Positions 1 to 64,000 of a stretch of 64,000 nt of DNA are shown here, piece after piece. How positions within the stretch are numbered: the first letter of the stretch is position 1; the number at the start of each line of letters is the position of its first letter. The notes under the pieces were generated by a model. It was not told the origin of the DNA and ran no database searches. It saw only the letters and a list, made by a program, of their open reading frames with translations. This DNA comes from an uncultured Hungatella sp. Lineage in GTDB: Bacteria > Bacillota > Clostridia > Lachnospirales > Lachnospiraceae. The stretch is from positions 1-64,000 of the forward strand of contig CATLBO010000003.1 of assembly GCA_949879025.1 (NCBI GenBank). Direction: 5' to 3'. The position numbers and the translations under genes were made by a program.

Positions 1-1574
1 ATTTCCTCATATGTTGCTTTGCTCTCCGCCGCAGTCAAATCCATCTCGCTCATTTCCAATTCCACTTCTATATTCTGTTTTGTATGAAGTTTTGAAAGCA
101 ACACGATACTTTCCACATGCACCGACCATCCAAACAAATCACAGCATTGCACCTTCCTAACCTTATACCCTCTGGCGCACAAATACTTCAAATCCCTTGC
201 CAATGTAGCGGAGTCGCAGCTAACATACACTACTTTTTCCGGCGCCATTTTCACAATAGTTTCCAGGCACTTTTCATCGCATCCTTTTCTGGGTGGGTCC
301 ACTACGATCACGTCTGCCTTTAACCTGTTTCTTTCATACCACTCCGGCAGTACCTCCTCTGCCTTACCCACAAAAAATTCCGTATTCCCCAATCCATTTA
401 ACTTGGCATTTTCACATGCATCATCAATAGCCTGAGGAACTATCTCAACTCCGTACACCTTCTTAGCCTTCTGGGCTAAAAACAGTGAAATTGTTCCGAT
501 GCCGCAGTACAAATCCCATACCACTTCGTCACCTGTAAGCCCTGCAAATTCCAAAGCCATTCCATACAGCTTTTCTGTCTGCACCGGATTCACCTGATAA
601 AATGACAGGGGAGAAATCCGATACTTTACATTTCCGATATAGTCCGATATATATCCTGGGCCATAGACAGGAACAATCTCTTTTCCCATAATCACATTAG
701 TTTTTTCCATATTTATGCTGTAAGAAACACTGGTCATGCCTTTAACCGCTTTCAGCCTTCGAACCAATTCCTCTGACTGGGGCAGACTCCTTCCGTTAAT
801 AATAAGGCATACCATAATCTCTCCTGTATGAAAGCCTTTCCGAATCAGCACATGGCGAATCAGGCCCTGATGCTGCTGTTCCTCATAGGCTTTAATACAA
901 TACTGATTCATGAAACCTTTAATGATTTTCAAAATCTCCTGATTCTCTTCAACTCCTAAAAGACAGTCCTCATGAGAAATAATTGTATGGGTTCTTCCGG
1001 CGAAAAATCCAGTCACAATCGTTCCGTTCTTATCCATCCCAAAAGGAAACTGAGCTTTATTGCGATATCTCCAGGGATTCTCCATTCCTACGATTGGCAG
1101 GAATTCAGCAAATTCCCTATCCTTGTCCAGCAATTCCTTTCTCTGTCTGCCCTCTTCTCCATCCCCGCCAAACTTTATTCTGTCTGACACTCCTGCCCCA
1201 TTTAATGTCTCTTCCTTATTCACCCGCCGCAGATTATCTATATTCCCGATTCTTACCAGATTGTTAAATACTTTATTTTCTTTAAATCTTAGCTGCTCTT
1301 CATAGCTCATAGCCTGGAGCTGGCATCCCCCACACTGTCTGGCCACCGGACATGGGGGCTTCACTCTGGCCTCAGAAGGCTTCACCACCTTTATCAGCCT
1401 GGCATAGCCATAAGACCTTTTCATCTTCATTGCAGCCGCTTCTACCACATCTCCGATTACTGCGTCCTTAATAAACCAGGTATATCCATCCGTCTTGCCA
1501 ATACCTGAGCCTTCATCGCTTATATCCTCTATTGTAGTTACAAAAATGTCATTTTTTTTAATATCCATGTACAT
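1..1574 (-). CDS. rlmD: 23S rRNA (uracil-5-)-methyltransferase RlmD/RumA-type, 3' end truncated by window edge
   Basis: Reverse translation gives MYMDIKKNDIFVTTIEDISDEGSGIGK (TRAM-like), CPVARQCGGCQLQ (Fe-S cysteines), VVWDLYCGIGTISLFLA, and VVDPPRKGCDEKCL. Absent from the ORF track because it has no stop inside the window. Start could be 1574 or 1568. Confidence 0.9.
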   Translation of the reverse strand, partial: MYMDIKKNDIFVTTIEDISDEGSGIGKTDGYTWFIKDAVIGDVVEAAAMKMKRSYGYARLIKVVKPSEARVKPPCPVARQCGGCQLQAMSYEEQLRFKENKVFNNLVRIGNIDNLRRVNKEETLNGAGVSDRIKFGGDGEEGRQRKELLDKDREFAEFLPIVGMENPWRYRNKAQFPFGMDKNGTIVTGFFAGRTHTIISHEDCLLGVEENQEILKIIKGFMNQYCIKAYEEQQHQGLIRHVLIRKGFHTGEIMVCLIINGRSLPQSEELVRRLKAVKGMTSVSYSINMEKTNVIMGKEIVPVYGPGYISDYIGNVKYRISPLSFYQVNPVQTEKLYGMALEFAGLTGDEVVWDLYCGIGTISLFLAQKAKKVYGVEIVPQAIDDACENAKLNGLGNTEFFVGKAEEVLPEWYERNRLKADVIVVDPPRKGCDEKCLETIVKMAPEKVVYVSCDSATLARDLKYLCARGYKVRKVQCCDLFGWSVHVESIVLLSKLHTKQNIEVELEMSEMDLTAAESKATYEE

Positions 1575-1913
1575 CTGCTCCTTTGCTTTGTTCCATCCTC
1601 TTAAGGGGTTTTTGATCCAAACCTTCCCTGTTCAATTCTGCTAAAGAATTTCCCTTCCTGTTTGTTAAGAAATTTTTCCAGAATTTTACACATCTTTTAT
1701 GGAATCAACAAACTCTATTCACAATTCTCTGCTATTATATAACCATGATATCGATAAGATATGAACGGCCCGGAAAACGGCATTATTAACCGCCGTACAG
1801 GCCGGAACCCTTATAAAATGAGGCAGGCGGCAACCAGCGCGCAACCGTCGCCAGCCTCGACAAACAACTCAAGCAGCCCTCCTGCTTTTTCATATAGATA
1901 AAATACAGCAAAT

Positions 1914-1961
1914 GGAGCCTTGGAAAAACAGATTCACTTTCATCTCTTTTTCCAAGGCTCC
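1914..1961 (-). terminator. stem-loop downstream of the yhaM-like gene
   Basis: Perfect 15-bp inverted repeat GGAGCCTTGGAAAAA (1914-1928) / TTTTTCCAAGGCTCC (1947-1961). No strong U-tract, so the terminator role is tentative. Confidence 0.45.
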
Positions 1962-2067
1962 GTTTCTCCATTCGGCATCTGCTCCAAAGCATCCTCCTGT
2001 CGGCCATTCCCTTCAAATCCTGTATGGTTCTGCCAATTGCACTTCCTTTTTGATACTGTTCTGTTTG

Positions 2068-3015
2068 TCAGTACTCTGACGTTTTCCGTAGGTTGGTTTC
2101 AAACAGCTTATTATATCCCAGCCATCCTGGGTTATCTCCGCCTGCCCGCAGCGCCTCTATCATGGTTTCCATTTTTGCATCCGTATTATCCGCAAAGTTC
2201 AACGCCAGCGCCTCCAAAAGCGCCGGCTTCTTGGGAGAACCGTATTCCAATTCCCCGTGATGGGACAAAATACAGTGTTTTAATTCGGATTCCATCTTTT
2301 TAGGGAATCCTTCTATCTCCCTTATCTTTTCCGTCAGCATTTCCGTTCCTATGACAATATGCCCCAAAAGCTGTCCGTCATCTGTGTAATCATTCTCCGG
2401 AAATATGGATAGCTCTTTCATTTTTCCAATATCATGGAACATAGCCGCAGCCACAAGCAAATCCCGGTTAATGCCTGCATAAAACCCAGCAAAGTAATCA
2501 CACATTTTCACCACGCCAAGAGTATGCTCCAAAAGACCTCCCACAAATCCATGATGAACGCTTTTCGCTGCGCTGTGAACCCGGAATTCCTTAATAAACT
2601 TTTGATCTTCTATAAAAAAAGCAGAAGCCAGCTTATTCAGATAAGGGTTTTTAATGGACTTCACATACCCAGTCAGTTCCTCATACATCTGTCCGATATT
2701 TTTCGAAGACATGGGAAGATAATCTGCAGGCGAATATTCTCCCTCATCCGCACGCCGAATCCGTTTCACGTTCAGCTGGTTAGCCCCCTGGAACACTGTT
2801 ACATCCGCATCAACATGGACATAATTCATTACCTCAAAATAGCTTACACCTGGCGAATTCAAATCCCATATTTTAGAATCAATTGTTCCTGTTTTATCCT
2901 GGAGTATAAGATTGCCGTACTCCTTTCCGGACTTTGTCAGAGAAATCTGCTTGCTTTTGCACAGATATACCTCCGATATCCGCATCCCCTCCCGCAATGT
3001 GTCAATATACTTCAT
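2068..3015 (-). CDS. yhaM: OB-fold + HD-domain 3'-5' exoribonuclease, YhaM family
   Basis: MKYIDTLREGMRISEVYLCKSKQISLTKSGKEYGNLILQDKTG (OB-fold) followed by HTLGVVKMCDYF...AAAMFHDIGKMKEL (HD). Start chosen at 3015 with GGAGG upstream. Confidence 0.85.
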   Translation of the reverse strand: MKYIDTLREGMRISEVYLCKSKQISLTKSGKEYGNLILQDKTGTIDSKIWDLNSPGVSYFEVMNYVHVDADVTVFQGANQLNVKRIRRADEGEYSPADYLPMSSKNIGQMYEELTGYVKSIKNPYLNKLASAFFIEDQKFIKEFRVHSAAKSVHHGFVGGLLEHTLGVVKMCDYFAGFYAGINRDLLVAAAMFHDIGKMKELSIFPENDYTDDGQLLGHIVIGTEMLTEKIREIEGFPKKMESELKHCILSHHGELEYGSPKKPALLEALALNFADNTDAKMETMIEALRAGGDNPGWLGYNKLFETNLRKTSEY

Positions 3016-3237
3016 TTCCTTGTCCTCCATTCCTGCTTCCGTTTGCCGGTGACGGCTCACAAGGCAAAGCTAGTACTACCCTGCGGAAATTCCAGTGAAT
3101 TCAGCACCCGTTGTCTATGCCCCAAAGTCCGCCTGCAAAGCTAGAGGCACCTACTGCGCCGCTTTGCAGATGCGCAGATAACGCAGACATCTGACACTTT
3201 CTACACCGTTATTGACCCCAAGGCAGTACTAGGCATA

Positions 3238-4638
3238 TTACCTGGCTCCTACAGTCACCTCATATTCTAATTCTTTATATTCATCAATTCCCCGCCGCTG
3301 AACCACAACTGTCACAATCGTATCGCTGGTCAAGGCTTCCATCCGGCTCTGATAATCTTTCATGGTAGAAACAGCCTCACCGCCTACGCTGACAATAACA
3401 TCCCCATTCTGAATCCCAGCATTATAAGCCGGTCCCTCCAGAATACATTCCGACACATAGATGCCCATGGGAACTCCCTCCAGCACCTTGGCTCCGCTGA
3501 CTTCCTGCCCTCTGATGCCCAAATAAGGAATAGGTTGCCCATTGGACATCTTCTCCAATATGGACTTATAATCAGAAACAGCCATTGCAATGGTCAGATT
3601 AGACGTACTCTCCTCATCATAGGCTCCGGTAACCCACCCAATCACTTCACCGCTGGTATTGATTAAAAAGGTGCCTGCTCCGGCATTGCTTTTAATATCC
3701 GTATAAAAAAGCCTGGTAACCCCGTCTGCAACCTGTACGCTCTTTGCCACATAGGAAATATTTCCATAGGCGCTGGAATGAACTGCCCCCGCCGGAGCCC
3801 CCACAGCCGCTACCAGATCCCCTTGCCTCATACTATACGAATTCCCTAGTTTCAGAGGAGTAGTCTCCAGAACCGTGCCCTCATCCAGCTGCTCCACTGC
3901 CACACTGACAATAGCCATGCCAGATATGCTATCCTTCTGTTTAATAATTCCGTCAGCCTCGCTTCCATCTGCAAAAGTCACTTTAATGGAATCAGCCTGC
4001 TCTACTGCGCCCTCTGGTGTAAGAATCAGAAATTCCTGGCCTGTAGATGCAGTGACAACCCCCGCATAAAGGCCTGCCGTTTCAACAGGATTGTCAAACC
4101 AGTCCACCTCCCGCCTTACGGAATGAACCTCTACAATTCCTTTATCCGCCGCCTGCACCACATCCCGCAGAGTTCCATACAATCCGTTAACGTCACGGGG
4201 GGAGTAAGTGTAATCCTCCAGTACTGCCTGTATTACATCCTCCAGCGCTTCCGTCTCTGCAGCACTTTCTTCCTCTGTTGATGATTCCGGCGGTTCTCCA
4301 GACTCCGGCTCCCCTTCGCTTTCAGGTTCTGTCAGATCTTCCAGGGAAACGTCCGCCGCAGACTGCGTCTCCCCCGTCTGAGCCTCTGAAGGATCATCTT
4401 TGGGAATGGTAACCACAATGCTTTCCTCTGTAGACTGTTCCACCAGATACTGTCTGGCCAGAGGAGTTACTACAGCATAGCTGGCTCCTGCTGCAGCACC
4501 ACCCAGTACCACAAGAAACAGCCAGGCAAAGAATCTGCCTGCCGCCTGCTTCCGGGTCATTGGCGGCCTTGCGATCTTTTCCCGTATAAACGGACGCTTC
4601 TCCCTGGATTCTTTCTCTGGACTGTTCGGTTCCGGCAT
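3238..4638 (-). CDS. HtrA/DegP-like membrane protein (trypsin-like fold + PDZ), probably catalytically inactive
   Basis: N-terminal TM; degenerate trypsin-like domain (TDIKSNAGAGTFLINTSGEVIGWV); C-terminal PDZ (GIYVSECILEGPAYNAGIQNGDVIVSVGGEAVSTMKDYQSRM). Confidence 0.8.
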   Translation of the reverse strand: MPEPNSPEKESREKRPFIREKIARPPMTRKQAAGRFFAWLFLVVLGGAAAGASYAVVTPLARQYLVEQSTEESIVVTIPKDDPSEAQTGETQSAADVSLEDLTEPESEGEPESGEPPESSTEEESAAETEALEDVIQAVLEDYTYSPRDVNGLYGTLRDVVQAADKGIVEVHSVRREVDWFDNPVETAGLYAGVVTASTGQEFLILTPEGAVEQADSIKVTFADGSEADGIIKQKDSISGMAIVSVAVEQLDEGTVLETTPLKLGNSYSMRQGDLVAAVGAPAGAVHSSAYGNISYVAKSVQVADGVTRLFYTDIKSNAGAGTFLINTSGEVIGWVTGAYDEESTSNLTIAMAVSDYKSILEKMSNGQPIPYLGIRGQEVSGAKVLEGVPMGIYVSECILEGPAYNAGIQNGDVIVSVGGEAVSTMKDYQSRMEALTSDTIVTVVVQRRGIDEYKELEYEVTVGAR

Positions 4639-4705
4639 ATGCCCCCTCCTCTCTGCAGCCTGTCTTTCTTACAATCAAACCATTATTCGGTCTTTAAGTG
4701 GCGTG

Positions 4706-5566
4706 TCAGTTATTCCATATCTTACCGACTGCCTGAGCAAATCCGTCCTCCTCATTGCCGCATACAATAGTCCCTGCCAATTCTTTAATTCTGTCGCATG
4801 CATTCGACGGTGCATAGGAATTAGGGAAACGTTCAAACATCGAAAGATCATTCATCCCGTCTCCTACTACCATAATTTCATCTTTGGAAAGTCCCCGCAT
4901 GCTAATAATCTTCTCTAAAATGTACCCTTTCTGAGCCCCTTTATCCGTAACTTCCAAATTGTCCTCAAGAGAAGACAGAAATGATATACCTTGAATCTCC
5001 TCTAAGCCTTTCCTGGCATCCTCAATTTCATACCTGTTCATGGAAAAAGCTTCCACTTTTATAATCTCTAAATCTCTGCTTAGGAATTTGTCGAAATCCT
5101 CGATCTTTTGAAGATGGTTGCAGGGCATATGGGAAAGTCTGCCGCCTTCTTCATACTCTGCTCCTGTTCCTCCGGATCTCTCACGGCTTCTGCCGATAAA
5201 TCTGTCCCTCACAAAGGAAGGTTCATATCCTGTATAAAATCCATCTGTGGTAAAAATCATATATGGTATCTCACGGCTTTTAAAAACAGTTACCACGTCC
5301 TTAACCACTGGTTTATTCATATAGCAGCTTAAAAGAAGGTTTCCATCCCTGTCTACATACTGAGAGCCGTTTCCTAAAATAGCTTCGCATCTGAGATGGT
5401 ATTCATCCAAAATATAATACACTCCCTTGTAATCCCGCCCTGATGCAATAACAAATTCAATTCCTTTCTGCTCAAGATCATGGATCGCTTTTAAGTTCCC
5501 GGTAGATATCGTTCCCCCTTTGGATAAAAGAGTTCCATCCATGTCACTGACTACCATCTTAATCAC
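4706..5566 (-). CDS. Cof-type HAD-IIB family hydrolase
   Basis: KMVVSDMDGTLLSKGGTIS, IMVVGDGMNDLSMFE. GTG start at 5566 with GGAGGG upstream. Confidence 0.85.
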   Translation of the reverse strand: MIKMVVSDMDGTLLSKGGTISTGNLKAIHDLEQKGIEFVIASGRDYKGVYYILDEYHLRCEAILGNGSQYVDRDGNLLLSCYMNKPVVKDVVTVFKSREIPYMIFTTDGFYTGYEPSFVRDRFIGRSRERSGGTGAEYEEGGRLSHMPCNHLQKIEDFDKFLSRDLEIIKVEAFSMNRYEIEDARKGLEEIQGISFLSSLEDNLEVTDKGAQKGYILEKIISMRGLSKDEIMVVGDGMNDLSMFERFPNSYAPSNACDRIKELAGTIVCGNEEDGFAQAVGKIWNN

Positions 5567-5731
5567 TGTTATTCCCTCCTGCCATAAAGCCAATGTACCA
5601 TAAAAGCACTCTGAAAGAATTTTATCACGCCAGCAAAGGAATGGCAATCACTTTGACATTTTTTCGACATATTTTTATAACTGAATTTTATTATATTGCA
5701 TTCCTTTAGCAGAAAACGAAATAAAAAAGTA

Positions 5732-5783
5732 AAGGCGGAGAACCTGCGCCCCCTTCTAAGAGTTCGTACCGCTCTCCGCCTTT
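5732..5783 (-). terminator. intrinsic terminator of the flavoprotein gene
   Basis: AAAGGCGGAG / CTCCGCCTTT stem; minus-strand readout continues ACTTTTTTATTT. Confidence 0.7.
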
Positions 5784-5819
5784 CAAAACATTGTCACTGT
5801 CTTCTCTTCGTTCCGCCTT

Positions 5820-7706
5820 TTATTTTGCACTTTCCAAAGCTGCCGCAACTGCCTCTATAATTCCTTTGCTGGTGTTGGTAGCTCCGGATACGGTATCCAC
5901 ATCTGCGGTCTGCTTGGCAATCATATCTGCTGTCACGCCTTTCTCTGCAGCCTCATAGATGCCTTCAGTCTCCCCATGCTCTTTCAGGACAATAGAAACC
6001 ATATTACCGCCTTCCACAGTTACTTCCACGGTAATATCCCCGTTATTTCCTTTTCCGGTTCCCTGGTATACGCCGTCCTTAAAGTTGCCCTGTACGCTTG
6101 GAGCTGTGTTACCGCCGTCGTTGTCAGCAACAATCTCTGCCTCAGTATGTCCGCCGTTGGCCACAACATAATCTTCTGCAGCACTTCCTGCAATTCGTCC
6201 AAATACGACAATATCCGTAACTGCGTTGCCGCCCAGGCGGTTAGCCCCATGTACGCCTCCTGTAACCTCGCCTGCTGCAAATAATCCGGAAATGGCGCTT
6301 CCATCCTCCTTAAGAACTTCTGTGGATGTATTAATCTTCACGCCGCCCATGGTATGATGTATCGCTGGCGCACACAAAGCCGCATAATATTTAGGCTTAT
6401 CAAGAGGAAGCTCCATGCTCTCCCTGCCAAACTCCTCATCCTTGCCTGCTGCCTTATATCCTGCATAAGTTTTTAAAGTTTCCGCCAAAGCCGCACCATC
6501 TATATTAAGAGCCTCGCCCAAGGCCTCAGGAGTATCCGCCTCAGTAACAATCCCTGCTTTAATATAAGATTCGATTGCTGCCAAACTCTCTCTAACCGCA
6601 TCATCAAAAACAAGATAGCACTGTCCGTCTGTCTGCTCCAGAATCGCCGCAGAAACCACATCCCTGGTTTCCAGCTCATTGCAGAAACGTTTGCCTTCTT
6701 TATTTACCAGAATAGCCCCATTGCCGCGGACGCCTTCTGTATACATGGTCTGGGTATCTGGATTAACTGTCGGATGAGTCTGAATCTGCTCCATATCGAC
6801 AAAAGCAGCCCCCAGCTCTTTTGCCATAGTAATACCGTCTCCGGTTGCGCCGGCATGGTTCGTAGTGCAGAATCCTGCCAGATCAGGCTTGTATTCCACT
6901 ACCATGTCAGAGTTTGCTCCAAAACCGCCGGTTGCCAAAACTACGGCAGTACAGTCTATGGAAAATGTCTCGCCGTCCTTATCCGTTCCTGTTACCCCGC
7001 ACACCTTGCCGCTGTCATCTACCAGAATCTTTTCTGCTGTCGTTTCCAGAAGCACCGGTATTCCCAGTTCTTCTGCCTTTGCATTAAGAGCCTTCACAAG
7101 CATAGGACCTACTGCAGATGTATCAGAAGGCCTGTGAATACGCTTTACGCTTGCTCCGCCGAACATGCCTACAACACTTAAGTCTCCGCCGATTTCATTG
7201 ACCCAGTCTACTGCATCCACAGAATTCTCCGCCATTACAGTTACCAGCTCTTTGTTATTTAATTCCTTTCCGCCCTTCATCGTGTCTTCTACAAACAGTT
7301 CAACAGAGTCCTCAATTCCGTCTGTCTCCTGATAGGAAGTCCCTGCCGCATTAAGGCCGCCGGTGGAACGGGTGGTATTGCCTCCTGTAGAAGGCATCTT
7401 CTCCAAAATCACCACGTCTGTTGCGCCATCCTGCACTGCCTGAATAGCCGCCGTCATACCGGCTCCGCCTGCACCAATTACTACAATATCAGCCTGCTGT
7501 GCGTCACTGTCTGCCTCCTCCGGCTCCGCCTCAGTAGTCTCCTCTGCCGTGGTTTCTTCTGCAGTGGTCGTCTCTTCCTGGGTAGTCTCCTCTGTGGTTT
7601 CTGCCGCAGTAGTGGCATTGGCGTTCTGCCCACCGCATGCTGCCAAAGACAGCACCATGGCTGCTGCCATAGCTGCCGACATCAGTTTCTTTCCTGATTT
7701 TCTCAT
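5820..7706 (-). CDS. Exported lipoprotein flavin reductase: fumarate-reductase-like FAD domain plus C-terminal FMN-binding domain
   Basis: Lipobox LSLAACGG; Thr/Glu-rich linker; DIVVIGAGGAGMTAAIQA (FAD); HHTMGGVKINT; C-terminal DTVSGATNTSKGI resembles the covalent FMN attachment motif. Confidence 0.88.
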   Translation of the reverse strand: MRKSGKKLMSAAMAAAMVLSLAACGGQNANATTAAETTEETTQEETTTAEETTAEETTEAEPEEADSDAQQADIVVIGAGGAGMTAAIQAVQDGATDVVILEKMPSTGGNTTRSTGGLNAAGTSYQETDGIEDSVELFVEDTMKGGKELNNKELVTVMAENSVDAVDWVNEIGGDLSVVGMFGGASVKRIHRPSDTSAVGPMLVKALNAKAEELGIPVLLETTAEKILVDDSGKVCGVTGTDKDGETFSIDCTAVVLATGGFGANSDMVVEYKPDLAGFCTTNHAGATGDGITMAKELGAAFVDMEQIQTHPTVNPDTQTMYTEGVRGNGAILVNKEGKRFCNELETRDVVSAAILEQTDGQCYLVFDDAVRESLAAIESYIKAGIVTEADTPEALGEALNIDGAALAETLKTYAGYKAAGKDEEFGRESMELPLDKPKYYAALCAPAIHHTMGGVKINTSTEVLKEDGSAISGLFAAGEVTGGVHGANRLGGNAVTDIVVFGRIAGSAAEDYVVANGGHTEAEIVADNDGGNTAPSVQGNFKDGVYQGTGKGNNGDITVEVTVEGGNMVSIVLKEHGETEGIYEAAEKGVTADMIAKQTADVDTVSGATNTSKGIIEAVAAALESAK

Positions 7707-7965
7707 AACTTTTCCTCCTAGAAATGGTTCAGTTTCTTGTTAAAACTGTAATCCTAGTCTATCATTCTGTTAAATTAATGTCAAATACATCTTGTTTTTT
7801 TGAAAGACTTTTGAAAAAATTTTCCTTTATACGTCTGTAAATCTTTACATATCTCAAATTTTAATAAAAAAACCACTGTATTCTCCATTTTTATGATATA
7901 ATAAACAGGTGTACTATGTGGCAGGCAGCACATTCAGACAGATTTTAAACGAGGTCTAATCATCA

Positions 7966-10347
7966 ATGAATACAAAATCTTTAAAAACTTTAGAATATGA
8001 CAAAATTATTTCCCAACTGGAAGAATATGCATCTTCTCCTCTGGGAAAGCAGCTTTGCAGAGAACTTCTCCCATCTGCGGACATAAGCTGTATCCGCACA
8101 GCGCAGACCGAAACTACGGACGCCCTGACGCGGGTACGTCAGAAAGGCAGCCTTTCCTTTTCCGGCTTAAAAGATGCAGGAGACTCTTTAAAGCGTCTGG
8201 AAATCGGCAGCTCCTTAAATATTACCGAACTATTATCCATTAGTTCCATGCTGACCATCGCCGCCAGGGCTAAGGCTTATGGAAGACACGAGGAGTCGGA
8301 ACTTCCTGATGATTCTCTTGAGGAAATGTTTCGGATGCTGGAGCCATTGACCCCATTAAATACGGAAATCAAGCGCTGTATTTTGTCAGAAGAAGAGATA
8401 AACGACGATGCCAGTCCGGGACTGCGCCATGTGCGCCGCTCCATGAAGGTCATTAATGATCGGGTTCATACCCAGTTAAATTCCCTTCTCAACTCAAACC
8501 GCTCCTATCTTCAGGATGCCGTTATTACCATGCGGGACGGCCGTTACTGCCTTCCTGTAAAAGCAGAACATAAGAGCCAGGTTTCCGGTATGGTTCATGA
8601 TCAGTCAGCCACAGGCTCCACTCTGTTTATTGAGCCTATGGCCATTATCCAGCTGAACAATCAGCTTCGGGAACTGGAAGTTCAGGAGAAGAAAGAAATA
8701 GAAGCGGTTCTGGCGGATTTAAGCAATCAGACAGCTCCCCATGCAGAGGAAATCCGTCTGAACCAGGAGCTTCTGGCAAAGCTGGATTTTATTTTTGCCA
8801 GAGCCGCCCTGTCGAGACATTACAAATGCAGCGAACCTATTTTCAACACCAATGGTTATTTAAATATTAAAGATGGCCGTCATCCTCTGCTGGACCCGGC
8901 CAAGGTTGTGCCTATTAATATCCATCTTGGAAAAGATTTTGATCTTCTGATTGTAACCGGGCCCAATACCGGCGGCAAAACCGTTTCTCTAAAGACCGTG
9001 GGGCTGTTTACCCTTATGGGGCAGGCAGGCCTTCACATCCCGGCTTTTGACGGCTCGGAACTGGCAGTATTTGAAGAGGTCTTCGCAGATATCGGAGATG
9101 AGCAGAGCATTGAACAGAGCTTAAGTACCTTTTCCGCTCACATGACTAATATTGTGTCCATTTTAGATCAGGCTGACAGCCGCTCCTTATGCCTGTTTGA
9201 CGAATTGGGCGCAGGTACAGACCCTACGGAGGGCGCTGCACTGGCTATAGCCGTTTTAAGCTTTCTCCACAACATGAAATGCCGCACCATGGCCACCACC
9301 CATTACAGCGAGCTGAAGGTTTACGCTCTTACCACTCCCGGCGTAGAAAATGCCTGCTGCGAATTCAGTGTGGAAAATCTTCAGCCCACTTACCGGCTTC
9401 TCATCGGCATCCCCGGCAAAAGCAATGCATTTGCTATATCCAAAAAGCTGGGACTGCCTGATTTTATTATTGAAGATGCCAAAAATCATCTGGAATCCAA
9501 TGATGAAACCTTTGAGGATCTGCTGGCTCATTTGGAAGAAAGCAGACTTACCATTGAAAAAGAACAGGAAGAAGTCCGTCTTTATAAAGAAGAGGCTGCC
9601 AAGCTTCGGGCCCGTCTTGCCCAAAAAGAAGAACGGCTGGATCAGAAAAAAGACAAACTTTTGCGGCAGGCCAATGAAGAGGCCCAGCGGATCTTAAGCG
9701 AAGCCAAAGAAACGGCTGATCAGACCATTAAAAATATCAACCGCCTGGCATCCGCTTCCGGAGCCGCCAAGGAGCTGGAGGCTGAACGTACTAAGCTGCG
9801 GGAAAAGATGAACCAAGTGGACAAAAAGCTGGCCGTTAAAACCAAAGGTCCCAAAAAGACCGTTTCAGCCAAATCACTTCATATCGGAGACAGTGTGCGG
9901 GTACTGTCCTTAAATTTAAACGGTACTGTCAGCACTCTGCCGAATTCCAAGGGGGATCTGTATGTCCAAATGGGCATACTTCGTTCTCAGGTCAACATAA
10001 AAGACCTGGAGCTGCTGCCGGACTCTGCCGGTTCCCCTGCAGAGTCTTCAAAGACAGCCCAGAAAACCGGAAGCGGCAAAATCAAAATGTCTAAATCCTT
10101 TGCCGTGTCGCCGGAGATTAATCTTATTGGCATGACTACAGACGAAGCCGTCCCAATGCTTGATAAATATTTAGATGATGCATACCTGGCTCATCTGCCT
10201 CAGGTGAGAGTAGTCCACGGCCGGGGAACCGGAGCTTTAAGGGCTGCTGTCCACAAAAAGCTGAAGAAGCTAAACTATGTAAAAGAATTCCGCCTTGGAG
10301 AATTCGGCGAAGGGGATTCAGGCGTTACCATTGTTATTTTTAAGTAG
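7966..10347 (+). CDS. mutS2: Endonuclease MutS2 with C-terminal Smr domain
   Basis: TGPNTGGKTVSLKTVGLFTLMGQAGLHIPA (Walker A), DELGAGTDPTEGAALA, C-terminal INLIGMTTDEAVPMLDKYLDDAYL...VRVVHGRGTGALRAAVHKKL (Smr). Confidence 0.95.
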   Translation: MNTKSLKTLEYDKIISQLEEYASSPLGKQLCRELLPSADISCIRTAQTETTDALTRVRQKGSLSFSGLKDAGDSLKRLEIGSSLNITELLSISSMLTIAARAKAYGRHEESELPDDSLEEMFRMLEPLTPLNTEIKRCILSEEEINDDASPGLRHVRRSMKVINDRVHTQLNSLLNSNRSYLQDAVITMRDGRYCLPVKAEHKSQVSGMVHDQSATGSTLFIEPMAIIQLNNQLRELEVQEKKEIEAVLADLSNQTAPHAEEIRLNQELLAKLDFIFARAALSRHYKCSEPIFNTNGYLNIKDGRHPLLDPAKVVPINIHLGKDFDLLIVTGPNTGGKTVSLKTVGLFTLMGQAGLHIPAFDGSELAVFEEVFADIGDEQSIEQSLSTFSAHMTNIVSILDQADSRSLCLFDELGAGTDPTEGAALAIAVLSFLHNMKCRTMATTHYSELKVYALTTPGVENACCEFSVENLQPTYRLLIGIPGKSNAFAISKKLGLPDFIIEDAKNHLESNDETFEDLLAHLEESRLTIEKEQEEVRLYKEEAAKLRARLAQKEERLDQKKDKLLRQANEEAQRILSEAKETADQTIKNINRLASASGAAKELEAERTKLREKMNQVDKKLAVKTKGPKKTVSAKSLHIGDSVRVLSLNLNGTVSTLPNSKGDLYVQMGILRSQVNIKDLELLPDSAGSPAESSKTAQKTGSGKIKMSKSFAVSPEINLIGMTTDEAVPMLDKYLDDAYLAHLPQVRVVHGRGTGALRAAVHKKLKKLNYVKEFRLGEFGEGDSGVTIVIFK

Positions 10348-10358
10348 GAGGTAATTCA

Positions 10359-11075
10359 ATGGCAGAAAAACAACGGGTGCTTATCGTTGACGATGATGCC
10401 AATATTGCAGAGCTGATTTCGCTCTATTTAATAAAAGAATGTTATGAAACCTTAATTGTCCATGACGGAGAGGAGGCCCTTCGGGTATTCAAAGAATTTA
10501 AGCCCAACATTATCCTTCTTGATCTGATGCTTCCCGGCATTGACGGGTATCAAGTATGCCGAGAGCTGCGGACCACTTCCCAGGTTCCCATAATTATGCT
10601 TTCCGCCAAAGGGGAAATTTTCGACAAGGTATTAGGTCTGGAGCTGGGGGCTGACGATTATATGATCAAACCCTTTGATTCAAAAGAACTGGTGGCCCGG
10701 GTTAAAGCCGTGCTGCGCCGTTACCATGCCGTTCCTGCCGCTCCTTCCGTCCCTGCCGCCCCAGAGCAGCAGGGCGACTATGTGGAATACCAAAACCTGA
10801 TTGTCAATCTTACCAACTATTCCGTAACCTACAATGGCCGCACCGTAGAAATGCCTCCTAAGGAACTGGAGCTTTTGTATTTTCTTGCCTCCTCCCCCAA
10901 CCAGGTATTTACCAGGGAACAGCTTTTGGACCATATCTGGGGATATGAATATATCGGCGATACCAGAACCGTGGACGTCCATATTAAAAGGCTGCGGGAA
11001 AAAATCAAGGATAATGAAAACTGGGCGCTGACTACCGTGTGGGGCATTGGATATAAGTTTGAGGTAAAGCGCTGA
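10359..11075 (+). CDS. OmpR/PhoB-family response regulator
   Basis: RVLIVDDDANIAELIS, ILLDLMLPGIDGYQVC, C-terminal winged helix DTRTVDVHIKRLREKI. Confidence 0.93.
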   Translation: MAEKQRVLIVDDDANIAELISLYLIKECYETLIVHDGEEALRVFKEFKPNIILLDLMLPGIDGYQVCRELRTTSQVPIIMLSAKGEIFDKVLGLELGADDYMIKPFDSKELVARVKAVLRRYHAVPAAPSVPAAPEQQGDYVEYQNLIVNLTNYSVTYNGRTVEMPPKELELLYFLASSPNQVFTREQLLDHIWGYEYIGDTRTVDVHIKRLREKIKDNENWALTTVWGIGYKFEVKR

Positions 11076-11081
11076 TATATT

Positions 11082-12488
11082 ATGAAACATTCCTTATATT
11101 ACAAATTTATTTTAGGTTATCTTATATTCGGCCTTTTAGGTTTCTGCGCCGTAGCAACCGTAGCTTCGGAACTGACCTACGAGCAGCTTATGAAAGAAGA
11201 ATCCGAAACATTGTACGACGAAGCCAGTCTCCTGGCTTCCAGCTACAGCCAGGTATATAAAGGCAGAAATCTGAATATTGCCTCCGCTTATCCTCAAATG
11301 GAGGCCGTAGCCGCTTATCTCAGAGCAGAAATATGGGTTGTAAACCGCAGCGGCACCATAGTGGTAAACAGCAGCGATTCCCAGCGGGTGGGAGAGCAGA
11401 TCCAGGGGTTTGACCCAACGTTTAACGGCAACCGGCCTTATGGAATCGGCACTTATAATGGTTGCTTTTCCGAAGATGTTATGACTGTGTCTGCCCCTAT
11501 TACAGGCAATTACACCACCTATGGTTATGTGCTGATCCATTTGCCTCTAAGGCAGATTACAGGGACAAAAGACCGCTTTCTTAATATCTTATATATTGTA
11601 TCCGGCATTATTTTCGCCTTGTCACTGATCATTCTGCTGGTATTTACTGCAACCGTGTATATTCCTCTTAAAAAGATTACGGAAGCTGCTAATCAATATG
11701 CGGAAGGCAACCTAAAATATAAAATCGCCATACGCACCCAGGACGAAATGGGCTATCTGGCGGCAACTTTAAATTTCATGTCTGATGAGCTGGACAAAAT
11801 GGAAGAATATCAGCGGACTTTCATCGCCAATATATCCCATGATTTCCGCTCCCCCCTTACATCCATTAAAGGATATCTGGAGGCCATCCTGGACGGTACC
11901 ATTCCTCCGGAAATGTATGAAAAGTATCTTACACGGGTAATTTCTGAGACTGACCGGCTGAACAAGCTGACTCAGGGGCTTCTTACATTAAACTCTTTAG
12001 ACAGCAAGGGTTACCTGTCCAGAACCAACTTTGACATTAATCGGATTATTAAAGATACGGCAGCTTCCTTTGAGGGAACCTGCGATACAAAGAATATTGT
12101 GCTGGATCTGACCTTCTCTGAAACCATCACCCTGGTATATGCTGACCTTGGGAAGATTCAGCAGGTTCTGTATAACCTGATTGACAATGCCATCAAATTC
12201 AGCAGCCAGGATTCCGTTATTTACATTCAGACCTCCATTAAATATGAGAAGGTTTTTGTGTCAGTAAAGGATACAGGCGTAGGAATTCCCAAAGAAAGCC
12301 TGAAAAAAATATGGGAAAGATTTTATAAAAGCGACCAGTCCCGCGGCAAAGATAAAAAAGGAACCGGCCTGGGACTTGCTATTGTAAAAGAGATTATCCA
12401 GAATCATGGGGAAACCATTGATGTGATCAGTACAGAGGATGTGGGGACAGAATTTATTTTTACGCTGCCTCGCGCTTCTGTAACCTGA
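11082..12488 (+). CDS. Membrane sensor histidine kinase (HAMP, HisKA, HATPase)
   Basis: FIANISHDFRSPLTSIKGYLEAILDG (H-box), NLIDNAIKFS (N-box), DTGVGIPKESL, GTGLGLAIVKEI. Confidence 0.93.
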   Translation: MKHSLYYKFILGYLIFGLLGFCAVATVASELTYEQLMKEESETLYDEASLLASSYSQVYKGRNLNIASAYPQMEAVAAYLRAEIWVVNRSGTIVVNSSDSQRVGEQIQGFDPTFNGNRPYGIGTYNGCFSEDVMTVSAPITGNYTTYGYVLIHLPLRQITGTKDRFLNILYIVSGIIFALSLIILLVFTATVYIPLKKITEAANQYAEGNLKYKIAIRTQDEMGYLAATLNFMSDELDKMEEYQRTFIANISHDFRSPLTSIKGYLEAILDGTIPPEMYEKYLTRVISETDRLNKLTQGLLTLNSLDSKGYLSRTNFDINRIIKDTAASFEGTCDTKNIVLDLTFSETITLVYADLGKIQQVLYNLIDNAIKFSSQDSVIYIQTSIKYEKVFVSVKDTGVGIPKESLKKIWERFYKSDQSRGKDKKGTGLGLAIVKEIIQNHGETIDVISTEDVGTEFIFTLPRASVT

Positions 12489-12680
12489 TTTTGAATTCCA
12501 AGGCATATTTCTGCGCTCTGCAGCATGTCGGATAATGCTTTCTGTCACATATGTTCTGCGCTTTGTAAAAGATCTTCGTCTGATAAGCAGAAACAAGGCA
12601 GGATTCATGAAGAACAGAAAGCATTCTTCCTCCATTACAGAAGCCGCCAAGGCGTTCCCAGCGGCTTCTAACCCATATCA

Positions 12681-13868
12681 CTATATTTCCTGTGTATTGT
12701 TGTTTCGATATTTTTTTAAAATCCTGTTAATCCTTCCTGTAGGATTCAGCAGCTCGCTTAAAGATGCGTCATGATTCAGATTATCAATAATCAATGCAAT
12801 ATATTTGCTCATATCCACATTCGTATAATAAGGCTTGGACAGCAGTTCCGGACTCTGGTATACCAGATTCGTAGTCAGTATCCTGTCAATAATCCCATCT
12901 TCATAAAATTTATCAAACTTCTTCAGCCCATTGGTAAACAGCCCGAACGTGGAGAAAATAAACACTTTCCTTGCTTTTCTCCTCTTAAGTTCTGCAGCTA
13001 CGTCCTGCATGCTCTCACCAGAAGAAATCATGTCATCCACAATAATTACGTCTTTCCCTTCCACGCTGCTGCCTAAAAACTCATGAGCCACAATGGGATT
13101 CCTTCCATCCACTATCTTCGTATAATCCCGGCGCTTATAAAACATACCCATGTCCAGACCCAGCACGTTGGCAAAGTACACCGCACGGCTCATGCCGCCT
13201 TCATCCGGGCTGATAACCATCATATGATCGCTGTCAATCTGCAGATCCGTCTCCACTTTCAACAGATGCTTAATAAACTGATATGTGGGCTGAACAGTTT
13301 CAAATCCCTTTCGCGGAATCGCATTCTGCACCCTGGGATCATGAGCGTCAAAGGTAATGATATTCTCCACCCCCATATTAGCCAGTTCCTGCAGTGCCAG
13401 CGCACAGTCCAAAGACTCCCTGCTGGAACGCTTGTGCTGTCTTCCCTCATATAAAAACGGCATAATCACATTGATTCTCCGGGCCTTTCCGGCCGCTGCC
13501 GCAATAATCCTTTTTAAATCCTGAAAATGGTCATCCGGAGACATATGGTTCGTCATCCCACACAGAGAATACGTCAGGCTGTAATTACATACGTCAACCA
13601 TGATATACAAGTCATCACCGCGGACAGATTCCTCCAGAGCGCCTTTGGCTTCGCCGGAACCAAACCTGGGGGTCTTTGCTTCAATAATATAAGAATCTCT
13701 CTGATAGCCTGCAAATGCAATTGTAGATTTGTGTTCGCTTTCTCTCTCTCTTCTCCAGGTCACAAGATAATCATTAACTCTCTTCCCCAATTCCGTACAG
13801 CTCTTCAGCGGAACCAGCCCAAGGGGACCAACCGGAATCGTTTCAATGGTTTTCTCTTCGTATATCAT
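12681..13868 (-). CDS. prs: Ribose-phosphate pyrophosphokinase
   Basis: MPFLYEGRQHKRSSRESLDCALALQELANMGVENIITFDAHDPRVQNAIP, VISPDEGGMSRA, KDVIIVDDMISSGESM. Confidence 0.88.
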   Translation of the reverse strand: MIYEEKTIETIPVGPLGLVPLKSCTELGKRVNDYLVTWRRERESEHKSTIAFAGYQRDSYIIEAKTPRFGSGEAKGALEESVRGDDLYIMVDVCNYSLTYSLCGMTNHMSPDDHFQDLKRIIAAAAGKARRINVIMPFLYEGRQHKRSSRESLDCALALQELANMGVENIITFDAHDPRVQNAIPRKGFETVQPTYQFIKHLLKVETDLQIDSDHMMVISPDEGGMSRAVYFANVLGLDMGMFYKRRDYTKIVDGRNPIVAHEFLGSSVEGKDVIIVDDMISSGESMQDVAAELKRRKARKVFIFSTFGLFTNGLKKFDKFYEDGIIDRILTTNLVYQSPELLSKPYYTNVDMSKYIALIIDNLNHDASLSELLNPTGRINRILKKYRNNNTQEI

Positions 13869-13940
13869 CTTTTTCCTCCATCTATGTGGTTTGATCTGAC
13901 ACGTATTTTATATCATTATGTGTCGAAATAGTCAATACGA

Positions 13941-14921
13941 TCATCGTTTTTTTGTCCTGATATCACCGCCGTACAAAGGAATAATCGAATAATGGCTGAT
14001 AATTCTCGAAGAAATCCTGTCCGAATAAGTATCCCGAAGCATGTCCATGGACAGGTTCGTGGAAATAATGGTTCCCTTCTTCCCAATCAGGCGCTCATTA
14101 ATACAGTAAAACAACTGGGACGACACAAAACTGTTGTTTAATTCTGTCCCCAGATCGTCGATAATCAGCAAATCACAATCCAGAATATACTGATACATAT
14201 CCTGCATGTCCTCTTCTGTGTCATGATAAAACTTATTCTTGGAAAAAACATCAAACAGATCACTGGATGACAGATAAATCACCGACTGATACCTGTCAAT
14301 CAGTTCCTTGGCAATACAGTTTGTAAGAAAGGTTTTGCCTACTCCCGTACTGCCTGTAAAAATCAGATTCCCTCCTTTAGCCGCAAAGCCTTCCACATAC
14401 TCTCTGCACCACCCATAGACCTGTTTCATGTAGTCAGCAACAGTCATTCCTATCTGCGGAATTACTTCCTTATTGTCATAATATTTAAAAGTAAACGAGG
14501 AAAAATTTTCCCTGCCTAAAATCTCCTGAATATTGGATTGGGAATACAAAAGAGTGATTTCTTCCTTTTTAAAGCACTGGCATTTTTTCCCCTCCATATA
14601 TCCTGTATCCTGGCATTTAGGACAATGGTAATGCATCTCCATATAGTCCGGTGCATAACCGTATGCCTCAAGAAGCACTGCCTTCTGCTCTCTCAAATCT
14701 TCAAGCTGATGTCTCAGCACCTGCCGGGCTCTGCCATCCCCGTCCAAAATCCGGCGGGCGCAGGCCACAGCCTGAGTACTTATGGTATCATCAATCTGAC
14801 GGATCTGAGGTATCCTCTCATAAACTTCCCTGACCCGTCTGTCCTGTTCATATTTATTTTGAAACTGCCGCTGATTATAAATCCGCATAATGGCATTGTA
14901 TTGGGAATTACTTAGGGACAT
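13941..14921 (-). CDS. DnaI/DnaC-like replicative helicase loader ATPase
   Basis: Zn motif CPKCQDTGYMEGKKCQC; Walker A LIFTGSTGVGKTFLTNCIAKEL; Walker B LLIIDDLGTEL. Confidence 0.88.
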   Translation of the reverse strand: MSLSNSQYNAIMRIYNQRQFQNKYEQDRRVREVYERIPQIRQIDDTISTQAVACARRILDGDGRARQVLRHQLEDLREQKAVLLEAYGYAPDYMEMHYHCPKCQDTGYMEGKKCQCFKKEEITLLYSQSNIQEILGRENFSSFTFKYYDNKEVIPQIGMTVADYMKQVYGWCREYVEGFAAKGGNLIFTGSTGVGKTFLTNCIAKELIDRYQSVIYLSSSDLFDVFSKNKFYHDTEEDMQDMYQYILDCDLLIIDDLGTELNNSFVSSQLFYCINERLIGKKGTIISTNLSMDMLRDTYSDRISSRIISHYSIIPLYGGDIRTKKR

Positions 14922-14997
14922 AACTACTCCTTGCCGGATTCCGGCTGCAATGCAATCGTACTAAGTGTCCGGGTTATAATGAATCGGTCTTTTTGCT

Positions 14998-16212
14998 TTA
15001 CGAATCCCCAAGCCGCTCCTTCAGCCGCTCCAGTACCATAGCATCATAGTTTGTGTTGCGCTGCTCAAAATTATGGAACTGGTTTTTCGAAGGTTTCACT
15101 GGCACTCCTGCCTTATTCCCTCTTTTGCTGTCCCGCTGCTGATCCATTTTCTGTATGTCAGCCATAATCCGGACTCCGCCTTTTTTCCAGTCAGTAAGAA
15201 TCTTATCAGCATAGGAGAAGCTGGGCTTGTGAATGGCCTTCAGGGTCCTGCTGCAGGCCTCCAGGACGATCTCCTTTGTAAATCCAAACTCGCGGAACCA
15301 TTTCCGTATCATCTCCTGCTCCGAATCCCCTGGCCGTCTGTCACTGATGCCGAAAGCCCGCATCACTGCAAATCCCTCCTTCGAAAATGCAGCTGTATAC
15401 CCTTTGGCTTCGTCTACGGTTTCAATGCCTTTCTCATGCCAGTTAATAGCAACAGATTCCAGATAACGGATGCTGCTGTGTCCGTTCTGAACACAATATT
15501 CCACTAAATATTCCAAAACTTCCGCTGACATATGCAGAGCATCATAAAGATATGCAAACACCTCGCACTCCCTTGGCGTAAATATCTTGTCCATATATTT
15601 CTGCGAGATATACAGAAGCTGGGTAAAGTCCTCCTGGCCTGCCAGACGGCTTACCTGCTCCGGAGTGTACGTCTTTCGGGCCGTCAATGGCTGCTTTGCC
15701 TGAGCCGGGACAGCGTTTTCTTTTGTACCCTGAGAAGGGGGCAATTGCTGCTGTCTGGAAGCAGGCAATGCTCCCTCTCCATTTCCGCCTTCAGCGCCTG
15801 CTGTCAATGGGATTCTACCATAATTACTGTTCCCCTTTTCTTCCGGAACAGCAGTCCTGTTTAAACCGCTTCCTCTCTTGTCCGGAACCATGGATTTATC
15901 CGAAAGAAAAGATGCTCCCTGCGGCATTCCTGCTTTTTCCGGAATGTCTGCCTTTTGAAAGCCTTTTTCACCGCTTCCAAAGCCTTTTTCCTCCTCCAGC
16001 ACCCCCTGCCGCACCCAATAGCCTACGGCTCTCTTTACATCCGACTCCGTATGGTTCAGGTCATCGGCAATCTGTCCCACATCCAGCCCCCGTCCTTCAT
16101 GCCGCAGAATATACAGATATACCTTTACATATTCCCCATTCGCTCCTGCCATGTATTTGTCAATAAACTCATTGGAAACCATGGTAGCATTCAGTTTCAA
16201 GCAACTTTTCAT
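14998..16212 (-). CDS. DnaD-domain replication initiation protein
   Basis: N-terminal winged-helix-like region; repeated DnaD-like segments ECEVFAYLYDALHMSAEVLEYLVEYCVQNGHSSIRYLESVAINWHEKGI and ...KEIVLEACSRTLKAIHKPSFSYADKILTDWKKGGV; adjacent to the loader gene. Confidence 0.85.
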   Translation of the reverse strand: MKSCLKLNATMVSNEFIDKYMAGANGEYVKVYLYILRHEGRGLDVGQIADDLNHTESDVKRAVGYWVRQGVLEEEKGFGSGEKGFQKADIPEKAGMPQGASFLSDKSMVPDKRGSGLNRTAVPEEKGNSNYGRIPLTAGAEGGNGEGALPASRQQQLPPSQGTKENAVPAQAKQPLTARKTYTPEQVSRLAGQEDFTQLLYISQKYMDKIFTPRECEVFAYLYDALHMSAEVLEYLVEYCVQNGHSSIRYLESVAINWHEKGIETVDEAKGYTAAFSKEGFAVMRAFGISDRRPGDSEQEMIRKWFREFGFTKEIVLEACSRTLKAIHKPSFSYADKILTDWKKGGVRIMADIQKMDQQRDSKRGNKAGVPVKPSKNQFHNFEQRNTNYDAMVLERLKERLGDS

Positions 16213-16286
16213 ATCCGCAGTTCACCCTGTCTTTCTTCTCTTTTCCCATCATACCATATGTCTCCAAAAAAGAAAATAGCCGGAAT

Positions 16287-16483
16287 TTATCCACCATCCT
16301 ATTGTGGATAATGTGGATAATGTGGACGCCAGGTCAACATAATCTTGAAAATACTGTCGTTTCCTGTCGAAACTCCCGTAAATAACGGATTTCCAAATTG
16401 GCTGACGATTTATTATGTAAATTAAAAAATCCACAGTAGTTTTCGACGGAAAATGTTGAAAACTCTGTGGATAATGTGGATAA
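16287..16483. promoter_or_regulatory. DnaA-box cluster upstream of dnaD/helicase-loader genes
   Basis: Exact TGTGGATAA (reverse complement of TTATCCACA) at 16303-16311, 16312-16320, 16466-16474, 16475-16483; near-matches TTATCCACC 16287-16295, AAATCCACA 16427-16435, TGTGGACGC 16321-16329. Confidence 0.8.
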
Positions 16484-16484
16484 C

Positions 16485-17873
16485 TCACTTCCCAAGAAGG
16501 TTTTCCCCCACTTTTACGATATCTCCGGCCCCCATAGTTATCAACAGATCACCCTTGACACAATTTTCTAAAATAAATGTCTCGATTTCATCAAACGATG
16601 AAAAATAGTGGGCCTTTGTACCCAAAGCCTCTATTTTTGCGGCGATATCCCCAGAACTGATGCCCAAATCATCGGTTTCCCTGGCTGCATAAATATCTGC
16701 CAATACCACCTCGTCCGCTTCCGCCAGGCTCCTGGCAAACTCATCAAGAAATGCTTTTGTCCTGGTATACGTGTGGGGCTGGAACACGCACCACAGCTTT
16801 TTATGCGGATAATTCTTTGCCGCTGCCAGAGTAGCCGCTATCTCCCTTGGATGGTGCGCATAATCATCAATAATGGTAACCCCGCAGATCTCTCCCTTTT
16901 TCTCAAATCTGCGATCCGTTCCCGCAAAATCCGCCAGACCTTTCTTAATATGTTCCAAGCTGACCCCCAGTTCCCGGCAAAGCGCAATAGCTGCCAGCGC
17001 ATTGAAAACATTATGCTCCCCTGGCACTCCTAAAGTAATCCTCTCTGCTTTCTCGCCGTGAATCAGCAGGTCAAAAGTATCCCTGGAATACTCATCATAC
17101 GTAATATGCCCTGCGCTGTAATCGCTGCCCTGATTCTTCCCCACTGTTACAATGCGGCATTTCAGCCCTTCTGTAATCTGCTGATACATGTCAATATCAC
17201 TGTTAATAATCAGCACGCCGTCTTTTGGCAGCTTCTCTGCAAACTTCCGGAATGAACTGCGGATATGGTTAATATCCTTAAAATAGTCCAAGTGATCCTC
17301 CTCAATATTCAGAATCACTGCCATATTAGGGAAAAAGGACAAAAAGCTGTCTGTATACTCGCAGGCCTCTGTAACAAAAATGTCAGATCCGCCTACCCGG
17401 ATATTGCCTCCAATAGAATGAAGAATCCCTCCAACCGATATGGTTGGGTCCTTGTCTGCAGCCAAAAGAATATCCGCCGCCATGGATGTGGTAGTGGTCT
17501 TCCCGTGAGTTCCTGCAATTGCTGCCGCATATCTGTAGTTCTTCATCATCTGTCCCAAAAGCTGGGCTCGGCTCAGCATAGGAATGCCTGCCTCCTTAAC
17601 TGCCTGATACTCAGGATTATCTGAATGTACAGCCGCCGTATAGACAGCCACGCAGATCCTCCTGCCCAGTTCCTCAATATTGGATGCCTGCTGCCCATAA
17701 AAAATTTGGGCCCCTTTTGCCTTCAAATGTTCTGTCAGTTCTGATTTATGAGAATCTGAACCGGATACTTGGAAGCCCTCTTCCATGAGAACCTCCGCCA
17801 GGCCGCTCATGCTGATGCCCCCGATTCCAATAAAATGTACATGCTCCGGTTTTTGAAAATCTATCTGATACAT
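16485..17873 (-). CDS. murC: UDP-N-acetylmuramate--L-alanine ligase
   Basis: VHFIGIGGISMSGLAEVL, AIAGTHGKTTTTSM, DDYAHHPREIAATL. Confidence 0.95.
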   Translation of the reverse strand: MYQIDFQKPEHVHFIGIGGISMSGLAEVLMEEGFQVSGSDSHKSELTEHLKAKGAQIFYGQQASNIEELGRRICVAVYTAAVHSDNPEYQAVKEAGIPMLSRAQLLGQMMKNYRYAAAIAGTHGKTTTTSMAADILLAADKDPTISVGGILHSIGGNIRVGGSDIFVTEACEYTDSFLSFFPNMAVILNIEEDHLDYFKDINHIRSSFRKFAEKLPKDGVLIINSDIDMYQQITEGLKCRIVTVGKNQGSDYSAGHITYDEYSRDTFDLLIHGEKAERITLGVPGEHNVFNALAAIALCRELGVSLEHIKKGLADFAGTDRRFEKKGEICGVTIIDDYAHHPREIAATLAAAKNYPHKKLWCVFQPHTYTRTKAFLDEFARSLAEADEVVLADIYAARETDDLGISSGDIAAKIEALGTKAHYFSSFDEIETFILENCVKGDLLITMGAGDIVKVGENLLGK

Positions 17874-18136
17874 ACTGGCCTCCGCCTTTTCCTTAATTTA
17901 GGGCAGAGAAAATCCACCCTTTTCTTATTATAATAAAAAAAGATGGGAAAATCTACAGATTCTCCCCTCTTTCTTTTATTCCCATATTTTTCCTTAATTC
18001 TCTTCCGCTAAAATTCCATTTATGTCCCTGGCCACACCACACGATATTGTGCTGACCATTTGGCATTACATGCAATTATCTCTTTATGTTATTTTGTGGG
18101 GAACTTCACTGTTCCAGCCGCCAGGCAAAGACCGTC

Positions 18137-19102
18137 TTACTGCTTTCCCGCTTTCATCTCCTCCATTGTGGGATAAGAAGCAATAGCCCCATGCTTTGTA
18201 ACGCTGATACCGCAGAACCTATTGGCAAATTCCAAATAATCCGCCATCTTCTCTCCTGTCACCTGTTCCAGGATGTCCGCCGTCACATGGTCTTTGGCCA
18301 GGCAGTGCAAAAAGGAACCAATAAACCCGTCCCCGGCTCCTGTAGTGTCCAACGCCTTCACTCTCTTCCCTGCTGCCGCACCTTTATTATGAGCCGTATA
18401 ACACTCTGCCCCGTCGGAACCCTTTGTATAGATTACCATGCGGGTATTGCCTTTCAAAAGCCCGGGAAGCGCCTTCTCAATATCACTGCATCCTGTAATA
18501 AACTCCAGCTCTTCATCCGATATTTTCAGCACATGGGCAAGAGGCATAAATTCCAAAACCGCCTCCCGCAGTTTTCCCGTATCTGCCCATAGCTGCAGAC
18601 GCAGATTCGGGTCAAAGCTAATGAGGGCCCCTTTCTTAACTGCATACTGAATAGCCTTTCTGTGAGCTTCCTTCATAGGAAAATCCCCCAGCGACACCGA
18701 ACAGAAATGAAGGGCAAAGGCATCTTCAAACCACTCTTCTTTCACATCTTCCGGCCTCAAAAGCATATCCGCCCCTGGTTTCCGGTAAAAGGAAAACTCT
18801 CGATTCCCGTCGCCTTTAAGCGCCACAAAAGCCAGCGAAGTATTCGCCTCTTTTGTCCGCTTTACATACTGGCATCCAATCCCACAGGCCACAAACTCAT
18901 CTACAATCTTATCCCCAAAGGGATCATCCCCCAGCTGAGTTATCATGGCTGCTTCCCCGCCTAGTTTCACAAAAGCTCCGCACACATTAGCCGGCGCCCC
19001 GCCTACAGCAGGCTGAAACCCCTTCACATTCTTTAGCTCTTTCCCAGTCTCCTCTGGAATACAATCAATCAGCGCCTCGCCGATTGCCAGCAGTCTCTTC
19101 AT
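18137..19102 (-). CDS. PfkB-family carbohydrate kinase (fructokinase-like)
   Basis: GGAPANVCGAFVKLGGEAAMITQLGDDPFG; C-terminal DTTGAGDGFIGSFLHCL. Confidence 0.88.
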   Translation of the reverse strand: MKRLLAIGEALIDCIPEETGKELKNVKGFQPAVGGAPANVCGAFVKLGGEAAMITQLGDDPFGDKIVDEFVACGIGCQYVKRTKEANTSLAFVALKGDGNREFSFYRKPGADMLLRPEDVKEEWFEDAFALHFCSVSLGDFPMKEAHRKAIQYAVKKGALISFDPNLRLQLWADTGKLREAVLEFMPLAHVLKISDEELEFITGCSDIEKALPGLLKGNTRMVIYTKGSDGAECYTAHNKGAAAGKRVKALDTTGAGDGFIGSFLHCLAKDHVTADILEQVTGEKMADYLEFANRFCGISVTKHGAIASYPTMEEMKAGKQ

Positions 19103-19215
19103 AATTCTATTGCCTCCTCTGCATAATTATAATTTACCGAATTTTCCCCATTTTCGGCCCCTTGCTTCATGATCCATGGACTCCCTGCCTTTGCCCGAGG
19201 GAATCCCTGCATCTC

Positions 19216-19902
19216 TTATTTCCCGCCTGTCGGAATAAATCTGGCAATTCTCCCTGCAAACTCTGCGATGTTCTGCGTCTGCAAAATCACTTTCCCCGGC
19301 CCCACAAGCCTTGTTAAAAACAGTCCTTCGCCGCCAAAGAAAATATTTCCCAGACCTTTCACGGTCTCAATCTCATACCCAACCGTCTTCTCAAAGGCCA
19401 CCACATTGCCGGTATCTACTTTAAGCACTTCTCCTGCATCCAGATGTTTTTCCACCATATCCCCATCAATCTCCAGGAAAGCCATCCCCTGTCCGTTTAT
19501 ATCCTGCAGAATAAATCCTTCGCCGCCAAAAAGCCCTGCCGAAAACTTTTTGGTAAATGTAATATCAAGATTAACGCTGTCCTGAGCACACAAAAAAGCA
19601 CCTTTCTGGCAGATAAGCCCCCCATTTACGCTGACATCTACAGGCAGAATCCGCCCTGCCACCGTGGAAGCAAATGCAATCATTGCTCCTGCCCTTTCTG
19701 CCCGGTATGTGGCCATAAACAGGGACTCTCCAGAAAACATGCGCCCCAGCCCTTTCATCAATCCTCCTTTCGTGTTAGTGGACATCTCTACCCCGTCTGT
19801 CATCCAGGCCATGCCTCCGGACTGCGTATACATGCTTTCCCCCGGCGCATCAAACATCACCTCAATGGCTGGCATCGTATCTCCAATTACCCGATACTGC
19901 AT
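19216..19902 (-). CDS. AIM24 / TIGR00266 family protein
   Basis: Gly-rich beta repeats: GGLMKGLGRMFSGESLFMATYRAE, FGGEGFILQDINGQG, IFFGGEGLFLTRLVGPGKVILQT. Confidence 0.85.
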   Translation of the reverse strand: MQYRVIGDTMPAIEVMFDAPGESMYTQSGGMAWMTDGVEMSTNTKGGLMKGLGRMFSGESLFMATYRAERAGAMIAFASTVAGRILPVDVSVNGGLICQKGAFLCAQDSVNLDITFTKKFSAGLFGGEGFILQDINGQGMAFLEIDGDMVEKHLDAGEVLKVDTGNVVAFEKTVGYEIETVKGLGNIFFGGEGLFLTRLVGPGKVILQTQNIAEFAGRIARFIPTGGK

Positions 19903-20072
19903 GAAATAATTCTCCCCTTTCCCAGTTAAATCCTGTTATTATTTTAATCTTATCGCATACAGAAAAATGATTCAAGTTTTTTGCTCTTTTTTTACAAAAT
20001 TTTTCAATTTATATGCCATTTTTACATATTTTGTTTTATAATAAAATCATCAATAAGAAAGGATTCTTTGAC

Positions 20073-23000
20073 ATGAATTTTATTAAAAAATTCGTCCGAT
20101 TTATTTTTGGTGTCATTTTCAGTATACTGGGAGCTGTCGGATGGCTGCTGCAGACCCTGCTCCAGGTGGTTACCGTACTTCTCATCCTTTGTCTTATAGC
20201 AGGATGTGCAGTCTTTATGAAAGTAAAGCCGCATCTGGAACGCAGCAGGGCAGTGGCGTATGACACCCTGGCCCAGATGGAACGAGAGGATTTCAGCATG
20301 CTTTCCGATACGGAAATCTTTGACAAAAATGGAAAGCGCATCGGCATCATCAATGCAGGCCACTATGAGTATGCGGACATCTCCCGTATCAGCCTGAACC
20401 TTCAAAATGCCTACATAGCCCAGGAAGACCGGCGCTTCAAAACCCACAGCGGCGTTGACTGGATTGCCACTACCCGGGCCGCTTTGGCTCTTGTCAAGCA
20501 CCGCGGCACCATTACTCAGGGCGGAAGCACCATTACCCAGCAGATTATTAAAAATACCTATCTTACTCAGGAAAAGACTTTTACCCGGAAAATGGTGGAA
20601 ATCCTTCTGGCCCCGGAGATTGAAAAGACCTATTCAAAAGCCGACATTATGGAATTCTACTGCAATACCAACTTTTACGGCCATCAATGTTACGGCGTCC
20701 AGGCAGCCAGCCGTTACTATTTCGGAAAAGATGCTTCGGATTTGGAGGTTTATGAAGCAGCTGTCCTGGTGGGGATTAGCAACAGCCCTTCCGCCTATGA
20801 TCCGGTTCTTCATCCAGACGCTGCTTTAAAAAAGCGTAATGAAGTGCTGAAAAGTATGTTGGAAGTGGACATGCTTACTCAGGAAGAATATGAGAAAGCT
20901 GTTTCCCAGTCTCTTTGTATTATCCAGGAGCAGCAGGAAGGAACCGACGACAGTTATCTCACCAGTTATGCCATTCACTGTGCCGCTTTGGAGCTGATGA
21001 AACAGGATGACTTTGAATTCCGCTATACCTTTTCGGACAAGCCTGATTATGATTCTTATATGGAGAAATACACTGCTGTCTATAACGAAAAAAATGACTC
21101 CATTCGAAACGGCGGATACAAAATCTACACATCTCTGGATCAAGATATTCAGAATATGCTTCAAACCAGCCTGGATGAGGTTCTTTCTTCCTACACCGAA
21201 CTGCAGGATAACGGCAAATACGCCCTTCAGGGAGCTGCCGTTATTGTTGACAACCAGTCTAATTATGTAGTGGCCATTGTTGGTGGAAGGGGAACAGAAG
21301 ATCAATTTAACCGGGCATATTTAAGCGCCAGACAGCCAGGCAGCACCATTAAGCCTCTGCTTGACTACGGTCCCGCCTTTGATACGGGAGAATACTATCC
21401 CTCCCGCATTGTGGATGACCACCAATGGGAAGACGGCCCTGCCAACAGCGGCGGCCACTATTACGGGCCTGTTACTGTTCGGGAAGCATTAAACCGCAGC
21501 CTTAACACTGTGGCATGGCAGGTGCTTGAAGATATCGGCATTGATACTGGTTTAAGTTATCTGGATAATATGCATTTCCAGAGATTGACCTATGTGGATA
21601 ACGGCGTTCCTTCTCTAAGCATCGGAGGATTTACCAACGGAGTCCGCATTGTGGATATGGCAAAGGGATTCAGCACTCTGGCCAACAACGGGGTTTACAA
21701 TGACAGAACCTGTATTCTGAAGATTGAACACGAGCAGGAAGGCGATCTTACGGCCCGCACCTATGCCGTCACAAAACAGGTTTACAGCATTGACACCGCC
21801 TTTATGCTTACAGATATTTTAAAAGGAACCATTTCCTCTCCTTACGGAACCGGAAGAGCTCTGAAGCTTTCTGTCGATATGCCTGTAGCCGGAAAGACAG
21901 GAACCACCAACAGCAGCAAAGACACCTGGTTCTGTGGGTATTCCCGCTACTATACTGGCGCTGTCTGGGTGGGCTACGATACCCCCCGGGCCATGCCAGG
22001 CATTTTCGGCAGCACCTATGCAGGGGTTATTTGGAAGAATGTAATGAACCAGCTTCATGAGGGGCTGGAACCATGGGATTGGGAACAGCCGGAAACCGTT
22101 GTAAAAGATTCCTATGACCCGGTTACCGGGGCACGGCTTCATCCTACGTATGCGGCTGCATCCCAGGAAGATTCCTCCCAAAAGCCAATATCCCCTGCAT
22201 CGGCTGCACCGGCCGTTTCTCAGCCGTCTCAGCCAGCTGAGACGGCCCCAGCTGAGACGGCACTGCCAGAAACTTCTCCCGCCGAAACAGTTCCGGCCCA
22301 GACAGCCCCCCATCCCATCGGCCCCGGCTATGCTCCCATTGTCTCCGAAACTCAAGCCTCCGAAAGTGCCTCGGAGATTTTGGTCATACCGGAAACGCCG
22401 CCTTGGGCTTCGGCAGATAACAATACCTTGTTCCTGCAAGGTTCCTCCTTGCCTGGTTCTGGCGAGGCTATATACTATATGACTTCCATGAAGGGCCCTG
22501 GAGCCAATCCCAGCAATCCCAAAAAGTCTGACAGTGAAACCAATGCAGGCACGGTTCCTCCCAGGCCAGGCCCTGGCACGGTGCCGGCTGCCCAGCCCCC
22601 ATCTGAGGAAGAAATCCAGAGCCAGCCGGAAACTTCTTCAGAAAGCACGGAAACCGCCGCTCCCCCGGCCCAGGCGGCATCTGCCTCCCTGCCGCCGGAT
22701 GTTCCATATAAAGAACCGGCTGCCCAGGCAGGCACCAGTCTGGTGGATTATTTCAGCAACAGTTCCGAGCTGCGGGCACGCCAGCATCTTACGGACAAAG
22801 CCCAAAACAAGCTGGTATCAGAACTAGACGGACTCATCACTGCATTTGAGAATGAAACGATCAACTCTGCTGCTGATGTCTATACCATTCGGGATGACTA
22901 TAAAAATATTTCTTTAAAGTTAAAGCAGGTTCAGGACGGAGAAGATCGGAGGGTTCTTTATGACCGATGTGAAAAACGCTGGCTGGAGTTTTCCTCCATT

Positions 23001-23450
23001 ATTGATACCATGGGAGAGTCCATTCGAATCTATGAAGAAAAGCAGGAATTAATGGAAAAGCAGGAGCTTAAAAAAGCAGAAGAACAGGCGGCCCTTGACA
23101 GGAAAAACCAGGAGATTCAGGATCGGATCACTTCTTTTGAAACTGCCCTGCAGATATTGGAAGATATGAAATATCAGTCTTCCGACGCTGAAGCTTTGGC
23201 CAATGCCGCCATAGCCAAACTAGGGGAACTGTATGGCTATGCAGATACAGAAAGTTACCGCATGCGGCTAGACGCCGCTATCCGCCGCATCCGTTCCCTT
23301 CCTACTGAGGCTCAGTGGAATGCGCAGGAAGCCCAGAAACAGGCAGATGCTATGGCTCAGGGGGCGAAAGAACAGCAGGCTCTTTACCAAACGCTTACGG
23401 CAGAGAAACGTTACTGGAATATACCATCTTATGGACCCGGGAGGAATTGA
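20073..23450 (+). CDS. Class A penicillin-binding protein (PBP1A-type) with long C-terminal disordered and coiled-coil extension
   Basis: Transglycosylase EDRRFKTHSGVDW...GGSTITQQIIKN; transpeptidase SARQPGSTIKPL, SLN, AGKTGTTNSSKDTWFCGY. Start placed at MNFIKKFVRF (20073), with AAAGGA upstream. Confidence 0.93.
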   Translation: MNFIKKFVRFIFGVIFSILGAVGWLLQTLLQVVTVLLILCLIAGCAVFMKVKPHLERSRAVAYDTLAQMEREDFSMLSDTEIFDKNGKRIGIINAGHYEYADISRISLNLQNAYIAQEDRRFKTHSGVDWIATTRAALALVKHRGTITQGGSTITQQIIKNTYLTQEKTFTRKMVEILLAPEIEKTYSKADIMEFYCNTNFYGHQCYGVQAASRYYFGKDASDLEVYEAAVLVGISNSPSAYDPVLHPDAALKKRNEVLKSMLEVDMLTQEEYEKAVSQSLCIIQEQQEGTDDSYLTSYAIHCAALELMKQDDFEFRYTFSDKPDYDSYMEKYTAVYNEKNDSIRNGGYKIYTSLDQDIQNMLQTSLDEVLSSYTELQDNGKYALQGAAVIVDNQSNYVVAIVGGRGTEDQFNRAYLSARQPGSTIKPLLDYGPAFDTGEYYPSRIVDDHQWEDGPANSGGHYYGPVTVREALNRSLNTVAWQVLEDIGIDTGLSYLDNMHFQRLTYVDNGVPSLSIGGFTNGVRIVDMAKGFSTLANNGVYNDRTCILKIEHEQEGDLTARTYAVTKQVYSIDTAFMLTDILKGTISSPYGTGRALKLSVDMPVAGKTGTTNSSKDTWFCGYSRYYTGAVWVGYDTPRAMPGIFGSTYAGVIWKNVMNQLHEGLEPWDWEQPETVVKDSYDPVTGARLHPTYAAASQEDSSQKPISPASAAPAVSQPSQPAETAPAETALPETSPAETVPAQTAPHPIGPGYAPIVSETQASESASEILVIPETPPWASADNNTLFLQGSSLPGSGEAIYYMTSMKGPGANPSNPKKSDSETNAGTVPPRPGPGTVPAAQPPSEEEIQSQPETSSESTETAAPPAQAASASLPPDVPYKEPAAQAGTSLVDYFSNSSELRARQHLTDKAQNKLVSELDGLITAFENETINSAADVYTIRDDYKNISLKLKQVQDGEDRRVLYDRCEKRWLEFSSIIDTMGESIRIYEEKQELMEKQELKKAEEQAALDRKNQEIQDRITSFETALQILEDMKYQSSDAEALANAAIAKLGELYGYADTESYRMRLDAAIRRIRSLPTEAQWNAQEAQKQADAMAQGAKEQQALYQTLTAEKRYWNIPSYGPGRN

Positions 23451-23452
23451 CA

Positions 23453-23929
23453 GTGGAAAACAAATCATTTGAAAACGAGCATCATATTGAATCCAGCATG
23501 ATTCCTTCCGGCAGTCCGGAATTGTCTCCAGCTGCCCCTGCCGAAGGCCTTGACGGTTTTGGCAGCCAAGCCCCGTCCCCCAAAGAGAAAGCCGTCTCCG
23601 ATTCCCTTGTTGACAATGTTCCCAAAAAAGCAAAGGATTCCAAATCCAGGGATAAAAAGAAGCCGGTTTCTCCAAATACCGCCTCGCCCTCGGTTCCTGT
23701 ACGCCATTGGTTTGTTACATTGATGTGTATGAATATCCCCGTTATCGGCTGGATCTACCTGGCAATTCTGGCATGCAGCCGTTCCAAGGGGCCTAGGAGG
23801 GATTTTGCAAAAGCTTATTTGCTTTACAAGCTGGTGTTCCTTCTTTTGTCTCTGGCGATTCTGGCTGTTGCCCTTCATTACGGCTTAGAGTTTTTAGACA
23901 AAGTTTTAGCTTATATGGAAATGCTGTAA
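23453..23929 (+). CDS. Small membrane protein coupled to the PBP gene
   Basis: GTG start 3 nt after the PBP stop with GGGAGGAAT upstream; charged linker then two hydrophobic segments (WFVTLMCMNIPVIGWIYLAILAC, LLYKLVFLLLSLAILAVAL). Confidence 0.65.
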   Translation: MENKSFENEHHIESSMIPSGSPELSPAAPAEGLDGFGSQAPSPKEKAVSDSLVDNVPKKAKDSKSRDKKKPVSPNTASPSVPVRHWFVTLMCMNIPVIGWIYLAILACSRSKGPRRDFAKAYLLYKLVFLLLSLAILAVALHYGLEFLDKVLAYMEML

Positions 23930-23930
23930 A

Positions 23931-23977
23931 AGAAAGGCGGAAGAGGAGAGCAAAAATACTCCTTTTCCGCCTTTTCT
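23931..23977. terminator. bidirectional terminator between convergent genes
   Basis: AGAAAGGCGGAAGAGGAG / CTCCTTTTCCGCCTTTTCT stem between + and - genes, U-rich on both sides. Confidence 0.75.
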
Positions 23978-24493
23978 TTACAGCCGCTGTTCTATAATCT
24001 TCCGCAGATAATCTACCGTCTGTCCCGCAGTCTGCCCTGTTTCATCCACAGTAATATCCGCATACTTTTCATAATAAGGCACCCGTTCCCTGTACAGATC
24101 CAGAAGCGTCATGCCTTTCTTCAAAACCACACCTCTGTCCACCAGATTGCCGAGACGAGCTTTTACATCCTCATAACTCAGTTTCAAATAGACAATGGTG
24201 CTGATCTCTTTCAGATGTTCCATGGCCTCTTTTCCGTATATGACGCTTCCCCCTGGTGCAATCACCGACAAATCCACATCCAGAGAAGCATTGATCCGGT
24301 TTTCCACTGCCATAAACCCTTCCAGGCCTTCTTGGGCAATGATCTCTTTCAGAAGCCTTTTTTCCCTTTCCTGAATCACAATATCCACATCCACAAAAGA
24401 AAATCCAATGCGTTTCGCCAAAAGTACGCCTACTGTACTTTTTCCGGAAGCCGGCATTCCCACTAATGTAATATTTCTGTCTTTTTTTATCAT
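23978..24493 (-). CDS. aroK: Shikimate kinase
   Basis: ITLVGMPASGKSTVGVLLAKRIGFSFVDVDIVIQ, IAPGGSVIY. Confidence 0.9.
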   Translation of the reverse strand: MIKKDRNITLVGMPASGKSTVGVLLAKRIGFSFVDVDIVIQEREKRLLKEIIAQEGLEGFMAVENRINASLDVDLSVIAPGGSVIYGKEAMEHLKEISTIVYLKLSYEDVKARLGNLVDRGVVLKKGMTLLDLYRERVPYYEKYADITVDETGQTAGQTVDYLRKIIEQRL

Positions 24494-25092
24494 TTCCGCC
24501 TTCCTTTCTTCTGAACAGAATACCCGAATTTTCCCAGCTTTTCTCCCAGGAGATAGTATTCACCATGGGAATACGCCACCAGGCCGGCATCATTAAGATG
24601 GAATCGGCCTTTCTCATCGATCCGCTCTTTGTCAACCGTCACCCCGGCAACCTCTGCCAGGAACATATCGTGACTCCCCAGCTCTATGACCTGACGAACC
24701 CGGCATTCCAGGTTCACTGGACTTTCTGCTATACCTGGAGCCTGAATACAGAGTGATTCCAAAGGCGTCAAATGCATATCCTTAAATTTATCTGTATCTT
24801 TTCCTGATTTTACACCACAGTAATCTGCAGCATAGACCAGATCTTTTGTCACCAGGTTTACCACAAACTCCCTGGTATCTTTTATAATGTTGTAACTGTA
24901 GCGCTGTTTTCTGACGGAAATTGATACCATCGCCGGATCTGAACAGACTGTTCCCGCCCATGCCACGGTAATGATATTAGGCTTTTCGCCCGGACGTCCG
25001 CAGCTAACCATAACCGCCGGAACAGGATACAGCATATTTCCCGGCTTCCATGCTTCTTTCAAATGTCCCACCACTGCACCTTCTGTCCTCAT
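24490..25092 (-). CDS. Flavin reductase-like (flavoredoxin) family protein
   Basis: LYPVPAVMVSCGRPGEKPNIITVAWAGTVCSDPAMVSISVRKQRYSYNIIKDTREFVVNL. Confidence 0.87.
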   Translation of the reverse strand: MRTEGAVVGHLKEAWKPGNMLYPVPAVMVSCGRPGEKPNIITVAWAGTVCSDPAMVSISVRKQRYSYNIIKDTREFVVNLVTKDLVYAADYCGVKSGKDTDKFKDMHLTPLESLCIQAPGIAESPVNLECRVRQVIELGSHDMFLAEVAGVTVDKERIDEKGRFHLNDAGLVAYSHGEYYLLGEKLGKFGYSVQKKGRRK

Positions 25093-25371
25093 TTAATCAT
25101 TATCCGGCATCAGTTTCACCACGATCATCATCTGCCGCACAAATTCTCCCTCTTGAAGTTCAAGGTCTTCTTCATGGCTTACTTCCGGTAATTCCACAAG
25201 TTCCTCTTCCAGTTCCACACAAATCCAGTTGTAGGCCGCCTCTCTTGCATTGTCCATGGTATCTTCCAGATCAGGGCCATCTGCCTGGCACCCCTCTAAA
25301 TCCGGAAAATAGGCATGATATCCTGGATCTTCTTTATGGGGAGTAAAGACCGCCGGGTAAATAAAAGTCAT
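25093..25371 (-). CDS. HicB-like protein (solo)
   Basis: MTFIYPAVFTPHKEDPGYHAYFPDLEGCQADGPDLEDTMDNAREAAYNWI; start at 25371 after AGGAGG. Confidence 0.75.
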   Translation of the reverse strand: MTFIYPAVFTPHKEDPGYHAYFPDLEGCQADGPDLEDTMDNAREAAYNWICVELEEELVELPEVSHEEDLELQEGEFVRQMMIVVKLMPDND

Positions 25372-25408
25372 AATCCATCCTCCTGGTTCATTTTCTCGTC
25401 CATTCTGC

Positions 25409-27079
25409 CTATGCCTGCAGTGCCATGCCAATAGCCGGTATCAGCTGTTTCTTCCTGGATACCACGCCTGGGAGTTTTACTACACTGCTTCTGCCGTCCT
25501 GACCATCATCCTCAATATGGAATGCACCCAGGATCATTTTCTTAGCCCCATTCCCTTCACAAATAAGCATGGTGGATTCATCCAGAATGTTGGTCAGCAT
25601 AAAGAACATCATATCCACTCCCCGCTGATGCTTATGCGCTTCTGTAATATACACAAGGAGGCGATCTTTCAGCGTATCCAGTTCCTGCTCGTTGAGAGAA
25701 CTTAGCTGCCCTACTCCAAATGATACCTTTCCTGCAGTAAAGCGTTTGAAATCCTGATAGAAAATTTCCTCATCCGTTTTGCTTTTTAAATTACTTCCGG
25801 CAGTAAACATTTCCCTGGCATACTCTTCCAGCTGGATTCCTGCGATCCCAGCCAGTTCCATGGCAGTCTTTTTATCCACCGCAGTACAAGTAGGGGAACG
25901 GAACAGCAGAGTATCAGAGATAATGGCGCTGCACAGCAGGCCGGCAATGGTTTTATCCACGGCAATCCCTGCCTCCTGATACATCTGATACACAATGGTT
26001 GCCGTACAGCCAAGAGGCTGGTTCCGGAAAAATACTGGTGATATGGTTTCAATGGTTCCCAGCCGGTGATGATCAATGATTTCCATAATCCTGGCATTTT
26101 CCACTCCGTCAACAGCCTGAGTTTTTTCATTATGGTCTACCAGGATCAGCATTTTTCCCTGAGCACCCAAAAGATTCCGGCGGGAAATCATCCCTTTATA
26201 TTTTCCGTTCTTGTCCAGAATCGGAAAATCTCTGAAACGTTTGCTGGCCATAACATCTTTTATCTCATCAATAATGTCGCTGTCCTCAAACGTAACCAGA
26301 TTTTCTGTCTTCATAAAGTAGCTGATGGGCATACTCTGGTTTACAAGGCGGGCCACAGTGTATGTATCATAAGCAGTTGCAATTACCGTACAGTTCCGCT
26401 CCTGGGCCAGTTTCTTGATGGTCATGGACACGCCTGCCCCTTCGCAGACAATAATACAGGCTGCCTCCATCTCTATGGCGCACAGCTGGGACTCATAGCG
26501 GTTCCCAAGAATCACCAGATCGTTTTTATTGATGTAATACTCCATCAGATCCGGGTTAGCTGCTGCAATCAGCACTTTTCCTTCACTAAAATAAGCATTG
26601 GCATCACCTACAACCAAATCTCCTTCCACGGTTTCGATTATATTGGCGTACTGAGTGTTTGCCTTAGACAGGATACTACTGTCATACACATTCATATAGG
26701 ACTTGGTAATATCGCCTACCGTAATCAGGCCCTCCAGCACGCCGTCTTCTGTCACTGCGGGAAGCGTCACTGCGTTGGCTGCCTGCATAATATTCCATGC
26801 CTTTTTCAAGGAAATATTCTTCTTAACTCCTTTTGTTTCCCGGATCTCAATGTCCCGCACCTGCGTCTTTACATGTTCAATCAGTTTGGGCGCCTCTACC
26901 CCGAAATAATCCAGCACAAACTGTGTTTCTTCATTTACCTGTCCTGCTCTTCCAGGCTGAAATTCTAAACCAGTGGCCTTATTTTTCAGGTTTGCATAAC
27001 AGATGGCGGAACAGATAGAATCCGTATCAGGATTCTTGTGTCCGATTACAATGGTCTTTTTCTTATCATATTCAGCCAT
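25409..27079 (-). CDS. Mn-dependent inorganic pyrophosphatase with CBS/DRTGG insertion
   Basis: VIGHKNPDTDSICSAICYANL, DHHRLGTIETISPVFFRNQPLGCTATIVYQMY; CBS-like segments and a central insertion. Confidence 0.87.
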   Translation of the reverse strand: MAEYDKKKTIVIGHKNPDTDSICSAICYANLKNKATGLEFQPGRAGQVNEETQFVLDYFGVEAPKLIEHVKTQVRDIEIRETKGVKKNISLKKAWNIMQAANAVTLPAVTEDGVLEGLITVGDITKSYMNVYDSSILSKANTQYANIIETVEGDLVVGDANAYFSEGKVLIAAANPDLMEYYINKNDLVILGNRYESQLCAIEMEAACIIVCEGAGVSMTIKKLAQERNCTVIATAYDTYTVARLVNQSMPISYFMKTENLVTFEDSDIIDEIKDVMASKRFRDFPILDKNGKYKGMISRRNLLGAQGKMLILVDHNEKTQAVDGVENARIMEIIDHHRLGTIETISPVFFRNQPLGCTATIVYQMYQEAGIAVDKTIAGLLCSAIISDTLLFRSPTCTAVDKKTAMELAGIAGIQLEEYAREMFTAGSNLKSKTDEEIFYQDFKRFTAGKVSFGVGQLSSLNEQELDTLKDRLLVYITEAHKHQRGVDMMFFMLTNILDESTMLICEGNGAKKMILGAFHIEDDGQDGRSSVVKLPGVVSRKKQLIPAIGMALQA

Positions 27080-27214
27080 AGTCCCTCCCACGTTTTCATA
27101 ATCTATTTACATCTTGTTCACATTCTATTCATATGCATTTTTTATAGTATTCGTATAAGAAAGTTGCAGCGCGCAACTCTTACATCGTCAATTTGCACAT
27201 AGATTTTCATAATT

Positions 27215-27239
27215 ACCCCGGTTGGTAAACAACCGGGGT
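27215..27239 (-). terminator. hairpin downstream of the glucokinase gene
   Basis: ACCCCGGTTG / CAACCGGGGT with a 5-nt loop, just after the ROK stop. Confidence 0.5.
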
Positions 27240-27261
27240 CTCCTCTTTTCTGAGGTCTATA

Positions 27262-28209
27262 TTATCCTAATACTAATCTGGCCGCTCCATAGATACCTGC
27301 ATCATTACCCAGTTTTGCCAGGCCAATGGTTCCTCTGTTCTCGGAAATAGGCATATACTGAGCATAATGGCGGTTAATGACTTCCACCAGGTACTGGCCT
27401 GCCTTAGATACGCCGCCGCCGATAACAAACATCTGCGGATCAACTGTAAGTGCCAGAGAAGCCAGGGCTACTCCCAAATAATGTCCCACCACTTCCATAA
27501 CCTCCAGGGCCAAAATATCTCCTGTTTTTGCAGCATCCAGCACATCCTTGGCTGTTACCTGATCTCCGGCTTCCCTCAGAACCGATGGGGTGTCGGCAGC
27601 TGCCATCTTCCTTCTGGCTTCTCTTGCAATGCCCGTTGCAGAGGCAACCTGCTCCAGACATCCTACGCCGCCGCAGTTGCAGTGCTCTGTCTCTTCATCT
27701 CTTACGTGGATATGGCCAATCTCTCCGCCTAAGCCATGTTTTCCGGTTATAATCTGCTCATCAATAATTACGCCGCCGCCTACGCCGGTTCCCAATGTTA
27801 TCATAACAATATCTGTATAGCCTTTTCCGCCGCCTTGCCACATCTCTCCCAGAGCTGCCACATTGGCATCATTGCCGCACTTTACAGGAAGCCCCTCCAA
27901 AAGATCGCTTAACTCTTTTGCCGGGTATTTTTCTCTCCACCCAAGATTCACGCATACTTCTACATATCCGTCTGGCATTACCGGTCCCGGAACCCCCATG
28001 CCTACGCCTTCTATGTCTTTAAAAGAAACATTCTCTTGAGCCAGGACCTGATGGAGGATAGAGTCAGCAATATCGTTAATAATGTATTTTCCGCCCTCTT
28101 CCTTTCTGGTAGGGATCTCCCATTTTTTCACCAGTTCCCCGGTAATCTCAAACAATCCCAGTTTAACGCTGGTTCCTCCCACATCAACTCCGATACATTT
28201 CTTCCCCAT
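27262..28209 (-). CDS. glcK: ROK-family glucokinase
   Basis: CIGVDVGGTSVKLGLF, TLGTGVGGGVIID, ROK zinc motif EHCNCGGVGCLEQ. Confidence 0.9.
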   Translation of the reverse strand: MGKKCIGVDVGGTSVKLGLFEITGELVKKWEIPTRKEEGGKYIINDIADSILHQVLAQENVSFKDIEGVGMGVPGPVMPDGYVEVCVNLGWREKYPAKELSDLLEGLPVKCGNDANVAALGEMWQGGGKGYTDIVMITLGTGVGGGVIIDEQIITGKHGLGGEIGHIHVRDEETEHCNCGGVGCLEQVASATGIAREARRKMAAADTPSVLREAGDQVTAKDVLDAAKTGDILALEVMEVVGHYLGVALASLALTVDPQMFVIGGGVSKAGQYLVEVINRHYAQYMPISENRGTIGLAKLGNDAGIYGAARLVLG

Positions 28210-28364
28210 TTTTTCCTCTCCTTTATGTAGTTTTTGTCAGGCAATTGTTAAATTGCCAAACCCATTAATTTTACTGGGTTTTCTTGCTCCTTTATTATAA
28301 ATTTACTTTCCACAAGCGGTAAAGTAGAAGTACTAATAACCACCCTGCACACATAGTTTACAAC

Positions 28365-28410
28365 AAAAGGAATGAACTGTGCAAGTATAATACGCAAGTT
28401 CATTCCTTTT
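28365..28410 (-). terminator. terminator downstream of tkt
   Basis: Perfect 14-bp stem AAAAGGAATGAACT (28365-28378) / AGTTCATTCCTTTT (28397-28410). Confidence 0.6.
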
Positions 28411-28470
28411 ATTTTCCAGATCTGCTCCAGAGCGTGTGTGAAATTGCTCTCCGGCAGACAATATGCCTGT

Positions 28471-30453
28471 CTACAGAGATTTTGCCGTCTCTACTACATG
28501 CTCCACAGTGAATCCGAAATGCTCAAATAATTGTCCTGCCGGGCCGCTGGCGCCAAATCCCTTCATAATCACACAGGCGCCGTCCAATCCTGTATAGCTG
28601 CCCCATCCAAAATCACCAGCAGCCTCAATGGCAACCCTCTTCCTCACAGATTTGGGAAGTACAGCCTCTCTGTACTCAGCAGGCTGCTCCTCAAACAGAT
28701 CCATGCACGGCATAGATACCACGCGGATTTTTCTTCCTTCTGCCTCCAGAACCGATTTGGCTTTAAGCGCAAGGTTTACCTCAGAACCGCTGGCCATAAG
28801 AATCACCTCCGGCGTTCCCTGGCAGTCAGACAATATATAGCCGCCCTTCAGCGCATCTCTTGATGTGCCCTCCACCGGCTCCAGGTTCTGTCTGGTGAGA
28901 ACCAAAGCTGTGGGGGTTTTCCTGGATGTAATGGCGCTGTACCATGCAGCCGCCGTCTCTATGGAATCACAGGGACGGAATACATGGAAGTTAGGGATAG
29001 CCCTCAGCATGGACAAATGCTCTATAGGCTCATGGGTAGGCCCGTCTTCGCCTACTCCGATGCTGTCATGGGTAAGCACATAGATTAAGGGCACCTGCAT
29101 AAGGGCTGACAATCTGGCCATAGGCTTCATGTAATCACTGAATACAAAGAATGTGGCTACATATGGCCGAAGTCCGCCATGAAGGCTTAAACCATTGCCA
29201 ATGGCAGTCATGGCAAGCTCCCGCACTCCGAAATGGATGTTGCATCCTTCAGGAGTATTTCGGGTAAAGTCTCCCCTCCCTTCCATTGTGGTCTTATTGG
29301 ACGGAGCTAAATCGGCAGAACCGCCAAACAAGTTAGGCAGTTTGTCCGCCATATAATTTAAGATTTTTCCGGAAAGGCTTCTGGTAGCCTCCGGCTTTTG
29401 GGCTTTGATCCAAAACTGCTGGTCATTCTCAAACTGAAGCCCGGCCTCAGTGTTATGGTACTGGGCCCACAGCCCTTCCATCTCCGGGTATTCCTGACAA
29501 TATGCAGCAAACATTACGTTCCATGCCGCCTCGGTTTCTGCTTTGTCTTCGGCTATACGTGCGAAATGATCGTAAACCTCCTGAGGGACAAAGAAGTCCT
29601 CTTTGGAAGGCCACTGAAGGTTTTCTTTCAAAGCTGCCACATTGTCTGCCCCTAAAGGCTCTCCGTGAGCGCTGGCCTTGCCCTGTTTAGCCGGACAGCC
29701 ATAGCCAATCTCCGTCTTTACAGTAATAAAGGATGGCCGCTGGGTATCTGCTTTTGCTTCCTCAATGGCAGAGCTGACAGCTTCCAGATCATTGCCGTCT
29801 TCTACAATAAGGGTCTGAAATCCCAGTGCTGCCATGCGGGCGCTTACGTCCTCCGTAAAAGCCAAATCTGTGCTTCCCTCAATGGATATCCTGTTGGAAT
29901 CGTATAAAACAATCAGCTTATGAAGGCCCAAGGTGCCTGCAAGGGAAAAGGCTTCATAGGAAATCCCCTCCATCATACAGCCATCACCGCCTAAAACATA
30001 CGTGTAATGGTCTACTACCGGATAATCTTCTTTATTAAATACTGCAGCCAGATGGGCCTCTGCCATAGCCATTCCCACTGCCATTCCCATTCCTGCGCCT
30101 AAAGGGCCTGTGGTAGCCTCCACGCCAGGCGTACATCCATATTCCGGATGTCCTGGGGTGGGGGACCCCAGCTGACGGAAGTTTTTTATATCTTCAAGTG
30201 ACAAATTACCGTAGCCAAACAGATGGAGCAGAGAGTACAAAAGCATAGAGCCGTGCCCGCCAGACAGTATGAACCTGTCCCGGTTGGGCCACTCCGGATC
30301 TGCCGGGTTATGGTTCATGTGATTTGCCCATAATTCGTAACCCATAGGCGCCGCCCCCAGGGGGAGACCTGGATGGCCGGAGTTTGCCTTCTGAATCGCA
30401 TCAGCAGAAAGGGTCCTGATGGTGTTTATGGACAGCTGTTCAATCTCTTTCAT
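28471..30453 (-). CDS. tkt: Transketolase
   Basis: [57 protein letters not shown]. Confidence 0.95.
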
Positions 30454-30466
30454 TTGTGATAGCCTC

Positions 30467-31744
30467 CTAGTGTAATTTTATCTCTTTGATTACCTGAGGT
30501 CCGACGGCAATAAATTGGTTGGGGAAACCGCCATTGCCCATTCCGGAAATCGGGAAGTCAAATGTACCTTCGTATTTTAAATTGCCAAAACGGTTATATA
30601 TCCTACATGAGTCTTCATTATACAAAAAGATATTATCCCCGTCAATATCTACATGTTCATAGTCATAGCTAAATTCTTTGCTAAATATGTGATTTCCTTC
30701 CTTAGAATACAAATCGAGACGATAATCATATTCTCCGGTAACGGATTCTACTATAACGCCTGCATAGTTCTCTCCGTAAAAAACGGTTTTGATTTCTTCT
30801 TCTATAAGAACCTGTTTTAAAAGTTCCGGTGACATGACATCAAGAGAACTATAGAAAGAAATGCTGTTGTCGGCAAACGCTACGGAATAGACGCTGTCTA
30901 AGTAGCATACTTTAGGTATCATGCTGCTGTCATACATCTCGTGAAAGCCGCCTACCATACGGGTGGAAAGATTTTTTCCCACCTCAGAGAAGTTGTAAAA
31001 TGCCACGCGGTTTTTCAGTTGGCCGCCTTTCAAATAAATGTAGGAACCCATAAGCAGGGTTCCGTCAGGTGACAGGCTGACGTCTAAGGGGTGACCGATT
31101 TCTCCGTTAAGAAAGCAGGTGATTTCCAGTTTAAGGCGCATCCCCTCTTTCGTGTAGTAATAAATATGACTGGCTGTTGACGACTGGAGAATCGCTGCCA
31201 CCAGTCCTTTGGCTGATATGGTAACTTTTATAATGGGCATTTCTGTGGTAGCTGTTCCTAATATGCCGTCTTTGTTGAAAATCTGTATGGTATTTCCCTG
31301 CTGATCAGCTATGGCAGCATAGTCTCCGTTCACCGCTATAATTGGGGAACGCATCTCGTAGGATTGTATCCAGACATCCTTTCCCTTGGCATCTATATAG
31401 GAGGCGCCGTCTTTGCTGTATTTTATCATGTTGTCACCGAAACGTTCAAATGCAACGAAGCCGGCATCGTCCCTCTCAAACTGTCTCTCCCAGACTATGG
31501 ACGCTTCTTTATATTGGTAGCTGCGATTATACCAGTAGTAGGCGATAACGGCACCGGCAATCAGGATTAAGACAGCCAGGAAAAAGAGCAGGTGCCGACG
31601 GCGCGTACGGCTTTCGGCCTCTTGGATGATCTGCTTGCTGTCGTCTTCCTGGGGAGACTGGGGGCGCTGAGCACCGGGAGTGATGATGCGGCTGCGCAGT
31701 TGGTTTTTTCTGGATTCTCTGCTCATGGAACTCATGTCTGTCAT
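30467..31744 (-). CDS. DUF5711-like membrane protein (beta-propeller-like ectodomain)
   Basis: Single N-terminal TM ([21 protein letters not shown]) then repeated blade-like segments; family from memory. Confidence 0.7.
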
Positions 31745-31775
31745 ATCTTTGGTTCTCCGTTATGGGGGGGAGTGG

Positions 31776-31917
31776 GCTTGATTTCGCTTCGCTCTGTCTC
31801 CGCTTTTGGGTATGCTTGATTTCGCTTCGCTCTATCTCCGCTTTTGGGTATGCTTGATTTCGCTTCGCTCTATCTCCGCTTTTGGGTATGCTTGATTTCG
31901 CTTCGCTCTATCTCCGC
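31776..31917. repeat. 38-bp tandem direct repeat, about 3.7 copies
   Basis: Unit gcttgatttcgcttcgctctatctccgcttttgggtat starts at 31776, 31814, 31852, 31890; diverged copy gctcgattccgctttgctccatctc at 31956. Confidence 0.92.
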
Positions 31918-32000
31918 AGTGAAAATAGGGGGTTGCGGCATCGACTCCGCAGTGCGCTCGATTCCGCTTTGCTCCATCTCGCTCACGGGCTTCGCCCTAT

Positions 32001-32065
32001 GAAAAAAGGCAGGCAAAAAGCTGCTTACGTGCCAGCACGACGCATCTTTTTGCCTGCCTTTTTTC
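32001..32065. terminator. 20-bp perfect hairpin, probable bidirectional terminator
   Basis: gaaaaaaggcaggcaaaaag (32001-32020) / ctttttgcctgccttttttc (32046-32065), U-tract on either strand. Confidence 0.75.
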
Positions 32066-32108
32066 GCACTGCTCATTGCCTACGTGGATTATACCACATC
32101 TCTTCCCC

Positions 32109-33374
32109 CTAAGGAAGAATCAATTTTTGACCGGAAATAATTTTGTCTTGACTTTCTAAATTATTCAATTTGCATATCTCTTCTACTCTGCTTAAACTGT
32201 TATATACTTCTAAGCATATGCTGTATAGTGTCTGCCCGTCTTGTACGATATATGTCTTGTTATTTTCGGTGACGGCTTGGGCCGGTTCTGCCGGTATGGC
32301 TGTTTCTTCGGCATAGGCAGTGCTTTCTGGTATGCCGCTTTGTCCATCTGTTGCTGCTTCTGTCTCTTCTCCGGCCTGGGCGGCTTGTCCTGCAGGGGCA
32401 ATATTTTCGGTCTCTGCCTGCTGTTCACCTGGGTATGCAGACGCCATGGTTTCTGTTCCCATGGAGGGTGAAACTTTTCCCTGCGCTTCTTCTACTAAAA
32501 GCTCGCTCCCTTCTTCCGTGTTACTGTAATCATTTGCATCTCCGTAAAGCTGGTCTCCTGACATGGCTGCAGGGTTGTCCTTTTCTTTAGAAATTACAGG
32601 AAGCGCAGAGGTAATGACGGATTCCATCTCCCTCATTTTCTCAAAATTATTGAACATTACCACGCCTCCTGCCAGCACCACAATCGACAAGGCGCTACAG
32701 AGGCTTCCTAAGACACGGATAGTCCCCCGCCTTGATACTGCCTGGATTTTATTATCTTCCATTCTCTGGCGGAAATCACGAATTACAGTATCCCCAGTTC
32801 CTGATTCCACCCGCCGGGCGTCTTTTCGCAGAATCATATAATCTTGCATCATCTGGTTGCGTTCATAATAGATGCTGTAGCCCCGCAGTTTATAAAAGCC
32901 GTCCTCCGAGGTTATGTATACAGCTTCCTCTCCCTCCAGCCCGGAGGTGAGATACATAAGCTGATTTTTCCCGGCAAAATACTGTCCGTGTTCTTTCCAG
33001 TAATTCAGCGGACTTAATGTGCTTCCCGGCGCACCGCACAGAAACCATCCCAGAATCACCCGCTTAGGGAACATCTGCTCCATCCCCTGATAGGCCTTTT
33101 TCCAGGCAGCTTCTGTAAATGACACTTTTTCTCCGCTTTCTGTTGCTTCTTCCATTTCCATGGCGCCGTCTACAAATAAATACGGCGTCCCGTCATGCTC
33201 TTCTACATTTCCCAATAATATCCCTACCCGCAGGTCTTGTCCTCCCCGCGGATAAAGCCGTTTCAGATACGTATTAACATAGTCCTCCAGGTATAACCGG
33301 ACAGACTGGTCTCTTTCTCCTATCTGCCTGATATTTTTCGGCAGCTTCGGAAATGGATTATATAATTCTCCCAT
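32109..33374 (-). CDS. LysM-domain membrane protein with MPN/JAMM-like N-terminal domain
   Basis: C-terminal LysM YIVQDGQTLYSICLEVYNSLSRVEEICKLNNLESQDKIISGQKLILP; central TM GSLCSALSIVVLAGGVVMF; N-terminal LRVGILLGN...RVILGWFLCGAPGSTLS. Confidence 0.8.
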   Translation of the reverse strand: MGELYNPFPKLPKNIRQIGERDQSVRLYLEDYVNTYLKRLYPRGGQDLRVGILLGNVEEHDGTPYLFVDGAMEMEEATESGEKVSFTEAAWKKAYQGMEQMFPKRVILGWFLCGAPGSTLSPLNYWKEHGQYFAGKNQLMYLTSGLEGEEAVYITSEDGFYKLRGYSIYYERNQMMQDYMILRKDARRVESGTGDTVIRDFRQRMEDNKIQAVSRRGTIRVLGSLCSALSIVVLAGGVVMFNNFEKMREMESVITSALPVISKEKDNPAAMSGDQLYGDANDYSNTEEGSELLVEEAQGKVSPSMGTETMASAYPGEQQAETENIAPAGQAAQAGEETEAATDGQSGIPESTAYAEETAIPAEPAQAVTENNKTYIVQDGQTLYSICLEVYNSLSRVEEICKLNNLESQDKIISGQKLILP

Positions 33375-33442
33375 AGGCTCACCCCGCTATCATTCTTCTT
33401 TCCGTTAAGATGAATCATAACACGGCTTTTATGCGAAAATTG

Positions 33443-34045
33443 TCAAACCAGGGCCATAGATTCCCATAATTTTTCGACAATACATACACTTTCGCTGATG
33501 CATTCCGCCATCCTCATGACCACGCTAAGCCGTATGCTTTGAAGCATTACAGGATCATAGTCTCCGCAGCTGCTGACAACCCCTGTAATAAACAAATCTC
33601 CAACCGAACGAAGCTCCTTGCTGACCCCCAGCCCCGGCTTTAACGATCCGCGTCCCACAGTAATACAGCCAATATGATCATGCATTCCCACAGATGCATC
33701 TACTGCAATAACCAGGTGATCCTGATAGTATTGCTCCACAATGCTTAACGTATCCTCCAGATTCATGGCATGAACCGGGCGGTTTAATGTTCCAAGAACC
33801 CTGATATGTTTCAGTTCCCGGTTTTTCAGCTGATATCCGATCAAAGGTCCCAAACTGTCCCCTGTAGAACGATCTGTCCCAATGCATAGAAGAAGCACCT
33901 TTTCTTTCCTGCTTTTTTCCAGTTCCTCCTGAATCATCATATATAACCTGGCCGCCAATTCAGCCGTTTCAAAGTTACGGTTCGTGTCATAATAATAAAG
34001 CTCCCTTTGTCTCAAGGGAGCCATTCGTTTCCACATGCTCATCAA
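33443..34045 (-). CDS. yyaC: YyaC-family spore protein (DUF1256)
   Basis: LLLCIGTDRSTGDSLGPLIGYQL, LGTLNRPVHAMNLEDTL, VDASVGMHDHIGCITVGRGSLKPGLGVSKELRSVGDLFITGVV. Confidence 0.88.
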   Translation of the reverse strand: MMSMWKRMAPLRQRELYYYDTNRNFETAELAARLYMMIQEELEKSRKEKVLLLCIGTDRSTGDSLGPLIGYQLKNRELKHIRVLGTLNRPVHAMNLEDTLSIVEQYYQDHLVIAVDASVGMHDHIGCITVGRGSLKPGLGVSKELRSVGDLFITGVVSSCGDYDPVMLQSIRLSVVMRMAECISESVCIVEKLWESMALV

Positions 34046-34097
34046 TGTCTCACCTGGTCTTTATTCTTAATCCTATTATAGACCAGGTTTGTCCTGT

Positions 34098-35189
34098 TTA
34101 TGCGTGCTGTTTTTTATATTGATCCATAGCCTCAGATAAATTGGACGCTGTCCCGTTTTCTACAAGATCCAATAATGCATCAAGCCTCTGAGGCTGTAAA
34201 AACTCCTTTTCCAGATACCCTCCGAACCTGTTGGTGACAAAAAGGCTTTTATCCTTTAGTTCCTCATTTAAATTCTTCAGTTCGCCCTCCTGAAATTCGC
34301 AGGTTTCCTTCAGCAGATCAATCTTTTCTTTGTTATTGGCGGTGATCTCATCGGCAATAATATTTCTGGTAACTGTTTCAAATGTATTTAACGCCTCTTT
34401 TTTCTTAGCCGCCGTCTCAGACATCATCTGTTCAATCTGTGCAATCTCATCATCGTGTTTCTGCAGGTTATAAATGGCCTCATTCTTATCTCTTCTGATA
34501 TCCCGGGTAATCCGCTTTATTTTCCTTTCATTAGCATATATCTGGTTCAGAATCTGTCGGCCCTCTTTAATCGTGTCCGAATATTTGTCTTTCGTCTTAT
34601 TGCCTATAGACACATACAACCCGCCAAACACAAAAACGCACCCAAAGTAAATCAGCCCTAAATGCAGCGGCTTCCGCTCCGGAATCAGCAAATAGCTGCT
34701 ATAGGGAATCACAAGAAAACATATGAGAAAAACAGCCAAAAATGCAGCGAATTCTGCCAGTCTTCTGGGAAAATACAGACGATAATACCAGCTGCTTCTG
34801 CAGAACATCGGTACACGGTTCTGCTGAAATATAGTTTTCATCTGCAGTTTCAGCTTCCGGTTCTCCTCCCGAAGCGGCGAAGTTTCTTCCGAAATCCGTT
34901 CCTTTACTCCCTGGCTTTTAGCCTTTTCCCTGCGTGATTTAGCTTTGCGCAGCCGCTCCTGCCCTCTGCTTAATTCTTTATCATAGCCGGATGCAATGTC
35001 CGCTGCCCTGCGCTTTATCGTCTGGCTGATATGATCCGCAACTGCCTTTTCCTCTGTCTCCAGCTGACGCCTGCTTTGTCCCAGCTGCTGAGACAATGCA
35101 GTCTCTCTCTGCTGCATCTCGTTTAAATCAGTCACTGCCTGTCTGGCCTCTTTTAAAAACGCTCCATAATCAGTAATGGGCTGATCCAT
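34098..35189 (-). CDS. Coiled-coil membrane protein of unknown function
   Basis: Start at MDQPITDYGAFLKEARQ with AGGAGG upstream; long coiled coils flanking two TMs (FAAFLAVFLICFLVIPYSSYLL, LGLIYFGCVFVFGGLYVSI). Confidence 0.7.
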   Translation of the reverse strand: MDQPITDYGAFLKEARQAVTDLNEMQQRETALSQQLGQSRRQLETEEKAVADHISQTIKRRAADIASGYDKELSRGQERLRKAKSRREKAKSQGVKERISEETSPLREENRKLKLQMKTIFQQNRVPMFCRSSWYYRLYFPRRLAEFAAFLAVFLICFLVIPYSSYLLIPERKPLHLGLIYFGCVFVFGGLYVSIGNKTKDKYSDTIKEGRQILNQIYANERKIKRITRDIRRDKNEAIYNLQKHDDEIAQIEQMMSETAAKKKEALNTFETVTRNIIADEITANNKEKIDLLKETCEFQEGELKNLNEELKDKSLFVTNRFGGYLEKEFLQPQRLDALLDLVENGTASNLSEAMDQYKKQHA

Positions 35190-35292
35190 TCGCCTTTCCT
35201 CCTTGGCACATTGTGCATATGGCACTATAAAGCTATTATAACTCCTGAAAGGCGGGTTTACAATAACAAGTGTTGGCAGCTTCCGTTTTTCT

Positions 35293-35559
35293 TTATTCCT
35301 CAATCACCTGAATTTCCAAAAAATCAAATTCAATATGTTCTATAAAATTATCCTGTCTGAACCGTGTCTTTGCATGGATCTGGAAATCCCGAACATTGGA
35401 ATCCAGCCAAATAGGTTTCCCCAAGTCAAAATAATAACATATTTCTTCCAATCCCTGAAATACCATTTGAGTACGGCTTAAGCTGTAATCCCCAATACAA
35501 ACCGTCGTGTCATCTGCCAGCCGGTTATTTTTCACTAATTTTCCCCACATGCGAAACAT
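35293..35559 (-). CDS. Conserved hypothetical protein
   Basis: MFRMWGKLVKNNRLADDTTVCIGDYSLSRTQMVFQGLEEICYYFDLGKPIWLDSNVRDFQ; upstream GGAGGGAGAGAAGGCA. Confidence 0.6.
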   Translation of the reverse strand: MFRMWGKLVKNNRLADDTTVCIGDYSLSRTQMVFQGLEEICYYFDLGKPIWLDSNVRDFQIHAKTRFRQDNFIEHIEFDFLEIQVIEE

Positions 35560-35637
35560 TGCCTTCTCTCCCTCCGATGCTGATCCGTGGCTTTCAGTAT
35601 AACGGATTTCAAATATTCTGTAAAGACATAGTGGCAA

Positions 35638-35672
35638 AATCCCCGGCTTCTGTTAAACAGAATCCGGGGATT
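35638..35672 (-). terminator. intrinsic terminator downstream of pgi
   Basis: AATCCCCGGCTTCTG / CAGAATCCGGGGATT (one mismatch), minus-strand TTTT tail. Confidence 0.65.
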
Positions 35673-35789
35673 ACACCATCTATCTTTTATTTTGGCCAAA
35701 ATCAAATTTTCAGTTTACGGCGGCCGCCACTATATTCAGCCTGTCTGACAAACCATCTGCCGAACTGACAGTTTTCCAATCTTTATGCT

Positions 35790-37139
35790 TTACAGTCTCT
35801 TAAGCAGTGCTTCCCTCTCCGCCTCATAGCCTGGCTTCCCAAGAAGCGCAAACATATTCTTCTTATAACTTTCCACTCCTGGCTGATTAAACGGATTCAC
35901 GCCCAGCAGATATCCGCTGATACCACATGCAAACTCAAAGAAGTAGAACAGCTGTCCCAGGCAATATGCATCCTGCGCAGGAATATTCACCTTAAGATTG
36001 GGAACCTGTCCGTCTGTATGAGCCAGAATCGTTCCGTTCATAGCGCTCTTATTAACAAAATCCACAGTCTTCCCTGCCAGATAATTCATGCCGTCAGTAT
36101 CCACTTCTTCCTCTTTTAAAACAACCTCTGCAGAAGAATCCTCTATCTCCAGGACTGTTTCAAACATAATCCTGGCGCCGTCCTGAATAAACTGTCCCAT
36201 GGAGTGCAGATCCGTGGTCAGATCCACTGCCGCCGGAAAGATGCCTTTCTGATCCTTGCCTTCACTTTCGCCGTACAGCTGTTTCCACCACTCAGATACA
36301 TAATGGAGACTTGGCTCATAATTTGCCACAATCTCCACGGATTTGCCTTTGCGGAGCAAAATATTGCGGATAGACGCATACAGCAGGGCCGGATTCTCCT
36401 CATAAGGCGTATCAAGAGCCTTGCTTCGTCCATATGCCGCCCCTTCCATCAATTTATCAATGTCTACGCCGCTGACTGCGATGGGAAGCAGGCCTACTGC
36501 CGTCAGTACGGAGAAACGGCCTCCCACGTCATCCGGAACTACGAAGCTTTCATATCCCTCCTGATTTGCCAGGTTCTTCAGAGCTCCCTTTGCCTTGTCC
36601 GTGGTTGCATAGATTCTCTTGTTCGCTTCCTCTTTTCCATATTTCTCAATAAGCATCTCTTTAAACACACGGAAAGCAATGGCTGGCTCTGTCGTAGTGC
36701 CGGACTTGGAAATGATATTGATTGAAAAGTCTTTGCCCTTCAAAACATCCTGAAGATCTTTTATATATTTACTGCTGATGCTGTTGCCCACAAAATAAAT
36801 CTCCGGGGTCTTCCGCTCTTCCTTACCCAGAACATTATAAAAACTATGGGTCAAAAATTCAATGGCTGCCCTGGCTCCCAGGTAGGAACCGCCGATTCCA
36901 ATTACCAGAAGGACATCGGAGTCACCCTGAATTTTAGCAGCTGCTTTCTTGATTCTGTTAAACTCCTCTTTATCATAATCAACCGGAAGGTCAATCCATC
37001 CAAGAAAATCATTTCCTGCGCCGCTTTTCGCCAGCAGCACCTCTTTTGCGCACATTACAGGCGCTTTCATATTTTTTACTTCCTCTGCTGAAATAAAGCC
37101 TGCTGCTTTGGAATAATCAAATGTTACTTCTCTTCCCAT
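35790..37139 (-). CDS. pgi: Glucose-6-phosphate isomerase
   Basis: [52 protein letters not shown]. Confidence 0.95.
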
Positions 37140-37435
37140 TGTATTCCTCTCCTTTTCCTTTTCTGGTATTCATACCGGCATTATGCCCTGTTCCTTAGAA
37201 GCGGCCCTAAACCGCACCGTCTCTTCCCATCTGGATATCGGGCAGTGCTGTCAGGGTGCTGACATATATGCATATCAGTATGCTTTTTTATTATACCACA
37301 ATTTACCTTTCGTAGCGATACAATTTACAGAAATTCCCTATAATATTTCCTCAATACAACCCGCCTGTCAGCGATGCCGACACATTACGACGGTTCTGTC
37401 CCGCCATTTCTGACAGTACTATTTTCCATACCTGT

Positions 37436-38473
37436 TTAAACTAAATACTGCTTTAAGATCTGCCCCACCAATTCCAATTCATCCGGCGATAAATCTTTTA
37501 TCCACTCCCCATCTGTCTGATTCCGCTCCCTGCTTGCAGCAATCTGCTCCAGACTGTTTTTCAGATAATCTGTATCCCGCCGTCCGTTTTCCTCTTGATT
37601 TGCACTTTCTGCCTCCTGGAGCTTCTTTCCCCCGCGTCCGGATCTCCTCTGGCTTCTTGCGGCAATTTCCTCTGTTCTGTCTATGCGGTTTCCGTTTTTC
37701 CCCAAACGCTCTCCGGTCATTCCTTGAGCTTGTCCATCCATCTTCTCATACTCTTCCAGGCCAAAGCTTTCCAAATCTTTTCCTTTAAAATCCTTGTCCT
37801 CTTCACCGCTGTCTTTCCCGCCCTGACGGGCTAAAGCCCTTGTTCCTCCGTCTCTTAAGCTTCTTCTGTCCATGGTGCGTATAGTATCCCGGTTCCCCAA
37901 AGTCCCTGTGGATTTTCCGTTTTCCCGCCTTCCGTCGTCAGAAGCCGCTGCTGCCTCCCTTACAAGACGGTTAAACAAAGAATTTTCCATATAATCCTGT
38001 AAGGCATTTAAAAGCTGCTGCTTTCTCTCTGTTAAGTTTGCCCAGTAGTCCGCAACCATAGTCACCAGTCCGGTTAAAATCCCGACAGAGCTGTAAAGCA
38101 CTATGTAATAGCTGTCACACCGATACCAATATGCGCCGAAAGATGCAGCGCCTCCCATCAAAAAGCAGAGAATCGTCATCTGTCCGCCTAGGCTGCTCCA
38201 TCCGCTTAAGGTCATGCCCAAAAAGCGATAATTGGTAAGCTGTTTCTCCAGATATACTCTGCTGTTATGAATTCCCTGATTTAATCGGTAAGTATTCTCC
38301 GTTTTCTGTTTCAGATCCCGCAGATAACGATTCTTGGTCAGCGTCATGTTGTCTGTTTCTTTCATTAATCTTTTGTACAGGTTCCGCGCTATCAGCCGGC
38401 TGAGAAGTCCCAGACCGCATACGGCTGCCAGCACGTACAAAGCTTTTCCGGTTTCTAAAAATTCAAGCATCAT
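37436..38473 (-). CDS. Hypothetical membrane protein with long charged linker
   Basis: Start at MMLEFLETGKALYVLAAVCG after AAGGGGAG; three TM segments; charged C-terminal linker ending SPDELELVGQILKQYLV. Confidence 0.7.
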   Translation of the reverse strand: MMLEFLETGKALYVLAAVCGLGLLSRLIARNLYKRLMKETDNMTLTKNRYLRDLKQKTENTYRLNQGIHNSRVYLEKQLTNYRFLGMTLSGWSSLGGQMTILCFLMGGAASFGAYWYRCDSYYIVLYSSVGILTGLVTMVADYWANLTERKQQLLNALQDYMENSLFNRLVREAAAASDDGRRENGKSTGTLGNRDTIRTMDRRSLRDGGTRALARQGGKDSGEEDKDFKGKDLESFGLEEYEKMDGQAQGMTGERLGKNGNRIDRTEEIAARSQRRSGRGGKKLQEAESANQEENGRRDTDYLKNSLEQIAASRERNQTDGEWIKDLSPDELELVGQILKQYLV

Positions 38474-38599
38474 AAAAAGCTCCCCTTTCTTAACAAAATG
38501 ATTTTTCAACGATTTTTATTATAACCGTCTCAATCCATTTTGGGAAGTTCAGGGAGCCTGGAATCGTTCGTCAAATTCTCCTTTAAAACGATTATGAAC

Positions 38600-39295
38600 C
38601 TAATCCAGTTTCTCAACCAAGGCCATTACCAGCTTAACACTGTGCTCAATCGCCTTTGCCTCAAACTCTTCATAGCTCATAATAGCGCTGTCATCTGCTT
38701 TATCCGAAATAGCCCTGATAATCAAAAACGGAATCTTATTAAGGTAAGCTACTTGGGCAATAGCCGCTCCTTCCATCTCTGTACAGTATCCGGCAAATGT
38801 TTCTGTCAGCCAAGCCTTTTTCGCCCTATCAGACACAAACTGATCCCCGCTGACAATGCGGCCCACATGAACTCCGATTTCCGGGATTACCCTGGTACAA
38901 CACTCCCTGGCTGTCTCAATCATGCGGCTGTCCCCCTGAAATATGGAGTTGTCCATCTGGGGAATCTGCCCTACGGAATACCCAAAACCTGTTGCATCCA
39001 TATCATGCTGAAGCGTGTCTTTTGAAAGCACAATATCCCCAATATTAATCTCATTCCGCAAAGAGCCTGCGATTCCTGTGTTAATGATCCCTGTCACATG
39101 ATACCTGTCCGCCAATATCTGGCTACAGACAGCTGCATTTACCTTGCCGATTCCAGACCTGACGATCACCACATCTTTGCCCGCCAGGGTTCCCTGATAG
39201 AAATCCATTCCTGCAGCCGTAGAAATACTCACATTTTCCATGCAGTCTTTCAAGTTTGCCACTTCCTCACTCATAGCACCAATAATTCCAAGCAT
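38600..39295 (-). CDS. mtnN: 5'-methylthioadenosine/S-adenosylhomocysteine nucleosidase
   Basis: MLGIIGAMSEEVANL, IINTGIAGSL, CTEMEGAAIAQVAYL, RAISDKAD. Confidence 0.93.
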   Translation of the reverse strand: MLGIIGAMSEEVANLKDCMENVSISTAAGMDFYQGTLAGKDVVIVRSGIGKVNAAVCSQILADRYHVTGIINTGIAGSLRNEINIGDIVLSKDTLQHDMDATGFGYSVGQIPQMDNSIFQGDSRMIETARECCTRVIPEIGVHVGRIVSGDQFVSDRAKKAWLTETFAGYCTEMEGAAIAQVAYLNKIPFLIIRAISDKADDSAIMSYEEFEAKAIEHSVKLVMALVEKLD

Positions 39296-39313
39296 TGTTT
39301 ATCCTCCTGTTCT

Positions 39314-40162
39314 CTATATCCTATCTATCAATCCAAGTTCTTTCATAACCTGGCAGATTCCGTCCTCATCTGGTTCTCTGAAGTAATATTCAGCTAATGC
39401 CTTTAATTCTTTTGGCCCGTTTTCATAGGCCACTCCCGTGTGAACAGCCTCAAGCATCTGGTAATCATTCATACTATCCCCAAAGCCAATGGTATCGTCC
39501 ATATCTTCGCCAAAATACTCCATAACTTTTCTAATGCCGTCCCCTTTTGTACAGTCCTTCAAAATAATTTCGCCGTTAACACAAGGGTTCTCTTTTCCTG
39601 AAAATAATACTACATGAAAATATTTCTCTAAAAATGGCCGGCAGCCATTGATTTGATCCATATGGTCGGCAATGAAGCACATCTTTGCCACTCCTGTCTT
39701 TGCAATATCAAAAGATTCTACAGGCTGGATTCTTTCCTTTCTCTTTATCTGCTCCCAGTACCGAATCAATTCCGGATTATTCTGCATACGCTTTATTTCT
39801 TTTTGTTCAAAAAACTTCATGGCTCCCGAAGTCTGATAAATCATATCTTTGGCCTCCAGAGTAAACTGTATCCTGTTTTTCCAAAACAGTGCCATTACTT
39901 GCTCTATGAGCAGCGGCTCCATGTAATGTTCGAAAATATATCTGGACTCTATCTCCACAAAGCTCCCTGCACCACTGATTGTTCCGTCTGTCTCCAACTC
40001 TGTCACATCTCCTGCAATGGATGCAGGCACTCTTCCGGTACACACAAACACTTTATGTCCCATTTCCCTAGCTCTGTTAACTGCTCTTTTTGTCCCATCC
40101 GTAATTCTTCTGGACTTTCCTGCCAATGTACCATCTATGTCAAAAAACAAGTATTTTCCCAT
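39314..40162 (-). CDS. Cof-type HAD-IIB family hydrolase
   Basis: KYLFFDIDGTLAGKSRRIT, IGFGDSMNDYQMLEAV. Confidence 0.88.
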   Translation of the reverse strand: MGKYLFFDIDGTLAGKSRRITDGTKRAVNRAREMGHKVFVCTGRVPASIAGDVTELETDGTISGAGSFVEIESRYIFEHYMEPLLIEQVMALFWKNRIQFTLEAKDMIYQTSGAMKFFEQKEIKRMQNNPELIRYWEQIKRKERIQPVESFDIAKTGVAKMCFIADHMDQINGCRPFLEKYFHVVLFSGKENPCVNGEIILKDCTKGDGIRKVMEYFGEDMDDTIGFGDSMNDYQMLEAVHTGVAYENGPKELKALAEYYFREPDEDGICQVMKELGLIDRI

Positions 40163-40462
40163 TACTTTCCTCTCAATATCCGCCTACCCCCTGGATGCTG
40201 CCATAGATGTATCGATTCTTTACGGCAGACTGCCCATAGGTTCGCTTTCCAAAATAAGGCTCTGCACTGCATCGTGCTGTCCAAGGCGTATTCTAGCATG
40301 GTTCCCCTTTCACGTCAAGAGTCCCTCTTTTCCTTAAAAATAATGGAATAGTTAGTATAATTATTGTTCTCTAAGCACCAGCAAGCGGCAATACATTATA
40401 ATAAAGGACGCCGCATTCTCTTTATGCAGCGCCCTTCACTCCAGAAAATTCTGCTGTCCCCC

Positions 40463-41032
40463 TTACGGATTCGGGTTCACGATCTCCAACAGCTCAAATT
40501 CCCCGTTATTATACTTAAATTTTAAAATGCAGCAATTCCCCAGGCGTCCCTTTGGCATCACTGAACTGGTATGCTCCCAATACCTCATAAATTGTCTGCA
40601 TGAAGCTCCATGGGATACAGCCAGCACTGCCTGATGCCCCTCATGTTCCATGATTTCAGTCAACACCCGGTTCATACGCTCCCGTACTTCTATCTCCCCC
40701 TCACCACCAAAGGCCTTGAAGTAATCCCCATAAGGAAGTTTCGGATTCAGGTCTTCGCTCTCCCCTTCAAAAACCCCGAAATTCCACTCCTTTAATCCTT
40801 TCGTACGCTTATACGGCATATCCGTAACAATCTCCAACGTATCGCAGGCCCGCTCCGATGTAGAAGAATATGCATGGTCAAATGTGATCTGATGCTCTGC
40901 AAAATACTGGGCTGCATTCTGCGCCTGCTCGATTCCCAGCTGCGTTAGCGGCGCATCACATACACCTTGAATTTTGCGTCTCACATTAAACAAAGTCTGT
41001 CCATGGCGCATCAAATACAATATCTTTTCCAT
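40463..41032 (-). CDS. Histidine phosphatase (phosphoglycerate mutase-like) family protein
   Basis: LYLMRHGQTLFNVRRKIQG; VLAVSHGASCRQF. Confidence 0.88.
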   Translation of the reverse strand: MEKILYLMRHGQTLFNVRRKIQGVCDAPLTQLGIEQAQNAAQYFAEHQITFDHAYSSTSERACDTLEIVTDMPYKRTKGLKEWNFGVFEGESEDLNPKLPYGDYFKAFGGEGEIEVRERMNRVLTEIMEHEGHQAVLAVSHGASCRQFMRYWEHTSSVMPKGRLGNCCILKFKYNNGEFELLEIVNPNP

Positions 41033-41141
41033 AATTTTCTACCCTGCTATTGTCTCCCCTCGAATGTCGTCTCAGGCGTAATTATCCCTAACAGTCCGTG
41101 CTAACCGAACCGCTATGATTGTTCCAGTATGTATGCTGTTT

Positions 41142-41203
41142 TGACAGTCCCCTTCCGGGCACCCCTTAATCCCCGGAAAACCTCCCCCAGGATGGGACTG
41201 TCA
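41142..41203 (-). other. Structured element: nested hairpin overlapping a G-quadruplex-capable motif
   Basis: Outer stem TGACAGTCCC 41142-41151 / GGGACTGTCA 41194-41203; inner TTCCGGG 41153-41159 / CCCGGAA 41172-41178; minus strand reads GGGGG-N9-GGGG-N5-GGGG-N9-GGGG. Confidence 0.55.
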
Positions 41204-41221
41204 TCTGTCATCACTTTTGTA

Positions 41222-41524
41222 TTAGTCGCCTAAAGCTTTCTTAACCTGAGCAATAACTTTCTTGCCGTTCATGGTTCCATAAGCCTGCATGTCAATATCC
41301 TGTACGATCTTGTCAGCGCCAACTTCTCCCTGAACTTTGCCCTTAGCAAAACGAACCTGGGGCCCTAACAGAATGATGTCAGCATCTGCATGATCTCTTG
41401 CACTTGCAACCGGGAATGCTGCGATATCGCAGTCATAACCCTCATCTGCTGCTGCTGCCTTCATTTTGTTTACCAGAAGGCTGGTGGACATACCTGCTGC
41501 ACATAACAGTACAATCTTTCTCAT
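41222..41524 (-). CDS. PTS lactose/cellobiose-family EIIB
   Basis: MRKIVLLCAAGMSTSLLVNKMK...DIILLGPQVRFAKG. Confidence 0.92.
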   Translation of the reverse strand: MRKIVLLCAAGMSTSLLVNKMKAAAADEGYDCDIAAFPVASARDHADADIILLGPQVRFAKGKVQGEVGADKIVQDIDMQAYGTMNGKKVIAQVKKALGD

Positions 41525-41562
41525 GATATAAGTTCTCCTTTCAAACCTTGATTATATATAAT

Positions 41563-41862
41563 TTATTTATTCTTCAGCATTTCAACCATTTCTTTTACAA
41601 GGTCGATTACAACCATTGCACACATCAGATGATCCTGAGAGTGTACAACCAGAAGGCTAATGTCGATCCCCTTACCGTTCAGTTCGTTCTGAATCAGCTC
41701 GGTCTGAACTTCATGTGCGCCCAGCAGAACCTCATCAGCCTCTTTCAGTTTAGCTTCGGCATCTTCAAACTTGCCTGCTCTTGCATCACGGAAAGCTTCC
41801 AGCGCCAGGCTTCTGGCATTGCCGCTGTTAACCACCAAATTCATGATTGCTATCTCGTCCAT
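41563..41862 (-). CDS. PTS lactose/cellobiose-family EIIA
   Basis: MDEIAIMNLVVNSGNARSLALEAFRDARAGKFEDAEAKLKEADE...LLVVHSQDHLMCAMVVIDL. Confidence 0.92.
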   Translation of the reverse strand: MDEIAIMNLVVNSGNARSLALEAFRDARAGKFEDAEAKLKEADEVLLGAHEVQTELIQNELNGKGIDISLLVVHSQDHLMCAMVVIDLVKEMVEMLKNK

Positions 41863-41964
41863 TGGTAACCCCTCCTTTTTAATTTGATATAGGGACATTC
41901 CCCATATATCCATTCCCAGAGTCATGTTTATCTATACTCATGACTGCCTGAGTCTGATATCTCA

Positions 41965-42279
41965 TTATGCAAACAGAATGAGCCATAGAAAGCGCAGCAT
42001 ATAAACAATGATCATAAAAGTCCAAACCACTTTCTCCGAACGCACGAAAGTGGATTCCTTCGACCAAACCCGATACAAACCGTATGGCGGGAGAAAAACG
42101 ATCCATGCATAAGTAGCTATGCGCCATTTGGAAAGCTTTTCCAGCACTGTCCCCTGTCCAGGCATAGCTGACATGGACTCCAATTCCTTTTTCAGTTTTT
42201 GATTACGTTCGCTGAGTTCTGATCTCTTCTCCGACTTTTCCACCGAAGATTTCTTCTTTCTGCCCACCTTTGAACTCAT
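41965..42279 (-). CDS. Small two-TM protein inside the PTS operon, unknown function
   Basis: Start MSSKVGRKKKSS with GGAGGAGATAGA upstream; basic N-terminus, TMs ATYAWIVFLPPYGLYRVW and VVWTFMIIVYMLRFLWLILFA. Confidence 0.7.
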   Translation of the reverse strand: MSSKVGRKKKSSVEKSEKRSELSERNQKLKKELESMSAMPGQGTVLEKLSKWRIATYAWIVFLPPYGLYRVWSKESTFVRSEKVVWTFMIIVYMLRFLWLILFA

Positions 42280-42321
42280 TCTATCTCCTCCAAAACTATA
42301 ACACAATTGCGTCTATATAAC

Positions 42322-43590
42322 TTACTCTTCTGCAGGTACCTGCTGATTGTTCAGCGCAATAACGAACGGCGTATAGATAACCGCTGCCACAAGAATAACA
42401 ATTACCTGCGATAATCCTGCAGTAATGCTGCCACCGCCGGCCAAAAAACCACACAGGAATGGAGGAGTCGTCCATGGTGCATTTACTACCAGCCTTGGGC
42501 AGAATCCGATAGCCGTCAGGATATAGCCGATTCCTACGGATGCAAGCGGAGAAAGCATAAACGGAATCATCAGCATCGGGTTCATAACAATCGGAATACC
42601 GAAAATCAACGGCTCATTAATATTGAAAATTCCGCAGGGAAGAGCCAGCTTGGCAATAGCCCTAAAATCCTCTCTCTTGGAGAACAGGAAAATAGCAATC
42701 AGCAGTCCGCCTGTAATTCCGCTTCCTGTAAGGGAGAAGAATGTACTCCAGAATGGTGAACAAACAATATTAGGAGCTGCCATGCCTGCTGCATAAGCAG
42801 CCTCGTTCTCAGCATATGCCGCCAGGAAGATAGGCTCAAAAATACCATTCAAAGTGTTGGGGCCATGAATACCAAATACCCACAGCAAAGAACACATAAA
42901 TGCAATAACAAGAACTCCTAACGGATGGGTCATAACGCCGCTCAACGGAGTCTGGATGAATTTAATGATAGCTTCCGGCACCATCATGCCAGTAATAGCG
43001 GTAAATGCAAATCCAAATGCTGATATAGCGAAAATAACAACCGCACAGGGAAGCAGGATGCTGAAGGATTTTGCAACATTAGATGGTACGCTGTCCGGCA
43101 TATGTATGGACAGCTTGCCGCTGGATACCAGTTTGCAATAAAACTCGGTTGCAACAAGGGAAACCATCAGGGCTACAAACAATCCGGCTGCAGCCGTAAC
43201 GTTGGAACCAAGGCCGTTGCTTGTGTCAACTACAGAAATGTAGCAAGCCAAAGCCGTAACCGGAATGGCCCAGTCATTCTGACCCAAAGCCATACCTAAT
43301 TCCATTGATACCAAGACACAGACACCAATAGCCATCATGTTCATAGTACCATAGTTTGCAGCATCAAAAATAGGCTTTAAAGAACCTAACCAGGCCATAC
43401 CTGGGAGATTAGCAAGGCTGACATAGCCTTCTGTGGTGTTACATACAACGTTAGAAAGCAACGTACAGACAGAACCCACAATGATGATAGGCATCAAATT
43501 AGTAAAACCATTCTTGATGGCATTAATATGCCTCTGACCCTGGATTTTCGTCGCAAACATGAGAAATCCATTCATCATTTTATCTTTCAT
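42322..43590 (-). CDS. PTS cellobiose-family EIIC permease
   Basis: MKDKMMNGFLMFATKIQGQRHINAIKNGF; LWVFGIHGPNTLNGIFEPIFLAA; FNINEPLIFGIPIVMNP. Confidence 0.92.
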   Translation of the reverse strand: MKDKMMNGFLMFATKIQGQRHINAIKNGFTNLMPIIIVGSVCTLLSNVVCNTTEGYVSLANLPGMAWLGSLKPIFDAANYGTMNMMAIGVCVLVSMELGMALGQNDWAIPVTALACYISVVDTSNGLGSNVTAAAGLFVALMVSLVATEFYCKLVSSGKLSIHMPDSVPSNVAKSFSILLPCAVVIFAISAFGFAFTAITGMMVPEAIIKFIQTPLSGVMTHPLGVLVIAFMCSLLWVFGIHGPNTLNGIFEPIFLAAYAENEAAYAAGMAAPNIVCSPFWSTFFSLTGSGITGGLLIAIFLFSKREDFRAIAKLALPCGIFNINEPLIFGIPIVMNPMLMIPFMLSPLASVGIGYILTAIGFCPRLVVNAPWTTPPFLCGFLAGGGSITAGLSQVIVILVAAVIYTPFVIALNNQQVPAEE

Positions 43591-43700
43591 AGCGAACCCT
43601 CCTAAGTTTTCATTCCCTAATGTGCGCGCATTTATTAGGTCTGTCATATTGACTGTTATTTATCATACCATGTAAGGAAATAGAACTCCATATCAACTTT

Positions 43701-43718
43701 TTCCATTTTAAAGTGGAA
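43701..43718. promoter_or_regulatory. 18-bp imperfect palindrome upstream of the PTS operon
   Basis: TTCCATTTTAAAGTGGAA (one mismatch between half-sites), about 110 bp upstream of the EIIC start. Confidence 0.5.
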
Positions 43719-43866
43719 CATTTTTCTCTTCGCTCTGTTTTTCATGTCAATTATGTCGGTTTTTGATAGGAATCCCCCTATATTCCTTGTGTAATAATGC
43801 ACCTTAATTTTTTTGGTTTTACCAGCTTTTGGGAATTTTCACTTTTCAGGGTTTTTTACAGCTTCA

Positions 43867-45840
43867 CTATACCTCATCTTCTACTTGCTGCTCCATCTTT
43901 AAAAGGAGATTTCTCAGCGTATCGTAGCTCTGATATTTTATTAGTTCCTGCATGCTTTCCCCATCCAGCAGCAACTTAGCCGTCACCTGATAAAACTGCT
44001 GAACATCAAAATGTTCATAGTTAGCTACGGAAACAAGGAAAATAACCTGGATCAGGCTGTCCGGAGCATCTTCTGTCCACAGAATAGGGTCATCCAGAAC
44101 TGCCACACATACAAAAGGGCGCTCTCCCATAACTTCAATGGGATGCGGCATTGCTACAAAATTACCAAAAGCTGTCTTAGCCAGAACTTCTCTTGCCCTC
44201 ACCGAATCAATAAATTCTTTGGGAGCAAGCCCTTTATCGCACACAAACCCACATAAAGTCCGCAGAGCTTCCTCTTTATTGGCAAATTTCATATGGGGAA
44301 GAAACAGCTCTTTGGGGTAAATATCCAGCACAGGGCTGTCTACTTTTCCCATAAGAGTTTTTTTCACTGCCTGAATGTCAGAGCTTTTCAAGAAATATTC
44401 TACCTCCTGAATAGGAACCGGAATTTTCACCGGAATCGGCACCGTAGTAAACACATAGTCAATTTCCGTGAAATCCTGCTCGCCAATCCTCCCAACATCG
44501 CATACGCTGATTTTATTAAGGTAAGAGCCAAACTCTGTCTTATATCTGTGAAGAAGCAGCTGCGCACTGCCTCTTCCTGAAGCACAGACTAAAAGTATGT
44601 TTTTCTTGGCTACTTCCGTCTTTTTTCTCTCCAGAGCCAAAGCAAAAAGAAGCGCTATATAGCCAATCTCGTCTTCTTTCATAGCCTTGTGAAATTTGTG
44701 GTTCAGCACTACGCAAGCTGTTGTCGCCATTGTATAAGCGAAAGAATATCGCTCTTTTATGTCTTTCAGCAAAGGATTTGTCAATTTCATGTCGTGCTGC
44801 AGCCGCACCACCAGCGGAACCATATGCTGACTTAAAGACATACGCAATTCCAAATCTTCACGAAAGTCAAATTTAAATGCATCATTAACTGCTCCCAGCA
44901 TCTGATCCACTAGATCGCTTATCTCTTGGCTGATAACCAGATTTCCTTCCGATTCCTCACCGATGCCCGCATTAAGCACCATCTTTTTTCCTTCCAGATG
45001 AATAGCTATGTATACAATCTCACTGGGAGGAAATCCCACTGAAAACTTCTCCTTTATCATACCAAGGATCTCTTCTGCCATCCGGTATGTCTTCTTATTT
45101 CGGACTTTCTCCCCATCGCCTTCCACCATGGGCACATAATGCCCTCCCCGCATCCGGAGGATAGCGATCTGAATATGGAGAATCAGGTTTTGGAATGCCA
45201 CATTCGAAATGTCAAAATTATATTTTGACAGGCATCCCCGCACACATTTATAAATCCACTGGATTTCCTCTGTCACATCCTGATCTCCGCCTAATTTCTC
45301 TGCAAGCTTTATTTTCTCCGCCACATAACCTGCAATGCATAGACGGCGGTCAAACTCTTTCCCTTCCACACAAACTCCGTAATTAGGCTTTCTCTTCAGG
45401 CTTAAGTTATACTCTCCAAGGAGACATTCCACTTCCTTCAGATTATTGGTCAGCGTTTTTTTTGAGATGTAAAGCAATTCGCTTAAATCGTCCAGCTTTA
45501 CATACCGCTCCGCATTAAGGAGGTATTCTAAAAGATACTGCACTCGCTCCTCTGAGGAATTGGGTATGGCTGACTCCTGAAGTTCCCGCTTCTGCATCAG
45601 TTCTTCCAGTTCTTTCCTTCGTCCTGGATTTGCAACCACCAGGCGGTATCCCGACCCATGCTTTGATTCTACATATACCTCAAACTCACTAAGCAGCTCA
45701 TTCAGATTCTTCAATTGGTTCCTTATGGTCTTGCTGCTTACCCCCAGTTCTTCGGCTAATGCCTCCGCTGTCTGATATTCGCTTTCGGACAGTCTTCGAT
45801 AAATATCACTCATCTGTCTGCTAACCATGTGCATCTCCAC
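43867..45840 (-). CDS. BglG/LicR-like transcriptional regulator (HTH, two PRDs, EIIB-like and EIIA domains)
   Basis: N-terminal HTH ALAEELGVSSKTIRNQLKNLNELL; PRDs; NILLVCASGRGSAQLLLHRY (EIIB-like); NFVAMPHPIEVMGERPFVCVAVL (EIIA). Confidence 0.9.
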   Translation of the reverse strand: MEMHMVSRQMSDIYRRLSESEYQTAEALAEELGVSSKTIRNQLKNLNELLSEFEVYVESKHGSGYRLVVANPGRRKELEELMQKRELQESAIPNSSEERVQYLLEYLLNAERYVKLDDLSELLYISKKTLTNNLKEVECLLGEYNLSLKRKPNYGVCVEGKEFDRRLCIAGYVAEKIKLAEKLGGDQDVTEEIQWIYKCVRGCLSKYNFDISNVAFQNLILHIQIAILRMRGGHYVPMVEGDGEKVRNKKTYRMAEEILGMIKEKFSVGFPPSEIVYIAIHLEGKKMVLNAGIGEESEGNLVISQEISDLVDQMLGAVNDAFKFDFREDLELRMSLSQHMVPLVVRLQHDMKLTNPLLKDIKERYSFAYTMATTACVVLNHKFHKAMKEDEIGYIALLFALALERKKTEVAKKNILLVCASGRGSAQLLLHRYKTEFGSYLNKISVCDVGRIGEQDFTEIDYVFTTVPIPVKIPVPIQEVEYFLKSSDIQAVKKTLMGKVDSPVLDIYPKELFLPHMKFANKEEALRTLCGFVCDKGLAPKEFIDSVRAREVLAKTAFGNFVAMPHPIEVMGERPFVCVAVLDDPILWTEDAPDSLIQVIFLVSVANYEHFDVQQFYQVTAKLLLDGESMQELIKYQSYDTLRNLLLKMEQQVEDEV

Positions 45841-46080
45841 TTCCCGTCATCGCTATTACGCTAATAGCACCTGCTATGACTTTTTATGATATTTCCGCTG
45901 TTTACTTGATAATAAGTCCTATTATAGCAAATTAGCCTTTTTAATCCAAGTAGAATTTTTTGTAATTGGGAGGGAATTTCTAAATGCCAAATCTTAAATG
46001 CAAATGTCTTACTGGAATCTTCCTATCACCAAAACTGCTCTGAACGTTTAATATTAAATGTATTTCTTCTAATTTAATAA

Positions 46081-46127
46081 GAGTATCGCCTTTAGCATTA
46101 TAATACATATGCTTTAAAGCGATACTC
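46081..46127 (-). terminator. hairpin downstream of the DUF6147-like gene
   Basis: GAGTATCGC 46081-46089 / GCGATACTC 46119-46127 with further inner pairing, followed on minus strand by TTATTAAATT. Confidence 0.5.
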
Positions 46128-46190
46128 CGAAATTATAAAAATTAATCTTGTTAAAATAAATACACTTTTATACTATGACTGCTTTACAGC

Positions 46191-46718
46191 TCACTTTAAT
46201 TCACCCACACTGCGAAATACTGGATAATCGGTAAGGAGCACTCCGTCCGTTTGCGTATTTTTGGTTTCATATGAGCCACTTGGGGTTCTTACTTTGTGTT
46301 CACACCTTACACGATAATAATAATTTGTTGTCAAATTATACACATCAAAAGCCGTCTCTCCAGCAAATAGTAAACCATTTGGTTTATCAGCAGCAAAAAA
46401 CTCTTTTGTGAATGTGTCTACTAAACTCCAGCTTCCAGAAGTCCCTTTCCTTCTCTCTAACCTTACTGTTAGGCATGCCCAATTTACAGAATTATACGAA
46501 GTAAAATCTGCGTAAATTCCCAGTACGCCCTCTCCCTTATTAGTTACTTCTGAAATCCCGCTTGCCAAATAGCTGCTTCTTGGTTCTATCATAGAATTCA
46601 CACTATCTTTTTCAGAAGACGAGCTTGTTATAATCTCATCATTTGCAAATGCAATATTAGAAGCCAGCATTACCATAGTAGTCACTAACCCAATTACTTT
46701 TATTATTCTTCTCTTCAC
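46191..46718 (-). CDS. Secreted protein, DUF6147-like
   Basis: Signal peptide MKRRIIKVIGLVTTMVMLASNIAFA; PRSSYLASGISEVTNKGEGVLGIYADFTSYNSV. Family from memory. Confidence 0.6.
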   Translation of the reverse strand: MKRRIIKVIGLVTTMVMLASNIAFANDEIITSSSSEKDSVNSMIEPRSSYLASGISEVTNKGEGVLGIYADFTSYNSVNWACLTVRLERRKGTSGSWSLVDTFTKEFFAADKPNGLLFAGETAFDVYNLTTNYYYRVRCEHKVRTPSGSYETKNTQTDGVLLTDYPVFRSVGELK

Positions 46719-46750
46719 AAATAATTCCCCCTTTTAATACTTGATTCTTT

Positions 46751-47560
46751 TCAGTTATAATACTTAATTCCTTGTACAATTCGAGTGAACTCACTCTCTT
46801 CAATCTCTCCTTGCAAGATATAGTATTGATAGTCATGAATAAGTCTCGCACTAAATTCAACTTTTCCTTCACTCAATTCATTCTTAAAAATATCTATTTC
46901 TTCATTCAAGAAAGAATTGTATACCTTACTATGTTTTTTCATATCAGAAGCATAACTAAAAGAAGTTGGTTTATCACTTGAACCTTGATAGAAAAATATA
47001 GATGTATTATTATCATTAATAAATATAATCCTACTTCTTTTCTCAACCACCGTTAATTCATAAAATATAAATTTTTCAGGTAAATAAGATAACTCTAGAA
47101 CCTCTATTTGTAATTCTTCATCTATTTGTCTATAGGCTCTGTCTTCTTCTGAACTATCATCCTCAACCACATTATCCGGACTATTATTAATTGTTATCAC
47201 ATTCTCCAAGTCTTTCCGTTCCCGCACCTCATACACATAATGCCTTTTTGCTCCAGCCCACATTCCACCGCCAAGCACTATTGTCCCTAAAATCGCCGCA
47301 ACTGCCATTACCTTGGCAAACCTTCTTATCCGTCTGCCACTGCCCCTGCGGTGACTGTGTTCCCGTTCCACCCTGTCCCAAATTCTCTGAAATTCGCCTT
47401 TCGGGGCATCCAGTGCTCTATTATCGCTTTTCCCGGCTTGTTCCGCAAACCAATCCAGCTCCTCTGCCAACTGTTCCTCCGTAGATCTGAAAGCCTCTGC
47501 TATTTTCCGTTCTACGTTCAGCTGCCTTTTATCATTTCTCTTCACAGGCCTACCTCGCAT
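46751..47560 (-). CDS. DUF4367-like anti-sigma-type transmembrane protein
   Basis: Cytoplasmic N-terminus, TM AKVMAVAAILGTIVLGGGMWAGA, DUF4367-like ectodomain ending ILQGEIEESEFTRIVQGIKY. Confidence 0.7.
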   Translation of the reverse strand: MRGRPVKRNDKRQLNVERKIAEAFRSTEEQLAEELDWFAEQAGKSDNRALDAPKGEFQRIWDRVEREHSHRRGSGRRIRRFAKVMAVAAILGTIVLGGGMWAGAKRHYVYEVRERKDLENVITINNSPDNVVEDDSSEEDRAYRQIDEELQIEVLELSYLPEKFIFYELTVVEKRSRIIFINDNNTSIFFYQGSSDKPTSFSYASDMKKHSKVYNSFLNEEIDIFKNELSEGKVEFSARLIHDYQYYILQGEIEESEFTRIVQGIKYYN

Positions 47561-47692
47561 ATTTCTTCTGATTTCAGGAAATCATTTTCTATAGGTGTTT
47601 TGGGGTTGACTTTTTTAAGTGATTGTTTAGTATATATAGGTATACAGCTGCCCACATGGGTCTGCGTTTTGTAAAATTGGAGGTTTCTTCTT

Positions 47693-48766
47693 ATGAAAAA
47701 AATCATTTTAACCGGTGGCGGGACCGCCGGCCATGTAACACCAAATCTAGCTTTAATTCCTTCCCTGCAGGAACATAGGTACGAAATTCGTTATATCGGT
47801 TCCTATGAAGGAATCGAAAAAAAACTTATCAAAGGCACTGGCATCCCCTATGACGGCATTTCCTCCGGCAAGCTGCGCCGATATTTCGACCTAAAAAACT
47901 TCTCGGACCCTTTCCGTGTGATAAAAGGATATATGGAAGCAAGGAATCTTCTGAAAAAGCACAAACCAGATGTAATCTTTTCCAAAGGCGGCTTTGTGGC
48001 TGTTCCCGTAGTATTGGCTGCAAAGCATTATGGCATTCCTACGATTATCCATGAATCTGATATGACCCCCGGACTTGCCAATAAGCTGTGCATTCCCTCT
48101 GCCAAAAAGGTCTGCTGTAATTTTCCCGAAACGCTCCAATACCTTCCTAAGGAAAAAGCTGTGCTTACCGGATCTCCTATCCGGGAAGAACTTCTTCAAG
48201 GAGATCGTCTTTCCGGCCTCCGCCATACCCACCTGTCAGCCGACAAACCTATAATTCTGGTTATCGGAGGAAGCCTTGGCTCCGTAATGGTCAATACCGC
48301 CGTACGGGATCTTCTGCCGCATCTACTGCCTGATTATCAGGTAGTACATATCTGTGGAAAGAATCATCTGGATGAAAACCTTACAAACACCCAGGGATAT
48401 GTACAGTACGAATATGTAGATGCACCGCTGAAACATCTGTTTGCCGCTGCTGATCTGGTTTTGTCCAGGGCAGGCGCCAATTCCATTTGTGAAATTCTGG
48501 CACTGCGCAAGCCTAATGTGCTAATCCCGCTTTCAGCCGCCGCCAGCCGTGGAGACCAAATCCTTAACGCCAATTCTTTTGCTAAACAAGGCTTTAGCAC
48601 GGTTCTGGCAGAAGAATCCATAACCCCTGATCGTTTGTATCAGGCAATTCATGATACCTATGAAAATCGCTCCTCTTTTATTCATCAAATGGAGCAAAGC
48701 CATCTCACCAATGCCATACAAACTATCATAAGCCTTATTGAAGAATGTGCATCTAACAAAAACTGA
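47693..48766 (+). CDS. murG: MurG-type glycosyltransferase
   Basis: IILTGGGTAGHVTPNLALIPSL, VIFSKGGFVAVPVVLAAK, VIGGSLGSVMVNTAVR, VLSRAGANSICEILAL, IPLSAAASRGDQILNA. Confidence 0.9.
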   Translation: MKKIILTGGGTAGHVTPNLALIPSLQEHRYEIRYIGSYEGIEKKLIKGTGIPYDGISSGKLRRYFDLKNFSDPFRVIKGYMEARNLLKKHKPDVIFSKGGFVAVPVVLAAKHYGIPTIIHESDMTPGLANKLCIPSAKKVCCNFPETLQYLPKEKAVLTGSPIREELLQGDRLSGLRHTHLSADKPIILVIGGSLGSVMVNTAVRDLLPHLLPDYQVVHICGKNHLDENLTNTQGYVQYEYVDAPLKHLFAAADLVLSRAGANSICEILALRKPNVLIPLSAAASRGDQILNANSFAKQGFSTVLAEESITPDRLYQAIHDTYENRSSFIHQMEQSHLTNAIQTIISLIEECASNKN

Positions 48767-48767
48767 T

Positions 48768-49301
48768 TCAATCCTTAAGCAGTTTCATTATACGTCTTCT
48801 GATTCTGGATATGCGCATTCTGCATGTAGCATCACTGATATTCAGAATCTGACATACCTGTTCCCGTGGCCTTCCCTCAATCATATGGAGGATGGCCACT
48901 TCACGCAGAGCCGGTGTCATGGACAGAATGCTTTCACGGATTCTCTTCAATTCTTCTTCCTCAATCACACCATTCCCCACATCCTTCTCGTTCTTGTTCC
49001 GCAGGATCTCAGCCTCAGTGGAAGAATCTTCTGCATCAATGCTTATTTCCTCATGCCGTTTCAAACGACGAAAATAATCATTGCATCTGTTCCGAAGAAT
49101 TTTCATCAGCATTCCCTTTCTTTGTGCCATATTCCATCCAGGGAATTTATCTCCGTATTTGTCCATGAATGCCACAAATGTATCCTGAATAATATCATCA
49201 ATTTCGCATTCTGGTACATTTCTGCTTAATGCTGCCAGCCGAAGGGCCTTTTGATATGTTTCATACAGTTCCTGCAACAATTCCTTTTGCTCTTGATGCA
49301 T
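48768..49301 (-). CDS. RNA polymerase sigma-70 family (ECF-like) factor
   Basis: CEIDDIIQDTFVAFMDKYGDKFPGW (region 2), MTPALREVAILHMIEGRPREQVCQILNISDATCRMRISRIRRRIM (region 4). Confidence 0.85.
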   Translation of the reverse strand: MHQEQKELLQELYETYQKALRLAALSRNVPECEIDDIIQDTFVAFMDKYGDKFPGWNMAQRKGMLMKILRNRCNDYFRRLKRHEEISIDAEDSSTEAEILRNKNEKDVGNGVIEEEELKRIRESILSMTPALREVAILHMIEGRPREQVCQILNISDATCRMRISRIRRRIMKLLKD

Positions 49302-49378
49302 GGTATTCTCCTAATATTCAGGTTTCTCATCATGTTTGCAGGAGTTGCTGCCTGTGCATATTAAGCCTACCATCCTGA

Positions 49379-49795
49379 CTACAGCCGGGACGTTACTGCC
49401 TCTACGATGCTCTTCGTTTCTTCTGCAGAAACAGAGCCTGGCTTCCATGCTACCATTTCAGGTCCGTCTTTATAGCGGGGGATTACATGCATGTGAAAAT
49501 GCATCACCGTCTGCCCGGCAGCTTCTCCATTATTCTGTACCAGATTAAAACCGGCGCAGTCCAAACCGCTTTCCATAGCCTTTCCAAGCTTTGCTGCCAC
49601 CTTTAAGACCTTTGCTGCGACAGCTTCATCCAACTGGCATAGATTCTGATAATGCTGCTTTGGTAAAATCAGGGCGTGCCCCTTAGAAGCCGGACCAGCG
49701 TCCAGAATCACGCGGAAATCATCATCCTCATACAGAGACGCCGTAGGTATTACTCCGTTAGCAAGTTTGCAGAAAATACAATCATCTTTTACCAT
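49379..49795 (-). CDS. HIT-family protein
   Basis: DDCIFCKLANGVIPTASLYED; GQTVMHFHMHVIPRY. Start at 49795 with GAGGAGG upstream. Confidence 0.92.
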   Translation of the reverse strand: MVKDDCIFCKLANGVIPTASLYEDDDFRVILDAGPASKGHALILPKQHYQNLCQLDEAVAAKVLKVAAKLGKAMESGLDCAGFNLVQNNGEAAGQTVMHFHMHVIPRYKDGPEMVAWKPGSVSAEETKSIVEAVTSRL

Positions 49796-50415
49796 ATGTC
49801 CTCCTCTATCCAACCAATTTTTTTAACAGGTTTCCGATACAAAATTATCCCCATAAGAATTCCCAGCACAAGTCCTGCCACATGAGCTGCATTATTCACT
49901 CCGCTGCTGGTAAAACCATGGTAGAGAGAAAAAAACGCCAGAATCACCATCTGTCTGGTATTTAAGTCTTCCAGCCTTCCCTTATTCACTGCCACAGCAT
50001 AAGCCAGCCCCCCAACTACGCCAAAAATAGCTCCGGAAGCCCCTGCTGATACTGCATAATCTTCCCGTATGATATTTATCCAAAGCGATATCACGTTTGC
50101 TCCGATTCCACATATCAAGTAAAAAGCTGCATATTTGACTTTCCCCAGCGCTCGTTCCAGATTATCACCCAGAACAAACAGAATCAGCATATTATTAGCA
50201 AGATGTTCCACTCCGAAATGCATAAAAACAGCTGTTAAAAGCCGCCAGTATTCCTTCCCATACAAAACCGCCGGTTCAAACAAAGCTCCATGATCAATCA
50301 TAAACTCAGCATCTTCGGTGAACCCTTTTGTCTCCAAATATAAAAAAACGATTATATTTGCGGCAATAATGGCAAAATTTACATAAGCGGTTTTTCGGTA
50401 TCTTCCCAGTTCCAT
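49789..50415 (-). CDS. Rhomboid-family intramembrane serine protease
   Basis: FMHFGVEHLANNMLILFVLG, catalytic GASGAIFGVVGG, NNAAHVAGLVLGI. Confidence 0.92.
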   Translation of the reverse strand: MELGRYRKTAYVNFAIIAANIIVFLYLETKGFTEDAEFMIDHGALFEPAVLYGKEYWRLLTAVFMHFGVEHLANNMLILFVLGDNLERALGKVKYAAFYLICGIGANVISLWINIIREDYAVSAGASGAIFGVVGGLAYAVAVNKGRLEDLNTRQMVILAFFSLYHGFTSSGVNNAAHVAGLVLGILMGIILYRKPVKKIGWIEEDIW

Positions 50416-50478
50416 AACCGTCTCCCTCGAAACTTATGTAATCCTATTCTACCATAGCTTTGGGGTTTTGTTAAGATT

Positions 50479-52005
50479 TTATTTCAGCTGGAATTTTAAA
50501 TCTGCCACTCCAATCTCATCTCCCTGCTGGATTAATGCAGTACCGTTAGCATCTAAGAGTTTTCCGTTAACAAACGTTCCATTGGTCGAGTTTAGATCTG
50601 TTACCTGGCACCCTGCCTCCGTCTCATCGATCCGAACATGAAGGCGGCTAACCGTGTTTTTATCAAGTACATAGTCGCAAAGCCCTTCCTGTTTTCCGAT
50701 AATAAACGGGTAATATGGCAGTAAGATGCTGATTTGCCCATCTCTGCTCACAAGTCTTCTTACCGTCTTGTCTTCACTCTGATTCCACAGCAGCACTGTG
50801 CGCATCTCCTCCTCATTGGAATCCATGGGCATAGAAATTTCTTCTGCGTTCCCTTCCTCTGGCTCTTGAAATACCATTTGCCATTGGCTCTGCTGAACAG
50901 GTGCATTTAATTGGAGATTGGGGTTACTGTTTGGCGGATTATATTCTGATGTTTCAAAAGATGTCTCTCTAAAAGATGTCTGTTCATGAAATAACTGGCT
51001 GTTAGATGATGTGTATGTTAGTGTTTCCTCATAAGGCAACTGGCTGCAAGATGACGGATCATGAAAAATCTGGCAATCAGCCTCTGTCTGCCTTCCCTTT
51101 TTGTCAGAGAGCGTCCTATAAAGCCGTATGGCTGCGCCTGTTACCAATAGGACAAGCCCAGCCACTGATAAGTAGATACTATATGGCACAAGTTTGTATC
51201 TTCCTGAAAAAAACCGAAGTCCGGCAGCCAGCAAGAGCATTGCAGCTCCTGGAAGAAAATAAAAACATGCTGGCTTTCTGTCAGAATCTGCAGACTGCCG
51301 ATTCTGCCTGGGTTCATGCGCATCCCTGGGACTTTTGCCTTTTTCAGCGGCTCTTTCTGGATCTCTCAGCCTTTTTTCCTCTTTTTCCAATGATCCTGAA
51401 TTTGTATTTTCTGCCTTTATTCTCTCACAGTTCTCATCTCCATTCCGATACCCCACAATTGGATAATTTTCCCGCATAAGCCACCGCAGCAGATTATCAA
51501 GGCCATAATTTTCTTTCAGGCTTTCACGATAAAGGCCATAGATCAAAACCACTGCTTCTTTATCTTTATGATCTGCTTTCCCTAAAAGGAACTGCAAAAA
51601 CAGGCTGAATTCTTCCGGAAAATTTCCTTTTTTCCCTGGTAGCAGACAGAGAAAGGGCTGGTATTCTTCTGGATCTACATAAATGTAATCCGGAACCAGC
51701 AGAATCTGTTCTTCTGTCAAAAGATAGTCTTCCATTCTGGTCAGAGTCCGGGCAATTCCCAAAAGCAGTTTTCGAATCTGTATGGCACTGATCGCTTGTT
51801 TTTCCAAAATTCTGCTTAATGGCTGTTTCGAAGTAATCTCATAACAGAACCTGTATTGATTATCTGTCTTCTTTATTCGGAATTTTAGCAGGCCTTCAAT
51901 GGTATTTCCTATCATCATCTTGGCTTCGTAGCCTTGCCCTTGATTTTCTTCCGCTTGAATCATCAGATAATTCTGCCGCATTTCCCGCAGATATTCCACT
52001 TCCAT
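50479..52005 (-). CDS. FHA-domain protein with DUF6382-like N-terminus
   Basis: C-terminal FHA: PFIIGKQEGLCDYVLDKNTVSRLHVRIDETEAGCQVTDLNSTNGTFVNGKLL; two central TMs; N-terminal domain recalled as DUF6382-like. Confidence 0.82.
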   Translation of the reverse strand: MEVEYLREMRQNYLMIQAEENQGQGYEAKMMIGNTIEGLLKFRIKKTDNQYRFCYEITSKQPLSRILEKQAISAIQIRKLLLGIARTLTRMEDYLLTEEQILLVPDYIYVDPEEYQPFLCLLPGKKGNFPEEFSLFLQFLLGKADHKDKEAVVLIYGLYRESLKENYGLDNLLRWLMRENYPIVGYRNGDENCERIKAENTNSGSLEKEEKRLRDPERAAEKGKSPRDAHEPRQNRQSADSDRKPACFYFLPGAAMLLLAAGLRFFSGRYKLVPYSIYLSVAGLVLLVTGAAIRLYRTLSDKKGRQTEADCQIFHDPSSCSQLPYEETLTYTSSNSQLFHEQTSFRETSFETSEYNPPNSNPNLQLNAPVQQSQWQMVFQEPEEGNAEEISMPMDSNEEEMRTVLLWNQSEDKTVRRLVSRDGQISILLPYYPFIIGKQEGLCDYVLDKNTVSRLHVRIDETEAGCQVTDLNSTNGTFVNGKLLDANGTALIQQGDEIGVADLKFQLK

Positions 52006-52011
52006 CCCTTA

Positions 52012-52407
52012 TCACTCCTTTTGCTCTTCCTGAATACCGTTTCTCTCAAACGCTGCCATCTTCCGCAAAATCCTTTCTGGTTCATAGATCTTTGCTGTAA
52101 TCTCCTTTTTCCATGTTCCTGTATCAATGTAGCCTTCCACTTGTTCTAATGTTCTTTCTGCCTGTCCATGATGCAATGTTTTAATCTGCCCATCTTCCCT
52201 GGAACGCAGGCATTCCACAATATAATGAAGGCCCATGGTTTCCACTGTCTTTCCCCATTGAAAATATGCAGTTCGTATTATAACAGCCAAAACCAGAATT
52301 ACCATTCCCATGATATAAGAAGCTTCTACTGTCATGCTGGCAGAACATTTATTAATTTTTTTATCCTTTTCTGTTATTTGCAATTTAAAATTATGGCAGA
52401 CAGCCAT
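52012..52407 (-). CDS. TadE-like pseudopilin
   Basis: CSASMTVEASYIMGMVILVLAVIIRTAYFQ; start at 52407 with GGAGGAGATCCG upstream, overlapping the 3' end of the upstream gene. Confidence 0.65.
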   Translation of the reverse strand: MAVCHNFKLQITEKDKKINKCSASMTVEASYIMGMVILVLAVIIRTAYFQWGKTVETMGLHYIVECLRSREDGQIKTLHHGQAERTLEQVEGYIDTGTWKKEITAKIYEPERILRKMAAFERNGIQEEQKE

Positions 52408-52841
52408 CGGATCTCCTCCCCCCGCAGCAAAATCCATATTCCTGCAGGCCACATACATGCCAAAAAAGGCAGTGTCATATTGCCTCCATTCTCTCGTTTC
52501 CAGGCTCTGTATAAAATCAGCCCTGCACCCCAGCACCAGCTAACTGCCAATCCGCCCAAAAGAAGTATCCATGCCTCTTCTGCATTCAAATACCAGGCAC
52601 TTGCTGTAAAAAACCATCCGTCCCCTGCTCCTATGGCTCCCTTGGTTATTTTACTTACCAGCAAGAGGATCAGTCCCATAGATATTCCCTGAAAGTGGCC
52701 TTCCGGTCCTGTTGCTGCGCCATAAACCATGCCGAAAATTCCACAGGCAGCCAAAACCATACAGGAAACCATCCTTTCTTTTATATCTGTTATTGCTGCA
52801 ATCGTTAGACATAGAAACCAAAACCACCGCATATTGATCAC
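52374..52841 (-). CDS. A24-family prepilin peptidase (second in locus)
   Basis: Catalytic Asp pair: TIAAITDIKERMV and GAIGAGDGWFFTAS; polytopic. Confidence 0.78.
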   Translation of the reverse strand: MINMRWFWFLCLTIAAITDIKERMVSCMVLAACGIFGMVYGAATGPEGHFQGISMGLILLLVSKITKGAIGAGDGWFFTASAWYLNAEEAWILLLGGLAVSWCWGAGLILYRAWKRENGGNMTLPFLACMWPAGIWILLRGEEIRWLSAIILNCK

Positions 52842-52935
52842 CTTTTCTCTTAAACCTTTTATAAGGCAATTGTAAAAGTCAAGGCTTTGCTAAAAAAGCA
52901 TCTGACAGCTTTAGCTTTCACAATTGCCTATATAA

Positions 52936-53844
52936 CTATCTCTCTTGTCCCCCTGAGCAGTAAGAACACCTGCCTAAATGCTCAACCTGGGATTTTAAAA
53001 CCGGCCTGACATACGCATTAATAGCCGTACAGGAAGTGGTGGTATGGTAATGTTCTCCTGACGGCATAATATAAACCATTCCCGCATGTCTATTTCTGCA
53101 TCTGGCACAAGGGGAGTATCGCCTCCCGTCCCGGCTTCTCCAGGCCTCCATATCTTTTATAGGTACCGCCTTCAGATCATTATAAAGATAATGACAGGTT
53201 CTGCTTATATGATAACGGGTACTGTTTTTCCCCACATAAACCACGATATTATCCTTTTCTCCCTCTTTTTCTTCTCCGCTTCGTCCTTCCTGTCCCACCC
53301 ATGCTCTCCGAAAGCTTCTGTTTGTTTGTTTCATAGAGCCTAAGCCCAAAATCGAAAACGGCATGGATATCTCATAATCCACAATCAAGTCCACAGTCTC
53401 TCCATCTTTCAGCAACTCAGAACGCAGCAGCGAAAATTTTCTAATCGGCAGTTTTTCCAGCTTCGCTCTCATTGACAGTTCTGCATAAACATAGGCTGAG
53501 GCAGTATCCAGAGGACTTTCGTCTTCTGTATATTTTGATAAATAAGCTGTTTGTCCTATATGCTCACTGACCGATTCCGCTGCTGCCTGTACTTGCCGGT
53601 ATACGTCCATTACATGAAACAGTGTTATAAAAGCTGCGGCTGCGTACAGAAACAGCGGCAAAGCCAAAGCTGCCTCTAAAGTCAGACTGGCGGAGGCAGA
53701 CAAGAATGCCTTTTTTCTGTGTTTTAAATCTTTGATTTTAAGGATTCGTACTTGGAGAGTCACGCTTCTTTTTTTTATTTTTTTCAGAAAGGAACAGAAA
53801 AAAGGCATCCTTCTCCGCCTCCGTTTCAATTGTCTGTTGTTCAA
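52936..53844 (-). CDS. TadE-like protein with two C-terminal Cys/His (Ada-like) modules
   Basis: Pilin-like SASASLTLEAALALPLFLYAAAAFITLF; YHISRTCHYLYND...YSPCARC and YHTTTSCTAINAYV...GRCSYC. Confidence 0.72.
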   Translation of the reverse strand: MNNRQLKRRRRRMPFFCSFLKKIKKRSVTLQVRILKIKDLKHRKKAFLSASASLTLEAALALPLFLYAAAAFITLFHVMDVYRQVQAAAESVSEHIGQTAYLSKYTEDESPLDTASAYVYAELSMRAKLEKLPIRKFSLLRSELLKDGETVDLIVDYEISMPFSILGLGSMKQTNRSFRRAWVGQEGRSGEEKEGEKDNIVVYVGKNSTRYHISRTCHYLYNDLKAVPIKDMEAWRSRDGRRYSPCARCRNRHAGMVYIMPSGEHYHTTTSCTAINAYVRPVLKSQVEHLGRCSYCSGGQER

Positions 53845-55790
53845 TATGCCTTCTCCCCTGATGCTTCCAAATCATATCCGTCCTTTTTGCCTGCAAGGTT
53901 TTCCACAATCGGAAGGGCAAAAAACAAATGTTTTCCACAGGCCCTTCCGCAAATATCCACACGATATGCGCATTTTTTTATATAAAATCCCGGTTCCTGC
54001 CACCTGATATTCATCTGTATCAGATCCAGCATCCTCAGATGTTTTGCCTGCAAATCTTCTTTCAAGAGAAGCAGCTTTAAATACTGCTCATAAGAAAACC
54101 CTCTTTCTTCACTTATCTGCTGACCTGTTGGTGTGTTCATATCTGGCATTTGTCCCCTTCCCATGCTGAGAATATTGTCCAATTCAGTATTCCAGTCTCC
54201 CTTTTGCTTCCACAAGGGCACTTTTCCTCCAGCCATAAGAATCCGCAGATCCTGAATCGACTCTCCCAGCGCCCAAATACCCATGATTATGCATGCCGTA
54301 ATTTCCACCAATGGCGTCAGGCCTGCTGCTCCTGTAATTATAAGAGCCAGCGCCTTTGCCTCGTTCCTTTTTTGGGCATCAGACAAAATATGAATCAGAT
54401 TCATGCCTTCCCGGACTGCTAATAATTCTGTCAAGGTTTTTTCCAGGTTCTCTCTGTCTTCTAAAGCCCCATGAAGAAGATACTCCAGTTCATATTGAAT
54501 CGGGTGGCTGACTGTACTCAATGCATTTGTAAAGTAATAACCGCAATATTCATTTATCAAAACCTGCTCCGGCAGAGTGCTTCCCTTTGTGCTGCCTGAT
54601 TTATCTGTCTCTTTAGCAGATATGCATTGGGACGGCATATCCTCTGCCGTAAAAGTCCCTGAAGAGATTATGGTTCCTTCAGGCATAACAAGCTCCAGCA
54701 AGCCGCCTTCTGTCAGTCTCTTTACCTGTTCCAGAAGATTTTGCTTTTCTCTGTCCCCAGAAGATGCCTTTAATGTAACCCTACTCTTTATATACTGGTT
54801 TTTCCAAAGGGCAGCCGCTGCTTTCAGGGATTCTTCTGTTTCCTTTGCAGAATCTTCCTCACTGCCGTTTTCTTTTCCTGTATAGCCTTCGTCTTCCTGA
54901 ACCAGCATTTCTGTCTCTTCTAAAAGCATCAAATTACTCTTTGCCACATCCTCCCATAAGGCAAATTCCTTTCTTCTGTCCCCATCTTGTGCAATGTAAT
55001 CATCATAAGGATTCCACCTCTGCCTAAACAGCGCTTCTCTGTTTTCCTGCAGATCCTCCTGTACTTCATCAATTTTTTCCATGGCCTGCTGCTGACTGTC
55101 CGCTAATGCCAGGGCCTGTTTCTCATACTTCCTCATCAGTCCCGCATACTTTTCTGCTGCCCGCCGGAAACCTTTGGCTGCCTTGAAAAATTCCTGTCCG
55201 TCCTCCTGCTCCAGTGCTTCTTCTATCTCCTGTCCCATGCGTTCCTGCTCCTGCATATTCTCAATAAGCTTCTCCGCAGCCTGTTCCAGCTTCTGCATTT
55301 GCCGCCCCTGATCATCATAAATCTTTGACAGTTCATGAACGCTTCCTCCTTCTGTCACATCCTTTAAGAAACGTTCCCCTTCCTCTGGTTTCACAAACAT
55401 TCCCACCGCTGCACCGGCTTTCATAAACTCCAGCACTTCTTCCGCCAGATAACTGCCCTGGTCATCAGCAATGCCAATCAGCTGCGTCACATCCACTGAT
55501 TCCAATTTTGCAGGATACCAGTTATTTACAGACAAATACTCATTTATGTAACCTTCCAAATCCCGGATGATCTCTTCTTCAGTACCATATTCCAAGGCGA
55601 ATATTCGGTACTCCTCCCAGAGACGGCGGTGATAACGGCTGAACAGCGTATCTAGCCCGCTGCCTGCTGCCACCTGGAAATAGTACCTGGAACCGGCTGT
55701 TCTCGCCGATTCCAGCATAACGCAAAGAAGTGCCCATACACATAATGTACACATGCTTAAGAATACGGTTATTTCTCCGCTTCTTTTCAT
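53841..55790 (-). CDS. DUF5702-like Tad-locus surface protein
   Basis: N-terminal RSGEITVFLSMCTLCVWALLCVMLESART; long coiled ectodomain, C-terminal hydrophobic region. ATG at 55790; ORF track used an upstream TTG. Confidence 0.72.
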   Translation of the reverse strand: MKRSGEITVFLSMCTLCVWALLCVMLESARTAGSRYYFQVAAGSGLDTLFSRYHRRLWEEYRIFALEYGTEEEIIRDLEGYINEYLSVNNWYPAKLESVDVTQLIGIADDQGSYLAEEVLEFMKAGAAVGMFVKPEEGERFLKDVTEGGSVHELSKIYDDQGRQMQKLEQAAEKLIENMQEQERMGQEIEEALEQEDGQEFFKAAKGFRRAAEKYAGLMRKYEKQALALADSQQQAMEKIDEVQEDLQENREALFRQRWNPYDDYIAQDGDRRKEFALWEDVAKSNLMLLEETEMLVQEDEGYTGKENGSEEDSAKETEESLKAAAALWKNQYIKSRVTLKASSGDREKQNLLEQVKRLTEGGLLELVMPEGTIISSGTFTAEDMPSQCISAKETDKSGSTKGSTLPEQVLINEYCGYYFTNALSTVSHPIQYELEYLLHGALEDRENLEKTLTELLAVREGMNLIHILSDAQKRNEAKALALIITGAAGLTPLVEITACIIMGIWALGESIQDLRILMAGGKVPLWKQKGDWNTELDNILSMGRGQMPDMNTPTGQQISEERGFSYEQYLKLLLLKEDLQAKHLRMLDLIQMNIRWQEPGFYIKKCAYRVDICGRACGKHLFFALPIVENLAGKKDGYDLEASGEKAY

Positions 55791-55966
55791 CAATACACCT
55801 CTTTGGTTTGTTTTTCAATCTCCTTGAAAATACCATTCAGCAGCGTAGTAATCTGCTTCTTAAAAATAATCACTAATCCCACCAAAACCACTAGGATCAG
55901 AACCACTTCAATGACTCCAATCCCATCTTCCTCTGCTAAAAATCCTCTCAGTTCTCCCTGTCTCAT
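55790..55966 (-). CDS. Flp-type (type IVb) pilin, 58 aa
   Basis: Not in ORF track. MRQGELRGFLAEEDGIGVIEVVLILVVLVGLVIIFKKQITTLLNGIFKEIEKQTKEVY: GIGVIE processing motif and hydrophobic helix; AGGAGG upstream; 1-nt overlap with next ATG. Confidence 0.8.
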   Translation of the reverse strand: MRQGELRGFLAEEDGIGVIEVVLILVVLVGLVIIFKKQITTLLNGIFKEIEKQTKEVY

Positions 55967-55988
55967 TATTTCCTCCTGTATCTTTCAT

Positions 55989-57221
55989 CTACTGTACTGC
56001 CATCAGTGCCGGAACCATAATAATCACCATGACCACAATCAGCATCAAAAACAATGGTACCAAAAGCCGTGTTCCTGCTTCCTCTCCCAAACGTTTTGCA
56101 GTATGTTTTTGTTCCTCCCATGCGGCAGTCATCTCCTGTTCCAATAGCTGTGTTAAATTTTTCGTTCCTGTCCTGCGGTTCTGTTCCAAAAGACTACTTA
56201 GTTTCCTATATGGCTGCAGCCGGCACCGCTTTCCAAATGCATCAATAGCCTTTCCCTCTGATTCCCCATACTGAATCTGGCTTAACGTCAAAGCCATCTC
56301 CTCATACGCAGGCCTGACCTGTACTAAGCCATTTTCTCTCCTCCTCATATAGTTCTGCACCATACACTCCCATGCCCTTCTTACTGTAAGTCCTGCTCCT
56401 ATGTATACCATCAGCTGATACACCACATCCGCATAGTCCAGAAGCAGCATTTGATATCTTTCTCTTCTCTTTCTTTCCTCCTTTTCTTTTTCCTGTCCAT
56501 AGAGAAGCACTGCTAAAACCACTCCCAAGACAGGAATAAGCCTATAGTCTGCAGTCCTGGCATCCTGATACCGGATCTCTCTTCCGTTATACTCTTGAGG
56601 AAGGAATACATTCCGTGCTGTCAGATCTTTTTGGTCTGCTTTTTCAATCAGTTTCTGAAGGTCTTCTGCTGCCTTCTCTCTGTCACTCTGCAGAGGCGGA
56701 CAAACTCGAAGTTTAATTTCTCCTTCTTTCTTATATCTGCCATCAGTCAGCGTAACTGACAGCACTGCAAAAATTCCCTGGGGACTTATTTTTTCTGCAG
56801 TAATCCTTCCATAGGAATCCACTGCTTCGGGGCTTTTGCTTTGCCACTCTGCTTTAATGCCTAGATCCTGGAAAGAAGTTACAAGCATCAAATCTGTTGT
56901 TACCTGATTTAAAGATTCGTTCTCCCCAAGAATCATCTGGGGAATCTGAGCATACAGCTCCTCCATTACTTTTAATGCTTCCTCTTCGCTGTATTGTATA
57001 GGTGCTATCTCCACTGTACAGGACAAGGGTTCCTTCCATGCCCCGTCCGCTACAATGTCATAAAATCTGCTGTCTTCCCCATAGTTCCCCCGTTCCAGAT
57101 ATCCTTTACTTAAATGGCTGTTTACATTCTCCCCATATACGGCTGCCGCAAAAGCCAGAAGGCTTCCCAGAATACAGAGAATCTGCTTTTTCCATCTGCT
57201 TATCCGTTGTCCTGCCGTCAT
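55989..57221 (-). CDS. TadC-like GspF-family protein with N-terminal exoplasmic domain
   Basis: C-terminal GspF-like YQLMVYIGAGLTVRRAWECMVQNY...RTGTKNLTQLLEQEM...GTRLLVPLFLMLIVVMVIIMVPAL; preceded by a TM-anchored ~190 aa non-GspF region. Confidence 0.75.
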   Translation of the reverse strand: MTAGQRISRWKKQILCILGSLLAFAAAVYGENVNSHLSKGYLERGNYGEDSRFYDIVADGAWKEPLSCTVEIAPIQYSEEEALKVMEELYAQIPQMILGENESLNQVTTDLMLVTSFQDLGIKAEWQSKSPEAVDSYGRITAEKISPQGIFAVLSVTLTDGRYKKEGEIKLRVCPPLQSDREKAAEDLQKLIEKADQKDLTARNVFLPQEYNGREIRYQDARTADYRLIPVLGVVLAVLLYGQEKEKEERKRRERYQMLLLDYADVVYQLMVYIGAGLTVRRAWECMVQNYMRRRENGLVQVRPAYEEMALTLSQIQYGESEGKAIDAFGKRCRLQPYRKLSSLLEQNRRTGTKNLTQLLEQEMTAAWEEQKHTAKRLGEEAGTRLLVPLFLMLIVVMVIIMVPALMAVQ

Positions 57222-57226
57222 TTGCC

Positions 57227-57946
57227 TTACCCAATCCGTATATCCATAATTTTATGTGACAAGTAGCATGACAGCAAATATATGGCAAGGCATCCAGTCA
57301 TAATCATCCGCCCCAGTATAGTTTCATACATTACCGCAAAGAAGCCCGGGGAAGTCATATCAATATATAAAATCATAAGAAATGGAATAATTCTCATGAC
57401 TTTCTGTTCAAACTGAACTGATGCGGACATGGTCCGGATCTCTTCCTTTACCTGGCTTCTGTCCTCCATAACGGAAACCGTATGGCAGATTACAGATGTC
57501 AGCTGACCGCCGCTGCGCTTTGCAATCTGGAATATCTGCGAAAAGCGTTCCGCTTCTTCCAGCCCGCTGCGGTCAGCGAAATCCTGTATCACCTGCTCCA
57601 CAGACCGGTTCATTTTCATCTGTTCTCTCATATAGAAAAACTCTCCCACAATCATTTCATGAGGGCCATAAAGCTGCTCCAGCTCCCCACACCCTATGGC
57701 AATGGCATTTTCCACAGAATACCCTGCATGAATGGAACCAGCCAGAATCCGAATAGCCTCTTTAAACTGCTGCTCCAGACAGAGAATCCGCTTTTTTCTC
57801 CATGATTGTTCATAAATCCTCAGATACCAGCAGGCGGGAATCAGAAGCAGCAAAAATGCCGTCATGCTGCGGTAAAATCCGTATGCTGCCGCTGCTGCCA
57901 TAAGAATTCCCTGGCAAAGCCCGAACAGCAGCCGCCCTGCTCCCAT
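57227..57946 (-). CDS. TadB-like GspF-family protein
   Basis: FKEAIRILAGSIHAGYSVENAIAIGCGEL...FSQIFQIAKRSGGQLTSVICHTVSVMEDR; start at MGAGRLLFGL (57946) avoids overlap with cpaF. Confidence 0.82.
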   Translation of the reverse strand: MGAGRLLFGLCQGILMAAAAAYGFYRSMTAFLLLLIPACWYLRIYEQSWRKKRILCLEQQFKEAIRILAGSIHAGYSVENAIAIGCGELEQLYGPHEMIVGEFFYMREQMKMNRSVEQVIQDFADRSGLEEAERFSQIFQIAKRSGGQLTSVICHTVSVMEDRSQVKEEIRTMSASVQFEQKVMRIIPFLMILYIDMTSPGFFAVMYETILGRMIMTGCLAIYLLSCYLSHKIMDIRIG

Positions 57947-57968
57947 AGTTCCGATTACCTCTGTTGTG

Positions 57969-59309
57969 CTACAGTTTTTCCCCTGCCGTCCGAAGCTTCT
58001 CCTGATGCTTAAGTTCCCCCACCTTTCTAAGGCTACCTGCAACCATTTTTTCATCTGCTGTATATGCCGCTGTTTTTCCTTCCTGCTCCCTTCCATTTTT
58101 CGTTTCATCATCTTCCTGAAATTCATAGAGTGTGTGGAGCCGAATCTCCCCTTCCTCATAACCGTCCACCTCCGTAATCCACAATACTTTCCTGCTTTTG
58201 TCCCGAAGCCTTCCTAAATGAATGAGAATATCCAGCGCAGAAGCAATCTGGCTCCGAATAGCTGCTAATGGCAGTTCAGCTCCCATAAGAACCATGGTTT
58301 CCAGTCTGGCAAGCATATCTGCCGGACTGTTGCCGTGGCCTGTACTAAGTCCTCCGTCATGACCAGTGTTGTAGCTGTTAAGCAGCTCCAGGGCCTCCTT
58401 TCCTCTGACCTCTCCCACTACGATCCTGCTTGGATTCATACGCAAAGATGATCTTATTAAATCTCCGATAGTAATAGCCCCCTCGCCTTGAGGATTTGCA
58501 GTGCGAGTCTCCAGGCGTACAAGGTTTTTTACCTGCTGAATTTGCAGTTCCGCAGAATCCTCTATGGTAATCACCCGCTCTTCTTTAGGAATATAAGCTG
58601 ACAGGGCATTTAAAAACGTTGTCTTGCCGGAATTGGTTCCTCCACTTATAAAAATGTTGTAACCGGATTTCACCAGCTTCTTTAAAAAATCTGCCGCTTC
58701 ACGGCTTATGGTTTTGCCTTCAATCAACATTTCCATGGTGATCTGCCTGGGGAATTTCCGGATCGTAACCACCGGCCCGTCTAAGGATACCGGAGGAAGC
58801 ACCACATGAACCCTGGAACCGTCAGGAAGCCGTGCGTCTGCTATGGGTGAGGCCACATTCACCCTGCGGTTGACCTGGCTGACCATTTGCTGAATCATGT
58901 CTTCCAGCTGTTCTTGGGAATCAAACTCCTGATCCCAATGCTCAACACTCCCTTTTTTCTCCATAAAAATATGTCTGGGGCCATTGATCATTACCTCTGT
59001 AATTTCACAATCATCTAAAAGCTGCTGCAGAATATCCAATTTGCGAAAAGAATTAAATAAACCTGTCCGAAGCTCTATCCGCTCTTTTAAAGGCAGATAT
59101 TCCTCTTCCCCCTTTTTGAGAATCAGATTGTCAATAATCTCATACAATTCTTCATCACTGGTTTCCCTGCTGCCTTTCACTTTCTCCCGAATCAGCCTTC
59201 TTAATTCTTCCCGGATTCCCTTGGAGTTTCCGCCCTTTCCCTGTCTGATTACATCTCTGCCAGCATTGTCATATTCCGCAGCGGGCTCTTCCTTTCTCGT
59301 CATTTCCAT
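57969..59309 (-). CDS. CpaF/TadA-family secretion ATPase
   Basis: NIFISGGTNSGKTTFLNALSAYIP, ITIEDSAELQI, IVVGEVRGKEALELLNSYNTGHDGGLSTGHGNSPADMLARLE. Confidence 0.95.
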   Translation of the reverse strand: MEMTRKEEPAAEYDNAGRDVIRQGKGGNSKGIREELRRLIREKVKGSRETSDEELYEIIDNLILKKGEEEYLPLKERIELRTGLFNSFRKLDILQQLLDDCEITEVMINGPRHIFMEKKGSVEHWDQEFDSQEQLEDMIQQMVSQVNRRVNVASPIADARLPDGSRVHVVLPPVSLDGPVVTIRKFPRQITMEMLIEGKTISREAADFLKKLVKSGYNIFISGGTNSGKTTFLNALSAYIPKEERVITIEDSAELQIQQVKNLVRLETRTANPQGEGAITIGDLIRSSLRMNPSRIVVGEVRGKEALELLNSYNTGHDGGLSTGHGNSPADMLARLETMVLMGAELPLAAIRSQIASALDILIHLGRLRDKSRKVLWITEVDGYEEGEIRLHTLYEFQEDDETKNGREQEGKTAAYTADEKMVAGSLRKVGELKHQEKLRTAGEKL

Positions 59310-60301
59310 GGTACTCCTTTCAGCAGTTTTCTCACATAATCTCCCAATTCTCCCCAAAGAAGCTGCTCCATGTAAGTATCTTTTCTTCCAAAGCTGCTGT
59401 GGTAAGGCAGTTTCACCCGCATAATCCGTTCCCTTAACATTTTCTGGTGAGACACGTCCAGATATTGTTCAAAAGTTTCCAGTTTGGCAGAAGAAACCCC
59501 GTCTTCTTTTATCGGCATGTACACAATGTCGCACCTGTCCAGCAGCGGAATAACATTACAGATCGCTTGTCCCGTGTCTACGATTATGTACTCATAGCCG
59601 CACTCTGACGCCAGCTGTTCCACCAGCCTTGCCGCTTCCTCCCCGGTAAGCTGTTCCAGATCTTCTGGATATCTTACCGGGGGAATATAATCCATGTCTT
59701 TCCAGTTATATACAATACTTTTCAGCCTTATAACACTGAAACTTTCTTGTCGGAAAAAATACAGTACATCCGATAAATCTCCTTTTCCGTTTTCTCCAAG
59801 CAAGCTTCCGAATCCGGAAAACAGTTCAAACCCTATATAAAGCACCTTTCCGTCTCTGGCCAGCTGCTGTCCCATGGTAAGAGCCAGAGAAGTTTTCAGG
59901 CATCTTGCTACCGGCGAGTATATTCCAAGTATCCTGGCCCTCCTTCCTACTGCCACCAGCATAGGCTGAGGCTTTTCACAATAATATGCCATTATCTCCC
60001 GAATGACACTGTCTGTAGACTGATATTTATATACGCTGGGGTAATCTCCTGTGGACGATACAATCTCCCCCTCCGCCAGGGTGACCACTGACCTGGCTCC
60101 CATATCTTTCAGCTGTTCAGCCGGCACTGACCCGCTGACAAGGAGAATCTCTATAGTATGTTCTTTTGCATACGCCTTTAAAGTCTCCAGTGAAGTAAAC
60201 GGCACCACTGTAAACGGCACCTTTTCCTTTTGGTTTACCACATCAGCAAACCGTTCGGCATAGCAGGCATCCACATCCCAGACCGCCATAATTTTTTCCA
60301 T
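59300..60301 (-). CDS. TadZ/CpaE-like protein (receiver-like N-terminus + ParA/MinD-like domain)
   Basis: ILGIYSPVARCLKTSLALTMGQQLARDGKVLYIGFELFSGFGSLLGENGKGDLSDVLYF; YEYIIVDTGQAICNVIPLLDRCDIVYMPI. Confidence 0.82.
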   Translation of the reverse strand: MEKIMAVWDVDACYAERFADVVNQKEKVPFTVVPFTSLETLKAYAKEHTIEILLVSGSVPAEQLKDMGARSVVTLAEGEIVSSTGDYPSVYKYQSTDSVIREIMAYYCEKPQPMLVAVGRRARILGIYSPVARCLKTSLALTMGQQLARDGKVLYIGFELFSGFGSLLGENGKGDLSDVLYFFRQESFSVIRLKSIVYNWKDMDYIPPVRYPEDLEQLTGEEAARLVEQLASECGYEYIIVDTGQAICNVIPLLDRCDIVYMPIKEDGVSSAKLETFEQYLDVSHQKMLRERIMRVKLPYHSSFGRKDTYMEQLLWGELGDYVRKLLKGVPWK

Positions 60302-60367
60302 GGTACCTCCTGCGATAACCTTTTTAAGCAGTCAGCTTCCTCCAAAATTTTAAATGCCTGATTTTTC

Positions 60368-60907
60368 CTATTTTATTATCATATTCAGCAAATACCACCC
60401 ATACCCTCCAAGCAGACAAACTGCCATAGGGATTACCGCATTTCTCCCGTCTCTTGATGCCTGATAATAAGGCATTGGTTCTTTTGTCAGGAATAACCGC
60501 CTGATATAGGCGAAAAAAAATGTAAGACGCTGATGCAGATTCCTGTACACCAGCATTTTCAGAAAAGCCAGAACGGCTCCAATGAAAAATCCATATAAAA
60601 TAACAGTTGCTCCGTTTTTAAAACCCAGGAAGCCTACGATCAAAGCCATCAGCTTCACATCTCCCGCTCCAATCATGCGGAGACGAAACAGCGGAAACCA
60701 TACTGCCACTACTGCCAAAAGCCGCACTCCGTATAATATCAGCGGCCACATCTTCCCTTCTGCCGGAGCCCTCTGCCATATCAAATACATGCCGCATATA
60801 CAGGCAATGGCGCACAGCCAGTTGGGAATCCTCTGTTCCCGAATATCATACCAGGCTCCCACAGCCAACACGGCCAGCAAAAGCCCTGAATATATAAAAA
60901 TAAACAC
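60368..60907 (-). CDS. A24-family prepilin peptidase (CpaA/TadV-like)
   Basis: VGAWYDIREQRIPNWLC and MIGAGDVKLMALIVGFLG. Confidence 0.88.
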   Translation of the reverse strand: MFIFIYSGLLLAVLAVGAWYDIREQRIPNWLCAIACICGMYLIWQRAPAEGKMWPLILYGVRLLAVVAVWFPLFRLRMIGAGDVKLMALIVGFLGFKNGATVILYGFFIGAVLAFLKMLVYRNLHQRLTFFFAYIRRLFLTKEPMPYYQASRDGRNAVIPMAVCLLGGYGWYLLNMIIK

Positions 60908-61218
60908 TCCCCCCTTCCTTTTCTCTCATCCATCTTTTACAATACGGAAATCTTTGCCCGAAGCGGGCGGTATAGCTGAAATAATCTGACAAAATCTCTG
61001 TGAAATGTGCTGACTGCTCCTTTATTATGCACGGATTTATGTAAAATGTCAATAGGTTTTTCCTTTTTTTCTGCTGTTTTGTCTATTTTTTATCAGTGTC
61101 CGTTGACCATCTGCCTGTTAAATGGTAAAATAGAGTTGATTTCCATGTATAAAAATTCCATTTTGGTAAAATACTGTTTCTATATCAGTATTATAGTTTA
61201 TTCAGGAGATGATGGAAT

Positions 61219-61446
61219 ATGAAACGTGGAAAGAAATTAAGCGCAGCCCTAACCCGCTTTCGGGAAAGACAGGCTCTTCGGGCGCAGATTGAGCAGACCC
61301 GCCACAGCATTGATTCTGCAAGGAATCATTTTGAACAGGTGGTGGACCCCACACTTATTGACTGCTATATCTATGAGCTGAATGCCGCACAGCTGCGGTA
61401 TCAGTTTCTGCTCCGCAGATTTAAAAATCTGGAAATTGATGCATGA
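61219..61446 (+). CDS. DUF2508/YaaL-like protein
   Basis: SIDSARNHFEQVVDPTLIDCYIYELNAAQLRYQFLLRRFKNLEI; RBS-like CAGGAG upstream. Confidence 0.75.
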   Translation: MKRGKKLSAALTRFRERQALRAQIEQTRHSIDSARNHFEQVVDPTLIDCYIYELNAAQLRYQFLLRRFKNLEIDA

Positions 61447-61592
61447 AAGCTGCCCGCTGTCATGAACCTGCTGCGAAGTAATCTTATGCTGGATCTTATC
61501 CGTTTAATGATTATTTCGCAGCCAGTCTTACATTCATGGCAGGGGGCAAAGGGGAAAAGGCAGTAAGATTTATGGAGGAGGAAGAGAAAGTT

Positions 61593-63500
61593 ATGGCACG
61601 CAAGAAAGAACTCGGAACCGGCATTATTACAGAAACCGATCGATATCTTTACGGAGAAGGAACCCATTACAAGATCTATGAGAAACTGGGAGCCCATCCC
61701 AAAACCTATCGGAGAAAAGAGGGGATGTATTTTGCCGTGTGGGCGCCTCATGCCCAGGCAGTCAGCGTTGTGGGCGATTTCAATGACTGGAATCCTGATG
61801 CCACTCCCATGGAGGCTTTGGGATCTTCAGGCATTTACGAAGTATTTGTCCCTGGCCTGGGCATTGGCCAGCTATACAAGTACGCCATCACCGCTGCCAG
61901 CGGAAAAGTTCTGTTTAAGTCCGACCCTTATGCCTTTGAAGCGGAATACCGCCCTGGAACCGCCTCCATCACTGCCGATATATCGGGCTTTGCATGGAAA
62001 GATGACGTGTGGATGAAAAAGAGAAAAGAGACGGATCTTCTTTCCTCGCCGCTTTCTATTTATGAGGTTCATTTAGGTTCCTGGAAAAAGAAAAACAGAG
62101 AAGAGAAAGACGGCTATTATACCTACATAGAAGCCGCCCACGAGCTGGCTGATTATGTAAAAGAGATGGGATACACCCATGTGGAGCTGATGGGAATCGC
62201 AGAGCATCCTTTTGACGGCTCCTGGGGCTATCAGGTAACCGGTTACTATGCTCCCACTTCCCGGTATGGTACAGCCAAAGAGTTTATGTATTTTGTCAAC
62301 TATCTGCACAAGAAAGGCATCGGCGTTATTTTGGACTGGGTTCCTGCCCATTTCCCCAGAGATGCCCACGGACTGGCGGATTTTGACGGGGAGCCTTTGT
62401 ATGAATATGCAGATGCCAGAAAAGGGGAGCATCCTGACTGGGGAACAAAAGTATTTGACTACGAAAAACACGAGGTATCCAATTTCCTTATTGCCAATGC
62501 CCTTTACTGGATTGAGCAGTACCATATTGACGGACTTCGGGTAGATGCCGTTGCTTCCATGTTGTATCTGGACTACGGGCGTTCCGGCGGCAACTGGGTT
62601 CCCAACAAATACGGAGAAAATAAGAATCTGGAAGCCATCGAATTCTTTAAACATTTAAACAGCATTGTAAACCAGCGGTGCAGCGGCGCTATGGTTATCG
62701 CTGAAGAGTCTACAGCATGGCCCATGGTTACAGGGAAGCCAGAGGACGGCGGCCTTGGGTTCCGTTTTAAGTGGAATATGGGATGGATGCACGACTTTTT
62801 GGAGTATATGAAGCTAGATCCCTATTTCCGCAAATATAACCACCACAAAATGACCTTTGGCATGACTTATGCCACCAGTGAGAATTTCATCCTGGTGCTT
62901 TCCCATGACGAAGTTGTACATCTGAAGTGTTCTATGATCAACAAAATGCCAGGACTTCATGACGATAAATTTGCCAACTTAAAAGTAGGCTATACATTTA
63001 TGATGGGGCATCCTGGAAAGAAACTTTTGTTTATGGGACAGGATTTCGGCCAGCTTCATGAGTGGGACGAAAAAGTCTCCCTGGATTGGTATCTGGCTGA
63101 AGAACCGCTTCATAAGGATCTTCAGAATTATTTTAAAGATCTTCTTCATATTTATAAAAAGTATCCGGCTATGTATAATCTGGATTATGACTGGGACGGC
63201 TTCCAATGGATCAATGCCAATGACGGCGACCGCAGTATTTTCAGTTTTATCCGCCGCAGCAAAACCGGTAAGCAGAATCTGCTGTTTGTCTGCAATTTTA
63301 CGCCTGTAGCAAGGCCTGATTACCGGGTGGGTGTTCCCAAACGAGGCAGTTTTTCACTGATTTTGGATCAGACTCACGGCCTGTATAAAACAGGGGATGA
63401 CAAAGTAAGTTACCGCTCCACCAAGTCCGAATGCGACGGGCAGCCATTCTCCTTCGCTTATCCGCTCCCGGCTTACGGAACCGCCATTTTCAGGTTTTAA
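61593..63500 (+). CDS. glgB: 1,4-alpha-glucan branching enzyme
   Basis: YFAVWAPHAQAVSVVGDFNDWN, VELMGIAEHPFDGSWGYQVTGYYAPTSRYG, DGLRVDAVASMLYLDY, LVLSHDEVVH. Start placed at MARKKELG after GGAGGAGGAAGAG. Confidence 0.94.
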   Translation: MARKKELGTGIITETDRYLYGEGTHYKIYEKLGAHPKTYRRKEGMYFAVWAPHAQAVSVVGDFNDWNPDATPMEALGSSGIYEVFVPGLGIGQLYKYAITAASGKVLFKSDPYAFEAEYRPGTASITADISGFAWKDDVWMKKRKETDLLSSPLSIYEVHLGSWKKKNREEKDGYYTYIEAAHELADYVKEMGYTHVELMGIAEHPFDGSWGYQVTGYYAPTSRYGTAKEFMYFVNYLHKKGIGVILDWVPAHFPRDAHGLADFDGEPLYEYADARKGEHPDWGTKVFDYEKHEVSNFLIANALYWIEQYHIDGLRVDAVASMLYLDYGRSGGNWVPNKYGENKNLEAIEFFKHLNSIVNQRCSGAMVIAEESTAWPMVTGKPEDGGLGFRFKWNMGWMHDFLEYMKLDPYFRKYNHHKMTFGMTYATSENFILVLSHDEVVHLKCSMINKMPGLHDDKFANLKVGYTFMMGHPGKKLLFMGQDFGQLHEWDEKVSLDWYLAEEPLHKDLQNYFKDLLHIYKKYPAMYNLDYDWDGFQWINANDGDRSIFSFIRRSKTGKQNLLFVCNFTPVARPDYRVGVPKRGSFSLILDQTHGLYKTGDDKVSYRSTKSECDGQPFSFAYPLPAYGTAIFRF

Positions 63501-63675
63501 GCAGACTATAATAATTAAATACTGTTTCTGTAAAATAGGTGTAAAATCCCTGCAGCAGTCTTCCTGTCCCATATACTGGCAGTCTGCTGCAGGGATTTTA
63601 TGGGTTCATGCTTAGTTTAACGAATTCTGCCTTTGTCTGCACATAATGGCTGCGGTTTTTACACCGTCAATATCA

Positions 63676-63704
63676 TTGACCGCACATATTTCTTGTTGTA
63701 TACT
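63676..63704 (+). promoter_or_regulatory. sigma-A-type promoter
   Basis: TTGACC (63676-63681), 17-bp spacer, TATACT (63699-63704). Confidence 0.65.
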
Positions 63705-63792
63705 GTCTATAGCAATTGGCAGGAATCAAAATATGTACAGATGTACATGTTGCTTATGAGCTGACGGCAAATTTTACGAGGAGGTATTTTAT

Positions 63793-64000
63793 ATGCAAAC
63801 GATCTTGGTTTGTGATGATGATAAACAAATTGTAGAAGCTATAGACATCTATTTAACCGGTGAGGGATTTCAGGTTATAAAAGCTTATGACGGCTATGAT
63901 GCCCTGGAACTTCTGGAAACCAATGAAGTGGATTTAATGATTGTAGATGTTATGATGCCTGGTTTGGACGGAATCCGCACCACCCTGAAAGTCCGCGAAA
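63793..64000 (+). CDS. Response regulator receiver domain (truncated at window edge)
   Basis: MQTILVCDDDKQIVEAIDIYLTGEGFQVIKAYDGYDALELLETNEVDLMIVDVMMPGLDGIRTTLKVRE; GAGGAGG upstream. Absent from ORF track because it has no stop in the window. Confidence 0.9.
   Translation, partial: MQTILVCDDDKQIVEAIDIYLTGEGFQVIKAYDGYDALELLETNEVDLMIVDVMMPGLDGIRTTLKVRE

Follow-up and report, generated by a model that had tools for sequence, protein, structure and literature searches.

The 272-bp gap between the end of murC (position 16485) and the start of a dnaD-like gene (16212) can be read, with a probability of about 0.75, as the region through which DnaA controls the helicase-loader operon dnaD-dnaI. Such control had been proposed in an earlier note on the same DNA, and at the level of sequence comparison the proposal is strongly supported by family-wide conservation of the DnaA boxes and by the fixed, helix-phased spacing of one box array (array 2) from the dnaD promoter. 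If the reading is correct, regulation of the helicase loader by DnaA would join two key parts of replication initiation in the Lachnospiraceae, a dominant gut family whose replication control has been little studied. The features of the region are listed in Table 1.

Table 1. Features in and around the murC-dnaD gap (positions are those of the window)
Feature	Position	Strand	Remarks
murC	16485..17873	-	Mur ligase domains PF01225, PF08245, PF02875; read into the gap
Array 1	16466..16483	-	Two exact head-to-tail DnaA boxes; starts one base past the murC stop
murC intrinsic terminator	16424..16472	-	Hairpin 16429-16472 followed by a T-tract; second box of array 1 serves as 5' arm
TTTACATAA element	16413..16421	-	Just past the murC terminator; 46/130 genomes vs 1.2 expected; mostly 60-80 bp after the murC stop
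Spo0A-box-like tandem heptamers	16355..16371	-	TTCGACA / AACGACA, 10 bp apart; between the arrays; candidate sites
Array 2	16303..16329	-	Two exact boxes (16303-16320) and one degenerate unit (16321-16329); array end and -10 are 49 bp apart; relatives have 2-3 units in tandem
Inverted DnaA box TTATCCACC	16287..16295	+	1 mismatch; exact in several relatives (G172, G269, G048, G283)
Extended -10 of the presumed dnaD promoter (TGGTATGAT)	16248..16256	-	Conserved; consensus TGCTATAAT
dnaD-like gene	14998..16212	-	PF07261, E 1.6e-37; read out of the gap
DnaI/DnaC-like AAA+ helicase loader	13941..14921	-	PF01695, PF00308; 76 bp after dnaD; read out of the gap

The window, the whole 64-kb stretch of DNA that was analysed, comes from an assembly of 3.79 Mb in 255 contigs that is 82.8% complete, and its closest named relatives are Hungatella and Lachnospiraceae genomes. 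Pfam domains and strands confirmed the gene frame given earlier, with the dnaD-like and loader genes transcribed away from the gap. Four exact DnaA boxes (TTATCCACA) were found in the gap, all on the minus strand (16303-16311, 16312-16320, 16466-16474 and 16475-16483), forming the two spacer-free head-to-tail 9-bp pairs that had been described. A fifth exact box of the window lies at 21593; 0.47 would be expected in 64 kb, and none of 100 shuffles reached 5. The complete assembly contains 94 exact boxes compared with 15 matches to the reversed pattern. The genome-wide box scan called for in the earlier note placed the densest exact-box cluster of the assembly, among the matches listed, in the murC-dnaD gap, and among the places listed four exact boxes within 200 bp occurred nowhere else in the assembly. 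Three degenerate copies had also been reported. Two of these stand, namely the inverted box at 16287-16295 and GCGTCCACA at 16321-16329, which has three mismatches and is in tandem register with the exact pair at 16303-16320, but the third (TGTGGATTT, approximately 16427-16435) proved to be the 3' arm of the terminator hairpin. The AT-rich stretch between the pairs is likewise present but is mostly the terminator T-tract plus the conserved TTTACATAA.

Whether the boxes upstream of dnaD are kept in related genomes, a check suggested earlier, was examined in 130 Lachnospiraceae genomes that were anchored on murC and so not chosen by their boxes. Nearly all are from different genera, although the sampled genera are not independent and, as the sample consists of the higher-scoring murC matches, the most distant genera are under-represented. 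The dnaD gene follows murC on the same strand in 128 of these genomes. In an interval that opens 10 nt ahead of the end of the murC stop and closes 450 nt beyond it, at least one exact DnaA box was present in 112/130 genomes and at least two in 96, giving 302 exact boxes versus 2 for the reversed-pattern controls, with 284 boxes oriented with dnaD and 18 against. When up to two mismatches per unit were allowed, 8 genomes were left without any box unit. The tandem 9-bp register is maintained in both arrays across relatives, and of 299 family genomes, 166 contain the 18-mer TTATCCACATTATCCACA and none contains its reversed control. In a sample of 47 dnaD loci from further Clostridia families, two of these families being in the same order, the cluster was not seen. 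Because most of the family genomes have boxes and these 47 loci lack the cluster, the box arrangement is typical of Lachnospiraceae. Several genomes without recognisable boxes, and the absence of dnaA from the window's assembly (82.8% complete, 255 contigs), count against the main reading.

Array 2 is in helical phase with the dnaD promoter. It comprises two or three units upstream of a conserved extended -10, TGnTATAAT, whose consensus was present in 45/130 genomes (0.4 expected). In the 78 genomes where array 2 and the -10 could both be placed, the distance from the end of the array to the -10 hexamer was 49 bp (19 genomes), 58-59 bp (7), 67-71 bp (36) or 78-81 bp (10), with a few others. 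This spacing exhibited a 10-bp periodicity (Rayleigh R = 0.82, where the 0.001 level is about 0.30) that persisted when the set was thinned by spacer identity to 21 genomes (R = 0.83 vs 0.57), and 9-bp unit slippage may account for part of the steps. In the 37 genomes at 66-71 bp, the distance to the promoter had an SD of only 1.1 bp, while the same arrays ended 87-195 bp from the murC stop (SD 31 bp); the distance from the murC stop to array 2 is weakly phased. A compact clade that has lost the separate second array retains a box mostly 52 bp from the same -10. The region thus exhibits two features of DnaA-regulated promoters, consensus boxes near a promoter beyond chance and a box position that is fixed relative to promoter elements across relatives. 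Helical phasing between the two arrays was also considered, the raw spacings of 154, 164 and 174 having looked periodic, and was rejected as 9-bp unit slippage explains much of the pattern.

Array 2 does not overlap the -10; its end is some 61 or 81 bp upstream of where transcription presumably starts, which for bacterial promoters in general is an activator-like position. No TTGACA-like -35 was found at the dnaD promoter; a conserved CTATTTnnTTTT tract, not overlapped by array 2, is in its place. An AAACCC...GGGTTT palindrome, possibly a further operator, separates array 2 from the promoter in some of the genera with a 69-70 bp spacer (G031, G200, G193 and G235). As a general feature, however, a palindrome located between array 2 and the -35 was rejected (15/94 compared with 3.6 in shuffles).

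Array 1 usually has two units and begins 0 to 3 nt past the murC stop in most of the 130 genomes. Its second unit forms the 5' arm of the murC terminator, whose 3' arm reads TGTGGA followed by T's; in the window this terminator folds at -24.7 kcal/mol (z -6.45). A DnaA box is paired as an arm of the terminator stem in 80 of 110 genomes, and the inner stem differs among genera with the pairing maintained. The first unit of array 1 lies outside the stem and is nonetheless conserved; therefore, termination alone is not the explanation for that unit. A consensus scan of the window called neither the dnaD promoter nor the murC terminator, since the promoter has no -35 match and the bulge and loop of the hairpin are beyond the limits of the scan, and both calls rest on folding and conservation.

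We infer that DnaA occupies these boxes, whose conservation, orientation, overlap with the terminator and phase with the promoter are observed directly. Most likely, DnaA would bind cooperatively to the head-to-tail units of array 2, at a constant helical phase relative to RNA polymerase. From this site, some 60 or 80 bp ahead of the transcription start, it would raise transcription of dnaD-dnaI from a promoter that has an extended -10 and no consensus -35. DnaA availability would then set the supply of helicase loader, in a feed-forward arrangement from initiator to loader. On the terminator-embedded array 1, DnaA may reinforce termination or interact with array 2. As to the sign of the effect, DnaA probably activates rather than represses (about 60:40). 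DnaA roadblocks to RNA polymerase have been described (PMC11317965), and array 1 may add one at the murC terminator. A more speculative, rather doubtful extension is that of a dual switch, in which DnaA on array 2 would activate loader synthesis, DnaA on array 1 would act as a directional roadblock sealing murC from dnaD, and the initiator level alone would set helicase-loading capacity across the family.

The main rival to activation is repression by a filament or loop, which we regard as possible but the less probable sign. Here, arrays 1 and 2 and the inverted box near the promoter would nucleate the structure, and abundant DnaA would shut the promoter, creating negative feedback on loader supply. 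The spacer is indeed flanked by two arrays, the window's clade has the inverted box near its promoter, and most of the B. subtilis DnaA targets named in PMC4447404 are repressed. However, array 2 overlaps neither the -35 nor the -10, and the compact clade manages without a separate second array.

It is unlikely that the cluster lies at dnaD by chance and is chiefly a site for DnaA titration or inactivation, of the kind represented by E. coli datA and by the clusters of B. subtilis. The earlier note had raised titration, and the proposal holds to the extent that there are several exact boxes in what is a high-affinity cluster outside oriC, as at datA-like sites. In most genomes with both on one contig the cluster is 98-669 kb from dnaA (the exception, G178, at about 1 Mb, is also without the usual array), and such clusters delay initiation in B. 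subtilis (PMC13220808). As a main role, however, titration does not explain the promoter-phased spacing or the single orientation relative to dnaD. By GC skew, 10/12 relatives have murC-dnaD head-on to replication, while the window and the two remaining relatives have it co-directional, and in either case the boxes point the same way relative to dnaD; the cluster therefore follows the gene and not the fork. Together with the absence of a skew flip at the site, this speaks against the cluster being an origin or mainly a titration site, and titration may occur as a side effect or by-product. The 12 relatives have closed or nearly closed genomes, and a head-on murC-dnaD-dnaI in 10 of them is unusual for probably essential genes.

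We consider it very improbable that the repeats are not DnaA sites, with array 1 being terminator sequence and array 2 binding another regulator of dnaD. The second box of array 1 does form a stem arm of the murC terminator, but the first unit and the entire array 2 are conserved outside the stem, and the 9-mer matches the DnaA consensus exactly and is also present at dnaA in these Lachnospiraceae genomes. A replication origin, whether secondary (as suggested earlier) or former, would fit DnaA boxes accompanied by an AT-rich stretch but was rejected: the mapping of GC skew and dnaA that had been recommended revealed no sign change at the site in 13/13 cases (12 relatives plus the window itself), most of the AT-rich stretch belongs to the terminator, and the neighbours are murC and dnaD rather than dnaA or dnaN, with dnaA at least 98 kb away in relatives and provided with its own boxes.

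That DnaA is a transcription factor is already known; new here are the target operon, the zero-spaced promoter-phased arrays, the way they are fused with the murC terminator, and conservation throughout the family. DnaA acts as such at sda, which it activates, and at other B. subtilis genes (PMC4447404). The sda type of promoter resembles the present one in having box clusters upstream, but here the target is the helicase-loader operon and the tandem units, spaced by 0 bp, are phased to an extended -10; the passages of this paper that treat high-affinity B. subtilis DnaA regions name neither dnaD nor dnaI. The DnaA regulon of Caulobacter includes dnaB and dnaQ (PMC8203912), again with DnaA boxes in front of a gene for the helicase step of replication, although that gene encodes the helicase rather than its loader and both phylum and box layout differ. 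The B. subtilis clusters of Okumura et al. 2012, as cited in PMC13220808, are also non-oriC and often near oriC; they sequester DnaA and affect initiation timing, whereas the Lachnospiraceae cluster is promoter phased. The double boxes of E. coli (PMC11317965) are similar in that DnaA binds paired boxes at regulated genes, but they are spaced by 2-3 bp, as opposed to 0 bp here (a 9-bp repeat), often with three units and with one pair in a terminator. In Staphylococcus aureus a WalR ChIP peak was found upstream of dnaD, and regulation was not detected (PMC10746227). DnaA boxes at dnaD in Lachnospiraceae were not described in any paper found by a literature search that had most subscription papers outside its reach.

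Between the arrays, TTCGACA was found in 30/130 genomes, almost only on the dnaD strand, compared with about 0.01 per genome expected from coding sequence. A Spo0A_C domain was present in 29/30 genomes with the heptamer and in 43/50 without it, a weak link, and the heptamers are suggestive only of a Spo0A input at the gap.

Further groups of DnaA boxes were observed elsewhere. In the window, one exact and three one-mismatch boxes lie within 250 bp (21410-21658) inside a large penicillin-binding-protein-like gene (20013-23450), and three one-mismatch boxes (TTTTCCACA twice and ATATCCACA) lie within 63 bp at 53899-53961. Elsewhere in the window's genome, 3 exact and about 5 one-mismatch boxes were located inside a putative RluA-like coding sequence, assigned from sequence (L009, G000:C4:2518-2828). 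Its four closest homologues (L320-L323, in G019, G046, G048 and G059; 57-62% identity) have 2-3 exact boxes and 5-10 with at most one mismatch, for the most part at corresponding positions, whereas boxes are few in most of the remaining homologues; this cluster may serve to titrate DnaA. Upstream of hpf, which encodes a ribosome hibernation factor and often precedes secA, a second conserved non-oriC cluster was observed (L257-L286, L050, L061 and L064); hpf itself was not found in the window's assembly, which is 82.8% complete. The layout is often one box, about 53 bp and then a tandem pair, and an exact box was present upstream of hpf in 19/30 genomes and a tandem in 12, with none for the control.
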